Shown one piece after another: positions 1 through 48,448 of a stretch of 48,448 bases of DNA (position 1 is the stretch's first letter; each line of letters opens with the position of its first letter). Where the stretch lies: positions 1-48,448 of the forward strand of contig DXGR01000048.1 in assembly GCA_019113825.1 (NCBI GenBank), in the 5' to 3' direction. Under the pieces are notes generated by a model, which searched no databases, had not been told where the DNA came from, and saw nothing but the letters and a program-made list of their open reading frames with translations. The DNA is from Candidatus Stackebrandtia excrementipullorum. GTDB lineage: Bacteria; Actinomycetota; Actinomycetes; Mycobacteriales; Micromonosporaceae. The position numbers and the translations under genes are program-made.

Positions 1-799
1 CGAACCGGGGTAGAAGGCTCGGTTCCGTCGACAGTTCGTGGGCGGCAGCACGAATGATCTCCGCCGAGTCGTAGGCGGCGCCCTCCGACACCGACGAGAC
101 GGCCAAAACATCCACATAGCGGCTGAGAAAGTCCGCTGCGGCCACCCATTCGGGACGATCGAAGCGGTGGCCCAGGTCGATGAGGCGTTTGGGCGACAGT
201 CCACGTTCTGTGGCGCGTTGCAGTAGGTCACGAAGCTGTTCCACGAACGACTGTGTCGCCAACGCGGGCTTGACCGAATCGGGCCATGTCACGTCGGCGG
301 TCGCCAACAGCTCCCGAATCATCAGATCCTGCTCGGGGCCGGTGAGCAACCGAGGAGCGGGGGCATCACGGTGAGCGGCGGCCAGTCGCAGTATCGCGAA
401 CGCCAACGCCGGGAAACTGTGGACGGCGACTTCGGGGCCGGTCCGATCGAGGCGGCGTGTGATGCGATGCCGAAGACGTGAGGCACCGCGTCTCCCGAAT
501 CCCAGCACGAGTATGCGATCCGGGGCGGTACCGGCCGCCACTCGTGCGGCGACCGACTCGATAAGCACCGTGGTCTTCCCCGTGCCGGGTCCACCGTGCA
601 CCAACAGGGGACCGCCGATGTGTTCGACGACTCGTTGTTGCACCCGGTCGAGCCGGATGCGGGGAGCGATCTCGTGAGCCGGTCGGCTTACGAAGCGAAA
701 GGCCGGTGCAGTCACCCGGTCATGAAACCACGCTGGTACGACACGGGACCGCCGCGGTGTTGCCGGTCGGCGTCGGCGGCGGCGGCCGGGTGGCTGCAC
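1..799 (-). CDS. adnA: UvrD/Rep-family helicase, probable AdnA subunit (5' part only)
   Basis: The minus-strand reading frame is open to the left edge, so only about the first 266 codons are present. It encodes a superfamily I helicase N-terminus with a Walker A motif GGPGTGKTT about 65 residues in, followed by a UvrD-like region (RILVLGFGRRGASRLRHR). AdnAB is the actinobacterial helicase-nuclease that resects double-strand breaks. The assignment to AdnA is inferred from the neighbourhood, which matches the mycobacterial adnAB-nudC-uvrD2-whiB7 region; adnB would lie to the left, outside the window. The start is uncertain. GTG at 799 lies 11 nt after the metQ stop but gives an Arg-run N-terminus. 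GTG at 715 is an alternative. Neither has a good ribosome binding site. Confidence 0.75.
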   Translation of the reverse strand, partial: MQPPGRRRRRRPATPRRSRVVPAWFHDRVTAPAFRFVSRPAHEIAPRIRLDRVQQRVVEHIGGPLLVHGGPGTGKTTVLIESVAARVAAGTAPDRILVLGFGRRGASRLRHRITRRLDRTGPEVAVHSFPALAFAILRLAAAHRDAPAPRLLTGPEQDLMIRELLATADVTWPDSVKPALATQSFVEQLRDLLQRATERGLSPKRLIDLGHRFDRPEWVAAADFLSRYVDVLAVSSVSEGAAYDSAEIIRAAAHELSTEPSLLPRF

Positions 800-809
800 C
801 GGTGAACGA

Positions 810-1607
810 TTAGAAGGTGGGGATGCTGTTGGGGAAGTTCTCCTCGATGTAGGTGCGTACCTCGTCGGAGGTCAACAGTTCGGCGAGTATCTTGATCGGT
901 TCACTGTCGAGATCGGCTTCACGGACCACCAGGACATTGGCGAACGGGTTGTTCTCACCGCTTTCCAGAATGAGAGCGTCCTCCTTGGGGGTGAGGTCGG
1001 CCTCCAATGCGTAGTTTCCGTTGATGACGGCCAGGTCGACGTCGTCGAGCGATCGGGGTAGTTGTGCCGCCTCCAGCGGAATGATCTCCAGATTCTTGGG
1101 GTTGTCGACGATGTCGGCCTCGGTGGCCAGGGTGTCGAGATCGGCGTCGACGGTGATGAGCCCGTGGTCGGCGAGGAGATCCAGGGCGCGTCCGCCGTTG
1201 GTCGCGTCGGACGGGATGGAGACCTGGGCGTTATCGGGTAGCTGATCTATGGAGTCCAGCGTCGAGGAGTAGGCGCCCAACGGTTCGATCAACACCTCCA
1301 CGACCGGCACCAGGTCTCCGCCTTCGGCGGCGTTGTACTCGTCCAGGTACGGCTGGTGCTGGAAAAAGTTCGCGTCGATGTCTCCATTGGTCAGTGCCGG
1401 GTTCGGTTGGACGTAGTCGGAGAACTCCTGGATCTCGATGGTCAACCCCGCATCCTCGGCGAGATTGTCCGAAATGTACTCCAGAATGTCTCCGTGTGGT
1501 GTGGGTGAAGCCCCCACGACCAGGGCGTCGGAATCGTTTCCGCACGCCGACAGAGTGGTTACAGCAAGTAGGGCGGTGACACCAACGGTGAAAATATGGC
1601 GTTTCAT
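810..1607 (-). CDS. metQ: MetQ, methionine ABC transporter substrate-binding lipoprotein
   Basis: This 265-residue NlpA/MetQ-family protein binds D- or L-methionine outside the membrane and delivers it to MetI/MetN. It has a lipoprotein signal: a basic N-terminus (MKRH), a hydrophobic core and the lipobox LSAC, with Cys22 the predicted lipidated residue. The family core is visible in the segments VVGASPTPHGDILEYI and NPALTNGDIDANFFQHQPYL, and the protein ends as the family does (RTYIEENF). ATG at 1607 is preceded by a strong AGAAGGAG site. It is the third gene of metN-metI-metQ, 78 nt after metI. Confidence 0.95.
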   Translation of the reverse strand: MKRHIFTVGVTALLAVTTLSACGNDSDALVVGASPTPHGDILEYISDNLAEDAGLTIEIQEFSDYVQPNPALTNGDIDANFFQHQPYLDEYNAAEGGDLVPVVEVLIEPLGAYSSTLDSIDQLPDNAQVSIPSDATNGGRALDLLADHGLITVDADLDTLATEADIVDNPKNLEIIPLEAAQLPRSLDDVDLAVINGNYALEADLTPKEDALILESGENNPFANVLVVREADLDSEPIKILAELLTSDEVRTYIEENFPNSIPTF

Positions 1608-1685
1608 CTGCTTCTCCTTCTAAAACAATCGGAATAATGGGACTTCGTGACCGACGCGTGGAACGACCGTGGTGGTCGCGGCCGA

Positions 1686-2327
1686 TCAGCGGTGGTCGAG
1701 GCGGCGGGCCGTGAAGTCGCCGCAGAATTGGATCACTTGGACGAGCGCGACGAGCGCGACGACGGTGGCGACCATGTAGTCGGTTTCGTAACGCTGGTAT
1801 CCGTAGCGAATGGCCAGGTCTCCGAGCCCACCGCCGCCTATCGCGCCGGCAATGGCCGAATACCCCGTGATCGCCACGAGTGTCACGGTCAAGCCGCGAA
1901 GTAGGCCCGGTAGTGCTTCGGGCAGCAGCACGTGCCAGACGGTTCCACTGCGGGTGGCGCCCATCGAATCGGCAGCCTCCAAAAGCCCCGGGTCAACGTC
2001 GAGGAGAGCTGCTTCGACGAGGCGGGCGAAGAACGGGACGGCCGCCACCGCCAACGGAACCACCGCGGCGCCACTGCCGATCGAGGTGCCTGCGATAAGT
2101 CTCGTCAACGGCATGATGGCGACCATCAAAATCACGAACGGGGCCGAGCGGCCGAGGTTGACGGTGATGCCGAGGACCCGATGCGCCGTGGCGTTGCGGG
2201 CCGGTCCGTCGGCCGAGGTCGCGTACAGCAACACCCCCAGCGGGACACCGAAAACGACCGTCCACAAACCGGACAGCCCGACCATGTGGAGTGTTTCGAG
2301 GCAGGCTTCGACGAGTTTGTCGATCAC
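1686..2327 (-). CDS. metI: MetI, methionine ABC transporter permease
   Basis: This is an integral-membrane permease of the MetI/BPD-transport family, about 213 residues with five to six hydrophobic segments. The EAA-type cytoplasmic loop (EAADSMGATRSGTVWHVLLPEALPG, residues about 115-140, contacts the ATPase) is intact. GTG at 2327 was chosen because it overlaps the metN stop as GTGA, a typical translational coupling. A longer ATG start at 2363 would overlap metN by 40 nt and add 12 unconserved residues. Confidence 0.93.
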   Translation of the reverse strand: MIDKLVEACLETLHMVGLSGLWTVVFGVPLGVLLYATSADGPARNATAHRVLGITVNLGRSAPFVILMVAIMPLTRLIAGTSIGSGAAVVPLAVAAVPFFARLVEAALLDVDPGLLEAADSMGATRSGTVWHVLLPEALPGLLRGLTVTLVAITGYSAIAGAIGGGGLGDLAIRYGYQRYETDYMVATVVALVALVQVIQFCGDFTARRLDHR

Positions 2328-3286
2328 GACGGGTTCACCCCGTATCCCTGTGCCGTCAGCCACGACGTGACCTCACCGAGGTCCCCGGTCGACGGCAGAC
2401 GCAGTCGAACCCGCCCGACGGTTCCCGAGGCGGTGGTGTGAACCGCGGCATCGGTGATGGACGGTTCGAGACCGAACTTGGTGACCAGCTGCGCGACCAC
2501 CGGGTCGCCCACCGATGAACCGGTGAACGTGATGTCCAGGGTCGCGCCGTCGCCCTCCGGTGGGGCCGGGAGCCGGAAAGCCTGGGCGCCCAGGTGCGAA
2601 TCCGGAGAGGCGAGCAGATCGGTCACCGGGCCCGACTCGACCACCGCGCCGTCGGCCATGACCGACGCCGAATCGCAGATCCGGGTGACCACGTCGAGTT
2701 CGTGGGTGATGAGAAGAATCGTCACGTCGAGTTCGGACCGCAGCCGCGTCAACAGATCGAGAATCTCGACGGTGGTTTGCGGATCCAGCGCGCTGGTCGC
2801 TTCGTCCGACAGGAGTATCCGAGGCTCGGGGGCCAGCGCCCGCGCGATGGCGACGCGCTGCCGCTGCCCACCGGACAGTTGAGCCGGATATGCCGCGGCC
2901 TTGTCGGGGAGCCCCACCAGGTCCAGAAGTTCGGCCACTCGGGCGCGGCGTCGAGTCGCGCGCACGCCGTGCAGCTTCAGCGGGAGTTCCACATTGGCCG
3001 CGACGGTCTGGTTGGCCAGGAGTCGAAAATGTTGAAAGACCATGCCCATGCGTGTGCGTTCTCGTCGCAGGGTGTTGTGGTCCAAGGTGGTCAGCTCGGT
3101 CCCGTCGACGGTGATGTGTCCGTGGTCGGGCCGTTCAAGCAGATTGACCAGTCTCAGCAGGGTCGATTTGCCGGCGCCGGACCGGCCGAGGACGCCGTGA
3201 ATGCTGCCGGCCTCGATGTGGAGGTTCACGTCGTCCACTGCGGTGACGGAACCGAAACGTTTGGTGACGTCGGTGACGGTGATCAT
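2324..3286 (-). CDS. metN: MetN, methionine ABC transporter ATPase
   Basis: This is the cytoplasmic ATPase of the methionine importer, about 320 residues. Visible motifs are Walker A (GRSGAGKST), the signature LSGGQRQRVAIARALA, Walker B ending in ILLSDEATSALD, and the switch histidine (LLITHELDVV). The last about 80 residues match a NIL-type domain, which in MetN senses intracellular methionine and inhibits transport. ATG at 3286 (MITVTDVTKRFG) is the start that fits the family. An upstream ATG at 3391 would add 35 unconserved residues. First gene of metNIQ. Confidence 0.94.
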   Translation of the reverse strand: MITVTDVTKRFGSVTAVDDVNLHIEAGSIHGVLGRSGAGKSTLLRLVNLLERPDHGHITVDGTELTTLDHNTLRRERTRMGMVFQHFRLLANQTVAANVELPLKLHGVRATRRRARVAELLDLVGLPDKAAAYPAQLSGGQRQRVAIARALAPEPRILLSDEATSALDPQTTVEILDLLTRLRSELDVTILLITHELDVVTRICDSASVMADGAVVESGPVTDLLASPDSHLGAQAFRLPAPPEGDGATLDITFTGSSVGDPVVAQLVTKFGLEPSITDAAVHTTASGTVGRVRLRLPSTGDLGEVTSWLTAQGYGVNPS

Positions 3287-3457
3287 GGTGTGCCTGTCGC
3301 AGGAATTGATCGAAACGGCCGCTTCGGGGCGCGGCGCATCATGGCTGAAGGGGGCCCTCAGCAGGCACACATTCGACAGCCCACGCAGCACGACATCATC
3401 GCGGCGCCGAAGGCCGGCAGGCGATGAGGGGCGAACGAAGAGGCTGTCACGAGCCGA

Positions 3458-3487
3458 ATGCTAGGCACGGCACCGTCGCGACGACAA
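3458..3487 (-). promoter_or_regulatory. Candidate metNIQ promoter
   Basis: On the minus strand a -35-like TTGTCG (3487-3482) and a -10-like TAGCAT (3463-3458) are separated by 18 nt. Transcription would start near 3451 and leave a leader of about 165 nt before metN. I searched that leader by eye for a SAM riboswitch and did not recognise one. Prediction from sequence only. Confidence 0.35.
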
Positions 3488-3698
3488 GCTTTTGTGAGGC
3501 ACGTCCCTGTCGGCCGTGTGCCGACTCCGGTGCAGGTCTGCGCTGCCATCGGGCAAACCGCGGAGGCGGCACGGTGACGATCTCGATCGTCCCGCATGCT
3601 CCCGCCGTGCACGCCGAGTGGCGGACACTCCGGGGCGCGAGGCGACATCACGACACCCCCCGGGGGTATGGTGGACCGGCTGGAGAGTCGCGGCGAGA

Positions 3699-3704
3699 TA
3701 GGGT
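3699..3704 (+). promoter_or_regulatory. -10 box TAGGGT of a probable leaderless promoter
   Basis: TAGGGT is followed by exactly 7 nt (TCGCAGC) and then the GTG start of the M16 peptidase at 3712. Transcription should start at or next to the start codon. No convincing -35 element is visible, which is common for actinobacterial TANNNT promoters. Confidence 0.55.
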
Positions 3705-3711
3705 TCGCAGC

Positions 3712-5025
3712 GTGACAACTCCCGAACAGGTGGATATTCGTGATACCGCCTTCCCCATCGAGCAGTACCGGCTGCCCAACGGCTTGCGCGTCGTGCTCAG
3801 CCCCGACCGTGGCGTGCCCGTGGTCGGCGTGGCGGTCGTCTACGACATAGGAATCCGAATGGAACCGCAGGGGCGCACAGGATTTGCGCACCTGTTCGAG
3901 CACCTCATGTTCCAGGGGTCGGCCAATGTGGCCAAGTTGGAGCACATGAGTTACGTGCAGGGCTCCGGTGGAACACTGAACGGTTCCACACACCTGGACT
4001 ACACCGACTACTACGAAATGCTGCCCTCCAACGCGTTGGAGCGTGCTCTCTTCCTTGAAGCCGACCGCATGCGCGGGCCCGCCATCACCGAGGAGAACCT
4101 GGCCAATCAGATCGATGTGGTCAAAGAGGAGATCCGCGTCAACGTGCTCAACCGGCCGTACGGCGGTTTCCCGTGGCTGAAACTGCCGCCGGTCATGTTC
4201 GACACCTTTCCCAACGCACACGACGGTTACGGCTCGTTTGAAGATCTCGAGGCCGCAACCGTCCATGATGCACAGGCTTTCTTCGACACCTATTACGCGG
4301 CCGGTAACGCGGTGTTGACCGTCGCCGGCGACTTCGACGTCGCCGAAGCCGTGATGTTGATCGAACGTCACTTCGGTAACGTGCCCGCGCGTGGTGCGCC
4401 GGTACATCCCGACATCTCCGAACCCGACCTCGTCACCGAACGACGCACGTCCTACGCCGATCCGCGGGCGCCGTTGCCTGCGGTCGCGGCGGCCTGGCGC
4501 GTCCCCGATCCCGTCGCCGACCTCGACGGCTACCTGCCGTACGTGGTGCTCGCGGAACTGCTGACCGACGGCGACGCATCACGGTTGGTGGAACGCCTGA
4601 TGCAAAAGGACCGCTCGGCCACGTCGCTGTCGGCCTATCTGGGGTTCATGGGCGAGCCGTTCGCCGTCCGCGACCCCACGGCGATGGTTTTCCAGGCGCA
4701 CCTGCCGGTAGGCGGCGATGTCGACAAGCTGTTGTCCACGGTCGACGAGGAACTGATTCGCGTGGCCGACGACGGTCTGGCGCCCGGAGAGCTGGAACGA
4801 GTGCAGGCGCGTATCGGTCTCCACATGCTGCGTGAAGACGATTCGATCATCAACCGGGCGTTGCGCCTGGGCACCGGAGAGGCGCTGCACGGTGACGCGC
4901 GCATCGCCCGTCAGCTTGCACGACGACTCGGTGAGGTTACCGCCGACCAGGTTACGGCGGCAGCCGCCACCATGACACCCCAACGCCGCGCAACCGTTGA
5001 AGTCATCGCCAAAGGAGCCCAGTGA
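3712..5025 (+). CDS. M16-family zinc metallopeptidase, catalytic subunit
   Basis: This 437-residue insulinase/processing-peptidase-like protein carries the inverted zinc motif HLFEH (His60, Glu63, His64) and the third-ligand glutamate region VVKEEIR near residue 140. Zinc ligands and catalytic base are intact. The substrate is unknown; members of the family degrade or trim peptides. No signal peptide is visible, so it is predicted cytoplasmic. GTG at 3712 is chosen because it lies 7 nt after TAGGGT and fits the family N-terminus; longer in-frame starts add unconserved, Arg-rich sequence. Its stop overlaps the start of a second M16 subunit, so the two probably form a heterodimer. Confidence 0.92.
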   Translation: MTTPEQVDIRDTAFPIEQYRLPNGLRVVLSPDRGVPVVGVAVVYDIGIRMEPQGRTGFAHLFEHLMFQGSANVAKLEHMSYVQGSGGTLNGSTHLDYTDYYEMLPSNALERALFLEADRMRGPAITEENLANQIDVVKEEIRVNVLNRPYGGFPWLKLPPVMFDTFPNAHDGYGSFEDLEAATVHDAQAFFDTYYAAGNAVLTVAGDFDVAEAVMLIERHFGNVPARGAPVHPDISEPDLVTERRTSYADPRAPLPAVAAAWRVPDPVADLDGYLPYVVLAELLTDGDASRLVERLMQKDRSATSLSAYLGFMGEPFAVRDPTAMVFQAHLPVGGDVDKLLSTVDEELIRVADDGLAPGELERVQARIGLHMLREDDSIINRALRLGTGEALHGDARIARQLARRLGEVTADQVTAAAATMTPQRRATVEVIAKGAQ

Positions 5026-6335
5026 TGTCGACGCTGACCGTGCCGGATCTGGCTCCGGCCACCGAGTTCACGTTGCCGACGTGCGATGAGCGCGTGTTGG
5101 CCAACGGTCTGACCGTTCTCGCGGTTCGGCGACCGTCCGTGCCGTTGGTCGAGCTGCGGTTGCGCATTCCGTTCGCGCACGCGGACGTGGCCACCTCCGC
5201 CGTCATGTCGCAGACCCTTTTCTCGGGTACGGCGGACAAGGACATCGTCCGAATTGCGGCACAGCTGCAAAGCGTCGGAGGGGCGCTCTCGGCGGGAGCG
5301 GACGCCGACCGACTCATGATCGCCGGAAACAGCCTGGTCGGGGGGCTCTCGACCATGCTCGGAACGTTGGCCGAGGTCCTCGAGGGCGCCACCTACCCGG
5401 AGGACCAGGTTCGGTCCGAGCGGGAACGGCTCGTCGACCGTCTCAACGTGGCACGTGAACAGGCGGCTCACCAAGTCCAGGTGGCGATGTTGAAGCGCGT
5501 TTACGCAGGCCATCCGTATTCGATTCAAAGCCCCGAGCCCGAGGAGGTCGCCCGCGTCGATGCCGACGCCGTGCGGCGGCTTCACTCACAGCGGCTGCAC
5601 CCGACAGGAGCCACCCTGGTGATCGTGGGGGACCTCCCCACCGAGCAGGCCTTGGACGCCGCAGAAACGGCCCTGGTCGGATGGGACGGTGCCGGTGAGC
5701 AGTCGATGATGGAGGCGGCGCCGCCGTTGGAAACGGGGCCGCTGCTGCTGGTGGACCGTCCCGAGTCGGTGCAGTCGTCGCTGCGCATGGTGATGAAGGG
5801 AGTGCCGCGCAGGCATCCCGACAACGCGGCGCAGCACCTGGCGAACCTGGTATTCGGTGGTTACTTCTCCTCGCGGCTTGTGGCCAACATTCGGGAGGAC
5901 AAGGGATACACCTATTCACCGCGTTCGGCGGTGGACCACGCTTTGGCCGATTCGTTGATCATCGTCTCTGCCGAGGTCGCCACCGAGGTGACAGCGGCGG
6001 CACTGTGGGAAACCCGGTACGAGCTGGGACGAATGGTTTCGACGATGGTGTCCGAAGAAGAGTTGGATCAGGCGCGTAGGTATGCGCTGGGTACCTTGCG
6101 ACTGGGGACGGCGACGCAGTCCGGCCTGGCTTCGTTGGTGTCGGCCTTCGCCGGCTCGGGCCTTCGGCTGGAGTGGCTGTTGGAGCATGCGCAGCGGCTG
6201 GCGTCGGTGAGTGTTGAGGACGTCGCCCGGGTTTCCCAAGAGTTGTTGGCTCCGGCGAACGCGGTGACCGTGGTCCTTGGCGATGTGGAGAAGATCGACC
6301 GATCGTTGCGGGCCCTGACGCCGGTCACGCGATGA
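5025..6335 (+). CDS. M16-family peptidase homologue, non-catalytic subunit
   Basis: This is a 436-residue M16 protein. In the place of the zinc motif it reads SAVMSQTLFSGTAD, so the histidines and glutamate are missing. The C-terminal M16 signature with the substrate-binding Arg/Tyr pair is present (SRLVANIREDKGYTYSP). This division of labour matches mitochondrial-processing-peptidase-like pairs, where one subunit holds zinc and the other helps bind substrate. AAAGGAG at 5011-5017 serves ATG 5025, which overlaps the previous stop as TGATG. GTG at 5022 is an alternative start. Next to nudC, with which it overlaps by 4 nt. Confidence 0.9.
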   Translation: MSTLTVPDLAPATEFTLPTCDERVLANGLTVLAVRRPSVPLVELRLRIPFAHADVATSAVMSQTLFSGTADKDIVRIAAQLQSVGGALSAGADADRLMIAGNSLVGGLSTMLGTLAEVLEGATYPEDQVRSERERLVDRLNVAREQAAHQVQVAMLKRVYAGHPYSIQSPEPEEVARVDADAVRRLHSQRLHPTGATLVIVGDLPTEQALDAAETALVGWDGAGEQSMMEAAPPLETGPLLLVDRPESVQSSLRMVMKGVPRRHPDNAAQHLANLVFGGYFSSRLVANIREDKGYTYSPRSAVDHALADSLIIVSAEVATEVTAAALWETRYELGRMVSTMVSEEELDQARRYALGTLRLGTATQSGLASLVSAFAGSGLRLEWLLEHAQRLASVSVEDVARVSQELLAPANAVTVVLGDVEKIDRSLRALTPVTR

Positions 6336-7183
6336 GGCCTCGTCTGTCCGGGGTGGCACTCGACCGTGCCGCCCATCGCCGTAATGATCCACAATGGCTA
6401 GCGGAGGCGTGGGATCGGTCGCGCGTACTCGTGATCGATCCCGAGTCGGGCTTCGCGGCGGTCACCGGGGATCCGCCGTCGCTGCGGTTGTTGCGGCCGG
6501 AGGACGCTCCCGATGGAGACCGCCTGTATCTGGGCGGTGAGGACGAGCCCTACTTCGCGGTGGCCGCACCTGTGGCCGACGGGGTCGGCCTGCGTGTGGT
6601 GGGCCCGGCCCTGTCGGAGTTCGACGCCGGGTTGTTCACCGAGGCCTTGGCGTTGGTGCGGTGGCACGTCGATCATCGTTTCGATCCGTTCGACGGTTCC
6701 CCCACGGTGCCCGACTCCGGCGGTTGGGAGCGACGTAGCGGGGAGCGCGTCGTGTGGCCTCGGACCGATCCGGCGATCATGGTCCTGATCACCGACGGTG
6801 CCGACCGATGCCTGTTGGCCAACGGAGTGGGCTGGCCCGACGACCGGTATTCGTGTATCGCCGGATTCGTGGAGCCGGGCGAGTCGGCGGAGGCGGCGGC
6901 TCATCGTGAGGTTGCCGAGGAGGTCGGTGTGACGTTGACCGATCTCGTGTATGTGGCCAGCCAGCCGTGGCCGTTTCCCCGTTCGCTCATGTTGGCCTAC
7001 CAGGGTGTTGCCGACCCGAAGGACCCCATCGTCGTACAGGACGAGGAGATAGCCCACGCCCGCTGGTTCGCGCGCGAAGATCTCGCCGATGCACTGGCGG
7101 GGCGGGACGCGCCGTTGCGTGTGCCGTCGTCGATTTCGATATCTCGGTTCCTGATGGAACGTTGGCTGTATCCGGACGGCTGA
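6332..7183 (+). CDS. nudC: NudC-type NAD(+) diphosphatase (Nudix hydrolase)
   Basis: This 283-residue Nudix hydrolase probably hydrolyses NAD(H) and may remove NAD caps from RNA, as NudC does. The Nudix box is complete (G-x5-E-x7-REVAEEVGV at about residues 187-209), and the NudC-specific motif SQPWPFPRS follows. The four-cysteine zinc ribbon of E. coli NudC is absent: the linker before the Nudix domain has no CxxC pair. ATG overlaps the upstream stop as ATGA, so it is translationally coupled to the M16 genes. nudC also neighbours uvrD2 and mycoredoxin in mycobacteria, here separated by a few inserted genes. Confidence 0.9.
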   Translation: MRPRLSGVALDRAAHRRNDPQWLAEAWDRSRVLVIDPESGFAAVTGDPPSLRLLRPEDAPDGDRLYLGGEDEPYFAVAAPVADGVGLRVVGPALSEFDAGLFTEALALVRWHVDHRFDPFDGSPTVPDSGGWERRSGERVVWPRTDPAIMVLITDGADRCLLANGVGWPDDRYSCIAGFVEPGESAEAAAHREVAEEVGVTLTDLVYVASQPWPFPRSLMLAYQGVADPKDPIVVQDEEIAHARWFAREDLADALAGRDAPLRVPSSISISRFLMERWLYPDG

Positions 7184-7199
7184 TCGAAAGCGTTCTCAT

Positions 7200-7231
7200 C
7201 CCCACGTCGCTTGGCGTGGGGATATTTCTTT
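7200..7231 (+). terminator. Rho-independent terminator after nudC
   Basis: CCCCACG (7200-7206) pairs with CGTGGGG (7215-7221) around an 8-nt loop and is followed by the T-rich run ATATTTCTTTT. It sits 17 nt after the nudC stop. Confidence 0.7.
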
Positions 7232-7247
7232 TCGGAAGCCGAAAAGC

Positions 7248-7280
7248 TTGAAAAGGACCCTTTCGAAAGATATCTTTCGA
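7248..7280 (+). promoter_or_regulatory. Promoter with an 18-bp palindromic operator on its -10 box
   Basis: TTGAAA (7248-7253), a 17-nt spacer and TATCTT (7271-7276) form a near-consensus promoter. The -10 lies inside a perfect 18-bp palindrome, TCGAAAGATATCTTTCGA (7263-7280). The ATG at 7284 is 7 nt after the -10, so the mRNA should be leaderless. A repressor bound to the palindrome would block polymerase directly; the adjacent winged-helix regulator is the obvious candidate. Confidence 0.75.
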
Positions 7281-7283
7281 CGT

Positions 7284-7940
7284 ATGACTCAATCGGATGA
7301 TGCGGTACCGAATGACACTCGGGCCCCGTGGCCGTCCCGGTCGTTGCGCGACGCGGGCGCCATCAAGGCAATGGCCCACCCGTTGCGTCTTCGACTTCTC
7401 GAACTGTTGGGGGCGCAGGGTCCGGCAACGGCCACCGATCTGGCGGCGCGAGTCGGTGAGAGCCCCGCAAACTGTTCCTGGCACCTGCGACAACTGGCCG
7501 CCCACGGGTTCATCGAGGACACCGGGGAGGGGAAGGGACGGCAACGCTACTGGCGTTTCGTCCCCGAAAGCACCCACTTCAGCGACGTGACCGACGACCC
7601 TCATCTCGCCGCCGCCGGACGTGCCGGCGGAGAGGCGATGCTCGAGTACGTCGTCGCCGAACTGCGGCAGTGGCGTGTGGACCGCACGGCGGAGTCGCCG
7701 CGGTGGCGCGAAGCCAGTTTCGGCAACCACTCGTTGGCTTGGCTTACAGCCGACGAACTTGAGGAACTGTCCGCCGAGATAACCGAGCTCGTCCTACGCC
7801 ACGCCGACCGGTTCACCGACCGCACATCCCGGCCTCCGGGGTCCCGGCCGGTGCGTATCTACGCGACCGGCATCCCTGCGCGTTCCCTTGAAGACCCGTC
7901 GACCGCCGAAAACGCCTCCGACGTAACGGACACCGACTGA
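7284..7940 (+). CDS. ArsR-like winged-helix transcriptional regulator
   Basis: This 218-residue regulator has an N-terminal helix-turn-helix of the ArsR/HTH_20 type (MAHPLRLRLLELL, then SPANCSWHLRQLAAHGF, residues about 30-80) and a C-terminal region of about 120 residues that I do not recognise but may bind a ligand. No metal-binding cysteine pair of the classic ArsR kind is visible. It overlaps the MFS gene as TGATG. Regulator-MFS pairs of this layout usually control an exporter in response to its substrate. The perfect palindrome over its -10 box suggests autorepression of both genes. Confidence 0.88.
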   Translation: MTQSDDAVPNDTRAPWPSRSLRDAGAIKAMAHPLRLRLLELLGAQGPATATDLAARVGESPANCSWHLRQLAAHGFIEDTGEGKGRQRYWRFVPESTHFSDVTDDPHLAAAGRAGGEAMLEYVVAELRQWRVDRTAESPRWREASFGNHSLAWLTADELEELSAEITELVLRHADRFTDRTSRPPGSRPVRIYATGIPARSLEDPSTAENASDVTDTD

Positions 7941-9145
7941 TGCGTGCGCTTTTCACCCAACGTGGATTCCCGGCGCTGTTCGCCGGAACGGCCAGCGCGA
8001 CGGTCGGGGACTGGCTCATGCTGCTGGTCCTGGCCATCTGGGTCAAAGACCTCACCGGGTTGGACGGTGCCGCCGGTCTCGTCATGTTCTGTCTTGGCAC
8101 CCCCATGCTCGTCGCGCCGTTGTTCGCCGTCGTCGTCGATCGTTTCCCACACCGTCCGTTTCTGGTGGTGGCCAACGTTCTCAACGCGATGTTTCTGCTT
8201 CCGCTGCTTTTCGTAGACGACGCCGCCGACGTGTGGTTGGTCTATCTGACGGCGTTTCTGCTCGGCATCGGCTCGACCGTGGACGGCCCGGCCTTGAACG
8301 GACTGCGCAAGAAGCTGCTTCCCGAGCGATTCCTGGTCGACGCCAACGGATTGAGTCAAACCGTTCGCCAGGGCATGAGGCTTGGCGGACCGCTGGCGGG
8401 CGCCGGACTGTATCTGGTCGGCGGTGGCACCGTGGTCGCGATCACGGCCATGGGGTTCCTCCTGTTGGCGGCAGCCCTGATCGGTTGTGTCCGACTGGCC
8501 GAGGAACGGCCCACTCCCACACACAACGGCACCCGAAACGAACTTGTCGCCGGATTTGCCTTCGTACGGCGAACCGCGAGCCTGCGCCGAGCCGTCGTCG
8601 GTCTCATGATTGCGGGAGTATCGCTGGGCGCGATCGAATCGGTCGCCTTCGCCATAACCGACACGGGTCTCGGTCGGGGGCCGGAGTTCGTGTCCGTCAT
8701 CGTGTCCTTCATGGGCATCGGTGGCCTTGTCGGCGGCCTGTCCGCCGCGCCGCTGGTGAGACGCGTCGGTGAGCTGGCCACGTGCGCCGGGGGCCTCGTT
8801 GCCATCGCCCTGAGCCTGGCGGTCTGGACGATACCGTCGACCGTGACCGTTCTCGCGGTTGCTCCGCTGCTGGGATTCGCGTTGCCGCTGGTGATGGTGG
8901 CGGCCAACACGCTGGCGCAACGCGAATCGCCGAACGATGTCATCGGGCGTGTGTCGTCCGCCGTGGACCAGTCTTTTGCGGTTCCTCAGGTGTTTTCGAT
9001 CGCGATGGGGGCCGGGCTCGTGACCGTTGTCGACTATCGACTCGTCCTGGTGGGGATGGCGCTGATCATGATGACCGGCGGATGGTATCTCTACAACGGA
9101 CGTGTGTATTCCGCGCCGGACAGAACGATTGAGAAGGCGGCGTGA
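7940..9145 (+). CDS. MFS transporter, probable drug or small-molecule exporter
   Basis: This is a 401-residue major facilitator protein with about 12 hydrophobic segments. The N-terminus (FPALFAGTASATVGDWLMLL) and the DRFPHRPFLV loop between helices 2 and 3 resemble the EntS/MFS_3 group of exporters. The start codon overlaps the stop of the upstream regulator, so the two are co-transcribed and probably co-translated. The substrate cannot be read from the sequence. Confidence 0.9.
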   Translation: MRALFTQRGFPALFAGTASATVGDWLMLLVLAIWVKDLTGLDGAAGLVMFCLGTPMLVAPLFAVVVDRFPHRPFLVVANVLNAMFLLPLLFVDDAADVWLVYLTAFLLGIGSTVDGPALNGLRKKLLPERFLVDANGLSQTVRQGMRLGGPLAGAGLYLVGGGTVVAITAMGFLLLAAALIGCVRLAEERPTPTHNGTRNELVAGFAFVRRTASLRRAVVGLMIAGVSLGAIESVAFAITDTGLGRGPEFVSVIVSFMGIGGLVGGLSAAPLVRRVGELATCAGGLVAIALSLAVWTIPSTVTVLAVAPLLGFALPLVMVAANTLAQRESPNDVIGRVSSAVDQSFAVPQVFSIAMGAGLVTVVDYRLVLVGMALIMMTGGWYLYNGRVYSAPDRTIEKAA

Positions 9146-9620
9146 GGTCCGATCGCGTGCACGTGACGGCGGGCTCCCTGGCGGTGTGTTCGCGTTCGAG
9201 TCGGGTGAGGCCGTATCGGCGGGTTTGGAGACGACGGACGGCCGTCGTCGATACGTCGATCGGTCGGTTCACCGTTGTGTGACATCGCCTGTGGCGTCGG
9301 CCTTCCCGTCGGGCTCCGGCATCGCCTTCCCTCGTGACCTGCGGTTGTTCGATGGTCCCGGGTTGCGGGCACGTCGACGCTTCGTGGGATGGGTTTCCGT
9401 ATTGTCCGACGGGAAGACGATCGGCCCGGCGGAGGACCCGGCCCGTCCGATGTCGGGATTCGACTGGGTGGTCGGCTGTCGAGTGGTGTCAGCTGATCGG
9501 CTGCGCACGAACGCCGTCGCAGGTGTCTCGAGCCGGGAGCAGGTCCATGAAAAGTCCGCAATTTACCGATTTCTGCGGCCGTTTTGTCTCTAATATCGGC
9601 TTCATTCGGGTATCCGCCTA
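9146..9620 (+). other. Intergenic region without a supported gene
   Basis: Open frames exist here in several phases but they overlap each other, show no ribosome binding site and match no family I recognise. I see no clear terminator for the MFS gene. Confidence 0.5.
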
Positions 9621-9648
9621 TTGAAACGTTTCGATGCTCCTCTATCGT
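9621..9648 (+). promoter_or_regulatory. Promoter with a palindrome over the -35 box
   Basis: TTGAAA (9621-9626) and TATCGT (9643-9648) are 16 nt apart. The 10-bp palindrome GAAACGTTTC (9623-9632) covers most of the -35. Transcription near 9655 would give a leader of about 32 nt with GGAGGG ahead of the GTG at 9687. Confidence 0.55.
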
Positions 9649-9686
9649 GGTGCAATGTGTTGTCTCCGCACCTTTTGGAGGGCCTT

Positions 9687-10871
9687 GTGAAACCCAGAGG
9701 AAAAATGTTCAAGCGGTTGCGTGTCGCGATCGTCGCCGCGGCGGTCGTCGCGTCCGGGGTGGTCGTCTCCAACTTCGCCTATGCCGAAGACGTCTCGCCG
9801 AACGCCGCATCCGATCTTCGTCTACAGCTGGGCGAAACCGACCCCGACCTCTTGGCCGGCCTGCGTGACGAACTCGGCACCGTCACGGTGTCCGATGTGG
9901 TTGAGTCGGCCAACCGGACAGCCCGCTCATGTAGTGCCCCGGTCAGTCACCGAGCCGCCTCGTTCTGCTGGGACAGCGGCGACAGTGGGGTGCAGTACTG
10001 GATGCCGCAGGGCATCACATCAACATCGGATGCCGATGCGAGCGGTACGGTCGAAGGGCATGAGGCCCTGGTGACCAGTTGGTACGACACCGGAAGTTCG
10101 GGTATCAACCGCGGTGTGAGGCTCAGCTTCGTGGACATGAGTAATACCTCCACCCCGGCTTACCGTCATATCCTGTTGGTCGAGCCGTACCGCAATGGCT
10201 CCCAAGTGGACTTCAAGGCGGTCAACGCCCACGCCGGTGGCATCGTCTGGTACGGCGACAAGCTGTACGTGACCAACACCTACGCAGGTGTAAGAGTGTT
10301 CGACATGGACGACCTGATGCAGGTCGCCACGGGCGACAGCAACGCGATCGGACGCCAGGCCGACGGCGGATACATGGCCCACAACTACCGTTACATCCTG
10401 CCTCAGGCAGGCCATTACACGCCGAGTACCACCGGGGGCGAGCCTCGGGTGCGTTACTCGCAGATGTCTTTGGATCGGACCACCAGCCCCGACAGCCTGC
10501 TCGTATCGGAGTACGACTCCAATGGTGACGGAACCCGCATGGTCAGGTGGGATCTGGATGAAAGCAGCAACCTCATCGCCGAGGACTCCGACGGTTACGC
10601 CAAGGCCGATTGGAGTTATACGGTCTCGATCCGATCCATGCAGGGCGCGGTATCCGTTGACGGTGTGTTCTATCTCAACCGCAGCAACGGTTCTTCCACC
10701 AAAGGCGATGTCATGACATGGGTTCCCGGTCAGCTCGCCGACATCCACACCGGCGCCGTCCCCATAGGCCCCGAAGACCTGTCCTACTGGGGACAGAAGG
10801 GGCAGTTGTGGGGGTCGACGGAGTACGCGGGCAAGCGTTACGTGTTCGCCAGCCGCTTGTCCTCCTGGTAA
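9687..10871 (+). CDS. Secreted protein of unknown function, possible beta-propeller
   Basis: About 394 residues with a Sec signal peptide: basic KMFKRLR, a hydrophobic stretch, and a likely cleavage site after NFAYA. The mature part has repeated segments rich in aromatic residues and turns (GGIVWYGDKLYVTNTYAGVR, YSYTV-like and LWGSTEYAGKRYVF), which suggests a beta-propeller; that fold is inference. Two cysteines lie near the mature N-terminus (CSAPVSHR, FCWDSGDSG) and could form a disulphide. GTG 9687 has GGAGGG 4 nt upstream; ATG 9705 has AGAGG 4 nt upstream and is equally possible. Catalytic residues are not recognised. Confidence 0.8.
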   Translation: MKPRGKMFKRLRVAIVAAAVVASGVVVSNFAYAEDVSPNAASDLRLQLGETDPDLLAGLRDELGTVTVSDVVESANRTARSCSAPVSHRAASFCWDSGDSGVQYWMPQGITSTSDADASGTVEGHEALVTSWYDTGSSGINRGVRLSFVDMSNTSTPAYRHILLVEPYRNGSQVDFKAVNAHAGGIVWYGDKLYVTNTYAGVRVFDMDDLMQVATGDSNAIGRQADGGYMAHNYRYILPQAGHYTPSTTGGEPRVRYSQMSLDRTTSPDSLLVSEYDSNGDGTRMVRWDLDESSNLIAEDSDGYAKADWSYTVSIRSMQGAVSVDGVFYLNRSNGSSTKGDVMTWVPGQLADIHTGAVPIGPEDLSYWGQKGQLWGSTEYAGKRYVFASRLSSW

Positions 10872-10886
10872 ATCACAATCGATGTG

Positions 10887-10915
10887 CGGCCGGGCGTCCC
10901 AGGCGCCCGGCCGCC
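10887..10915 (+). terminator. GC-rich terminator hairpin
   Basis: GCGGCCGGGCG (10887-10897) pairs perfectly with CGCCCGGCCGC (10905-10915) around a 7-nt loop, starting 15 nt after the secreted-protein stop. There is no real T-run after it. Confidence 0.65.
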
Positions 10916-11091
10916 TTCGTCGGTGTGGTCGAGGCATTTTCGGAAGGTTGGAGATCGGGCACACGGGAAGTGATCCGGTGTGGACCGAATGGGCGGCGAG
11001 TGGGGTGCCGTCGTGACGGTCGCTGCCGAGGAGGGCCTGTAGGGGCCCGTATTTGTTAAGTTCGCGACCGGTTTCGACCGGAAAGGCTTAA

Positions 11092-11120
11092 CTGAAATTT
11101 CACATCGATCGATGTATTGT
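11092..11120 (+). promoter_or_regulatory. Candidate promoter with a central 12-bp palindrome
   Basis: CTGAAA (11092-11097) and TATTGT (11115-11120) are 17 nt apart. Between them lies the perfect palindrome CATCGATCGATG (11103-11114), a possible repressor site. It would transcribe the amidase gene with a leader of about 70 nt. Confidence 0.4.
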
Positions 11121-11195
11121 GCGGTGCGCACATGCCCAAGGCGCTTCGTGTGTGAGATGCCCCTCATGTCGCGCTCGACCCCAAGGAGCCCGCTC

Positions 11196-12278
11196 ATGCC
11201 CTCCACCGATTACTCCCTGTCCCGCCGAAACCTGATTCGAGGCACGGTCGTGGCCGGGGCCGCAGCCGGTACGACGATGCTGGTCGGTATCGGTCAGGCC
11301 GAAGCCGACGTGACCGAACCGTCAATCCACAGTGCTTCGGAGTGGGGTGCGCGCCCGCCGTCGTCGCCCTCCCAGATCATGAATACCCGGCCGAAGTACA
11401 TCGTGGTCCACCACACGGCCAGCTCCAACAACGTCGGCAATACTCAGGCCGACGCCTTCTCCATCGCCCGTGCCATCCAGGGATGGCACATGGACGAAAA
11501 CCAGTGGAACGACTCCGGTCAGCAGTTCACCATCAGCCGTGGCGGTTACGTCCTCGAAGGACGCCAGGGCAGCCTCGAGCGCATCCGCAACGGATCGAGC
11601 TTCGTGCGCGGTATCCACGCGGGTAGCCCCGCAAACGCCGAGTCCATCGGCATCGAAAACGAGGGAACCTACACGTCGGTGCAGCCGACCGAGGCCCTGT
11701 ACGACAGTCTCGTCGAGTTCTGCGCCTACATTTGCACCCAGTACGGAATCGCCGCCTCCCAGATTTTCGGTCACCGGGACTTCATGGCCACTCAATGCCC
11801 CGGAGACCAGCTCTACGCCCGGCTCCCACAGCTGCGTGCCGACGTCGCGGCGCTGCTCGGTGAGGACCCGCCCTCGGCGGAATGGCCGTCCGTTGAACGC
11901 GGCCACGCCGGAGAGCGTCCGCGCAGCATCCAATACCTGTTGAACGAACACGACATCGACACGATCGTCGACGGCGACTTCGGCCCGGCGACCGACGCCA
12001 ACGTCCGTCGGTTCCAGGAGGCCAACGGTCTGGTCGTCGACGGTGTCGTCGGACCGAAGACGTGGCCCGAGCTGATCGTCGACGTCTCACAGGGCGCCAA
12101 CGGGGACGCTGTCTCGGCGGTCCAACGGCAGTTGAACCACACCCACGGCATCACGACGGTCGTCGACGGAGAGTTCGGTCCCGGGACCGACGGCAGTGTG
12201 CGGACCTTCCAGCGGGGCAGGTCCCTGGTGGTGGACGGTCTTGTCGGGCCGATCACCTGGAAGAACCTGGTGGGCTGA
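11196..12278 (+). CDS. Tat-exported N-acetylmuramoyl-L-alanine amidase with two PG-binding domains
   Basis: This 360-residue cell-wall hydrolase starts with a Tat signal (SLSRRNLIRG, then a hydrophobic segment, cleavage probably after the EAEA/ADV region). An amidase_2/PGRP domain follows, with zinc ligands visible in VVHHTASS, FGHRDF and TQCPGDQ. Two PG_binding_1 repeats close the protein; each has the FGP-T-D..VR.FQ...L.VDG.VGP.TW pattern (about residues 235-300 and 305-360). It should cleave the lactyl-L-Ala bond of peptidoglycan outside the cell. AAGGAG at 11183-11188 is 7 nt before ATG 11196; upstream in-frame starts lack such a site and would displace the Tat motif. Confidence 0.93.
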   Translation: MPSTDYSLSRRNLIRGTVVAGAAAGTTMLVGIGQAEADVTEPSIHSASEWGARPPSSPSQIMNTRPKYIVVHHTASSNNVGNTQADAFSIARAIQGWHMDENQWNDSGQQFTISRGGYVLEGRQGSLERIRNGSSFVRGIHAGSPANAESIGIENEGTYTSVQPTEALYDSLVEFCAYICTQYGIAASQIFGHRDFMATQCPGDQLYARLPQLRADVAALLGEDPPSAEWPSVERGHAGERPRSIQYLLNEHDIDTIVDGDFGPATDANVRRFQEANGLVVDGVVGPKTWPELIVDVSQGANGDAVSAVQRQLNHTHGITTVVDGEFGPGTDGSVRTFQRGRSLVVDGLVGPITWKNLVG

Positions 12279-12345
12279 AACCTGCGGACCTCGACTCGGG
12301 CGTACACGCCGTCGACATCCGGCACGTTGAGGTAACGGTGAAAGT

Positions 12346-12383
12346 CAACGAGCCTGTGACCGATCTAGGTCACAGGCTCGTTG
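12346..12383 (+). terminator. Strong terminator hairpin after the amidase
   Basis: A 16-bp perfect stem (12346-12361 with 12368-12383) closes a 6-nt loop, GATCTA, and is followed by GTTTCGG. It is symmetric enough to be used from either strand. Confidence 0.75.
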
Positions 12384-12516
12384 GTTTCGGTGGCGGAGCC
12401 GTCACTCCCGGAGCGGGGGCTTTGTGTGCCGGTTCGACGCCGTGGACACGTATGTCGGAGTCCCGGACAGGCTCGGCCGGTGGCCGACGCCGAGAAGTGG
12501 ATATCGACGGTTTTGA

Positions 12517-12522
12517 TAATGT
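12517..12522 (+). promoter_or_regulatory. -10 box TAATGT before the GNAT gene
   Basis: TAATGT ends 6 nt before ATG 12529. It may be read as GATAAT ending 8 nt before. Either way a leaderless or nearly leaderless transcript is predicted. Confidence 0.4.
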
Positions 12523-12528
12523 CGCGGG

Positions 12529-13017
12529 ATGCCCGATTCCACCGTGGTGCGCCGCGCGAGAACCGACGACGTCACCGCGGTGGCAAAGATCTGGTACGAA
12601 GGCTGGCGCGACGGACATCTCGGCAACGTCGACGAGGAACTGGTTCGTGTTCGCACCCCTGAGTCGTTCCATGAGCGGGCCGCCGCCCGAGTCGACGACA
12701 CCCTCGTGATCACCGTCGGCGAAAAGGTCGCCGGTTTCGTCATGGTCGTCGCCGACGAAGTCGAACAGGTTTATGTGGGTCGGCCCCACCGCGGCACCGA
12801 CGTGTCGCCGCGGCTGCTCTCCGCAGCGGAAGCACAAGTCGGAAAGTCCGGACACGACATCGCCTGGCTCGCGGTCGTGCCCGGAAACGAACGTGCACGA
12901 CGCTTCTACCGGCGATGCGGTTGGACGGACAAGGGCCCGTTCGACTACACGGCTCAGGTCGGCACGGGAACGACGGTGATACCGGCGCATCGCTACACCA
13001 AGGTCCTCAACGGTTAG
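12529..13017 (+). CDS. GNAT-family N-acetyltransferase
   Basis: This 162-residue protein has the GNAT fold signatures: an N-terminal VVRRARTDDVTAVAKIW strand-helix, a central GFVMVVADEVEQVYV beta pair and the C-terminal LAVVPGNERARRFYRRCGW, which contributes to acetyl-CoA binding. The acetyl acceptor is unknown. It is convergent with the mycoredoxin gene. Confidence 0.88.
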   Translation: MPDSTVVRRARTDDVTAVAKIWYEGWRDGHLGNVDEELVRVRTPESFHERAAARVDDTLVITVGEKVAGFVMVVADEVEQVYVGRPHRGTDVSPRLLSAAEAQVGKSGHDIAWLAVVPGNERARRFYRRCGWTDKGPFDYTAQVGTGTTVIPAHRYTKVLNG

Positions 13018-13051
13018 GCCGCCGTGGTGAACCGATGCGCCGCAAGCAACA

Positions 13052-13288
13052 TCAGGCCGTGGCCAGCTTCTGCTTGACCTGGACGATCGTCGGGTTGGTC
13101 AACGCGGACCCATCGGGGAACTTCACGGTCGGCACGGTCTGGTTCCCGCCGTTGACGCTCATCACGAACTCGGCCGAGTCCGGATTTTTTTCGATGTCGA
13201 CGACTTCGTACTCGATGCCCTCGCGATCCATCTGACTCTGGAGCCGGCGGCAGTATCCGCACCACGGTGTCGAATACATCGTGATCAT
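13052..13288 (-). CDS. mrx1: Mycoredoxin-like glutaredoxin
   Basis: This 78-residue glutaredoxin-fold protein has the redox motif CGYC (Cys10 and Cys13, in STPWCGYCRRL) and the cis-proline/GSH-site equivalent TVPTVKFPDG. CGYC with this context is typical of mycoredoxin-1, which reduces mycothiol mixed disulphides in actinobacteria. It lies divergently from uvrD2, as in mycobacteria, where mrx1, nudC and uvrD2 are neighbours. AGAGG precedes the ATG. Confidence 0.92.
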   Translation of the reverse strand: MITMYSTPWCGYCRRLQSQMDREGIEYEVVDIEKNPDSAEFVMSVNGGNQTVPTVKFPDGSALTNPTIVQVKQKLATA

Positions 13289-13423
13289 GAGGGGATCCTC
13301 TCAAATGAAGTGGAACGGTCATCAACGTTAACAGCGGCCACGACGGGAAGATTCCGCCTCCGGTCGGCGATGACGTCGAGTGCGGGGGAAACGTGTCGCA
13401 GGGCGATGAGAGCATGAACCACC

Positions 13424-15556
13424 ATGACGTCCGAAGCCTTGCGCACGATCCTGGCCGGCCTGGACGAGGAGCAGGCCGCCGCGGTGTCGGCCGACGCCGG
13501 ACCGGTATGCATCCTTGCCGGCGCCGGTACCGGAAAAACCCGCGCCGTCACCCACCGCATCGCCTACCGCGTGCGGCGCGGAGACCTCCGTGGCCAGCAC
13601 GTCATGGCCGTCACCTTCACCTCCCGCGCCGCCGGAGAACTACGCGACCGCCTGCGCGGTCTGGGAGTGACGGGTGTCAACGCCCGTACTTTCCACGCCG
13701 CGGCACTGCGACAGCTGAGATTTTTCGCGCCGCGTCTGTACCGGGGAGACCTCCCGGAGCTGCTGGACACGACGTGGAAGTTCGTCAGTATCGCAGCGGC
13801 ACGGGCGGGACTGCGCCGGATGGACAAGACCAAGAACCGAGATCTCGCCGCCGAACTCGATTGGGCGCAGGCGATGCGGATCAGTCCGGACGAATACCCG
13901 GCTGCGGTTGCCAAGATCGACCGGATACCGCCGATGGACACCGCCGACGTCGCCAAGGCCTATGCCGCCTACATCGAGGCGAAGGAACGAGCCGGTGTCA
14001 TGGACTTCGCCGACCTCCTGGGACGCACGGCGGCGGCATTGGAGGAGCACCCCGACGTCGCCGACCAGATTCGTGCCCAGTACCGACTCTTCGTCGTGGA
14101 CGAGTACCAGGACGTCAACCCGCTGCAGCAACGACTTCTCGACGCCTGGCTGGGAGACCGGGACGACCTGACCGTCGTCGGTGACGCGAGTCAGACGATT
14201 TACTCGTTCAACGGCGCCACGTCGAATTACCTCATCGGGTTCACGCGCCGTTTCCCCGACGCCCGGGTGGTGCGTCTGGTGCGCGACTATCGCTCCACGC
14301 CGCAGGTGGTGTCCCTGGCCAACGGGGTCATCGGCCAGGCGCGTAGCGCAGAGGCGGCGTTGCGGTTGGAGCTGGTGGGGCAACGTCCGCCCGGGCCGGA
14401 GCCGCGTTTTGATACCTATCCCGACGAGATCGCCGAGGCCAACGCCGTGGCGGACCGTTGCGCGACCTTGTTGGCCCAAGGAATGCCGGCCAGGGAGATC
14501 GCGGTCCTGTATCGCACCAACGCTCAGTCGGAGGCGTACGAGACGGCCATGGCCGAGGCGGGTATAGCCACGGTGGTGTCGGGAGCCGAACGGTTTTTCC
14601 AACGGGCCGAGGTACGCGCCGCGATCGTCGCGATGCGCCAGGCGATTCACACCGACACCGGTACCGAGCCACTGGCCTCCACGGTTGTCACCGCGTTGGA
14701 GGCGGTCGGTTGGCGACCGCACGACCTTCCCGAGGGCAGCGCCGCCCGAGAACGGCATGAGGCGGTTGCCGCATTGGTGCGGTTGGCTCACGAACACGAG
14801 GACTCAAGTCTCGAGGAATTCGTGGCCGAGCTCGGACGGCGGGCCGCCGCACAACATGCACCGACGATCGAGGGCGTTACTCTGGCCTCGCTTCACTCGG
14901 CCAAAGGCCTGGAGTGGGACGCGGTATTTCTGGTGGGGTTGGCCGAGGGGACTCTGCCCACCAGTCGAGCACGTACCGATGCGCGACTGGAGGAGGAGCG
15001 ACGCCTGTTGTACGTCGGAATCACCCGCGCCAAGACGCGTCTTTTCCTCTCGTACGCGTTGACCCGTTCGGGGTCGGGGCGTAACCGGGAGGCAACGTCC
15101 TTCCTGGTCGGGCACGGGTTCGGCGCGCCGGTGACGTCCGAAGGGAAACCGAAGCCGAAGTCGAAACGCCGGTCGGCCGGCCCGGTCCTGTGTAGGCAGT
15201 GCGGTACGTCGTTGACCGACGGGCGATCACGCAAACTGGGCCGGTGCGAGGACTGCCCGTCAACGATGGACGAGGGCCTGTTCGAACGGCTGAGGCAGTG
15301 GCGCAAGGAGACGGCCGCGGCAGCCGGCGTCCCGGCCTACGTCGTATTTACCGACGTCACACTGATCGCGATAGCCGAGCAGGTTCCACAAAACGTCTCC
15401 GAGCTCGTGGCGATCCCGGGGATCGGGAAGCGTAAACTGGAGACTTACGGCACGGACGTGTTGGCGATAGTGGCGGGCGAAGAAGTCGAAACGCCTGCGA
15501 ACAGGGATTTATCGTCTATTCGGTTGCACAATGTTCATACGAACGGTCGATATTAA
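13424..15556 (+). CDS. uvrD2: UvrD2, ATP-dependent DNA helicase with tetracysteine and HRDC domains
   Basis: This 710-residue superfamily I 3'-5' helicase has Walker A GAGTGKT (residues about 32-38), the DEXX box VVDEYQDVNP, motif III GDASQTIYSFNGA and motif V-VI segments (TLASLHSAKGLEWDAVFLVG, LLYVGITRAKTRL). The C-terminus carries a tetracysteine motif (CRQCGTSLTD, then CEDC) and an HRDC domain near residues 640-700 (LIAIAEQVPQNVSELVAIPG). This architecture defines the mycobacterial UvrD2 type. It acts in DNA repair or replication. Its last codons are AT-richer than the rest, running into the whiB7 promoter region. Confidence 0.95.
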   Translation: MTSEALRTILAGLDEEQAAAVSADAGPVCILAGAGTGKTRAVTHRIAYRVRRGDLRGQHVMAVTFTSRAAGELRDRLRGLGVTGVNARTFHAAALRQLRFFAPRLYRGDLPELLDTTWKFVSIAAARAGLRRMDKTKNRDLAAELDWAQAMRISPDEYPAAVAKIDRIPPMDTADVAKAYAAYIEAKERAGVMDFADLLGRTAAALEEHPDVADQIRAQYRLFVVDEYQDVNPLQQRLLDAWLGDRDDLTVVGDASQTIYSFNGATSNYLIGFTRRFPDARVVRLVRDYRSTPQVVSLANGVIGQARSAEAALRLELVGQRPPGPEPRFDTYPDEIAEANAVADRCATLLAQGMPAREIAVLYRTNAQSEAYETAMAEAGIATVVSGAERFFQRAEVRAAIVAMRQAIHTDTGTEPLASTVVTALEAVGWRPHDLPEGSAARERHEAVAALVRLAHEHEDSSLEEFVAELGRRAAAQHAPTIEGVTLASLHSAKGLEWDAVFLVGLAEGTLPTSRARTDARLEEERRLLYVGITRAKTRLFLSYALTRSGSGRNREATSFLVGHGFGAPVTSEGKPKPKSKRRSAGPVLCRQCGTSLTDGRSRKLGRCEDCPSTMDEGLFERLRQWRKETAAAAGVPAYVVFTDVTLIAIAEQVPQNVSELVAIPGIGKRKLETYGTDVLAIVAGEEVETPANRDLSSIRLHNVHTNGRY

Positions 15557-15586
15557 GAAAAAGTTCCAAACTCGCCGTTAATTCGG

Positions 15587-15616
15587 TTGCGGATGCTTCA
15601 GGCGTCGACATAGCCT
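15587..15616 (+). promoter_or_regulatory. Candidate whiB7 promoter
   Basis: TTGCGG (15587-15592) and TAGCCT (15611-15616) are 18 nt apart. An AT-rich patch, GTTAATT, lies just upstream of the -35. WhiB7 autoregulates through AT-rich DNA next to the -35 element via its AT-hook, so the placement fits. Transcription near 15623 leaves about 540 nt before whiB7. Confidence 0.55.
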
Positions 15617-15672
15617 GACTATCGCCGTCACGATGACATCGATGACGAGAGACCTTTAAGGAGGTGGCCACA

Positions 15673-16005
15673 GTGGTTATAGCAACAGTTGAGACGAAAC
15701 AGCGCGGATTCGTGCTGCCTCAGTGCTCTCCGGAACACATGGGTATCGGACTGTTTGAAGACACCCGGGTCATCTCCGTGGTGAACCCGTTGCTCTCGTC
15801 TAATTCTGCAGTTCAGGGGAGCAGTGTGTCCGCTGCCGGCTACCAGACCGATGGCGCCCGTCAGGGCGGCCTCGCTGGTGTTGCTCGTGGACACAAGTGC
15901 ACCGAGGTTACCGCCGTTGGCGCTGCCAAGCGTCGTTCCGATATGCCGTCGGGCGATCTGGCAGCCATCGTGGGCGGGATTCCGCCTCGAGGGAGACCGG
16001 TATAA
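15673..16005 (+). CDS. Upstream ORF in the whiB7 leader (110 residues, unknown)
   Basis: The frame starts at GTG 15673 with a strong AAGGAGG (15658-15664) 8 nt upstream, so it is very likely translated. It encodes 110 residues that I do not recognise, rich in Gly, Ala, Ser and Val, with no membrane segment. Its third codon positions are less GC-rich than those of its neighbours (for example ATA, GCA, GTT, TCT, AAT). Its stop lies within a hairpin just ahead of the whiB7 leader terminator. The position matches the uORF that senses translation inhibition in known whiB7/wblC leaders, although those are usually much shorter. It may act mainly in cis. Confidence 0.6.
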   Translation: MVIATVETKQRGFVLPQCSPEHMGIGLFEDTRVISVVNPLLSSNSAVQGSSVSAAGYQTDGARQGGLAGVARGHKCTEVTAVGAAKRRSDMPSGDLAAIVGGIPPRGRPV

Positions 16006-16037
16006 GGGCATATGCCCACCGGCTCGACTTCGAGGCC
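15997..16037 (+). promoter_or_regulatory. Candidate pause and anti-terminator hairpins in the whiB7 leader
   Basis: CCGGT (15997-16001) can pair with ACCGG (16018-16022) around an inner stem made by the palindrome GGGCATATGCCC (16006-16017). The uORF stop codon lies in the bulge. Next, GCTCGA/TCGAGGC (about 16022-16036) can fold into a short stem that uses the same GGCC (16034-16037) needed by the terminator. The two folds are mutually exclusive. Pairing was done by eye. Confidence 0.45.
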
Positions 16038-16070
16038 GCGAACCCGACCACCGGGATCGCGGCCTTTTTT
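16034..16070 (+). terminator. Intrinsic terminator (attenuator) in the whiB7 leader
   Basis: GGCCGCGA (16034-16041) pairs with TCGCGGCC (16057-16064), with an inner CCCG/CGGG stem, and is followed directly by TTTTTT (16065-16070). It ends 91 nt before the whiB7 start, where it would stop transcription unless the leader refolds. Confidence 0.88.
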
Positions 16071-16161
16071 ATGTGCTCATGACGACCGATCACCCGACAC
16101 GACCAGCCCGACGCGGTGCCGCCGCGTCGGTGAAACAGGAATCGAAAGAGAGGAGTCCGAG

Positions 16162-16512
16162 GTGTTGACCCTCGGCCCGGGTCTGCGCGAGCAGGCCATT
16201 GAAAAAGGCAGGGACCTTCCCTGCCGGGAGTACGACGCGGACCTGTGGTTTGCGGACACGCCCACCGAACTGGAATACGCGAAATCGCTGTGTGTGGACT
16301 GTCCTGTCAAGATTGAATGCTTGGCGGGCGCCATCGATCGCGAAGAGCCCTGGGGAGTATGGGGCGGCGAGATATTCGAGGCGGGTGCTGTGGTGGCCCG
16401 CAAGCGTCCGCGGGGTCGTCCCCGGAAGGACGCGGCTCAGATCGAGGCCGCGGCGCAGGCTGCGCTCGCCGAGCGCACGGCCGGTGCCATGGCTGCTCTG
16501 GGGGCGGCCTGA
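16162..16512 (+). CDS. whiB7: WhiB7 (WblC) antibiotic-response transcription factor
   Basis: This 116-residue iron-sulphur WhiB protein has four conserved cysteines (one in LPCREYDADLWF, then CVDC and the C in KIECLAG), the turn motif GVWGG, and a C-terminal AT-hook RGRPRK. The AT-hook distinguishes WhiB7/WblC from other WhiB proteins. It binds the primary sigma factor and activates intrinsic drug-resistance genes. GTG 16162 has GAGAGGAG 6 nt upstream. An in-frame ATG at 16012 would add 50 residues through the terminator and is unlikely. An Ala-rich tail follows the AT-hook. It lies between uvrD2 and the ABC1-like kinase, as in mycobacteria. Confidence 0.93.
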   Translation: MLTLGPGLREQAIEKGRDLPCREYDADLWFADTPTELEYAKSLCVDCPVKIECLAGAIDREEPWGVWGGEIFEAGAVVARKRPRGRPRKDAAQIEAAAQAALAERTAGAMAALGAA

Positions 16513-16622
16513 TGTACCGCCACGATGCTCCTCACGGAATTGCCAGCGTGATTCCAGTCGCCGACAACGACACACACGTCACCACAATCATCAAGCAGCT
16601 CACCATGAACGGATCCAAGCGA

Positions 16623-16754
16623 ATGAATCTCATCCACGAAGCCCTTGCGCGTGCACGAATGCGTGAGATATGGCGCGGAGAGCACCGGCACAGGCGCAGA
16701 AGCGCCCGCCAGATCATCATCTCCACCCGCCGTGCCGAGCGGGGCCGGTACTGA
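16623..16754 (+). CDS. Small basic protein downstream of whiB7
   Basis: A 43-residue basic peptide starting MNLIHEALARARMREI, with 13 Arg in the rest, resembles short actinobacterial helical proteins of unknown function. Alternative in-frame starts are ATG 16605 (49 residues) and ATG 16512 (80 residues, overlapping the whiB7 stop as TGATG). The last of these would couple it to whiB7. A strong hairpin follows. No domain is recognised; the amphipathic, Arg-rich helix could bind nucleic acid, but that is a guess. Confidence 0.6.
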   Translation: MNLIHEALARARMREIWRGEHRHRRRSARQIIISTRRAERGRY

Positions 16755-16764
16755 CGCGATACAT

Positions 16765-16792
16765 CGGTCGGGCCGCCCGGGCGGCCCGACCG
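16765..16792 (+). terminator. Terminator hairpin after the whiB7 unit
   Basis: A perfect 28-bp palindrome centred on CCCGGG (16765-16792) can form a GC-rich hairpin, 10 nt after the small ORF. It is followed by GCTGTTTG. Confidence 0.7.
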
Positions 16793-17155
16793 GCTGTTTG
16801 AAGCCGTCTTCGATTCGTCGCGAGCTCCGCTCGGGCGGACACGTCGCACGGTGGACAAACCCGGCGGATGCCGGTTGTTGCGCGCACAACCGTCGACAAT
16901 GCTGCGAGGCGTCTCCTCGAATTCGGCGCGACAAGACGATGAAGACAAGGCGAAAGGGCGAGTGCCGTCATCTATCGGGGACGGCACCGGCCGATGGCCT
17001 GGCCGTTGTCGTCCGCTGTTGTCGTTGTGAGGGGCCGGGTCGGTTTCCTACGGGCGCGCCGACCAACCCCGAGGGGAGGCCGAACCGGCGAAAGCCGGAC
17101 ATAGGGTCCCGCGTCAGAGGAGGCACCGATAAGGCTTCCCGCCACCGAGCAGGCG
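16793..17155 (+). other. Convergent intergenic region without a supported gene
   Basis: This 360-nt stretch separates the whiB7 unit from the oppositely oriented ABC1-like kinase. It has a minor inverted repeat (GGTTGT/ACAACC near 16880) and no ribosome binding site in front of any open frame. Confidence 0.45.
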
Positions 17156-18469
17156 TTACTCGGCCTCAAAACCGGGCAGCCAGTCGAGCAGAACGTCGCG
17201 CCAGGAGGCCTGCGCCTCCAGCTGACACAACACGCCGATCGAACCCATGGTGACGCGATGAATGAGCAGGTAGGACGGTGGCAGGTTGAGTTGTTTGCTC
17301 AGCTTGTAGGCCGGCCCTTTGGGGTTGGCGATGCGGGTGGCCTCGGCGCGTAGCCATTCTCGGCTGAACTGGAATTCGTCTTTCGCGATCGGGGCGAGCA
17401 TGGGTAGCAGGAAGTCCAGGACCTCCTGGGCGTCGACGTCACCGTTGTCGGGGATGAAACCTTCTCCGCGGAGACCTTCGAGGACCTGCTCCGCTTCGCC
17501 CTTGAGCGCGAGCGTCACCAGAGCGCCGATGGGCGCGGGGAGACCGTCGGGGAGCCGCGCCACCGCGCCGAAGTCCAGGACGACGAGCCGTCCGTCGTCG
17601 CTGATGCGAAAGTTGCCCGGATGCGGGTCGGCGTGCAGCATGCCTGCGCGTTGGGGGCCCGAGAAATGCAGGGTGGACATCAGGTGTCCCGCCCTGTCCC
17701 GTTCGTCCTGGGTTCCATCGGCGATGATGTGCGCCAGTGGCGTGCCCTCCGCCCATTCGGTGACGATGACCTTGTCGGCGGCGGCGACGACGTGTGGCAC
17801 CAGGATCTCGGGGTCGCCGGCGTATGCCTCGGCGAAAGCGCGTTGGGACTCCGCTTCAAGTTGGTAGTCGAGTTCTTCGACGACGCGGTCACGCAGTTCC
17901 TCGATCAGGGGGCGGATGTCGATACCGGGCTGGAGGACTCGGAACAGCGACGACATGCGTCCAAGCTGTTTGAGATCGGACACCAATGCCTGTCCCGCCC
18001 CGGGGTACTGGACCTTGACGGCGACCTCTCGTCCGTCCTTCCACACGGCCTTGTGCACCTGTCCGATGCTGGCCGAGGCGGCGGGGGTGTCGTTGAACTC
18101 GCTGAACTGTTCACGCCAGTTCTCGCCGAGCTCGGCCGCCAGCACTCGGTGGACCGAGGCCGCGGGCAGCGGTGGTGCCGCGTCCTGCAGTCGCGTCAAT
18201 GCGGCACGGTATGGGGCGGCAAGGTGTTCCGGCAGTGCCGCCTCGAACACCGACAGTGCCTGGCCGAGCTTCATCGCGCCGCCTTTGAGCTGCCCCAAAA
18301 CGCTGAAGAGCTGTTCGGCGGTGCGTTGTTGCACCTTGTCGCTGACCACGTCCGTGGCCAGGCCCGTCACCTTCTTGCCGAGCCCGAGTGCTGCCCGACC
18401 CGCGAAGCCGAGTGGGAGGCTGGCCAAGCGAACAGTGCGCGAAACGGTGCCGCGTGGAATGTCGGTCAC
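17156..18469 (-). CDS. ABC1/UbiB/AarF-family atypical kinase
   Basis: This 437-residue protein has the ABC1 signatures: the KxGQ motif in KGGAMKLGQALS, the Ala-rich loop ASASIGQVHKA, the lysine in VAVKVQYPG, and catalytic residues in LHADPHPGNF and VLDFGAV. UbiB-type proteins are atypical kinases/ATPases linked to quinone or lipid metabolism. The mycobacterial counterpart (Rv3197) sits next to whiB7 and has been linked to drug response; the same adjacency is seen here. GTG 18469 fits the homologous N-terminus (VTDIPRGTVSRTVRL). A longer frame to 18643 adds sequence with no family match. Confidence 0.9.
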   Translation of the reverse strand: MTDIPRGTVSRTVRLASLPLGFAGRAALGLGKKVTGLATDVVSDKVQQRTAEQLFSVLGQLKGGAMKLGQALSVFEAALPEHLAAPYRAALTRLQDAAPPLPAASVHRVLAAELGENWREQFSEFNDTPAASASIGQVHKAVWKDGREVAVKVQYPGAGQALVSDLKQLGRMSSLFRVLQPGIDIRPLIEELRDRVVEELDYQLEAESQRAFAEAYAGDPEILVPHVVAAADKVIVTEWAEGTPLAHIIADGTQDERDRAGHLMSTLHFSGPQRAGMLHADPHPGNFRISDDGRLVVLDFGAVARLPDGLPAPIGALVTLALKGEAEQVLEGLRGEGFIPDNGDVDAQEVLDFLLPMLAPIAKDEFQFSREWLRAEATRIANPKGPAYKLSKQLNLPPSYLLIHRVTMGSIGVLCQLEAQASWRDVLLDWLPGFEAE

Positions 18470-18702
18470 GACTCCATCGTGCCACGCGCCGACGAATTCG
18501 CTCCCGCCCGACGCTCGCGTAATACGCACCATTGGGTGAATACCGTGTTCGACCCCGCGTCCTCGGGTGGTCCGCAGCGTTAGTCCAGGCGTGACCGAGC
18601 GTGCACTATGCGGCGCGCCAGGCGTCCGATACGTCGTATTCATGGCATTCTGTGCGCCAGGTGCGTGGCACTACCACGCCTGAACGAACGAGGGGGGCCT
18701 TA

Positions 18703-18855
18703 ATGGCGGAATACAACGGCTATTGCGTGAAGTGTCGGGAGAAGCGGGACTTCGAAGGGACCGTGGAGGAGACGGCCTCCGGTCGTCGCATGGCCAAGGG
18801 AACGTGCCCCGTATGCGGCACGAAGATGAATCGCATCCTCGGGAAGAACGACTGA
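18703..18855 (+). CDS. Small zinc-ribbon protein (DUF5679-like)
   Basis: This 50-residue protein has two CxxC knuckles (YCVKCREKRDF and CPVCGTKMNRI), consistent with one bound zinc. Small proteins with this pattern are widespread in actinobacteria and of unknown role. It is divergent from the ABC1-like kinase. A GGGGGG stretch 6 nt upstream of ATG 18703 may act as the ribosome binding site. Confidence 0.85.
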   Translation: MAEYNGYCVKCREKRDFEGTVEETASGRRMAKGTCPVCGTKMNRILGKND

Positions 18856-18865
18856 TCCGTACTTA

Positions 18866-18908
18866 CCCCGTCGACATCCCATATATTGGGATGACGGCGG
18901 GGATTTTT
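18866..18908 (+). terminator. Rho-independent terminator
   Basis: CATCCCA (18875-18881) pairs with TGGGATG (18887-18893), and an outer CCCCG pairs with CGGGG (18866-18870 with 18898-18902). TTTTT follows at 18904-18908. It ends the small zinc-ribbon gene. Confidence 0.75.
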
Positions 18909-18976
18909 GTGGATCAATCCACATGAAACGGGACAGATTGAATCGCCACGGTCTGTACTCGGTGGCGCAGGCTGGA

Positions 18977-18982
18977 TAGCGT
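18977..18982 (+). promoter_or_regulatory. -10 box TAGCGT of a probable leaderless promoter
   Basis: TAGCGT is followed by 7 nt (ACGCATT) and then ATG 18990. Confidence 0.55.
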
Positions 18983-18989
18983 ACGCATT

Positions 18990-19532
18990 ATGGCCCGGAA
19001 AGCATCTCCCCCCGTTGACGTGCGGCGAAGCACCCGCCGTCGCCGCACAGTCTCGGCCTACCGCGATGGTGAACGCGTCGTGGTGCTGATCCCGGACGTG
19101 TTCACACGCGCCGAGGAAGCCGAATGGGTCGATCGAATGCTCGGTCGACTCACCGAGCGGGACAAGCGGGCAGGTCGAGGCGGGGACGCCGCGCTGTACA
19201 ACCGCGCGGTGCGGTTGGCGAACCGGTACTTCCCCGACCATCCGCAGACCGCCGAACCGACGAGCGTCAAGTGGGTGCACAACCAAACCAGCCGATGGGG
19301 CTCGTGTACACCCGACGACGGGACCATCCGCCTCTCATCAAGGCTGGCTGCGATGCCGGGTTGGGTGATCGATTACGTCCTTCTGCACGAACTCGCACAC
19401 CTCGTTATTCCCCGCCACGGCCGTGACTTCTGGCAGTTGCTGGAGCGTTACCCCAAGACCGAGCGGGCTCGTGGCTACCTCGAAGGTGTCGCCGACGCCG
19501 GTATCGACAACACGGCCGAACGCGCGAGCTGA
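18990..19532 (+). CDS. YgjP/WLM-like (M48-type) metallopeptidase family protein
   Basis: This 180-residue protein has the metal-binding HELAH motif (LLHELAHLVIPRHG) preceded by the family signature SRWGSCTPDDGTIRLSSRL. It is likely a zinc hydrolase. Related YgjP proteins are annotated as M48 peptidases or nucleotide hydrolases, so the substrate is open. The N-terminus is very basic (RRSTRRRR). It is convergent with the DUF2342 gene, with only 13 nt between the stops. Confidence 0.88.
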   Translation: MARKASPPVDVRRSTRRRRTVSAYRDGERVVVLIPDVFTRAEEAEWVDRMLGRLTERDKRAGRGGDAALYNRAVRLANRYFPDHPQTAEPTSVKWVHNQTSRWGSCTPDDGTIRLSSRLAAMPGWVIDYVLLHELAHLVIPRHGRDFWQLLERYPKTERARGYLEGVADAGIDNTAERAS

Positions 19533-19545
19533 CCGAGAACGGTCG

Positions 19546-20829
19546 TCAAGCGGGCGACTTGCCGTCGGAGCCGTCGTCCTCGTCCTTGTCCTCGCGGGGA
19601 TCGTTCACCGACAACTGATCGAAAATCGACATATCCAGGTCCGACAGTGCCGAGTCGCGTTGCGCGAAGCCGTCGGGGTCGGCCAAGTCGTCGGGAGTGG
19701 GGATGAGGTCGGGGTGAGACCACACCTGGTCGCGTTCCTCGACACCTCGAGCGGCAGTCACGGCCTCCCACAGTGCGGTGGCCTCCCTCAACCGTTTGGG
19801 ACTGAGATTCAAACCGACGAGAGTGGCGAAGGTACGTTCCGAAGGGCCTCCGGTGGCGCGGCGTCTCCGCGCGGACTCGGTCAGCTTGCCCAGTGACGCC
19901 AACCGGTTGTCGGCGGCTTTGCCCGCCACGTGTGAGACCCAGCCGCCGATCAGCGCGAGGATGTGTTCCAGGCGGGCGAGTGCGGCCTGTTGGGCGGGCG
20001 TGTCCTCCGGCCGGAAAAGCTCGCTCAGATCGATCTGTCGCATCGACTCCGAGTCGCTGAAGTCCAGGTCGGCGGCGAGCGACTCGATGGCCTCCTCGTC
20101 GATGTGTATCCCACTTGCGTACGCCTCCACGGCGCCGATCACATGGGCGCGCAGCCAGGGCACATGACCGTACAGGCGATGGTGCGCGGTTTCACGCAAC
20201 GCCAGGTACAACCGCACCTCGCCGTCTTCGACGTCGGTCATGCCTTCGGCATACGGTTTGATGTTGCCGGGCAGAAGTGCCGCCGTGCCCGCCGGACCCA
20301 GCGGCAGGCCGATCTCGGTCGAGCTCAGCACCTCCTTGGCGAGCTCCGCCATAGCCTGGCCCACCTGGGCACCGAACAATGACGACCCGATGCCCTTCAT
20401 CAGGCCGGCCATGGGGCCGAGCATGCCCTTGATGTCGTCGGGCATGAGCCCGTTCAGGGCTTCGGTCATCTTGTCGGCTAGCGGTTCGGCGAGTTCCTTC
20501 CAGGCGTCGGCCGAATTCGCCACCCACTGTCCGCGGTTCCACGCGGTGGCCTTCGTCATGCCCGACGGTAGGGATGTGGCGTCCTCCAGCCAGAGGTCGG
20601 CCAGCCGGAGTGCGTCGATCACGGCCTGAGTGTCCGGAGAACTGGGCGCGGGATCGTTACTCAACTGCGACTGGGCGATCTGGCGGGCCAGATCCCAGTT
20701 GACCGGCCCCTGTGATGCCGACTGCGACATCATTTGCTGCAACTGGGCCATCATCTGTTGGACGCGCGGGTCGTTGGGGTCCGGCATACCCGGAAGCCCA
20801 CCGAAACCAAAAGGCGTATCAGGACTCAC
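19546..20829 (-). CDS. DUF2342 zincin-like metallopeptidase-family protein
   Basis: This 427-residue protein has a Met/Gln-rich N-terminus (VQQMMAQLQQMM) and a DUF2342 core containing LRETAHHRLYGHVPWL and EAYASGIHIDEEAI. The ExxAHHR segment is a degenerate HExxH-type zincin motif, so protease activity is not assured. The mycobacterial homologue (Rv3195) holds the same position beside the Lon-like PDZ gene. The start is GTG 20829, preceded by TACCGT and 7 nt. Predicted cytoplasmic. Confidence 0.88.
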   Translation of the reverse strand: MSPDTPFGFGGLPGMPDPNDPRVQQMMAQLQQMMSQSASQGPVNWDLARQIAQSQLSNDPAPSSPDTQAVIDALRLADLWLEDATSLPSGMTKATAWNRGQWVANSADAWKELAEPLADKMTEALNGLMPDDIKGMLGPMAGLMKGIGSSLFGAQVGQAMAELAKEVLSSTEIGLPLGPAGTAALLPGNIKPYAEGMTDVEDGEVRLYLALRETAHHRLYGHVPWLRAHVIGAVEAYASGIHIDEEAIESLAADLDFSDSESMRQIDLSELFRPEDTPAQQAALARLEHILALIGGWVSHVAGKAADNRLASLGKLTESARRRRATGGPSERTFATLVGLNLSPKRLREATALWEAVTAARGVEERDQVWSHPDLIPTPDDLADPDGFAQRDSALSDLDMSIFDQLSVNDPREDKDEDDGSDGKSPA

Positions 20830-20836
20830 GTATCCA

Positions 20837-20842
20837 ACGGTA
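20837..20842 (-). promoter_or_regulatory. -10 box TACCGT of a probable leaderless promoter
   Basis: On the minus strand TACCGT is followed by TGGATAC (7 nt) and then GTG 20829. The site lies in the short divergent region between this gene and the Lon-like protease. Confidence 0.55.
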
Positions 20843-20878
20843 CGTCAAACACCTGAGCGGGGCCTGAAGGCCACGGCA

Positions 20879-22024
20879 ATGCAGAGCAACGGGGTGGGCA
20901 CTGATAGTGATGGCGAGGGCGCGGACTCGGCGGTACGTGACGGACACATTAAGCTTCGGCGCATGATGCGGCGTGGTGTGACGGTTCTCTTGGGCGCGGT
21001 GTTGGTCTCTTTGCTGACCTGGCAGGGCCTGTCCATGCGTGTCGCCTACGTCGCCCTGGGGCCGGGGCCGACCGTGGACGCGTTGGGGGAATACGAGTAC
21101 ACCGACGACAACGATCAGGTCCAGTCGATGTCTCTGATCACCGCCGACGAGGCCGCATCCTCGGAGTCGGCAGGTCAGCTTCGCCTGGTCACGGTGCGCA
21201 TTCACGACAACGTCGACCTGCTTCGCGCCCTGTACTACTGGATGTCCGACGACTATGCGGTCGTTCCGCGCGAATTTCAGTATCCCGACGACAAGTCCAA
21301 GGACGAGATCGCCGCCGAGCAGGCCGAGATGTGGGTGAACTCGCAAAGCGCAGCCGAGACGGCCGCGCTGCGGGCCCTGGGCGAAGAGGTCGAGGTGACC
21401 GTGACCGACGTCGCCGACGATTCTCCCAGCAACGGAGAGCTCGTCACCGGGGACGTCATCACCCAGGTCGCCGGTGAGCCGGTCACGTCGCAGGAACGGC
21501 TCGCCGAGTTGCTGACCCAGGCGCTGGCGGCCGCCCCGGGAGAAACGGTGGAACTGTCCCTGGCGCGTGAGGACACGGTCGTTACCGCCGACGTCGAACC
21601 GCAGGAGCACGAGGACGGGACCGCTGTTCTTCCCGGCGTCATGGTGGAGCCGGTGCAGGAGGATCCGTACGACCTCACGGTCACAACGGAGGGGTTGAAC
21701 ATCGGTGGCCCGTCGGCGGGGCTGATATTCGCATTGGCGATGGTCGACAGGGTGACTCCCGAAGACCTGACGGGCGGTTTGATCATCGCGGGCACCGGTG
21801 AGATCGACGAAGACGGCAACGTCGGCCCGATCGGTGGCGTCGCGCAGAAGGTCGTGGGGGCCAAATCCGATGGTGCGACCGTGTTCTTGACGCCGGCGGC
21901 GAACTGTGAAACCGCCAAGGCGAACGCGCCTGAAGGATTGACACTCGTGAAAGTGGACACTCTGGACGATGCGCTCGAATCGTTGAGCGCCCTGCGGTCG
22001 GGCGGGACGCCGTCGACCTGCTAG
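20879..22024 (+). CDS. Membrane-anchored PDZ and Lon-like serine protease
   Basis: About 381 residues. One N-terminal membrane helix (VTVLLGAVLVSLLTW) anchors a PDZ domain (residues about 160-235: GDVITQVAGEPVTSQERL) and a C-terminal Lon-protease-like domain. The catalytic Ser is in GGPSAGLIFALA and the dyad Lys in GGVAQKVVGAK. No ATPase domain is present, so it is an ATP-independent Lon relative acting outside the membrane. Its mycobacterial homologue is Rv3194c. GAAGG 8 nt before ATG 20879 supports this start; ATG 20963 or 20966 would leave just the membrane helix. Confidence 0.9.
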   Translation: MQSNGVGTDSDGEGADSAVRDGHIKLRRMMRRGVTVLLGAVLVSLLTWQGLSMRVAYVALGPGPTVDALGEYEYTDDNDQVQSMSLITADEAASSESAGQLRLVTVRIHDNVDLLRALYYWMSDDYAVVPREFQYPDDKSKDEIAAEQAEMWVNSQSAAETAALRALGEEVEVTVTDVADDSPSNGELVTGDVITQVAGEPVTSQERLAELLTQALAAAPGETVELSLAREDTVVTADVEPQEHEDGTAVLPGVMVEPVQEDPYDLTVTTEGLNIGGPSAGLIFALAMVDRVTPEDLTGGLIIAGTGEIDEDGNVGPIGGVAQKVVGAKSDGATVFLTPAANCETAKANAPEGLTLVKVDTLDDALESLSALRSGGTPSTC

Positions 22025-22078
22025 ACATGAGGATTACAAGCGAGCCGGACACCGTCACGGTTGCCAATAGACGTCTCG

Positions 22079-22123
22079 TAGCCTGGTGCGAATCGCCCGT
22101 AGGGTGATTCGCAGTAGGGCTAC
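22079..22123 (+). promoter_or_regulatory. Inverted repeat next to a -10 box, upstream of the UPF0182 gene
   Basis: TAGCCT (22079-22084) could be a -10 box. Directly after it TGCGAATCGCCC (22087-22098) pairs with GGGTGATTCGCA (22102-22113), 12 bp with one G-T pair. A small GTAG/CTAC hairpin follows (22114-22123). The repeat would cover the transcription start, so it may be an operator or a leader structure. No U-run follows, so a terminator is less likely. Confidence 0.45.
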
Positions 22124-22158
22124 CGCCAATTGCACATGGATTAACCAAGGGAGCCGCC

Positions 22159-25100
22159 GTGGCGACACGGACACCAATGCCACGAATCAACCGCCGAGGT
22201 CGTTACATCCTCGGGCTGCTGGTCGGGGTGATCGCGTTGCTGACGGTCGCCGGCTGGGTAGTCAACCTCTACACCGAGTACCTCTGGTACGACTCCGTCG
22301 GATACACCGGCGTCTTCAGCACGCAAATCTGGACCAAGGTCCTCATGTTCCTGGTGTTCGCCGTCGTCGTGGGCGTATGGACGGCTGCGAACCTGTACGT
22401 GGCCTGGCGGTTCCGTCCCGACGCGGTCCCCGACACCCCCGAGCAACGTAGTATGGAGCGATACCGCTCCATACTGGACCCCAAGATCGGCTGGTGGATC
22501 GCAGGCGTCGGGGCCCTGATCGGCGTTTTTGCCGGTGTGGCGGCACAAGACCGTTGGCAATTGTGGCTTCTGTTCAGCAACTCCCGAGAATTCGGTAGGA
22601 CCGACCCGGTGTTCCAGGTCGACGCAGGTTTCTATGTGTTCGACCTGCCGTTCTACGAGTACCTGATCGGCGTCGGTTTCACGATGATCGTTCTCGGAAT
22701 TCTCGCCGCGCTCGGTACCCACTACCTGTACGGCGCGGTGCGGTTGTCCGGTCACGGCGACCGCATCACCACGGTCGCCCGGTGGCACCTGTCCATACTG
22801 ATTGCGCTTTTTGTGGTCATGAAGGCGGTTGCCTACTACTTCGACCGTTACGCCCTCACCCTGGAGGAGAGCCAGGTCACCGACCCGAGCGTCACCGGTG
22901 GCGGTTACACCGCGATCACCGCTCTGCTCGGTGCCAAAGAGATCCTGATCTTCGTCTGCGTTCTGGCAGCCGTCGCGGTGGTCGTCTTCTCCAACTTCTG
23001 GGCACGTAGTCTCCTGGGCCCGGGGATGGCGCTGGGACTGGTCCTGATCTCCGCGATCGCCATCGGCGGCGTCTACCCGTTCGCTATTCAGCAGCTTGAG
23101 GTCGCCCCGAACGCCCCGCAGAAGGAAGCCGAATACGTCGGTTACACCATCGACGGGACAATGTTCGCCTATGGCATGGACGAGATGGTCCGTGAAGATC
23201 TGAGCGTCGACGGGTCACCGAACGCGGCCGCTCTCGCGGCCGATACCGGCACCGTCCCGTTCACTCGTCTGCTTGACCCCTCGATCGTGTCGGACGCCTT
23301 TACGCAAAAGCAGCAGGCACGAGGCTTCCACGACTTCAACGACAAGCTCGACGTCGACCGTTACGTCAACGCCGACGGAGAAATCCAGGACTATGTGGTC
23401 GGCGTTCGGGAACTGAACCCGGCTCAGCTTGCCAACCAGGACTGGACGGTTCGGCACACGATCTACACCCACGGGTACGGCCTGGTTGCCGCACCGACCA
23501 ACCGGGTGTGTGACTCGGGGCCGTACTTCGAGTCCGGTTCGCTGCTCGAACTGGAAGACACCGACGAATCCGCCGTCGAGGACGGTGAGGACCCGACACA
23601 GGACTCCGACACCAGCTCGGCGTGCCGTTCGTCCGAGGACTTCATCGACATCACTCACCCACAGATCTACTTCGGTGAGCTGAACGACGATTACGCGATC
23701 GTGGGCGTCCCCGAAGGCGAGTCGCCGCGCGAGTACGACCGGCCCTCCGGTGGTCTGACCACGGAGGACACCGCACAGACCGGTGACGAGGAGGTCGACG
23801 CTCAAGGCGACGCCTACGTGACCTACGAAGGTGAGGGAGGCGTCGACGTCGGCGGGTTCTTTCACCGTCTGTGGTACGCGTGGGAGTTCGGCGAGACCAA
23901 CTTCCTCCTGTCCGACCGCTTCAACGACAACTCGAAGCTGCTGTACCACCGGACGCCACGCGAGCGTGTGGAGCGGATCGCTCCGTTCCTGACCGTCGAC
24001 GGTGACCCGTACCCGACGGTTGTGGACGGCAGGATCGTATGGGTGTTGGACGGGTACACGACGTCGAACTCGTACCCGTATTCCGACAGGCTCGACCTGC
24101 AGTCGGCCACGATGGACTCCTACACCGGTCAGGGCGCGACCCAACAGGAGCAGCAGTCCATCAACTACATGCGCAACTCGGTCAAGGCCACCGTCGATGC
24201 GTATGACGGAACCGTGACGCTGTACGAGTTCGGCGAGCCGGACCCGGTGCTACACACGTGGAACGCCGCCTTCGGCGACATCGTGAAGCCGGAGTCGGAG
24301 ATTCCGGACGAGCTCATGCGGCACCTGCGTTACCCGGTCGACCAGTTCAAGGTTCAGCGGACCCTGCTGGAGCGTTTCCACGTCGACAACGCTCGCGTCT
24401 TCATCGACTCGAGTGAGGTTTGGGAGACCCCGGACGACCCGCGTATCGAGAACGCGAAACTGCCTCCGTACTACGTTTTGGCGACCTATCCGGGACAGAC
24501 GGATCCGCAGTATCAGTTGACGTCGAACTTCTCTCCGCGTGACCGTGGCAACGTACTGTCGGCGATCATGACGGGCAGATACGACGAGGACAACCGTCCG
24601 GTGTTGACTTTGTACGGTCTACCCAGTGGACAGGTTGAGTCCACCGGGCAGAAGCACCAGGACATGACGTCCACCCCGGAGGTCGCGGCAGACCTGAAGC
24701 TGTTCGAGCAGCAGGGGACTACCGTCCAATGGGGCAACCTGTTGAGCCTTCCGGTCGGCAACGGCATCATGTATGTCGAACCGATGTACCTGCAGCGACA
24801 AGGGTCCAATGAAGGCGTCTCGCTTCCGCTGTTGCGTCGTGTGTTGATCGCCTACGGCGACTACATCGGATACGAGGAGTCGTTCGACGCGGCGCTGGAG
24901 TCGGTGGTGGCGCAGTACACCGGCGACGACAACGCGACCGCCCCCGACCCCGACGAAGGCGAGGAACCCGATGAGGGGGAGGAGCCGGACTCGGGAGAAG
25001 AGGTCTCACCCGAGGTACAACAGGCCCTGGACGCCATCGATTCGGCGATTCAGGACCTCAAGGACGCCATGGCCGAAGGCGACCTGGCGGCGCAAGGCCA

Positions 25101-25161
25101 AGCGCTGCAGGACCTCGATGATGCATTGAAGGCATATGATGAAGCCACCGGGCAAGGCTAG
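22159..25161 (+). CDS. UPF0182 family membrane protein
   Basis: This 1000-residue protein matches the UPF0182 layout: about seven membrane helices in the first 320 residues (the first at GRYILGLLVGVIALLTV, with the family motif YTEYLWYDSVGYTGVF), then a large soluble domain likely outside the membrane. The C-terminus holds an acidic low-complexity stretch (EGEEPDEGEEPDSGEE, about residue 935) followed by a predicted coiled helix. Function is not known. AAGGGAG lies 5 nt before GTG 22159. The mycobacterial homologue is Rv3193c, next to the Lon-like gene as here. Confidence 0.95.
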   Translation: MATRTPMPRINRRGRYILGLLVGVIALLTVAGWVVNLYTEYLWYDSVGYTGVFSTQIWTKVLMFLVFAVVVGVWTAANLYVAWRFRPDAVPDTPEQRSMERYRSILDPKIGWWIAGVGALIGVFAGVAAQDRWQLWLLFSNSREFGRTDPVFQVDAGFYVFDLPFYEYLIGVGFTMIVLGILAALGTHYLYGAVRLSGHGDRITTVARWHLSILIALFVVMKAVAYYFDRYALTLEESQVTDPSVTGGGYTAITALLGAKEILIFVCVLAAVAVVVFSNFWARSLLGPGMALGLVLISAIAIGGVYPFAIQQLEVAPNAPQKEAEYVGYTIDGTMFAYGMDEMVREDLSVDGSPNAAALAADTGTVPFTRLLDPSIVSDAFTQKQQARGFHDFNDKLDVDRYVNADGEIQDYVVGVRELNPAQLANQDWTVRHTIYTHGYGLVAAPTNRVCDSGPYFESGSLLELEDTDESAVEDGEDPTQDSDTSSACRSSEDFIDITHPQIYFGELNDDYAIVGVPEGESPREYDRPSGGLTTEDTAQTGDEEVDAQGDAYVTYEGEGGVDVGGFFHRLWYAWEFGETNFLLSDRFNDNSKLLYHRTPRERVERIAPFLTVDGDPYPTVVDGRIVWVLDGYTTSNSYPYSDRLDLQSATMDSYTGQGATQQEQQSINYMRNSVKATVDAYDGTVTLYEFGEPDPVLHTWNAAFGDIVKPESEIPDELMRHLRYPVDQFKVQRTLLERFHVDNARVFIDSSEVWETPDDPRIENAKLPPYYVLATYPGQTDPQYQLTSNFSPRDRGNVLSAIMTGRYDEDNRPVLTLYGLPSGQVESTGQKHQDMTSTPEVAADLKLFEQQGTTVQWGNLLSLPVGNGIMYVEPMYLQRQGSNEGVSLPLLRRVLIAYGDYIGYEESFDAALESVVAQYTGDDNATAPDPDEGEEPDEGEEPDSGEEVSPEVQQALDAIDSAIQDLKDAMAEGDLAAQGQALQDLDDALKAYDEATGQG

Positions 25162-25187
25162 GTAAGCGCCCGTCTGGTTTTTTAAGA

Positions 25188-25225
25188 CGTGTCGGCCTCG
25201 GTTTTGCCGGGGCCGACACGTTTGT
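25188..25225 (+). terminator. Strong terminator after the UPF0182 gene
   Basis: A 15-bp stem (25188-25202 with 25208-25222, one G-T pair) closes a TTTTG loop and is followed by TTGTTTA. Confidence 0.88.
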
Positions 25226-25268
25226 TTATCGAGGCGATTCCGGTCGTCGTGAAGTGAAAGAGTTAACC

Positions 25269-25529
25269 ATGGGTAGGGTTACCCCGTTGATGGTCCTGTT
25301 GGCCGGTGGATGTTGTCTGCTGTTGGTGGCCGGCGCAATCGTCGCCCTTGTGCTGGTCCTGCGTAAGCAGAATTCCGGACAGCCGACACAGAACACGCAC
25401 CCGCCGCACTATCTTCACGGGCCGCAGCAGCCACCACCGGGACCCATGCAGCCGGGTACACCGCTGCCGCCGGTGCATCCGCCGAACACCGACCCGCCGG
25501 CAGAACCGCCGCCGCATTCGCAGCCGTGA
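25269..25529 (+). CDS. Small membrane protein with a proline-rich tail
   Basis: About 86 residues: a single hydrophobic helix (VLLAGGCCLLLVAGAIVALVL) followed by KQNSG and a tail of about 45 residues that is more than one-third proline, with several histidines. The tail is probably exposed outside the cell or at the cytoplasmic face. GAAAGAG 6 nt upstream supports ATG 25269; GTG 25254 is possible. No family recognised. Confidence 0.6.
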   Translation: MGRVTPLMVLLAGGCCLLLVAGAIVALVLVLRKQNSGQPTQNTHPPHYLHGPQQPPPGPMQPGTPLPPVHPPNTDPPAEPPPHSQP

Positions 25530-25647
25530 TCACCGTGGGGGCCCGTGAGGCGTCCCATTGCTGCGACTGCCGCCACGCCGCACCGAGCTCGACGAAAACC
25601 AGCACATTCGAAGCCTTCGACGACGCCGGGCGTTGTGAAAGGCAGTG

Positions 25648-26676
25648 ATGCGTTTTCGGTGGGTGGCCGTGGCAGTGGTCGCGGTGCTATTGGGCGGTGG
25701 AATGGCGATTCTCGCCGGTGGCGGTGAGAAGACCACGTCCGTCGGTGGCTTCGACTTCCACGACGGAGAGGTCCTGGCCGATGGGCTGGACCTGCCGTGG
25801 GGGTTGGACCATCTTCCCGACGGCTCCGCGTTGGTGACCCAACGCGATACCGCCGAGATTCTCCGGGTGACGCCCGACCGGTCGGTAGAGGTGGTTTCGC
25901 AGATCGACGAGGTGGTTCCCGGCGGTGAAGGCGGACTCCTGGGGCTGGCGGTGTCTCCCGACTACGTGACCGACGGGTTGATCTACGTCTACTACACAGC
26001 CGACGAGGACAACCGGGTCGCGACCGTGACACTCGAGGATGCGACCCCTCGGCCGATCATCACGGGAATCCCGAAGGCGAACATTCACAACGGCGGAAGA
26101 GTGGCGTTCGGACCGGACGGCAAACTGTACGTCACCACCGGCGACGCCGCCGATACCGATCACTCGCAGGATCCCGGCAGTCTCGGTGGAAAGATTCTTC
26201 GCCTGGAGCCCGATGGATCCATACCGGCAGACAACCCCGACCCCGATTCCCCGGTTTTCTCGTTGGGACATCGAAACGTGCAAGGTCTGGCGTGGACCGA
26301 CGACGGTGTCGCCTACGCCAGTGAACTGGGGCAAAACGCCTACGACGAGGTCAATCTGATCGAAGCCGGCGCCAATTACGGATGGCCGATCGTCGAGGGC
26401 CGCGGCGGTGAGGGCTACACGGATCCGTTGCACACCTGGACGCCGGTCGAGGCGTCGCCCAGCGGCGCCGCCGTCGACAGCGACACGATGTTCGTGGCGG
26501 CTCTACGTGGTGCGTGTCTGTGGGTCGTTCCATTGGACGGCGGCGAGCCCCAAGCCGTCCTCGCCGGCGAACACGGTCGATTGCGGACTGTCGAGGTCGG
26601 GCCCGACGGCTGGTTGTGGATCACCACGAGTAACGGAGGAGACGACCGTGTGATGCGGTATCCGCCGGCGGAGTGA
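25648..26676 (+). CDS. PQQ-dependent sugar dehydrogenase-like (GSDH) secreted protein
   Basis: This 342-residue protein has an N-terminal signal or anchor helix (WVAVAVVAVLLGGGMAIL). The six-bladed glucose/sorbosone dehydrogenase propeller follows: LPWGLDHLPDGSALVTQR, GGEGGLLGLAVSPDY, NIHNGGRVAFGPDGKLYVTTGD, LGHRNVQGLAW and ELGQNAYDEVNLIEAGANYGWP. These contain the family's metal- and PQQ-contact segments. The oxidised sugar is unknown. GAAAGG 5 nt upstream favours ATG 25648 over GTG 25645. Confidence 0.92.
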   Translation: MRFRWVAVAVVAVLLGGGMAILAGGGEKTTSVGGFDFHDGEVLADGLDLPWGLDHLPDGSALVTQRDTAEILRVTPDRSVEVVSQIDEVVPGGEGGLLGLAVSPDYVTDGLIYVYYTADEDNRVATVTLEDATPRPIITGIPKANIHNGGRVAFGPDGKLYVTTGDAADTDHSQDPGSLGGKILRLEPDGSIPADNPDPDSPVFSLGHRNVQGLAWTDDGVAYASELGQNAYDEVNLIEAGANYGWPIVEGRGGEGYTDPLHTWTPVEASPSGAAVDSDTMFVAALRGACLWVVPLDGGEPQAVLAGEHGRLRTVEVGPDGWLWITTSNGGDDRVMRYPPAE

Positions 26677-26686
26677 AGCGGACGGT

Positions 26687-27073
26687 TCAATCGGTCGACA
26701 CGCGCGGCGGAAACAACCGTGCGTACCTTCCCGCATCGGCTCCGAAGTCGACGATCCGGATGGGATTGCCCTCACCGTCACGAAACAGCGCGTAGTCGCC
26801 GGTGGGCAACGGTACCGGCGCAAACACCCAGTCCAGGTCCGGATGGGATCGGTGGAAGTCGGCGACATTGTCGATACGAAACACCGGACCTGTTCCGGCG
26901 TGGACTTCGACGGGATGCCGCTGAAGCATGATGGAAACGTGGGGGGAATTGACACCGGCGAGCAACACGGTGTCTTGGTCGGGACGAGCCACATTACGAA
27001 AACCGACCGAAAGGTACAGGTCAACGGCTGCGTCCAGGTCTGTCACCGGGTACATCGAACACACCAATTGCAT
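26687..27073 (-). CDS. VOC-superfamily (glyoxalase/bleomycin-resistance fold) protein
   Basis: A 128-residue single-module VOC protein: MQLVCSMYPVTDLDAAVDLY starts the first beta-alpha-beta unit, and the second ends with DYALFRDGEGNPIRIVDFG. Such proteins bind a metal and act as dioxygenases, isomerases or resistance proteins; the role here cannot be assigned. The conserved start is ATG 27073. It is convergent with the sugar-dehydrogenase gene. Confidence 0.85.
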   Translation of the reverse strand: MQLVCSMYPVTDLDAAVDLYLSVGFRNVARPDQDTVLLAGVNSPHVSIMLQRHPVEVHAGTGPVFRIDNVADFHRSHPDLDWVFAPVPLPTGDYALFRDGEGNPIRIVDFGADAGRYARLFPPRVSTD

Positions 27074-27339
27074 GTCTGCACTGTGCCGTATATCCGTGCA
27101 TCTGACAATCGGTCGAACCGCCTTCAATGGTTTGGCGTCACCGCTCCGAGTGTGAACATGCGATCGGATTGCGGCGCGATCGAGACAACGTCCATCGTGT
27201 CCACGAAGATCACATTTGCCGGTGTCCGGCACTGCTCCCGGCCATGGGCCGATAACGTGGCGTGCACCGTAAACCCGGTAGCGAAATGTCGCCGGTGAAC
27301 GCGGTGTACCGATGTGATCCTTCGAAAAAGGGGCGATAC

Positions 27340-27855
27340 GTGGAGACCGATAACAAGGCGTTGAGTCCGGCAGATTCGGCGCTGACGGTGTCGAGCATCA
27401 TGAGCCCGCACGATACGAACCTCCTGGGTACCGTCCACGGTGGCGTGATACTCAAACTGATCGATACGGTCGCCGGCGTCGTTGCGGCACGACACTCGGG
27501 CGGCTCCGCCGTTACCGCCTCGATGGACGAGACCGCGTTCCTGGTGGCCGTTCGCGTCGGTGACGTCGTGCACGTCGACGCGCGTGTCACATGGGCCGGC
27601 CGCACCTCCATGGAGGTCGCCGTCAAGGTGACGGCCGACCGCTGGAACGAGTCGGTACCGCCCACGACCGTCGTCACCGCGCACCTGGTCATGGTCGCGG
27701 TGGATGAGGGCGGGCGCCCACGCCCCGTGCCGGAACTGGTTCCAGCCACCGACGAGGACCGTCGCGCACACCGCCGGGCCGACATTAGGCGGCGGCACCG
27801 GCTGGCGCTTCGCGCCGCGCTGCGTGAAGAGGCCGAGGAGCCCTCGCAGACGTGA
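27340..27855 (+). CDS. Hotdog-fold acyl-CoA thioesterase
   Basis: A 171-residue YciA/BFIT-like thioesterase. The hotdog active-site region reads NLLGTVHGGVILKLIDTVAG, with the conserved Asp, and continues with SMDETAFLVAVRVGDVVHV. It hydrolyses acyl-CoA. The C-terminus is Arg-rich (RRADIRRRHRLALRAAL). GTG 27340 has AAGGGG 7 nt upstream; a longer frame from 27262 lacks such a site. Confidence 0.9.
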   Translation: METDNKALSPADSALTVSSIMSPHDTNLLGTVHGGVILKLIDTVAGVVAARHSGGSAVTASMDETAFLVAVRVGDVVHVDARVTWAGRTSMEVAVKVTADRWNESVPPTTVVTAHLVMVAVDEGGRPRPVPELVPATDEDRRAHRRADIRRRHRLALRAALREEAEEPSQT

Positions 27856-28761
27856 CGGTCCACGCCGTGAGGTGAAGTGTCGGCCTCGCTGACGGGCTCG
27901 TGCCTCGGCCAGACGATCGCCGATGTTTCCGAGACCCGTTGCGTACACCGCTTCGTTTTACCCTGTTCGAAGTGAGCGCAGCACCTGAAATCGGGTCGCG
28001 ACGGGTTTCCGCGCCGGATCGTGGTTCCGGTGGGTGCGGTGGTCCCTCGTCCGGGCGCGACGCCACGATTTCTTCGGGCTCGGTCGCGGTGATCTCGCCG
28101 ATGCCGGGGACATATGCGGTGCGTACGGCCGACCGAATCATGGGCCAAACCTCTCCAAGGCGGCTGAACCGTTGACGCCACGTGGTGCCAACATGGTCGC
28201 GGCGCAGTGTGGGAAGGTCGAGCCGGCTCGACCTGTCGGCCAGACGCTCTGCCAGTCCGACCTCGACGGTCCCGATGGCCCCGATGGCGCGGCCCATCCG
28301 CTCCGTAACGGTTGCCCGGGAAGGCGGCCTGGCTCGAGCCCCTTGCACGTCGTATCGCCGCGGAAACGGGAGCCGATCCGGTCGCCGGACCCTCGGGTTC
28401 GCGGCGAACGTCGCGGTTCCGGACGTCCACGACGTGGTTCGACCTCGATGAGCCACGACCGGCCGGTTCGATGGTTCGGAGGTGAGCCCGTGGGTGTCGG
28501 GTGACGTGGCCGGAGCCGGTGACGAAAACTCGGATGAGTCGATGCCTTGGCGGCCACGACCAGGTCGAACCGGGGCACCGGCCTTACCGGTGCGGTACGT
28601 CCTGTCGAGTCGCGTCCCGTGAACGTGGCCACACAAACGCGGGGCGGGGCTGCCCGATGAGCCGACGACGACCCTGGACGAGAAACCTCTTTCGTGCGTC
28701 GCCGACCGGTTGGCCGTGCCGATGTCGAGCGCCGGTGCCCCGGCTCACGCCGAACCGAGGG
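27856..28761 (-). other. Long gap with fragments of possible decayed coding sequence
   Basis: No intact gene is supported over 900 nt. On the minus strand, coding-like codon use moves between frames: a stretch near 28430-28320, then one from 28300 to about 28060 (RMGRAIGAIGTVEVGLAERL, later WPMIRSAVRTAYVPG), then one starting GTG 27948 (YATGLGNIGDRLAEARARQR). This pattern would fit a gene broken by frameshifts. I do not recognise the product, and chance in GC-rich DNA remains possible. Confidence 0.3.
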
Positions 28762-29424
28762 CTAGCGTGTCGTCGCCTGCTGAACGGCCTCGATCACGTC
28801 GTCAATACCGCTGATCAGTTCAAGAGTCTTACCGGCCAACGCCGGCGAGTCCAGGACCGTCAGGATCACGGCCGCGACGTCGTCGCGGGGCACCTTGCCG
28901 TAGCCGGTGGCCTCGTGCAACGCCACGCGTCCGGTGCCCGGATCGTCGGTCAGACGTCCCGGCCGGATGATCGTCCAGTCGAGATCGGTGCGGCTGCGAA
29001 GGTTCGCGTCGGCCGCGCCCTTGGCCTTCAAATAGGCGGCGAACACGGGGTCGACGTCGCCGGGTGGCTCGGCGTCGACGCCCATGGCCGAGATCATCAC
29101 GTAGCGGCGAACACCCGCGGCCTCGGCCGCATCTGCCAGAAGAATCGCGGCATCCTTGTCCACGGTCTCCTTCCGTGCGGCCCCGCTGCCGGGGCCGGCC
29201 CCGGCAGCGAACACGACCGCGTCCGCTCCGGTCACATGCTGTACGACCTCGTCCACCGAAGCGGTTTCGAGGTCGCACACCACTGCCCGCGCTCCCACTT
29301 TTTCCAAGTCGTCACGGTGTTGTGGGTTCCTGATCAGGCCGACGGGTTCGTCGCCGCGGTCGGACAACAGTTGTTCCAACCGCAGCGCGATTTTGCCGTG
29401 GCCCCCGGCGATGATGACACGCAT
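28762..29424 (-). CDS. NAD(P)-binding atypical SDR (NmrA/YwnB-like)
   Basis: This 220-residue Rossmann protein has the dinucleotide motif GGHGKIA at its N-terminus, VFAAGAGPGSG after beta-4, and an SDR-like active-site segment with Lys (FAAYLKAKGAAD) and WTIIRPGRL. It probably acts as an NAD(P)H-dependent reductase or redox sensor of the YwnB type. ATG 29424 is preceded by TAGGGT and 7 nt. It is 40 nt upstream of, and convergent with nothing but the prs 3' end, as both lie on the minus strand with prs first. Confidence 0.88.
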   Translation of the reverse strand: MRVIIAGGHGKIALRLEQLLSDRGDEPVGLIRNPQHRDDLEKVGARAVVCDLETASVDEVVQHVTGADAVVFAAGAGPGSGAARKETVDKDAAILLADAAEAAGVRRYVMISAMGVDAEPPGDVDPVFAAYLKAKGAADANLRSRTDLDWTIIRPGRLTDDPGTGRVALHEATGYGKVPRDDVAAVILTVLDSPALAGKTLELISGIDDVIEAVQQATTR

Positions 29425-29431
29425 GGGGCCG

Positions 29432-29437
29432 ACCCTA
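29432..29437 (-). promoter_or_regulatory. -10 box TAGGGT of a probable leaderless promoter
   Basis: On the minus strand TAGGGT is followed by CGGCCCC (7 nt) and then ATG 29424. It lies in the 40-nt gap after prs, so the reductase can be transcribed on its own. Confidence 0.55.
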
Positions 29438-29464
29438 CGTGACGTGCCGACTGTCGTAGTGCCG

Positions 29465-30409
29465 TTAACCGAACAGGATGCTCAGGCTTTCCCGACGGTG
29501 AATACGGCTGATCGCCTCCGCGAACAACGGCGCGACCGACACCGTTTTCACCCTCGGCGAGATCGTTACGGGGCTGTTCTCCACCGAGTCGGTGACATAC
29601 AACGTCTCGATGGCGGAGCCGTCCAAACGCTGCATGGCCTTCCCGGTGAACACGCCGTGGGTGACGGCTGCACGCACCGAACGGGCGCCTCGCTCGATCA
29701 GGCAGTCCGCCACCTCGGCGAGGGTACCCATGGTGATGGTGAAGTCATCGACGATGACGGCGTTCTTGCCTTCGACCTCGCCGATGAGATCGACGACCCG
29801 GGCGTTCTCGCTGTGGTCCACCCGCTCCTTGTCGGCGATGGCCAGGGGAGCGTTGAGGCGTTTGGCGTACTGCTTGGCCTTCTTGGCGAAGCCCGCGTCG
29901 GGGGAGACGATGACGAGCTCGTCCAAGGCCTCGGCGGCGATCGTGTCGGTCAACGCGGGGAGTGCGTACAGGTCGTCGACGGGTACCCCGAAGAATCCCT
30001 GGATTTGCGGGGCGTGCAGGTCGAGGGTCACGACGCGGTCGGCGCCGGCGACCTCGAGCGACTGGGCGCACACGCGAGCCCGGATGGACACGCGCGGTTC
30101 GTCCTTTTTGTCGCCCTTGGCGTAACTGAAGTAGGGGATGATCACGGTGATCGAGGCCGCGGAGGCCCGTTTGAGGGCGTCAACCCAGAACAGCAGTTCC
30201 ATGAAGTTGTCGTTGGCGGGAAAGACGGTCGACTGTACGATGTAGACGTGACGTCCACGTACGTTTTGTCCGACCTTGACGAAAAGGTTGCCGTCGGAGA
30301 AGCGCAACACCTCGCCCTTGCCTGCGGGTACGTTCAGTATTTGACAGATCTCTTTTGTCAACAGTGGAGAAGCCGACCCACCGATGACCACTAGTTCGTC
30401 GTCGCGCAT
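29465..30409 (-). CDS. prs: Ribose-phosphate pyrophosphokinase (PRPP synthase), divergent paralogue
   Basis: This 314-residue protein makes PRPP from ribose-5-phosphate and ATP for nucleotide, histidine, tryptophan and NAD synthesis. It aligns along its full length with PrsA: GEVLRFSDGNLFVKV, VRGRHVYIVQST, NDNFMELLFWVDALKRA, and VTLDLHAPQIQGFFGVPVD. The PRPP loop reads VIVDDFTITMGTL rather than the usual DDxxxTGGT or DTAGT form, and the flexible catalytic loop reads YAKGDKKDEPR, so it is a divergent type. A second, canonical prs may exist elsewhere. GAGG lies 8 nt before ATG 30409. It is divergent from cimA. Confidence 0.9.
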   Translation of the reverse strand: MRDDELVVIGGSASPLLTKEICQILNVPAGKGEVLRFSDGNLFVKVGQNVRGRHVYIVQSTVFPANDNFMELLFWVDALKRASAASITVIIPYFSYAKGDKKDEPRVSIRARVCAQSLEVAGADRVVTLDLHAPQIQGFFGVPVDDLYALPALTDTIAAEALDELVIVSPDAGFAKKAKQYAKRLNAPLAIADKERVDHSENARVVDLIGEVEGKNAVIVDDFTITMGTLAEVADCLIERGARSVRAAVTHGVFTGKAMQRLDGSAIETLYVTDSVENSPVTISPRVKTVSVAPLFAEAISRIHRRESLSILFG

Positions 30410-30554
30410 CTGTTCATCCTCAGCATCGCTCCGGCGGAAAACGGCTAGATCTTCTCATGCCTGATTGAGAGGGGATTTCAGGTAGCTGACACCCTTTCGT
30501 GGGGACGTGTGTACCGAACTGTCATGTTTTCGCAGCATTTTATGGGCGTTGTTC

Positions 30555-30591
30555 CAACATGCGGGAGTCATTCGTCAACATGTGGATGTTG
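30555..30591 (+). promoter_or_regulatory. Repeated CAACATG sites at the cimA promoter
   Basis: CAACATGCGG (30555-30564) and CAACATGTGG (30576-30585) start 21 nt apart, two helical turns. The second is half of the inverted repeat CAACAT-GTGG-ATGTTG (30576-30591), which ends 4 nt before the -10-like box. A DNA-binding regulator of cimA is a reasonable guess. Confidence 0.4.
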
Positions 30592-30595
30592 CTGG

Positions 30596-30601
30596 CATAC
30601 T
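30596..30601 (+). promoter_or_regulatory. -10-like box CATACT of the cimA leader
   Basis: CATACT is followed by 7 nt and then the GTG of the leader peptide, the same spacing as the leaderless TANNNT promoters elsewhere in this window. The first base deviates from TANNNT. Confidence 0.45.
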
Positions 30602-30608
30602 TCGCTGC

Positions 30609-30659
30609 GTGACCTTCACGCTCATTATTAGCGCCAGGCGCGCGGATAAGCCCAGCTAG
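30609..30659 (+). CDS. cimA leader peptide (attenuator)
   Basis: A 16-residue frame, VTFTLIISARRADKPS, has the consecutive codons CTC-ATT-ATT (Leu-Ile-Ile). ATT is uncommon in this genome. The ARR element recalls the ilvB leader peptide of Corynebacterium. It precedes cimA, whose pathway leads to isoleucine, and is followed by competing hairpins and a terminator. Ribosome stalling at the Ile codons when charged tRNA-Ile is low would favour read-through into cimA. Confidence 0.8.
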   Translation: MTFTLIISARRADKPS

Positions 30660-30679
30660 CGGCCCTGATCCGACGCGCC
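30637..30679 (+). promoter_or_regulatory. Leader hairpin between the leader peptide and the terminator
   Basis: GGCGCG-CGGAT (30637-30647) pairs with ATCCG-A-CGCGCC (30668-30679) with one bulged A. The 5' arm lies in the last codons of the leader peptide, so a translating ribosome would cover it. The 3' arm directly abuts the terminator. Confidence 0.6.
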
Positions 30680-30709
30680 AGACCTCTCGTGTTCACGAGA
30701 GGTCTTTTT
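30680..30709 (+). terminator. Attenuator terminator upstream of cimA
   Basis: AGACCTCTCGTG (30680-30691) pairs perfectly with CACGAGAGGTCT (30694-30705), followed by TTTT. It lies between the leader peptide and cimA. Confidence 0.9.
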
Positions 30710-30747
30710 CATGGCACGTGATCAATCCCACTCCCAGGAGAAATCCA

Positions 30748-32349
30748 GTGACATCGTCAGCCGACTTCCACGTCTACGACACCACGCTTCGCGACGGCGC
30801 CCAGCGTGAAGGCATCAGTTACTCCGTAGCCGACAAGCTCGCCGTCGCACGGCTGCTCGACGACCTCGGGGTCGACTACATCGAAGGCGGCTGGCCCGGG
30901 GCCCTCCCCAGCGACACCGAATTCTTCGCCAGGGCCGCCGACGAACTCACCCTCAAACACGCCGTGCTCGTCGCCTTCGGTGCGACCCGAAAAGCCGGCG
31001 TCGCCGTCGAAGACGACCCGCAGGTCGCCGCGCTCCTCGACTCCCGCGCGCCCGCATGGTGCCTGGTCGCCAAATCCGACATCCGGCACGTCCGGCGCGC
31101 TCTGCGCACCACACCCGACGAAAACCTCGCGATGGTGGCCGACACGGTTGCCTACGGCGTCTCCCAGGGTCGCAAAGTCTTTCTCGACTGCGAACACTTC
31201 TTCGACGGGTTCACCGCCGACCCCGACTACGCCACCACGGTGGTGCGTACCGCCTTCGAGGCGGGAGCCGACGTCGTCGTGTTGTGTGACACCAACGGCG
31301 GCATGCTGCCCTCCGACATCACCGAAACCGTCACCGCCCTACGAGAACGCCTGGGCGGACAACCGCGGCTGGGTGTCCACTGCCAAAACGACACCGGATG
31401 CGCGGTGGCCAACACCGTCACCGCCGTGCAGGCCGGTGTCATGCACATCCAGGGCACAGCGAACGGTTACGGGGAGCGCCCCGGTAATGCCGACCTGTTC
31501 GCGTGCCTGGGAAATCTCAGCTGCAAGCTGGGAATGAACGTCCTGCCCGACGGTGGCCTGGAGAAGCTCACAAGGACCTCCCACGCCATCGCCGAGATCG
31601 CGAACCTCGCCCCCGACGACCACCAGGCGTACGTGGGACACGCGGCATTCGCCCACAAGGCGGGCCTGCACGCGAGCGCGATCAAAGTGGATCCGCAGTT
31701 GTACAACCACATCGACCCCGCGGTCGTGGGCAACGACATGCGGATTCTCGTGACGGAGATGGCCGGTCGGGCCAGCATGGAACTCAAAGCCGCCGAACTG
31801 GGGCTTGACCTGGCCGGCCACCCGGACACGACCACGCGGGTCGTCAAACGCGTGAAGGACCTGGAGTCGCGTGGGTGGTCGTTCGAAGCGGCCGACGCGT
31901 CGTTCGAGCTCCTTGTTCGGGACGAACTGGCCGGCGGCCTCACCCGCCATTTCACTTTGGACAGTTATCGGGTCATCGTGGAACACCGAGCCGACGGCGA
32001 CGTCGTCAGCGAAGCCACCGTCAAGGTCAACGTCGGCCGACGTCGGGTCATCGCCACCGCCGAAGGCAACGGACCGGTCAACGCTCTCGACTCGGCGCTA
32101 CGCCAAGCTCTTCTGCAGCATTACCCGCAACTGGCCAGAGTCTCGTTGGCCGACTACAAGGTCCGCATCCTCGCGGGAAGCACCGGCACCGACGCCGTCA
32201 CACGTGTGCTCGTCGACACCACCGAAGGCAACCGGGACTGGACGACCGTGGGAGTCCACCAGAACGTCGTCGAAGCCAGCTGGCACGCTTTGGCCGAAGC
32301 GTTGAGCTACCACCTGACGCATGTCGGCGCGGCCATGGCGAACAGCTGA
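30748..32349 (+). CDS. cimA: (R)-citramalate synthase
   Basis: This 533-residue enzyme condenses pyruvate and acetyl-CoA to citramalate, the first step of the threonine-independent isoleucine route. The HMGL/DRE-TIM N-terminus reads YDTTLRDGAQREGISYSV; the metal-binding HxH-type region is in IQGTANGYGERPGNADL, and HAAFAHKAGLHASAI is a family hallmark. The C-terminal LeuA-type regulatory domain (residues about 405-525) should bind isoleucine. GTG 30748 has CAGGAG 7 nt upstream. A related 2-isopropylmalate synthase is less likely, given the sequence type (TIGR00977-like). The isoleucine-type attenuator supports the call. Confidence 0.93.
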   Translation: MTSSADFHVYDTTLRDGAQREGISYSVADKLAVARLLDDLGVDYIEGGWPGALPSDTEFFARAADELTLKHAVLVAFGATRKAGVAVEDDPQVAALLDSRAPAWCLVAKSDIRHVRRALRTTPDENLAMVADTVAYGVSQGRKVFLDCEHFFDGFTADPDYATTVVRTAFEAGADVVVLCDTNGGMLPSDITETVTALRERLGGQPRLGVHCQNDTGCAVANTVTAVQAGVMHIQGTANGYGERPGNADLFACLGNLSCKLGMNVLPDGGLEKLTRTSHAIAEIANLAPDDHQAYVGHAAFAHKAGLHASAIKVDPQLYNHIDPAVVGNDMRILVTEMAGRASMELKAAELGLDLAGHPDTTTRVVKRVKDLESRGWSFEAADASFELLVRDELAGGLTRHFTLDSYRVIVEHRADGDVVSEATVKVNVGRRRVIATAEGNGPVNALDSALRQALLQHYPQLARVSLADYKVRILAGSTGTDAVTRVLVDTTEGNRDWTTVGVHQNVVEASWHALAEALSYHLTHVGAAMANS

Positions 32350-32421
32350 GACCGGCCGCCGAGCACCGCAATCCGTCGGGTCTTTTCACGACGGATACCC
32401 GAGGCCGCGGCACCGGCCCGA

Positions 32422-32427
32422 TACGGT
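32422..32427 (+). promoter_or_regulatory. -10 box TACGGT before the small membrane protein
   Basis: TACGGT is followed by 6 nt (GGAGAC) and GTG 32434. The spacer also resembles a ribosome binding site (GGAG), but it is too close to the start to be certain. Confidence 0.4.
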
Positions 32428-32433
32428 GGAGAC

Positions 32434-32763
32434 GTGAGTACTTACGGATCCGCCCGAGTGCGTGTGCCGGCAGCCTCGTCGAGCCAGGTGTACGCGCGCC
32501 GCCGTTTCGGAGTGGGGGTCGCCCTCGGGGCGGCGGTGCAGCTCCTGTTGGCGATCATTCTGGGATTCGTACTGGTCGGCGGCATGATCTTCATCGTCCG
32601 TATCATCGCGACCCTCCTGTCCTGCCTGATAGCGACACCGTTGGTGTTCTCCGCCGGGTTCGCGCTGATGCTGAAGGAACCGTCGCGTGCGTTGGGCGGG
32701 GGAGCCGTGACCGGCGCCCTGGCGTCGACGATCTTCCTGGTGATCGTGTACTTCTTGGCCTGA
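32434..32763 (+). CDS. Small membrane protein of unknown function
   Basis: This 109-residue protein has a basic, polar N-terminus and three predicted membrane helices (GVALGAAVQLLLAIILGFVL, FIVRIIATLLSCLIATPLVF, VTGALASTIFLVIVYFLA). No family is recognised. It stands alone between cimA and the FAH-family gene. Confidence 0.72.
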   Translation: MSTYGSARVRVPAASSSQVYARRRFGVGVALGAAVQLLLAIILGFVLVGGMIFIVRIIATLLSCLIATPLVFSAGFALMLKEPSRALGGGAVTGALASTIFLVIVYFLA

Positions 32764-32852
32764 ACTACGCAGCGGATCGACGGGGGTCCTCGCCGTGCCC
32801 CCATCCGTCGTCGTTAGGCTCGACGGGACCAGATCAACAGGGGAGCTTGAGA

Positions 32853-33632
32853 GTGCGAATCGCTCGCGTGGCCCACGCCCAGGGCATGTCCTTCGGCATC
32901 GTCTCCGGGGAGGGAGACGGCGCCACCGTCGCCGAGATCGAAGGGCACCCGTTCGGCGACATCACCACGACCGGACAACGGTGGGCCCTCGACGACGTAC
33001 GGCTGATGGCGCCGATGTTGCCCAGCAAAGTCGTGTGCGTCGGTCGCAACTACGCCGCGCACGCGGCCGAACAGGGAGTCGAACTCCCGTCGGAGCCGCT
33101 GCTGTTCCTGAAACCTTCGACGACCGTCATCGGACTCGGTGACCCCATCCGATTGCCGGCTCAGTCGAGCCAGGTCGAACACGAGGCCGAACTGGCCATC
33201 GTCATCGGCGTCAGCGGGGCACGTCGGGTAACCGACAAGGCTCAGGCACAGGCGGCGATCTTCGGGTACACGTGCGCCAACGACGTGACCGCCCGAGACC
33301 TACAACGGTCGGACAGCCAGTGGACGCGGGCCAAAGGGTTCGACTCGTTCTGTCCCCTGGGGCCCTGGATCGAAACCGACCTCGACGTCACCGATGTGGA
33401 GGTTCGGTGCGAGGTCAACGATTCGGTGCGTCAGCTGGGCCGCACAAAGGACATGATCTTCTCACCCGCGGCGATAGTGTCCTACGTGTCCCACATCATG
33501 ACTCTGCTTCCCGGCGACGTCATCTTGACCGGCACACCGGACGGTGTGGAACCTCTAGCGCCCAACGACTCCGTCTCGGTCTCCGTGGAGGGGATCGGCA
33601 CCTTGACGAACCCGGTGGTTTCTCTTGACTGA
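32853..33632 (+). CDS. Fumarylacetoacetate hydrolase-family protein
   Basis: This 259-residue FAH-fold enzyme shows [15 protein letters not shown], then [11 protein letters not shown] with the metal-binding Glu pair, and [13 protein letters not shown] with the metal Asp. Members cleave C-C bonds of beta-diketone-like acids or act as isomerases/decarboxylases. GGGGAG 7 nt upstream supports GTG 32853. It overlaps gltX by 8 nt; the same FAH-gltX pairing is found in mycobacteria (Rv2993c-Rv2992c). Confidence 0.92.
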
Positions 33633-35103
33633 AGTACGTACACGGTTTTGTCCGTCTCCGACCGGCACCCCGCACGTGGGTCTGGTCCGGACCTGTCTGT
33701 TCAGCTGGGCCTATGCGCGTCATCATGGCGGCACATTCGTGTTCCGCATCGAGGACACCGACGCGTCCCGTGACAGCGAGGCGTCGTTTCGCCAGTTGGT
33801 CGAGGCCATCTCCTGGCTGGGCATGGACTGGGACGAGGGGATCGACGTCGGTGGCCCCCACGGTCCCTACCGGCAGAGCCAACGTCGTGACGTGTACGAC
33901 GACGTGATCCGACGCCTCGTTGACAGCGGTCACGTCTACGAGGCCTTTTCGACCCCCGACGAGGTCGAGGCGCGCCATCGCGCCGCCGGACGTGACGTCA
34001 AACTCGGATACGACAACTTCGACCGGGACCTGACCGACGAACAGAAGGCCGCCTATCGTGCCGAAGGTCGGACTCCGGTGCTGCGGATGCGTATGCCCGA
34101 CACCGACATCACCTTTGTCGACGGTGTGCGTGGCGAGATCACCTATCCGGCCGGGACCGTTCCCGACTACGTCATCGCGCGTGGGGACGGCTCACCGCTG
34201 TACACGTTGACCAACCCGGTCGACGACGCCTTCACCAAGATCACGCACGTGATCCGCGGCGACGACCTGATGGCTTCGACGCCGCGACAGATCGCGATGT
34301 ACCGCGCGCTGATCGACATCGGGCTGGCCGACCGGGTCCCCGAGTTCGCCCACCCGCCGTTGATCGTGGACGAGCGTGGCAAGAAGATGTCGAAACGCGA
34401 CCCGCGGTCGAACCTCATGGCGTACCGCGACCGGGGCTACCTTCCCGAGGCGTTGCTCAACTACGTCGGCACGTTGGGCTGGTCGATCGCAGCCGACCGC
34501 GATGTTTTCAGCCTCGCTGAGTTCGTCGAAGCCTTCGACCTCGCCGATGTCAACTCCAACCCGGCTCGCTTCGACGAGAAGAAACTCGACGCTATCAACG
34601 CCACGCACATCCGGCAGTTGCCGTCCGAGGTTTTGGCCAAGATGATCACGCCCTTCCTGCAGGACATGGAGTTGTTGCCGCAGGAGCCGACCGCCGAACA
34701 GTTGCGCATCCTGTCCCTGGCCACGCCGCTGGTTGCCGAACGCACCGGCACCCTGGTCCAGGGTGCCGAAATGCTGCGTTTCCTGTTTGCCGGTGACGCG
34801 TTCGAGCTGGACGAGACCAGCGCCCGCAAGACGCTCAAACAGGACGCCGGTGTGGTTCTCGACGCCGCTGTCGACGCGCTGTCCGGTCTGGATGCCTGGA
34901 CGACCGACAACATCGAAACGGCGCTGAAGTCGAAGCTCGTCGACGAGCTGGAGATGAAGCCGCGGAAGGCTTTTGCGCCCGTGCGAGTCGCGATCTCGGG
35001 AAAGACCGTCTCGCCGCCGCTGTACGAGTCGATGGAGTTGCTCGGCCGTGACGTGACCCTTGCGCGTCTGCGTTCGGCCAGGGAACAGGTCGCCACCGAC
35101 TGA
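33625..35103 (+). CDS. gltX: Glutamyl-tRNA synthetase
   Basis: This 492-residue class I synthetase charges tRNA-Glu, and in many actinobacteria also tRNA-Gln before amidation. The HIGH-type motif appears as [11 protein letters not shown] and the KMSKS-type loop as KKMSKRD. The catalytic core is followed by an anticodon-binding C-terminal helical domain (about residues 340-492). TTG 33625 was chosen because it gives the family N-terminus ([13 protein letters not shown]) and overlaps the FAH-gene stop by 8 nt; no ATG fits. A GC-rich terminator follows. A tRNA-Glu gene lies about 10 kb away. Confidence 0.96.
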
Positions 35104-35119
35104 TCCCGTGCGACATCCG

Positions 35120-35154
35120 CCGTGGGCGGTGGCGGGCTCCGCCACCGCCCACGG
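35120..35154 (+). terminator. GC-rich terminator after gltX
   Basis: A 16-bp perfect stem (35120-35135 with 35139-35154) with a 3-nt loop lies 16 nt after the gltX stop and is followed by TCGTCT. A 13-nt copy of its 5' arm (CGTGGGCGGTGGC) recurs at about 35213. Confidence 0.7.
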
Positions 35155-35280
35155 TCGTCTCCGTTGGGCTTGACGTGCTCATCGAGGTGACCTGATTTAT
35201 GCGAACCGTGAACCGTGGGCGGTGGCCGGCCCGCTGCGACGGGACCGGCGGCGGGGCTGTCGCGGGGAACGGGTGATAGG

Positions 35281-36162
35281 TCAGCGCAATCGTCGTTGCC
35301 AGGTCAAGCCCGTCACCAGGATGCGGGTGCCGGCTTTGCCATTCCACTCAACCGAGAGACCCCGATCGTTGAGTGCGTTGACGACCTGATTGCCGACCTC
35401 GACGGGGTCGGTGTCCCGGAAGGCGCCGAAGGCGATGTGGAGATTGCCGTTGGAGACGGCGGCCTCGGTGTCCTGTATGTGATAAAACGCGTAACCGTGG
35501 TGGTCGCCCGTCGCATGATCACGAATCTCTGAAGTGCCACAGGTCATGCAGCAGGTGAAGTTTTCCATGGCCATGACACCGAAGTCGCGCAACATCTCGA
35601 AGACGGACGTCAGTTTCCGGCAGTCGGTTTCTTCGGGCCAGTGCAGTTGTTCGGCCGCGCGCCTGTTCCATATCGGATCCAGCACCGCCTGTACCGACGC
35701 GATGCCCGGAAAGGGCGAAGTGAACGAATAGGCCACGTGGTCGACGATTTCGGGGAACGTGAGGAAACCTTCGTCCACCTTTTGGCGCAGCCTCTCCTGC
35801 ATGAGCGGGAGCTGTTCGGGGGAGACTGGGGCGGGCACGGCCGGCACGAAGCCGGTCTCGGACCATTCGTGGCCGTCCGCCCAGCCGGGCTCCTCCTGTG
35901 CCCAGTCGGTGAACAGTCGGGCGGCCCCATCGATGTCGGGAACGAGAGCACCCATCTCGGGACGGCCGGGCCGGAGATACTCCACGGTAAACGATCCGTC
36001 GTCGTTGAGGCCGGCACGAATATGGTCGTGAAGTCGGTACGGCGATCGTTGTGCGACGAGTCTCGGTCGACGGGGACCGAGGCGGCGCAGGCCGGCGTGG
36101 ATGTGTGACACGGTTCCGCGGCGCGCGTGCTCACCGTGGAGTTCCAGCATGATCGGAAGCAT
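35281..36162 (-). CDS. Uncharacterised DUF6891-like protein
   Basis: This 293-residue protein has an N-terminal half that gives no family (DGSFTVEYLRPGRPEMGAL) and a C-terminal domain with FTCCMTCGTSEI, a three-cysteine cluster, followed by HGYAFYHIQDTEAA and GNLHIAFGAF. I recall this arrangement from DUF6891-type actinobacterial proteins; the call is from memory, not a search. The cysteines may bind metal. ATG 36162 or ATG 36150 could be the start. Confidence 0.7.
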   Translation of the reverse strand: MLPIMLELHGEHARRGTVSHIHAGLRRLGPRRPRLVAQRSPYRLHDHIRAGLNDDGSFTVEYLRPGRPEMGALVPDIDGAARLFTDWAQEEPGWADGHEWSETGFVPAVPAPVSPEQLPLMQERLRQKVDEGFLTFPEIVDHVAYSFTSPFPGIASVQAVLDPIWNRRAAEQLHWPEETDCRKLTSVFEMLRDFGVMAMENFTCCMTCGTSEIRDHATGDHHGYAFYHIQDTEAAVSNGNLHIAFGAFRDTDPVEVGNQVVNALNDRGLSVEWNGKAGTRILVTGLTWQRRLR

Positions 36163-36201
36163 GTTTCAAAGAACCTTTATGCGGGGTCGTTTTCTCGTCG
36201 A

Positions 36202-36223
36202 GCCGCTGCGGCGTCGCAGCGGC
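36202..36223 (-). terminator. Hairpin between the two minus-strand genes
   Basis: GCCGCTGCG and CGCAGCGGC (36202-36210 with 36215-36223) form a 9-bp perfect stem, about 45 nt after the oxidoreductase stop. On the minus strand it is followed by TCGACGAGAAAACG, with no T-run. Confidence 0.5.
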
Positions 36224-36268
36224 ATCTTAAGAGAGGCGACCGACGTTTCCCGGCCTCGAACACGCGAT

Positions 36269-37870
36269 CTAACCTTTCCGCCACCACCTGCGATCGGACA
36301 ACACACGGCTCACCACGTTGCGTCCCGGAATCCCGGTGACACCGCCTCCACCGTGCGTGGACGACCCGGCTTGATAGAGGCCCGCGATGGGAGTTCGCAG
36401 GTCGGCGTAGCCGGCGACCGGTCTGGTGTGGAACATTTGACCGGGAGTGAGCTCGCCGTGGAATATGTTTCCACCGGTCAGACGGTAGTCACGTTGCATC
36501 TCATGCGGTCCGATGACCTGCTGGTGCTGGATGGAGTCGGTGAACCCGGGCGCGACCGCGTCCATCCGAGCGATGACGCGAGCCGCATATGAGGACAGCT
36601 CCTCGGCGTCGGGCTCGTCGGCCCACGTGTGCGGCACCCATTGGGTGAACATGGACACGACGTGTTCACCCGGAGGAGCCAACGTGTCGTCGAAGACACT
36701 GGGGATGCACACGTCGGCGAAAGGCACCCGGGCGGCTCTACCGGCCACGGCTTCCTGATAGGCGTTCTCAAGGTCGTCCAACGACTCGGCCAGAACGATC
36801 GTGCCGCCGTGAATCTGCGGGTCGAACTGCGGGTGTGCCGTGAACGAGGGCAATCTGTCCACCACCAGATTGATCTTGACCGTGCCGCTACGCGACTTCC
36901 ACCGTTTGACGTCGGTGAGGAAATCCGTGGGCAACTCTGTCGCCTCGATCAACTTCAAAAACGAAATGGACGGATGAACCGTGGTGATCACACTGGGGGC
37001 GCGCAGTTCGTCGCCGTTCTCGAGACTGACTCCGGTGACGCGACCGTCCTTGACGTTGATGCGCGCCACGTCGGCGAGCGTGCGGATCTTCGCCCCGAAT
37101 GCGCGGGCCGACCGGGCCAACGCCTGGGTTACACCACCCATGCCGCCACGCGGGAACCCCCACGCGCCGGCCGTTCCGTCGAGGTCGCCGACGTGGTGAT
37201 GCAACATCACGTACGCGGTACCGGCCGAACGCGGCCCGGCCCATGTCCCTATGCAACCCGAGACGGACAGCAGCCCCCGCAGCGCGTCGGATTCGAAGTC
37301 GTCCTCGATGACGTCGGCCATGGAGGACGTCAACAGGCGGGTGATCTCACCGGCCGTTCGTACGTCGACGTCACGCAATCCCGCGATCAGTCCCGCCTGT
37401 TTCAACAGGTCGCCGGGCCGTTTCGAGCCGATCTTGGGCGGTATCCGTTCCAGAAGCGGCCCCAATATGTCGCCCAGACGCGCCATGCGTGCGTCCCAGT
37501 CGTCATAGGTTTCGGCATCGCGTTGCGAAAACTTGGAAATCTGCTCGAACCGCTCGGCCGGGTCGCTTGGCATGCTCAAGTACCGGCCGTCGGCGCGCGG
37601 CGCAAAATACGGGCCCTGCGCGTACACGTGATAGCCGTGTTCGGTGAGGTTCAAGTCGGCGATCAGCGCGGGCGGGAGCAGACTCACCACGTAGGACAGG
37701 CTCGTCACCGTGTAGGCGGGTCCGAACGGGTGTTCACTGACGGCAGCTCCACCAACGACCTCGCGGGCTTCGCACACGCACACCTTCAGCCCGGCCTTGG
37801 CCAGGTACGCCGCCGCGACAAGGCCGTTGTGACCGCCGCCGACCACGATCACGTCAAAATTACCGTCCAT
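36269..37870 (-). CDS. FAD-dependent phytoene dehydrogenase-like oxidoreductase
   Basis: This 533-residue flavoprotein begins with an FAD-binding Rossmann motif (FDVIVVGGGHNGLVAAAYLAK), where GGGHNG is typical of the CrtI/phytoene-desaturase-like and RetSat-related group. The FAD/substrate-closing C-terminal motif is TPIAGLYQAGSSTHGGGGVTG. It may desaturate, saturate or isomerise a lipid or carotenoid, but no carotenoid genes are nearby. ATG 37870 fits the family N-terminus; ATG 37891 or 37903 add a short tail. Divergent from the LD-carboxypeptidase gene. Confidence 0.9.
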   Translation of the reverse strand: MDGNFDVIVVGGGHNGLVAAAYLAKAGLKVCVCEAREVVGGAAVSEHPFGPAYTVTSLSYVVSLLPPALIADLNLTEHGYHVYAQGPYFAPRADGRYLSMPSDPAERFEQISKFSQRDAETYDDWDARMARLGDILGPLLERIPPKIGSKRPGDLLKQAGLIAGLRDVDVRTAGEITRLLTSSMADVIEDDFESDALRGLLSVSGCIGTWAGPRSAGTAYVMLHHHVGDLDGTAGAWGFPRGGMGGVTQALARSARAFGAKIRTLADVARINVKDGRVTGVSLENGDELRAPSVITTVHPSISFLKLIEATELPTDFLTDVKRWKSRSGTVKINLVVDRLPSFTAHPQFDPQIHGGTIVLAESLDDLENAYQEAVAGRAARVPFADVCIPSVFDDTLAPPGEHVVSMFTQWVPHTWADEPDAEELSSYAARVIARMDAVAPGFTDSIQHQQVIGPHEMQRDYRLTGGNIFHGELTPGQMFHTRPVAGYADLRTPIAGLYQAGSSTHGGGGVTGIPGRNVVSRVLSDRRWWRKG

Positions 37871-37975
37871 GACCGTCCCATCGGTAGACATCAATTCGAG
37901 CATTATGCCGAGGATCGTCGTTGGTGGGAACCTCCACAGGGCGAATATCGAGTGTCGGGGACGGCGCGATTGGTC

Positions 37976-37981
37976 TAGCGT
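37976..37981 (+). promoter_or_regulatory. -10 box TAGCGT before the LD-carboxypeptidase gene
   Basis: TAGCGT is followed by 8 nt (GTGGCCAC) and then ATG 37990, so the mRNA should be leaderless or nearly so. Confidence 0.5.
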
Positions 37982-37989
37982 GTGGCCAC

Positions 37990-39027
37990 ATGAGGTCGAT
38001 GGAGTATCCAGCCCGCCTGTCGCCGGGTGATCGAGTGGCGATCGTGTCGCCGTCGTCGGGGCTTCCCGAAATTCTGCCGCTGCCCTTCGAACTGGGGCTG
38101 AAGCGTCTGAAAGACGACTTCGGTCTGATACCGGTCGAATACCCCACCACGCGCCGGATGGGCTCGTCGCCGACCGACCGGGCCGCCGACATTCACGCCG
38201 CCTTCGCCGACCCTGCGATCAAGGCGGTCATCAGTTCCATCGGCGGTGACGACCAGATTACGGTTCTTCCGCATCTGGACGCAGAGTTGCTGCGCGCCAA
38301 CCCGAAACCGTTCTACGGCTTCAGTGACTGCACCAGTCTGCTGGCGTACCTGGCAGACCTGGGGATCGTGGGATATCACGGCGGCGCGGTGATGACGGCT
38401 TTCGGGCGGCCCGTGTCGATGCACCCGCTCACGGAGGCGTCCCTGCGAGCCGCCATGTTCGACGGAGGACGGTACGGCCTGCGCGAGTCCGGCGACTTCA
38501 GCGACATGGGGCGTGACTGGGCCGATCGCGCGACGTTCGACGAGGCGCCGCAGATGCTTCCCGGCACCGGCTGGGAATGGCACGGAGACCGTCGCGTCGT
38601 CACCGGAACGAGTTGGGGTGGCTGTCTCGAAGTCATGGCGTGGATGCTCATGGCCGACCGCTGTATTCCTGCGGACGTGACCGGAGCGATTCTGTTCTTT
38701 GAGACCAGCGAGGAGATGCCGACCGCCACCGAGGTGTACCGGATCCTGCGGAGCATCGGCGAACGCGGCATGCTCGCCGAAGCCGGTGCGCTTCTGTTCG
38801 GTCGTCCCAAGGCGTGGAGCTTCGACAATCAAACCGACGAGGCCGGGCGTGACGCCTTCGTGAGCGAGCAGCGTGACGCCGTGCTCCGAGCGGTCGGCGA
38901 ATACGCACCCGGCCTTCCCGTCGTGCTCGGCATCGACATCGGCCATACCGACCCTCAGCTGATTCTGCCCTACGGAGGGCAGATCACCGTCGATTCGGTG
39001 GAACGTTCCATAGTCGTCGCCTATTGA
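37990..39027 (+). CDS. S66-family LD-carboxypeptidase / MccF-like serine peptidase
   Basis: This 345-residue S66 peptidase has its nucleophile Ser112 in the FYGFSDCTSLL elbow. The rest of the Ser-Glu-His triad is likely the Glu of AILFFETSEEM and the His of GIDIGHTDPQ. The family either trims tetrapeptide stems from peptidoglycan (LdcA) or cleaves microcin C-type peptide-nucleotides to give immunity (MccF). The longer N-terminal region and the ILFFETSEE segment are closer to MccF, but that is not settled from sequence alone. ATG 37990 is favoured by the -10 spacing. Confidence 0.88.
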   Translation: MRSMEYPARLSPGDRVAIVSPSSGLPEILPLPFELGLKRLKDDFGLIPVEYPTTRRMGSSPTDRAADIHAAFADPAIKAVISSIGGDDQITVLPHLDAELLRANPKPFYGFSDCTSLLAYLADLGIVGYHGGAVMTAFGRPVSMHPLTEASLRAAMFDGGRYGLRESGDFSDMGRDWADRATFDEAPQMLPGTGWEWHGDRRVVTGTSWGGCLEVMAWMLMADRCIPADVTGAILFFETSEEMPTATEVYRILRSIGERGMLAEAGALLFGRPKAWSFDNQTDEAGRDAFVSEQRDAVLRAVGEYAPGLPVVLGIDIGHTDPQLILPYGGQITVDSVERSIVVAY

Positions 39028-39067
39028 GGCCCGGGCGGAGCGTCGCTCCGCTCCCTTGCCACGTTGG

Positions 39068-39073
39068 TACCGT
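39068..39073 (+). promoter_or_regulatory. -10 box TACCGT of a probable leaderless promoter
   Basis: TACCGT is followed by TGCCGCC (7 nt) and then ATG 39081. Confidence 0.55.
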
Positions 39074-39080
39074 TGCCGCC

Positions 39081-39842
39081 ATGATCGATCCGTCCGCCGA
39101 AGCCATGGTCGGTGGCATCAACACCGTGTACCGGATCGGAGAGACGGTCCACCGCCCGCTCGGCCCGCAGACGCTCACGGTCCATCGATTGTTGAAACAT
39201 CTGCGGGCCAACGGGTTCACGGCGGCACCGCAGGCTCTCGGAGTCGAGGGCGGTTACGAAGTGGTGAGCTTCGTGCCCGGTGATGTCCCCAGCGCCGAAC
39301 ATCGGCCCGACATCGACGGCCTGTACGCGCTCGGCCGCCTGCTGCGGGACTACCACGATGCGACAACCGATTTCCCGTCCCGTCCCGACGACCGGTGGTA
39401 CACATGGCACGTTCCACCACCCGAACCGCACGACGTCGTCTGTCACGGCGACATCGCCCCATACAACACGGTGTTCCTTCAGGGGACGCCGGTCGCGTTC
39501 ATCGATTTCGACACGGCTCGGCCGGGACCGCGGATTTGGGATGTCGGTTACGCCGTCTACCGTTTCGTGGACTGGCGGCAACCCGACGCGGCCGTTCACG
39601 CTCGTGCCCTGTGCGACGGTTATCGACTGACCGCCCGGGAACGACACGGTTTGATCGACGCCGCCATCGAGCGGCTCGACGCGCTCGTCACGCACATGCA
39701 CGAGGAAGCGGCCAATGGCAACTCCGTGTTCGCCGGTCACATCGACGCCGGCCACGACGCGTTGTACCGCGCCGACATGCAATATCTCGGTACCCATCGC
39801 GACAGGTTCACCACCATCATCGGTAACGGAGCAGTCGATTGA
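39081..39842 (+). CDS. Aminoglycoside phosphotransferase-family (APH/choline kinase-like) protein
   Basis: This 253-residue protein kinase-like enzyme shows the catalytic loop VVCHGDIAPYNTVF (HGD with the metal-binding Asn) and the DFG-equivalent FIDFDTARPGPRIWDV. The N-terminal lobe is short. The acceptor could be an aminoglycoside, another small alcohol, or none; resistance cannot be inferred. ATG 39081 lies 7 nt after TACCGT. The next gene starts in its stop codon (TTGA). Confidence 0.88.
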   Translation: MIDPSAEAMVGGINTVYRIGETVHRPLGPQTLTVHRLLKHLRANGFTAAPQALGVEGGYEVVSFVPGDVPSAEHRPDIDGLYALGRLLRDYHDATTDFPSRPDDRWYTWHVPPPEPHDVVCHGDIAPYNTVFLQGTPVAFIDFDTARPGPRIWDVGYAVYRFVDWRQPDAAVHARALCDGYRLTARERHGLIDAAIERLDALVTHMHEEAANGNSVFAGHIDAGHDALYRADMQYLGTHRDRFTTIIGNGAVD

Positions 39843-40321
39843 ACAAACCGGTCAAGGTCAATCCCCAACGCAGCCGCCTCCGACGCATGATCGGTCTTGG
39901 AAACCGTTTGGTCGTCATGGTCCTGCGGTCGCCGGCCCATCGGGTACTCAGTGGACGGCTCATGTTGCTTGAGTACACCGGGGCAAAGACCGGTCGTCGC
40001 TATCGGTTCCCCATCGCCTATCACCGGTGGGGCGTCGACGACGGTGAGGTGCTGGCGATGAGCCGTGGAACCGGCTGGCCCCACCGCGTCAAGGGGCGTC
40101 GGGTGGAACTGCTGGTCGCCGGGCGTGCCTGCACCGCCACCGCCGAGGTGGTCGATGAGCTCGAAGCCGTGGCGGATCTACTCGAAGAATTCTGTGACAG
40201 GTACGGTCCGGTGACGGCGAGCCGTCTCATGTTGGGCTTGCCGAAGGACCGCAAACCGACGCGTCGGGAGCTGCTGGACGCGGCGGCCAAGGCGCGATGG
40301 GTGCGTTTCACAGTGACCTAA
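39839..40321 (+). CDS. DUF385/nitroreductase-family (deazaflavin-dependent-like) protein
   Basis: This 160-residue protein carries the pattern LEYTGAKTGRRYRFPIAYHR, WPHRVKGRRVELLVAGR and TATAEVV. It resembles the F420(H2)-dependent nitroreductase/quinone reductase family, whose members have LxxTGRKSGxxRxxPL and WxxNLxANPxVxV. The canonical asparagine is replaced, so cofactor binding is unproven. TTG 39839 overlaps the upstream stop by 4 nt; ATG 39887 is an alternative start. Confidence 0.75.
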   Translation: MNKPVKVNPQRSRLRRMIGLGNRLVVMVLRSPAHRVLSGRLMLLEYTGAKTGRRYRFPIAYHRWGVDDGEVLAMSRGTGWPHRVKGRRVELLVAGRACTATAEVVDELEAVADLLEEFCDRYGPVTASRLMLGLPKDRKPTRRELLDAAAKARWVRFTVT

Positions 40322-40404
40322 ACCATCGGCGTGGCGATGTGATCACACGACGCAAGTCGCCGTGGTTGCATCATTTTGGACGGTCGTCTGTCGTGGGTTT
40401 GGCG

Positions 40405-40410
40405 TATCCT
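40405..40410 (+). promoter_or_regulatory. -10 box TATCCT before the membrane-protein gene
   Basis: TATCCT would start transcription near 40417. The resulting leader holds AAGGAG 5 nt before ATG 40441. This gene therefore has a conventional leader, unlike many neighbours. Confidence 0.45.
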
Positions 40411-40440
40411 TGCAGGCTGCTTCCATGAGCAAGGAGCGCC

Positions 40441-41244
40441 ATGTCTTCTCACCCCGTTCGTGTTCGGCCCCTGCGTGTCGGGATGCCGGCACGTGTCGCT
40501 GCGCCGAACGGCGCCCGGTTGAGGAGGATTCTCCGGTGGGGTGCGCTTGTCGTGTTCGTGCTGCTCACCGGATCCGCTGCACTCATGGCGGTCGGCGCGG
40601 TGCGAACCCGACACGGCCTGGTGCTCGTCATTCTTGTGAGCGTCGCCGCCGTGATGGCGGTGACACTGTGGATAATCGGCGTTCGGCGTTACCGGGTCGC
40701 CGGTTACGTACTCTCCATTTCCGCGGGTCGCCTGGTGCTCACGTCGTCGGGGCGGCCGATCAGGTCGGTTGAGCTCGCCGGCTCGAGGGCCACCGTTGAG
40801 CTGGTCGGCGGTGTGCGCGAACGCTCGGACGTCACCGATGAACCTCTCCTACCCAGGAAACCGGTCGACAGTGACCTGTCCATCGGCGTCGGCGAATACT
40901 TCGTGCCGTTGCATCCGGTACTTCGCGTCGAGGACGTCCACAGCGGCGACGTCATCGTCGTCGAGCTGTGCGACGTGGCCGGTCGACGTATGCGAGACCG
41001 TGAGCAGTTGGCGATGCTGCGCGACGTCGTGGAAACCGACATCGGGGCCGGACACGCGGCCGGGCAGTTGCGGACCTTGATGCGGTGGCAGCGCCTGCCC
41101 CGCATAGTGGACGCGGACCCCGACGCGGTGCCCAGCACGCCCGCAGACCGTCCGGACCACGCACAGGTCTTGCCGACCGTGGTGAGAGCAGGTGTTCCCG
41201 CCGCCGAAATCCAGATCGGACCGGGCCCGCGATCACGGGAGTGA
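40441..41244 (+). CDS. Membrane protein of unknown function, two N-terminal helices
   Basis: This 267-residue protein has two membrane helices (ILRWGALVVFVLLTGSAALM and LVLVILVSVAAVMAVTLWII) followed by a soluble domain with several beta segments (GYVLSISAGRLVLTSS, SDLSIGVGEYFVPLHPVL). The helical hairpin plus beta-rich tail recalls PH-like or bPH2-type membrane proteins, but I cannot confirm it. AAGGAG at 40431 supports ATG 40441. Confidence 0.75.
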   Translation: MSSHPVRVRPLRVGMPARVAAPNGARLRRILRWGALVVFVLLTGSAALMAVGAVRTRHGLVLVILVSVAAVMAVTLWIIGVRRYRVAGYVLSISAGRLVLTSSGRPIRSVELAGSRATVELVGGVRERSDVTDEPLLPRKPVDSDLSIGVGEYFVPLHPVLRVEDVHSGDVIVVELCDVAGRRMRDREQLAMLRDVVETDIGAGHAAGQLRTLMRWQRLPRIVDADPDAVPSTPADRPDHAQVLPTVVRAGVPAAEIQIGPGPRSRE

Positions 41245-41290
41245 ACACCACGGTGTGTGCCCCGATGGCGTCGGGCGGTACGACGGCCTT

Positions 41291-41296
41291 TAGGCT
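41291..41296 (+). promoter_or_regulatory. -10 box TAGGCT of a probable leaderless promoter
   Basis: TAGGCT is followed by TTCGCAG (7 nt) and then GTG 41304. Confidence 0.55.
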
Positions 41297-41303
41297 TTCG
41301 CAG

Positions 41304-42074
41304 GTGACGAACTGGGCCGATATGCTTGAATCCACCGCTGTCGTCGACGATCCGTCGGTGGTCGCCTTGAACAAGCCCGCCGGGATCTCGGTGACCGGGG
41401 AACGTCACGGCACCGATGTGGTCAGACTCGCCGCAGACGCGGGTGAGAAGCTCTATCCGGTGCACCGCATCGACAAGGCAACGTCCGGTTTGGTTCTGTG
41501 CACGCGTGTTCTGTCCGCTCATGGGGACCTGACGCGCCAGTTCCAACGTCGTACGGTCGACAAGACCTATCTGGCGTTGACCCGAACGCGAGGGTTGCCG
41601 GACAGCGGTGTCGTTGATCTGCCGTTGTCGCAGGGGAGAAAGAACCGAGTGAGGGTGGCCGCACCGCGTGAGGCGATCACCCGACACGACGACACCTGGA
41701 CCGTGCCCGACGACGCGATACGGGACGGACGGGTTTACCCGTCACGGACGCGGTTCCGCAAAATATGGCAAAACCGTCACTTCACGTTGCTGGTGGTACA
41801 GCCCGTGTCGGGGCGCCGTCACCAGATTCGCGTGCACCTGGCCTGGATCGGGCACCCGGTTTACGGCGACCCGTTGTTCGACCCGGACACGTCCGACCGG
41901 TTGGCATTGCACTCGTGGCGGCTTGCACTGGACGCGACCTGGCGCACCGGTGAACGTGCGGAACTGGTTGCCGAACCCGGCGCCGACTTCTGGGAGCCGG
42001 CCGAGGGCATCGATGTGCCCACTGTCCTAAAGTTGGCTTCCCCCGACGACCGAGAACGTCCGGACGCCCCGTAA
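41304..42074 (+). CDS. RluA-family pseudouridine synthase
   Basis: This 256-residue enzyme converts uridine to pseudouridine in rRNA or tRNA. The catalytic Asp is in the VHRIDKATSGLVLCTR motif; VSGRRHQIRVHLAWIGHPVYGDPLF is the RluA-family RNA-contact block. There is no S4 domain. The -10 spacing supports GTG 41304 over the earlier in-frame starts. The 3' end overlaps the convergent MBL gene by 48 nt. Confidence 0.92.
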   Translation: MTNWADMLESTAVVDDPSVVALNKPAGISVTGERHGTDVVRLAADAGEKLYPVHRIDKATSGLVLCTRVLSAHGDLTRQFQRRTVDKTYLALTRTRGLPDSGVVDLPLSQGRKNRVRVAAPREAITRHDDTWTVPDDAIRDGRVYPSRTRFRKIWQNRHFTLLVVQPVSGRRHQIRVHLAWIGHPVYGDPLFDPDTSDRLALHSWRLALDATWRTGERAELVAEPGADFWEPAEGIDVPTVLKLASPDDRERPDAP

Positions 42075-42785
42075 CGACACGGCGGATTTCCCGCGAGCCA
42101 TGGCGAACAGTTCGTCTCGTTGACGTCGCACGAAGTTCGCGTCGACGACCGCGCCGTGCCCGGGGACGACCGGCCCGGACATGTCGGGGAGCAACGTGTC
42201 CAAGGCATTGACCCAACCGTCTAGGTCGGCACCTGCGGTGTCGGGTGGAGCACCCTCCTCGACGAGGTCGCCGGCCAGCACGACATCGTCGGCGACGACG
42301 ACGAGGTCGCCTGGCGTGTGAGCCGGTCCCAGGTGTCGTACCCGAGCGACGCGGCCCCCCAACGGAATGTCCACCTGCGTCTCCACCGGACGGTTCGGCA
42401 CGAGCGTCTCGGTGTCACGGACCTCGTCGGCGATGTCGGGGGCGACCCGTAGACACAGCCGGTAGGCGTCGGCCCGTACGTCGGCGGCTCGGTAAGCCAG
42501 TTCGTCGATCACCGTCGGATGCGCGAAGAAGTCGGTCAACCCGAGACGGCAGGACAGTGCGGCGTTGCCGAAGGTGTGGTCGAAGTGGACATGGGTGTTG
42601 ACGACGATCACCGGCAGGTGGGTGACGGCGCGCACTGCATCGGCCAGAGCGATGGCCTGCGACGAACACGACAAGGTGTCGACCAGCAACGCGTGCTCCT
42701 CTCCGAGGACCAACGTGCTGTTGACGTCCAACACGGGGTGACGTAGGACGTGGACGCCGTCGCTCACCGATACAAAGGAGATCAC
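42027..42785 (-). CDS. Metallo-beta-lactamase-fold hydrolase
   Basis: This 252-residue MBL protein has the metal motif VNTHVHFDHTFGNA (HxHxDH form), HTPGDLVVV, and VLAGDLVEEG, and PGHGAVVDA. The substrate could be a thioester, lactone or sulphur compound. GTG 42785 is favoured because TAGGCT lies 7 nt upstream and the upstream frame to 43085 would run opposite to the ABM gene. Its last 16 codons overlap the 3' end of the pseudouridine synthase on the other strand. Confidence 0.9.
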   Translation of the reverse strand: MISFVSVSDGVHVLRHPVLDVNSTLVLGEEHALLVDTLSCSSQAIALADAVRAVTHLPVIVVNTHVHFDHTFGNAALSCRLGLTDFFAHPTVIDELAYRAADVRADAYRLCLRVAPDIADEVRDTETLVPNRPVETQVDIPLGGRVARVRHLGPAHTPGDLVVVADDVVLAGDLVEEGAPPDTAGADLDGWVNALDTLLPDMSGPVVPGHGAVVDANFVRRQRDELFAMARGKSAVSLRGVRTFSVVGGSQL

Positions 42786-42792
42786 CGAGCCA

Positions 42793-42798
42793 AGCCTA
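42793..42798 (-). promoter_or_regulatory. -10 box TAGGCT of a probable leaderless promoter
   Basis: On the minus strand TAGGCT is followed by TGGCTCG (7 nt) and then GTG 42785. Confidence 0.55.
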
Positions 42799-42868
42799 GA
42801 GACGAAGCAGCGCAAGGTGTCACCGACCGGCCCCGGAGCGGGGGTGGCGCTGCTCACGGTGTGTTGTG

Positions 42869-42899
42869 GTGACTGTATGTCACAGCCGGGCCCTAGGGT
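42869..42899 (+). promoter_or_regulatory. Candidate promoter and operator of the ABM gene
   Basis: The -10-like TAGGGT (42894-42899) has the inverted repeat GTGAC-TGTAT-GTCAC (42869-42883) upstream, in the position of the -35. The arms resemble CRP-type half-sites, but the spacing is 5-7 nt rather than the usual one. Confidence 0.4.
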
Positions 42900-42939
42900 G
42901 GTCGCTGTTCGGAACACACCGACCCGGAGGGACGCGTCC

Positions 42940-43218
42940 ATGGTGATCGTTGCAGGTAGTATCCACGTTACGAATCGGGAGGAGTACCTGCGCGGTTGCG
43001 TTGCGATCGTTGATGCGGCGCGCGCGGCGCGCGGATGCCTGGACTTCGCATTGTCGCCGGATGTGACCGAGAGCACTCGCATCAACGTTTACGAACGATG
43101 GGAATCCGACGAGGACCTGGAACGTTTCCGCGGTTCCGGCCCGGAATCGGAGCAACAGACCCAAATCCTCGATGCCGACATTCGGAAGTACCGCATTTCC
43201 GCGGTGGAAGCGCCGTGA
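42940..43218 (+). CDS. ABM-domain (antibiotic biosynthesis monooxygenase-like) protein
   Basis: A 92-residue single-domain ABM protein (MVIVAGSIHVTNREEYLRGC, then GCLDFALSPDVTES and YERWESDEDLERF). Such ferredoxin-like dimers act as cofactor-free monooxygenases or heme/quinol partners; the reaction here is unknown. CGGAGGG 7 nt upstream supports ATG 42940. Confidence 0.87.
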   Translation: MVIVAGSIHVTNREEYLRGCVAIVDAARAARGCLDFALSPDVTESTRINVYERWESDEDLERFRGSGPESEQQTQILDADIRKYRISAVEAP

Positions 43219-43308
43219 CGATTCGGCCGGGATGATCTGCCATCCCACACCGTCCGTCTCGATCGTGCCGCGTCCGTACACGTATGGCCCGCCTATGGTC
43301 TCCGCTTG

Positions 43309-43314
43309 TAATCT
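43309..43314 (+). promoter_or_regulatory. -10 box TAATCT of a probable leaderless promoter
   Basis: TAATCT is followed by TCCGCGC (7 nt) and then ATG 43322. Confidence 0.55.
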
Positions 43315-43321
43315 TCCGCGC

Positions 43322-44071
43322 ATGCCCCGAAAAATTCACCGGTTTGTCGTCGCGCTGATCGCCCTGTTGACCGCCCTCGGATTGGCGGTGGGTCTCGGTC
43401 AGTCCGCGCACGCGGAGGTTGGTGCCGAGGTGGCCGCGAAACTTCGTGTCGTCACCGCCAACGTCAACTTCGGAAACGGGCCCGCCAAGGTTCGTGAAGA
43501 CATCAAACGCTACCGCCCCAAGGCCGATGTCATTCTGTTTCAAGAGGTCAAGAACGTCGACTTGAAGAATTTTTTCAATCTCGACAACTGGAAGGTACTG
43601 CAGAACACCTCAAGTAAGGCCAAAGCCGGCAGCGCCGTGGTGTATCGGAAGTCGGTCGTGAGCAAACAGGTGAACAGAGGGCTGCATATCGGCACCCGCC
43701 CGCATGGCAAGGACATGCTGACGCGGTGGATCAACTGGGTCGACGTCAAGCTCGTCAACGGCACCGTGGTGCGGTTGGCTTCGCTCCATATGCCTCCGGC
43801 GCGTTATCCCGGTCTTCAGGACAACATGGTGCGCAATACCGTCGACTTCATCAAGAAATCGCCGCACCCGGTGCTCGTCGGAGGCGATTGGAATTTCAAG
43901 GTCAACAACGACCCGAAGAACATCACCGGTAAGACCGGCCTCAAGGCACGAGGAAAAGGCATCGACGGCTTCTATTTCGCCGCGAAGACCGTGAAATTCG
44001 TCAACATCAAAAGGCTCGCCAAAGGCAACAGTGACCACCACCCGGTGAGGATGGTCGTCAAGGTCGGTTGA
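43322..44071 (+). CDS. Secreted endonuclease/exonuclease/phosphatase-family protein
   Basis: This 249-residue protein has a Sec signal peptide (HRFVVALIALLTALGLAVGL, cleavage likely after SAHA) and an EEP domain: RVVTANVNFGN, VILFQEVKN with the metal Glu, LASLHMPPARYP, LVGGDWNFKV with the catalytic Asp/Asn, and a terminal SDHHPVRM. It is likely a Mg-dependent extracellular nuclease or phosphodiesterase. It is Lys-rich for this genome. The start is set by the -10 spacing and the signal peptide. Confidence 0.9.
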   Translation: MPRKIHRFVVALIALLTALGLAVGLGQSAHAEVGAEVAAKLRVVTANVNFGNGPAKVREDIKRYRPKADVILFQEVKNVDLKNFFNLDNWKVLQNTSSKAKAGSAVVYRKSVVSKQVNRGLHIGTRPHGKDMLTRWINWVDVKLVNGTVVRLASLHMPPARYPGLQDNMVRNTVDFIKKSPHPVLVGGDWNFKVNNDPKNITGKTGLKARGKGIDGFYFAAKTVKFVNIKRLAKGNSDHHPVRMVVKVG

Positions 44072-44387
44072 ACGTCGGCGGACGTTGAAAGTCGGCCCGT
44101 CGACGGGTGACGTCGTGTATCGGTCACGGCCGAGAGGACGACGTCGTCCGCAGAGGCGTTGCACTCGTCGTTGCGGTGTCTTGCCACGGAGTGGATGTCC
44201 CGATGCGGACGGGCGACGACGGCCCCGTACGGCCCGACCACGGACAGGGGCCGTTTCACAAACACATCCGTCACCGCATCCCGGATACGTGCTCCTCGGT
44301 GTCGAAGGCGCTTGCGGATGTCGGCACGGCGGCGATGTTGCTTCCACGGCGGAGGCCGGTGTGGACGGTCTAAGAAGTGCGGTCGTC
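44072..44387 (+). other. Intergenic region without a supported gene
   Basis: Several overlapping open frames lack ribosome binding sites and family matches. A small inverted repeat lies around 44090-44110 (GTCGGCCCGTCGACGGGTGACGTC). Nothing else is supported. Confidence 0.45.
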
Positions 44388-44393
44388 TACCCT
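44388..44393 (+). promoter_or_regulatory. -10 box TACCCT of a probable leaderless promoter
   Basis: TACCCT is followed by CGGTGGT (7 nt) and then ATG 44401. Confidence 0.55.
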
Positions 44394-44400
44394 CGGTGGT

Positions 44401-45243
44401 ATGGGCGATTCGTTGAGGCGACAACAAGAGTTGATCAAGCGCGCCCGTGAGGTTCTCGAAGCCGACGCACGAGTCCTGGCGGCCCATTTGATCGGGAGCC
44501 ACGCGGCGGGCGTCGCCGACGACTACAGCGACGTCGACGTCCACTGCGTTGTAGCCGACGCCGAGGTTGACGCTTTCCTGGCCGACGCCGACCGTCTGCT
44601 GCGTGACATCGCGGGCCCGTTGGTGCTGGTCGACGCGATCCCCGGGGTGTCGGGGGTGCTTGCCGTCTCCGCCGACTGGCAGCACATCGACCTCGTGGTT
44701 CATACGGAAACCGAATACGACCCCGCTCGATACGAAGCGGTTGCGCCGATGTTCGACCGGACCGGCTCCCTCCTGCGCGAGACGACTGCACCGGACCGGG
44801 TCCGACAGCCGATCGTGTTCCCGATCGATGCGGTCAACCTGTTCTTTTACTTCCTCGGCAAACTGGTGACCGTTCTGGGCCGCGACGAACTGGTGGTCGC
44901 GCACAGCGGCATCGTCGCGTCCCGTGGACAGCTCGTCAAGCTCATGTACGCGGAGAGCGGTATTCGAGCCGTCGGTGGTGTCAAACGGCTCAACCCGTTT
45001 TTGAGTCACGAACAGAGGGCGGTTTTGGAGGCGATCCCGGCGGCGGGCGCCGACCGCAACGAGATCATCGAAGCCAACCGGTACATGACCGCGAGGTTCA
45101 TCGAGCGTGGGAAACGGTTGGCGGAGAAGACCGGTGCGGCGTGGCCTCAGGGACTGCAGGATGCGACGTTGGCCCATCTGCACCGTCACCTGGACGTGGA
45201 CTTTTCGCCGACCGCCGACGCGGGAATCCGACCCGCCGTATGA
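44401..45243 (+). CDS. Nucleotidyltransferase-fold protein
   Basis: This 280-residue protein has the Pol-beta-type nucleotidyltransferase motif GSHAAGVADDYSDVDVHC (GS-x10-DxD) and a third acidic position in WQHIDLVVHTE. The C-terminal part is helical. Relatives include aminoglycoside adenylyltransferase-like and uncharacterised enzymes; the acceptor cannot be read. ATG 44401 is fixed by the -10 spacing. It is the last gene before tRNA-Glu. Confidence 0.85.
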   Translation: MGDSLRRQQELIKRAREVLEADARVLAAHLIGSHAAGVADDYSDVDVHCVVADAEVDAFLADADRLLRDIAGPLVLVDAIPGVSGVLAVSADWQHIDLVVHTETEYDPARYEAVAPMFDRTGSLLRETTAPDRVRQPIVFPIDAVNLFFYFLGKLVTVLGRDELVVAHSGIVASRGQLVKLMYAESGIRAVGGVKRLNPFLSHEQRAVLEAIPAAGADRNEIIEANRYMTARFIERGKRLAEKTGAAWPQGLQDATLAHLHRHLDVDFSPTADAGIRPAV

Positions 45244-45322
45244 GGACGCCGTCCCGGTCGGCGCAGACCCGGCATGTGTCTCGGCTGAAACCTCATGTAC
45301 TCTTATTGACGTTCCAACAAAG

Positions 45323-45398
45323 GCTCCCGTCGTCTAGTGGCCTAGGACGCCGCCCTCTCAAGGCGGTAACGGCGGTTCGAATCCGCTCGGGAGTACCA
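45323..45398 (+). tRNA. tRNA-Glu (CTC anticodon)
   Basis: A full cloverleaf can be folded: acceptor GCTCCCG/CGGGAGT, D-arm region TCTAGTGGCCTAGGA, anticodon stem CCGCC/GGCGG with loop CTCTCAA (anticodon CTC), and T-arm GGCGG-TTCGAAT-CCGCT. Discriminator A45395 is followed by an encoded CCA (45396-45398). The acceptor ends in a G-U pair. Confidence 0.96.
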
Positions 45399-45412
45399 GG
45401 TATCACCCCAGC

Positions 45413-45450
45413 TAGACCGGCACATAAGTGCCGGTCTACTTTGGTCTTTT
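45413..45450 (+). terminator. Terminator of tRNA-Glu
   Basis: TAGACCGGCAC (45413-45423) pairs perfectly with GTGCCGGTCTA (45428-45438) around ATAA, followed by CTTTGGTCTTTT. Confidence 0.85.
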
Positions 45451-45798
45451 GGGTGGCCGTGGTGGCACGATGGTGGCATCAACGATCGGCATTTTCCGTG
45501 CTGAAGCCTCAGAGATCGGCACACAAATCCATCCGAACGGCTGAGTCCTGGTGGATACGCCCCCCTTGACGCAGCGGGCGATCTGGTCAATGGGCTGATC
45601 ACGGTGAAGGTCGACCACGAACGGATTCACTTGAATTGGTCGCTGCCCCTCCGTGGCGTGCGTGGGTCGCATGCGTGATGATGTTGTTGTGTCGCACCGG
45701 TTGCTGTCGATGGTGCGCAGTGGGTTGGATTGTTCCAACGGGATCTGGGCGGGACATTCAACGCCGCTTGTAGTCGGGTGACCTCGTGAAGGAGTTTT
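45451..45798 (+). other. Gap between tRNA-Glu and hsdM, no supported gene
   Basis: No integrase fragment can be recognised on either strand. Open frames antisense to the tRNA are artefacts of its sequence. The tRNA 3' end is not repeated within the window, so no attR can be given. Confidence 0.45.
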
Positions 45799-47543
45799 GT
45801 GAGTACCCTCGGTAATTTCATATGGTCGATCGCGGATCAACTTCGGGGCCCGTACCGTCCCAACCAGTACGGCAACGTGGTTCTCCCATTGACGATTCTG
45901 CGTCGTCTCGATTGCATCCTCGAGTCGGACCGTGAGACGGTGCGTGAGCTGGCGGGGAAGTTCGATAATCCGAATCGGCTGCGGATCGAGGTGAAGAAGG
46001 CGACGGGGAGATCGTTTTACAACACCTCGCACTACTCTTTCGCGAACCTGTTGGAGGACGCCGATGGGTTGGCGGACAACTTGGGCGATTACATCGACCG
46101 GTTTTCACCGGATGTCGATGTGTTCGAGTACTTCGACTTCAAGAAGGAGATCCTCGCGCTGGAGAAGGCGGAGCTTCTTCGCGAGGTTATCTCATCCTTC
46201 CGAGCTGTTGACTTGCATCCGAATGTCGTCTCCAACGCTGACATGGGGGATGCGTTTGAGTACATCATCCGTAAGTTCAACGAGGCAGCGAACGAGACCT
46301 CAGGGGACCACTACACCCCACGTGACGCGATCCGGCTGCTCGTCGACTTGCTTTTCGCGGAGAAGGACGCCGATCTGTCTGAGGCTGACATCGTCCGCAC
46401 GCTGTACGACCCAACAGCTGGAACCGGTGGCATGCTCGCCCTGGCCGAGGAGCACCTACTCGCACAAAACCCGACGCCCGTCTGAATCTGTATGGCCAGG
46501 AGTACAACCCGCAGTCGTACGCGATCTGCAAATCCGACCTGCTAGCCAAGGGCCACGACGCAACCAACATCGCCTTCGGGAACACGCTGACCGATGACGC
46601 GTTCAAGGGCCGCCAGTTCGACTTCTGCATGTCCAATCCGCCCTACGGCGTCGACTGGAAGCAATACGCCAAGGCAGTCAAAGACGAGAGAGAGCAGGCT
46701 GGCCCGTATGGTCGCTTCGCGCCAGGTCTCCCGTCGACGTCGGACGGGCAAATGCTGTTCCTGCTCCACTTGGCCCACAAGATGCGCGCCCCAGAGGATG
46801 GCGGCGGTCGGGTCGGGATCGTCATGAACGGATCGCCGTTGTTCAACGGCGCCGCGGAGTCTGGACCCTCCAACATTCGAAAGTGGTTGTTGGAGAACGA
46901 CCTAGTCGATGCGATCGTCGCGCTGCCGACGAACATGTTCTTCAACACCGGCATCGCCACCTATATCTGGATTCTCGACAACACCAAACACCCCGATCGC
47001 AAGGGCTTCGTCCAGCTCATCGACGGCACCTCGTTCTGGACCAAGATGCGCAAAAACCTCGGCTCCAAGGGCCGCGAGATCAGCGACACCGACCGCGCCA
47101 CGGTCGTGAAGCTATACGCCGACTTCACCGACGCCGACCCCGACTACTCCAAAGTGCTACGCAACGACGACTTCGGATACTGGACCATCACCGTCGAACG
47201 CCCACTCCTCGACGAGAACGGCAACCCTGTCGTCGACCGGAAAGGCAAACCCAAGCCGGACACGAAGAAACGCGACACCGAGAACGTCCCGTTCACCTAC
47301 GGCGGCTCGACCACTGGTGCTGCGGGAAAAACCGAGGTGATCCAGGCGTACTTCGACGCCGAGGTGAAACCACACGTACCCGACGCTTGGATCAACTGGG
47401 CCAAAGTCAAAACCGGCTACGAAATCCCCTTCACCCGCCACTTCTATAAATACATCCCACCCCGTCCTCTCGCCGAGATCGACGCCGACCTAGAGAAACA
47501 GGTCGCCAAGATCCTCGACCTTCTGCGGGAGGTGGAGTCGTGA
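45799..47543 (+). pseudogene. hsdM: HsdM, type I restriction-modification adenine methyltransferase, frameshifted
   Basis: The first frame (45799-46485) encodes the HsdM_N helical domain (FIWSIADQLRGPYRPNQYG) and methyltransferase motif I (DPTAGTGGM), then stops. The second frame, open from before 46470 to 47543, continues the protein: LNLYGQEYNPQSYAICKSD, the catalytic NPPYG, and the C-terminal part. Joining them needs a -1 shift (or one inserted base) at CAAAACCCG, 46465-46473; the restored reading is QNPDARLNLYGQE, which matches the family. HsdM adds N6-methyl-adenine as part of HsdM2S. AAGGAG precedes GTG 45799. Restored length would be about 581 residues. No hsdR is in view. Confidence 0.85.
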
Positions 47544-48400
47544 CTTGGCGCCGAATGCCAATCAAACGTTTGGGCAACGTCTCTCTTGGAAAAATGATTC
47601 AGCCGGAGCCAAAATCGGAGTCAGATGTGGCGGCGCAGTACCTGCGTGCCGCGCATGTGCAACCGAACGGTCGAATTATCGACGTTGATGACAAGACGAT
47701 GTGGTTCAACGAGAAGGAGCTGAAACTACACGATCTCCGAGCGGGAGATGTCGTAGTGGTCGAGGGCGGGGCTGGTTATGGACGATCAGCGGTTCTTCGG
47801 TCCGATCTTGAGGGGTGGGGCTTTCAAAACTCTATTGTCCGAGTGCGTCCACAAGAGTCGTATTCGATTGGTAGATTCCTTGACTATGCACTCCAATCTG
47901 CCCTTTCCTCAGGGGAGATTGAAGTGGCTTGTTTCACAGCGACGATCCCGCATTTTACTGCGGACAAGGTTGGAGCGTTTCGAGTGCCTGCGCCGCCCTT
48001 GGGGGAACAGCAGGCCATCGCCAACTACCTCGATCGTGAGACCGCTCGAATCGATACGCTCATCGAGGAGCAACAGGGCCTGATCGAGATGCTCCGTGAA
48101 AGGCGTCGCGCGGTCGTTTCCGAGCTGCTGGGATGTCGAGTTGGCAACGGAACGCGGATGAAGTGGCTCGTTGATGAACTGGACTGCCGAGCAGGAGCGG
48201 AGGCGGACAATCTGCCGTTGATGTCAGTTTCCATTTCTTGGGGAGTACGTCGTCGTGATGAAGCCATCCAGGATGAGAGCAGGGCCGACGACTTCTCTAA
48301 CTACAAGATTTGCCGGAAGGGTGACTTGGTCATTAACCGGATGCGCGCGTTCCAGGGCCAGGGCTTGTTCGTGTTTAGGTTTTGTCTGGTTTGTTGGTGA
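47540..48400 (+). pseudogene. hsdS: HsdS, type I specificity subunit, 3' truncated
   Basis: GTG 47540 overlaps the hsdM stop as GTGA. The first target-recognition domain (about residues 1-150) and the conserved spacer helix (LGEQQAIANYLDRETARIDTL) are intact; HsdS spacer helices set the distance between half-sites. The second recognition domain starts but after GDLVINRMRAFQGQ the reading becomes unrelated (FVFRFCLVCW) and stops at 48400. Full HsdS is about 400 residues, so about one-third is missing. The break coincides with the edge of an insertion sequence. Confidence 0.8.
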
Positions 48401-48448
48401 GGCCGTGTAGGTGGAGGGGGCGGGTCCAGTTTCGTCCTGTGTGGCGTA
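48364..48448. mobile_element. Left edge of an insertion sequence inside hsdS
   Basis: The hsdS homology stops at about 48363 and the DNA turns into a sequence with a different composition (T/G-rich on the plus strand). A minus-strand frame that ends just inside the break looks like a transposase C-terminus. The exact end, the terminal repeat and the family cannot be determined because the element runs off the window. Confidence 0.5.
48375..48448 (-). CDS. Probable transposase, C-terminal end only
   Basis: The minus-strand frame reads RHTGRNWTRPLHLHGLTNKP, then DKT and a TAA stop (48375-48377). Only 23 residues are visible. The basic, aromatic tail and its position about 10 nt from the end of the hsdS homology fit an IS transposase. 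I do not recognise the family. Confidence 0.45.
   Translation of the reverse strand, partial: RHTGRNWTRPLHLHGLTNKPDKT

Follow-up and report, generated by a model that had tools for sequence, protein, structure and literature searches.

The gene for citramalate synthase, cimA, of Candidatus Stackebrandtia excrementipullorum is preceded by a short ORF with consecutive isoleucine codons and by two adjoining hairpins, the second of them a terminator. This raises the question of whether translation of the short ORF governs transcription of cimA and, if so, how the position of the ribosome is communicated to the terminator. We examined the locus within a window of 48,448 nucleotides (the whole stretch of DNA analysed, contig DXGR01000048.1) together with its counterparts in related genomes. 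From sequence comparison and folding we regard it as highly probable that cimA is controlled here by a transcription attenuator that responds to isoleucine through the ribosome; the steric last step outlined below is a proposal.

The leader region of cimA

A first-pass annotation of the sequence had described a 16-residue leader containing CTC ATT ATT and a hairpin whose 5′ arm lies in the last codons of that leader. The former is read directly from the sequence (GTG ACC TTC ACG CTC ATT ATT AGC GCC AGG CGC GCG GAT AAG CCC AGC TAG) and the latter is borne out by folding (hairpin P1, Table 1). Its perfect 12-bp terminator with a U-run stands as a terminator with a T-run and, taken as an inverted repeat, as 12 bp with a 2-nt loop, although the fold gives an 11-bp stem with a 4-nt loop (hairpin P2). 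The promoter box described 7 nt before the GTG is present as CATACT at a spacing conserved among relatives, while the start of transcription at the leader GTG, and with it a leaderless transcript, is predicted from this −10 box. The fold of positions 30609-30714 has an energy of −46.4 kcal/mol, compared with −30.4 ± 3.2 kcal/mol in 200 shuffles (z = −4.97). The downstream protein matches NCBIfam TIGR00977 with 622.6 bits (cut-off 450), and the divergent neighbour of cimA is a ribose-phosphate diphosphokinase by protein-family match.

Table 1 Features of the cimA leader element and other features of the window
Feature	Position	Strand	Basis and remarks
−10-like promoter box CATACT	30596..30601	+	Read from sequence; 7 nt upstream of leader GTG; leaderless transcript predicted
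Leader ORF MTFTLIISARRADKPS-stop	30609..30659	+	GTG start 30609, 16 codons, TAG 30657-30659
Control codons CTC ATT ATT (Leu-Ile-Ile)	30621..30629	+	Read from sequence
Hairpin P1 (GGCGCGCGGAU...AUCCGACGCGCC)	30637..30679	+	Folding; 5′ arm within leader codons 10-13, stop codon in loop
Terminator hairpin P2	30680..30705	+	Folding; flush with P1 (0 nt)
Terminator T-run	30705..30709	+	Read from sequence
AGGAG, likely cimA ribosome-binding site	30736..30740	+	Read from sequence
cimA, citramalate synthase, 533 aa	30748..32349	+	GTG start 30748; NCBIfam TIGR00977
tRNA gene	45323..45395		Rfam

Conservation of the element and its control codons

Two sets of cimA loci were compared: the best 80 of at least 592 candidate stretches from a CimA scan of genome contigs, and 30 loci from 101 genomes of the family of the window, its own locus included. 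An ORF with Ile codons followed by a terminator lies upstream of cimA in 105 of these 110 loci. The five loci lacking it (L033, L052, L055, L057 and L059) all come from assemblies titled as metagenomic, two of them titled Nanopelagicales. The sample is tilted towards near relatives, and the two sets overlap in some species; 103 sequences are distinct. By record title, bearers within the 80-locus set include Micromonospora, Actinoplanes, Glycomyces, Blastococcus, Amycolatopsis, Lentzea, Nakamurella, Thermobifida, Streptomyces and several uncultured actinobacteria. The 103 unique leaders are 8 to 18 residues long. When the nearest ATG or GTG to the Ile codons was taken as the start irrespective of any promoter, a −10-like NANNNT preceded it by 6 nt in a fraction of 0.18 of the 103 unique loci, by 7 nt in 0.49 and by 8 nt in 0.05, and by any other distance between 0 and 29 nt in 0.14 or less.

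A covariance model (R1) was built from 67 cimA leaders, that of the window included. Within the genome of the window it matched a single site at E ≤ 1, this element, with 59 bits and an E-value of 3.3e-11 (best 150 of 2795 candidates scored). At E ≤ 0.01, genomes with a match number at least 137 of 197 within the class and at least 56 of 246 within the phylum, in searches whose filters lose weak matches. Sixty-five of the inspected matches lie upstream of cimA; the leader finder gave no leader in three of these (L234, L244 and L283) and an implausible one in four (L232, L238, L254 and L280). Four genomes of family f6 have neither an R1 match nor a full-length CimA. The cimA leader element is conserved far beyond chance.

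The comparison of regions upstream of cimA that the first-pass annotation had proposed also bears out the control codons, an Ile-Ile pair being present in 101 of the 103 unique leaders; a lack of conserved leader frame or Ile codons in relatives, which that annotation had named as refuting its reading, was not observed. The pair is missing from L019 (Leu-Leu-Ile) and L054 (Ile-Lys-Ile); L112 and L120, later cimA loci found as R1 matches, likewise have no such pair. The 248 Ile codons of the unique leaders comprise 158 ATT and 90 ATC, compared with 52 ATT, 1548 ATC and 12 ATA among the 1612 Ile codons of the cimA stretches matched at these loci; the rows are related, and this is given as a count with no p-value. 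Taken together, conservation and the matching of codon to gene lend good support to a predicted Ile-responsive attenuator function at cimA.

The two hairpins are placed with little freedom. Among the 100 of 103 loci with resolved spacing, P1 starts 11 nt past the first base of the last Ile codon in 49, 8 nt past it in 33, 10 nt in 7, 7 nt in 7, 5 nt in 3 and 4 nt in 1, and it is separated from P2 by 0 nt in 92, by 1 nt in 7 and by 2 nt in 1. P1 itself ranges from 21 to 77 nt, with the leader stop codon at its base in 57 loci and inside it in 43. Of the 103 elements, 90 have a stem of at least 6 bp flush with the terminator (−1 to 2 nt), as do 4 of 45 further terminator-like sites in these loci; once the upstream bases were shuffled, 11 of the 103 elements had one. 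An alignment (A1) of 67 of the 76 non-redundant sequences, from which nine were left out (long-P1 Streptomyces leaders and L061), has an almost invariant P1 base and paired changes in P2. Over the whole alignment 29 cells were altered on both sides; shuffles averaged 6.4, none of 500 reached 29, and slid controls gave 0 to 7. Pairing of the inner part of P1 is also kept through changes, as counted on each sequence's own fold, a procedure that leans towards pairing.

Ribosome position and the terminator

We folded the leaders with a ribosome in place, modelled as a masked stretch of 15 nt that starts with the P-site codon, a usual ribosome footprint. With the first Ile codon of the run in the A site, P1 formed with a probability of at least 0.8 in 93 of 100 loci; with the last Ile codon in the A site the median was 0.74 and 47 of 100 loci reached 0.8, and with the stop codon in the A site the probability was below 0.2 in 97 of 100. 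At the window's own locus (L081), for instance, it was 0.99 with the ribosome at the first Ile codon and 0.00 at the stop codon. The corresponding numbers of loci in which P2 reached 0.8 were 100, 100 and 95 of 100, and since P2 forms in all three ribosome states folding alone predicts no switch. In this model P1 behaves as a switch set by ribosome position, without competing with P2 for bases.

A co-transcriptional test agreed with this absence of competition. Upstream pairing of the P2 5′ arm (≥ 0.5) was found for 2 of 103 loci when the ribosome stood at the first Ile codon (median 0.05), for 14 of 103 when the best of all Ile positions was taken (median 0.27), and for 34 of 103 (≥ 0.5) when it stood at the stop codon (median 0.36). 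Among E. coli controls, the terminator 5′ arms of trp, thr and leu were sequestered at 0.60-0.82 in the stalled state versus 0.01-0.03 at the stop codon; his gave 0.63-0.64 stalled and 0.64 at the stop codon, with no discrimination. The higher upstream pairing of the P2 arm at the stop codon than at the first Ile codon has the wrong sign for a simple model. As this pairing opposes a simple reading, the direction of control is one that we infer from the pathway.

P1 was considered as a base-pairing antiterminator and rejected, having no overlap with P2 and the P2 arm being sequestered at the first Ile codon in only the 2 of 103 loci given above. The cimA element would thus resemble ribosome-mediated attenuation, yet appears from the models to work without the textbook antiterminator. 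Like the E. coli trp, thr and leu leaders it has end-product codons in the leader, a terminator and an upstream hairpin set by ribosome position, and ilvGMEDA is likewise a classical attenuator; it differs from trp, thr and leu in that the great majority of cimA loci have no antiterminator sharing bases with the terminator. The attenuator label of the first-pass annotation can therefore be kept for the functional reading, to which the Ile leader, the terminator and their conservation point, but not for the classical base-pairing mechanism, in view of a P1 without overlap and a P2 arm that mostly stays unsequestered under a stalled ribosome.

A classical attenuator whose antiterminator was missed by folding, for example through pairing between the P1 loop and the P2 3′ arm, is in our judgement improbable. 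Such pairing between the P1 loop and P2 has been described for the ilvB-II motif (PMC10272879), a C-rich P1 loop is common and P2 has a G-rich 3′ arm, and the P2 arm is sequestered at some Ile position in the 14 of 103 loci noted above. Across 87 loci (13 loops shorter than 5 nt were excluded) the loop-to-arm pairing averaged −7.17 kcal/mol compared with −6.55 kcal/mol for shuffled loops, slightly more favourable on average, and was better than the shuffle mean in 56. It reached p ≤ 0.05 in only 4 of the 87, however, as by chance, and on this count a P1 loop/P2 3′ arm pseudoknot was rejected; sequestration at the first Ile codon also falls far from the values of E. coli trp, thr and leu. Masking of the ribosome-binding site of cimA was rejected as a general mechanism because P2 ends anywhere from 13 to 334 nt (median 57) upstream of cimA.

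We propose the following sequence of events. Transcription would begin at the leader GTG, and a ribosome would start on the leaderless end and translate the short leader. With ample charged tRNA-Ile it would reach the stop codon and cover the 5′ arm of P1, and P2 would halt RNA polymerase. When isoleucine is scarce the ribosome would stall at the two rare ATT codons with its leading edge at the base of P1; P1 would then remain folded and the polymerase read through into cimA. As P1 and P2 share no bases, the last step is proposed to be steric: P1, lying flush between the ribosome and P2, would hinder closure of the P2 base at the RNA exit of the polymerase. This steric blocking by a flush hairpin is our best guess.

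A stalled ribosome might instead block P2 itself, with P1 doing nothing but looping out RNA. There is a precedent in E. coli pyrBI, a UTP-sensing attenuator in which a ribosome close to the polymerase prevents the terminator from forming without any competing hairpin; unlike the cimA element, pyrBI has neither a control codon nor a flush P1. Proximity of this kind would fit both joints being tight whatever the length of P1 (21 to 77 nt), with P1 mostly 8 or 11 nt from the last Ile codon and 0 nt from P2 in 92 of 100 loci, and it would fit the lack of base competition between the hairpins. A flush P1 is equally expected if P1 alone blocks P2, however, and we consider direct blocking by the ribosome rather unlikely. 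Against our main reading stands a proposal that hairpins clustered side by side cause termination (PMC8355165).

Similar leaders at other genes

The R1 matches are not confined to cimA. Besides the 65 cimA loci, the 133 inspected comprise 44 at ilvB, 4 at leuS, 3 at leuA and 1 at leuB, so that a model made from cimA leaders also finds ilvB leaders. Sixteen matched no reference gene; six of these are ilvA-like, L215 is leuB-like and L148 prephenate-dehydratase-like by eye, and inspection of L123, L128, L143, L152, L207, L209, L218 and L287 led to no gene assignment. In the genome of the window the leaders end AVVLT-stop at ilvB, VLLLT-stop at leuS and LLLGCRGGAR-stop at leuA, the whole leuA leader (L181) being MWHALLLGCRGGAR-stop. 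R1 scores its ilvB at 16.7 bits and its leuS at 17.9 bits; scores near 17 bits do not discriminate, as the E. coli thr leader reaches 17.5.

The branched-chain residues of the leader tails were tallied as L66/V71/I37 at ilvB (41 of 44 loci), L8/I1 at leuA (3 of 3), L12/I2/V1 at leuS (4 of 4) and I40/V9/L3 at the further cimA loci (15 of 18); a branched-chain run was a search criterion, so that the kind of residue alone is informative. The tally omits L149, L211 and L261 at ilvB, L254, L280 and L283 at cimA, the eight loci without a gene assignment, L148 and the six ilvA-like loci. Within one shared architecture the kind of control codon thus appears to follow the pathway of the downstream gene. 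The ilvB control runs contain GTA 34, CTT 23 and ATT 13 times beside CTC 42, GTC 19 and ATC 17; GTA, CTT and ATT are frequent here, though expected to be rare in GC-rich genomes.

The leader and P1 might merely tune pausing of ribosome and polymerase, the Ile codons being incidental. In favour of this, altering codons of the ilvB leader in S. coelicolor reportedly left regulation unaffected (PMC1262725, citing earlier work). The kind of control codon nevertheless switches with the gene in the same architecture, and the leader isoleucines are written ATT against the codon use of cimA, which makes a leader without amino-acid specificity very improbable in our estimation.

The geometry, too, recurs. 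At ilvB, where 41 of 48 loci were resolved (at least four of the seven lost because the terminator finder allows no bulge), the P1-P2 gap is 0 nt in 32, 1 nt in 4, 2 nt in 2 and 3 nt in 2, one gap being left unassigned; it is 0 nt at 8 of 12 leuS loci and all 3 leuA loci. Five ilvB loci folded singly (L162, L157, L160, L163 and that of the window's genome) all have 0 nt. The terminator arm was paired upstream when the ribosome was stalled at 1 of 41 ilvB, 0 of 12 leuS and 0 of 3 leuA loci, and at the stop codon at 16 of 41, 2 of 12 and 0 of 3; in these layout counts G004 ilvB and G104 leuS are each included twice.

In family f82 the two-hairpin element precedes an ilvA-like gene in all six fetched matches (L271-L276), with Met-x-Ile or Met-Ile-Ile near the leader end. 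The one f82 ilvA-like protein scanned resembles threonine ammonia-lyases, below their curated cut-offs. In three genomes of the genus to which the window belongs, the top ilvA-like match (L296-L298) showed no such leader by eye. That the attenuator stands at ilvA in f82 through a missing cimA was rejected, all nine f82 genomes tested matching CimA (eight nearly full-length, one partial). By eye no Ile leader was found in six regions of about 470 nt each upstream of f82 cimA, nor did R1 match there. Upstream of f82 cimA, L288 and L290-L293 carry a different conserved block, CCGGCGGYGAACC..CGTCGCGCG..CCGG.., that includes a G+C-rich inverted repeat; this block has no Rfam match and in several loci follows a gene resembling a Crp/Fnr-type regulator by eye. 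Leaders with Ile runs also precede leuB (L146, VIIIE-stop) and the leuB-like gene (L215, by eye, VVIIR-stop); LeuB also serves the citramalate route. At L148 a leader ending RVLLIT-stop lies in the same layout upstream of the prephenate-dehydratase-like gene (by eye).

Searches against Rfam, whose families include the T-box and other curated leaders, gave no gathering match at the element of the window and, on nine relatives, nothing apart from tRNA; the best sub-threshold match had E = 1. The first-pass annotation knew of no described leader for cimA, and we likewise found none for this gene, whose locus tag in S. coelicolor we take to be SCO5529, in the searchable literature on cimA or citramalate leaders and actinobacterial branched-chain attenuation (subscription papers, e.g. 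Actinoplanes transcriptomes, lie outside it). The available portions of PMC1262725, PMC8079986, PMC10272879, PMC11857589, PMC13236596, PMC2965389 and PMC12452182 do not describe one, and cimA is absent from the eight S. lividans leader peptides in Table 4 of PMC8079986.

Leader-terminator elements at ilvB are known from Streptomyces, Mycobacterium and Corynebacterium (Seliverstov 2005, PMC1262725, portion available), and the S. lividans ilvL, MRTRILVLGKRVG-stop, is leaderless (PMC8079986, portion available). As at cimA, ilvB elements combine a leader with branched-chain codons, a hairpin near its last codons and a terminator, mostly with P1 and P2 flush; the cimA element differs in serving cimA (or an ilvA-like gene) and in control codons that are almost purely Ile. 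The ilvB-II motif of Corynebacterium shares the leader ORF, P1 and a terminator P2 with a U-run. Its antiterminator overlaps the terminator and pairing of the P1 loop to P2 is described (PMC10272879 and PMC11857589, portions available), whereas at cimA loop-terminator pairing is at chance level by the count at p ≤ 0.05 (4 of 87). The LEU element upstream of actinobacterial leuA also has a leader, here with a Leu run; it is described as a pseudoknot (PMC1262725) and in S. lividans as having no typical terminator (PMC8079986), in the portions available of both.

More tentatively, actinobacteria might possibly couple ribosome stalling to termination through a flush hairpin that blocks the terminator sterically without competing base pairs, with one scaffold whose codons are swapped to serve cimA and ilvA (Ile), ilvB (Val/Leu/Ile), and leuA and leuS (Leu). 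By the evidence presented here cimA, together with an ilvA-like gene in one family, would join the actinobacterial genes under leader-peptide control, through an element that is widespread among cimA-bearing actinobacteria and that no Rfam family and no searchable paper matched. If true, the flush-hairpin model would account for the component that attenuators of actinobacteria have seemed to be missing. Since a single layout, free of the textbook antiterminator, is used with exchanged codons at several genes, the old puzzle of how actinobacterial branched-chain leaders work, given the codon changes reported to be without effect in the ilvB leader of S. coelicolor, becomes testable.
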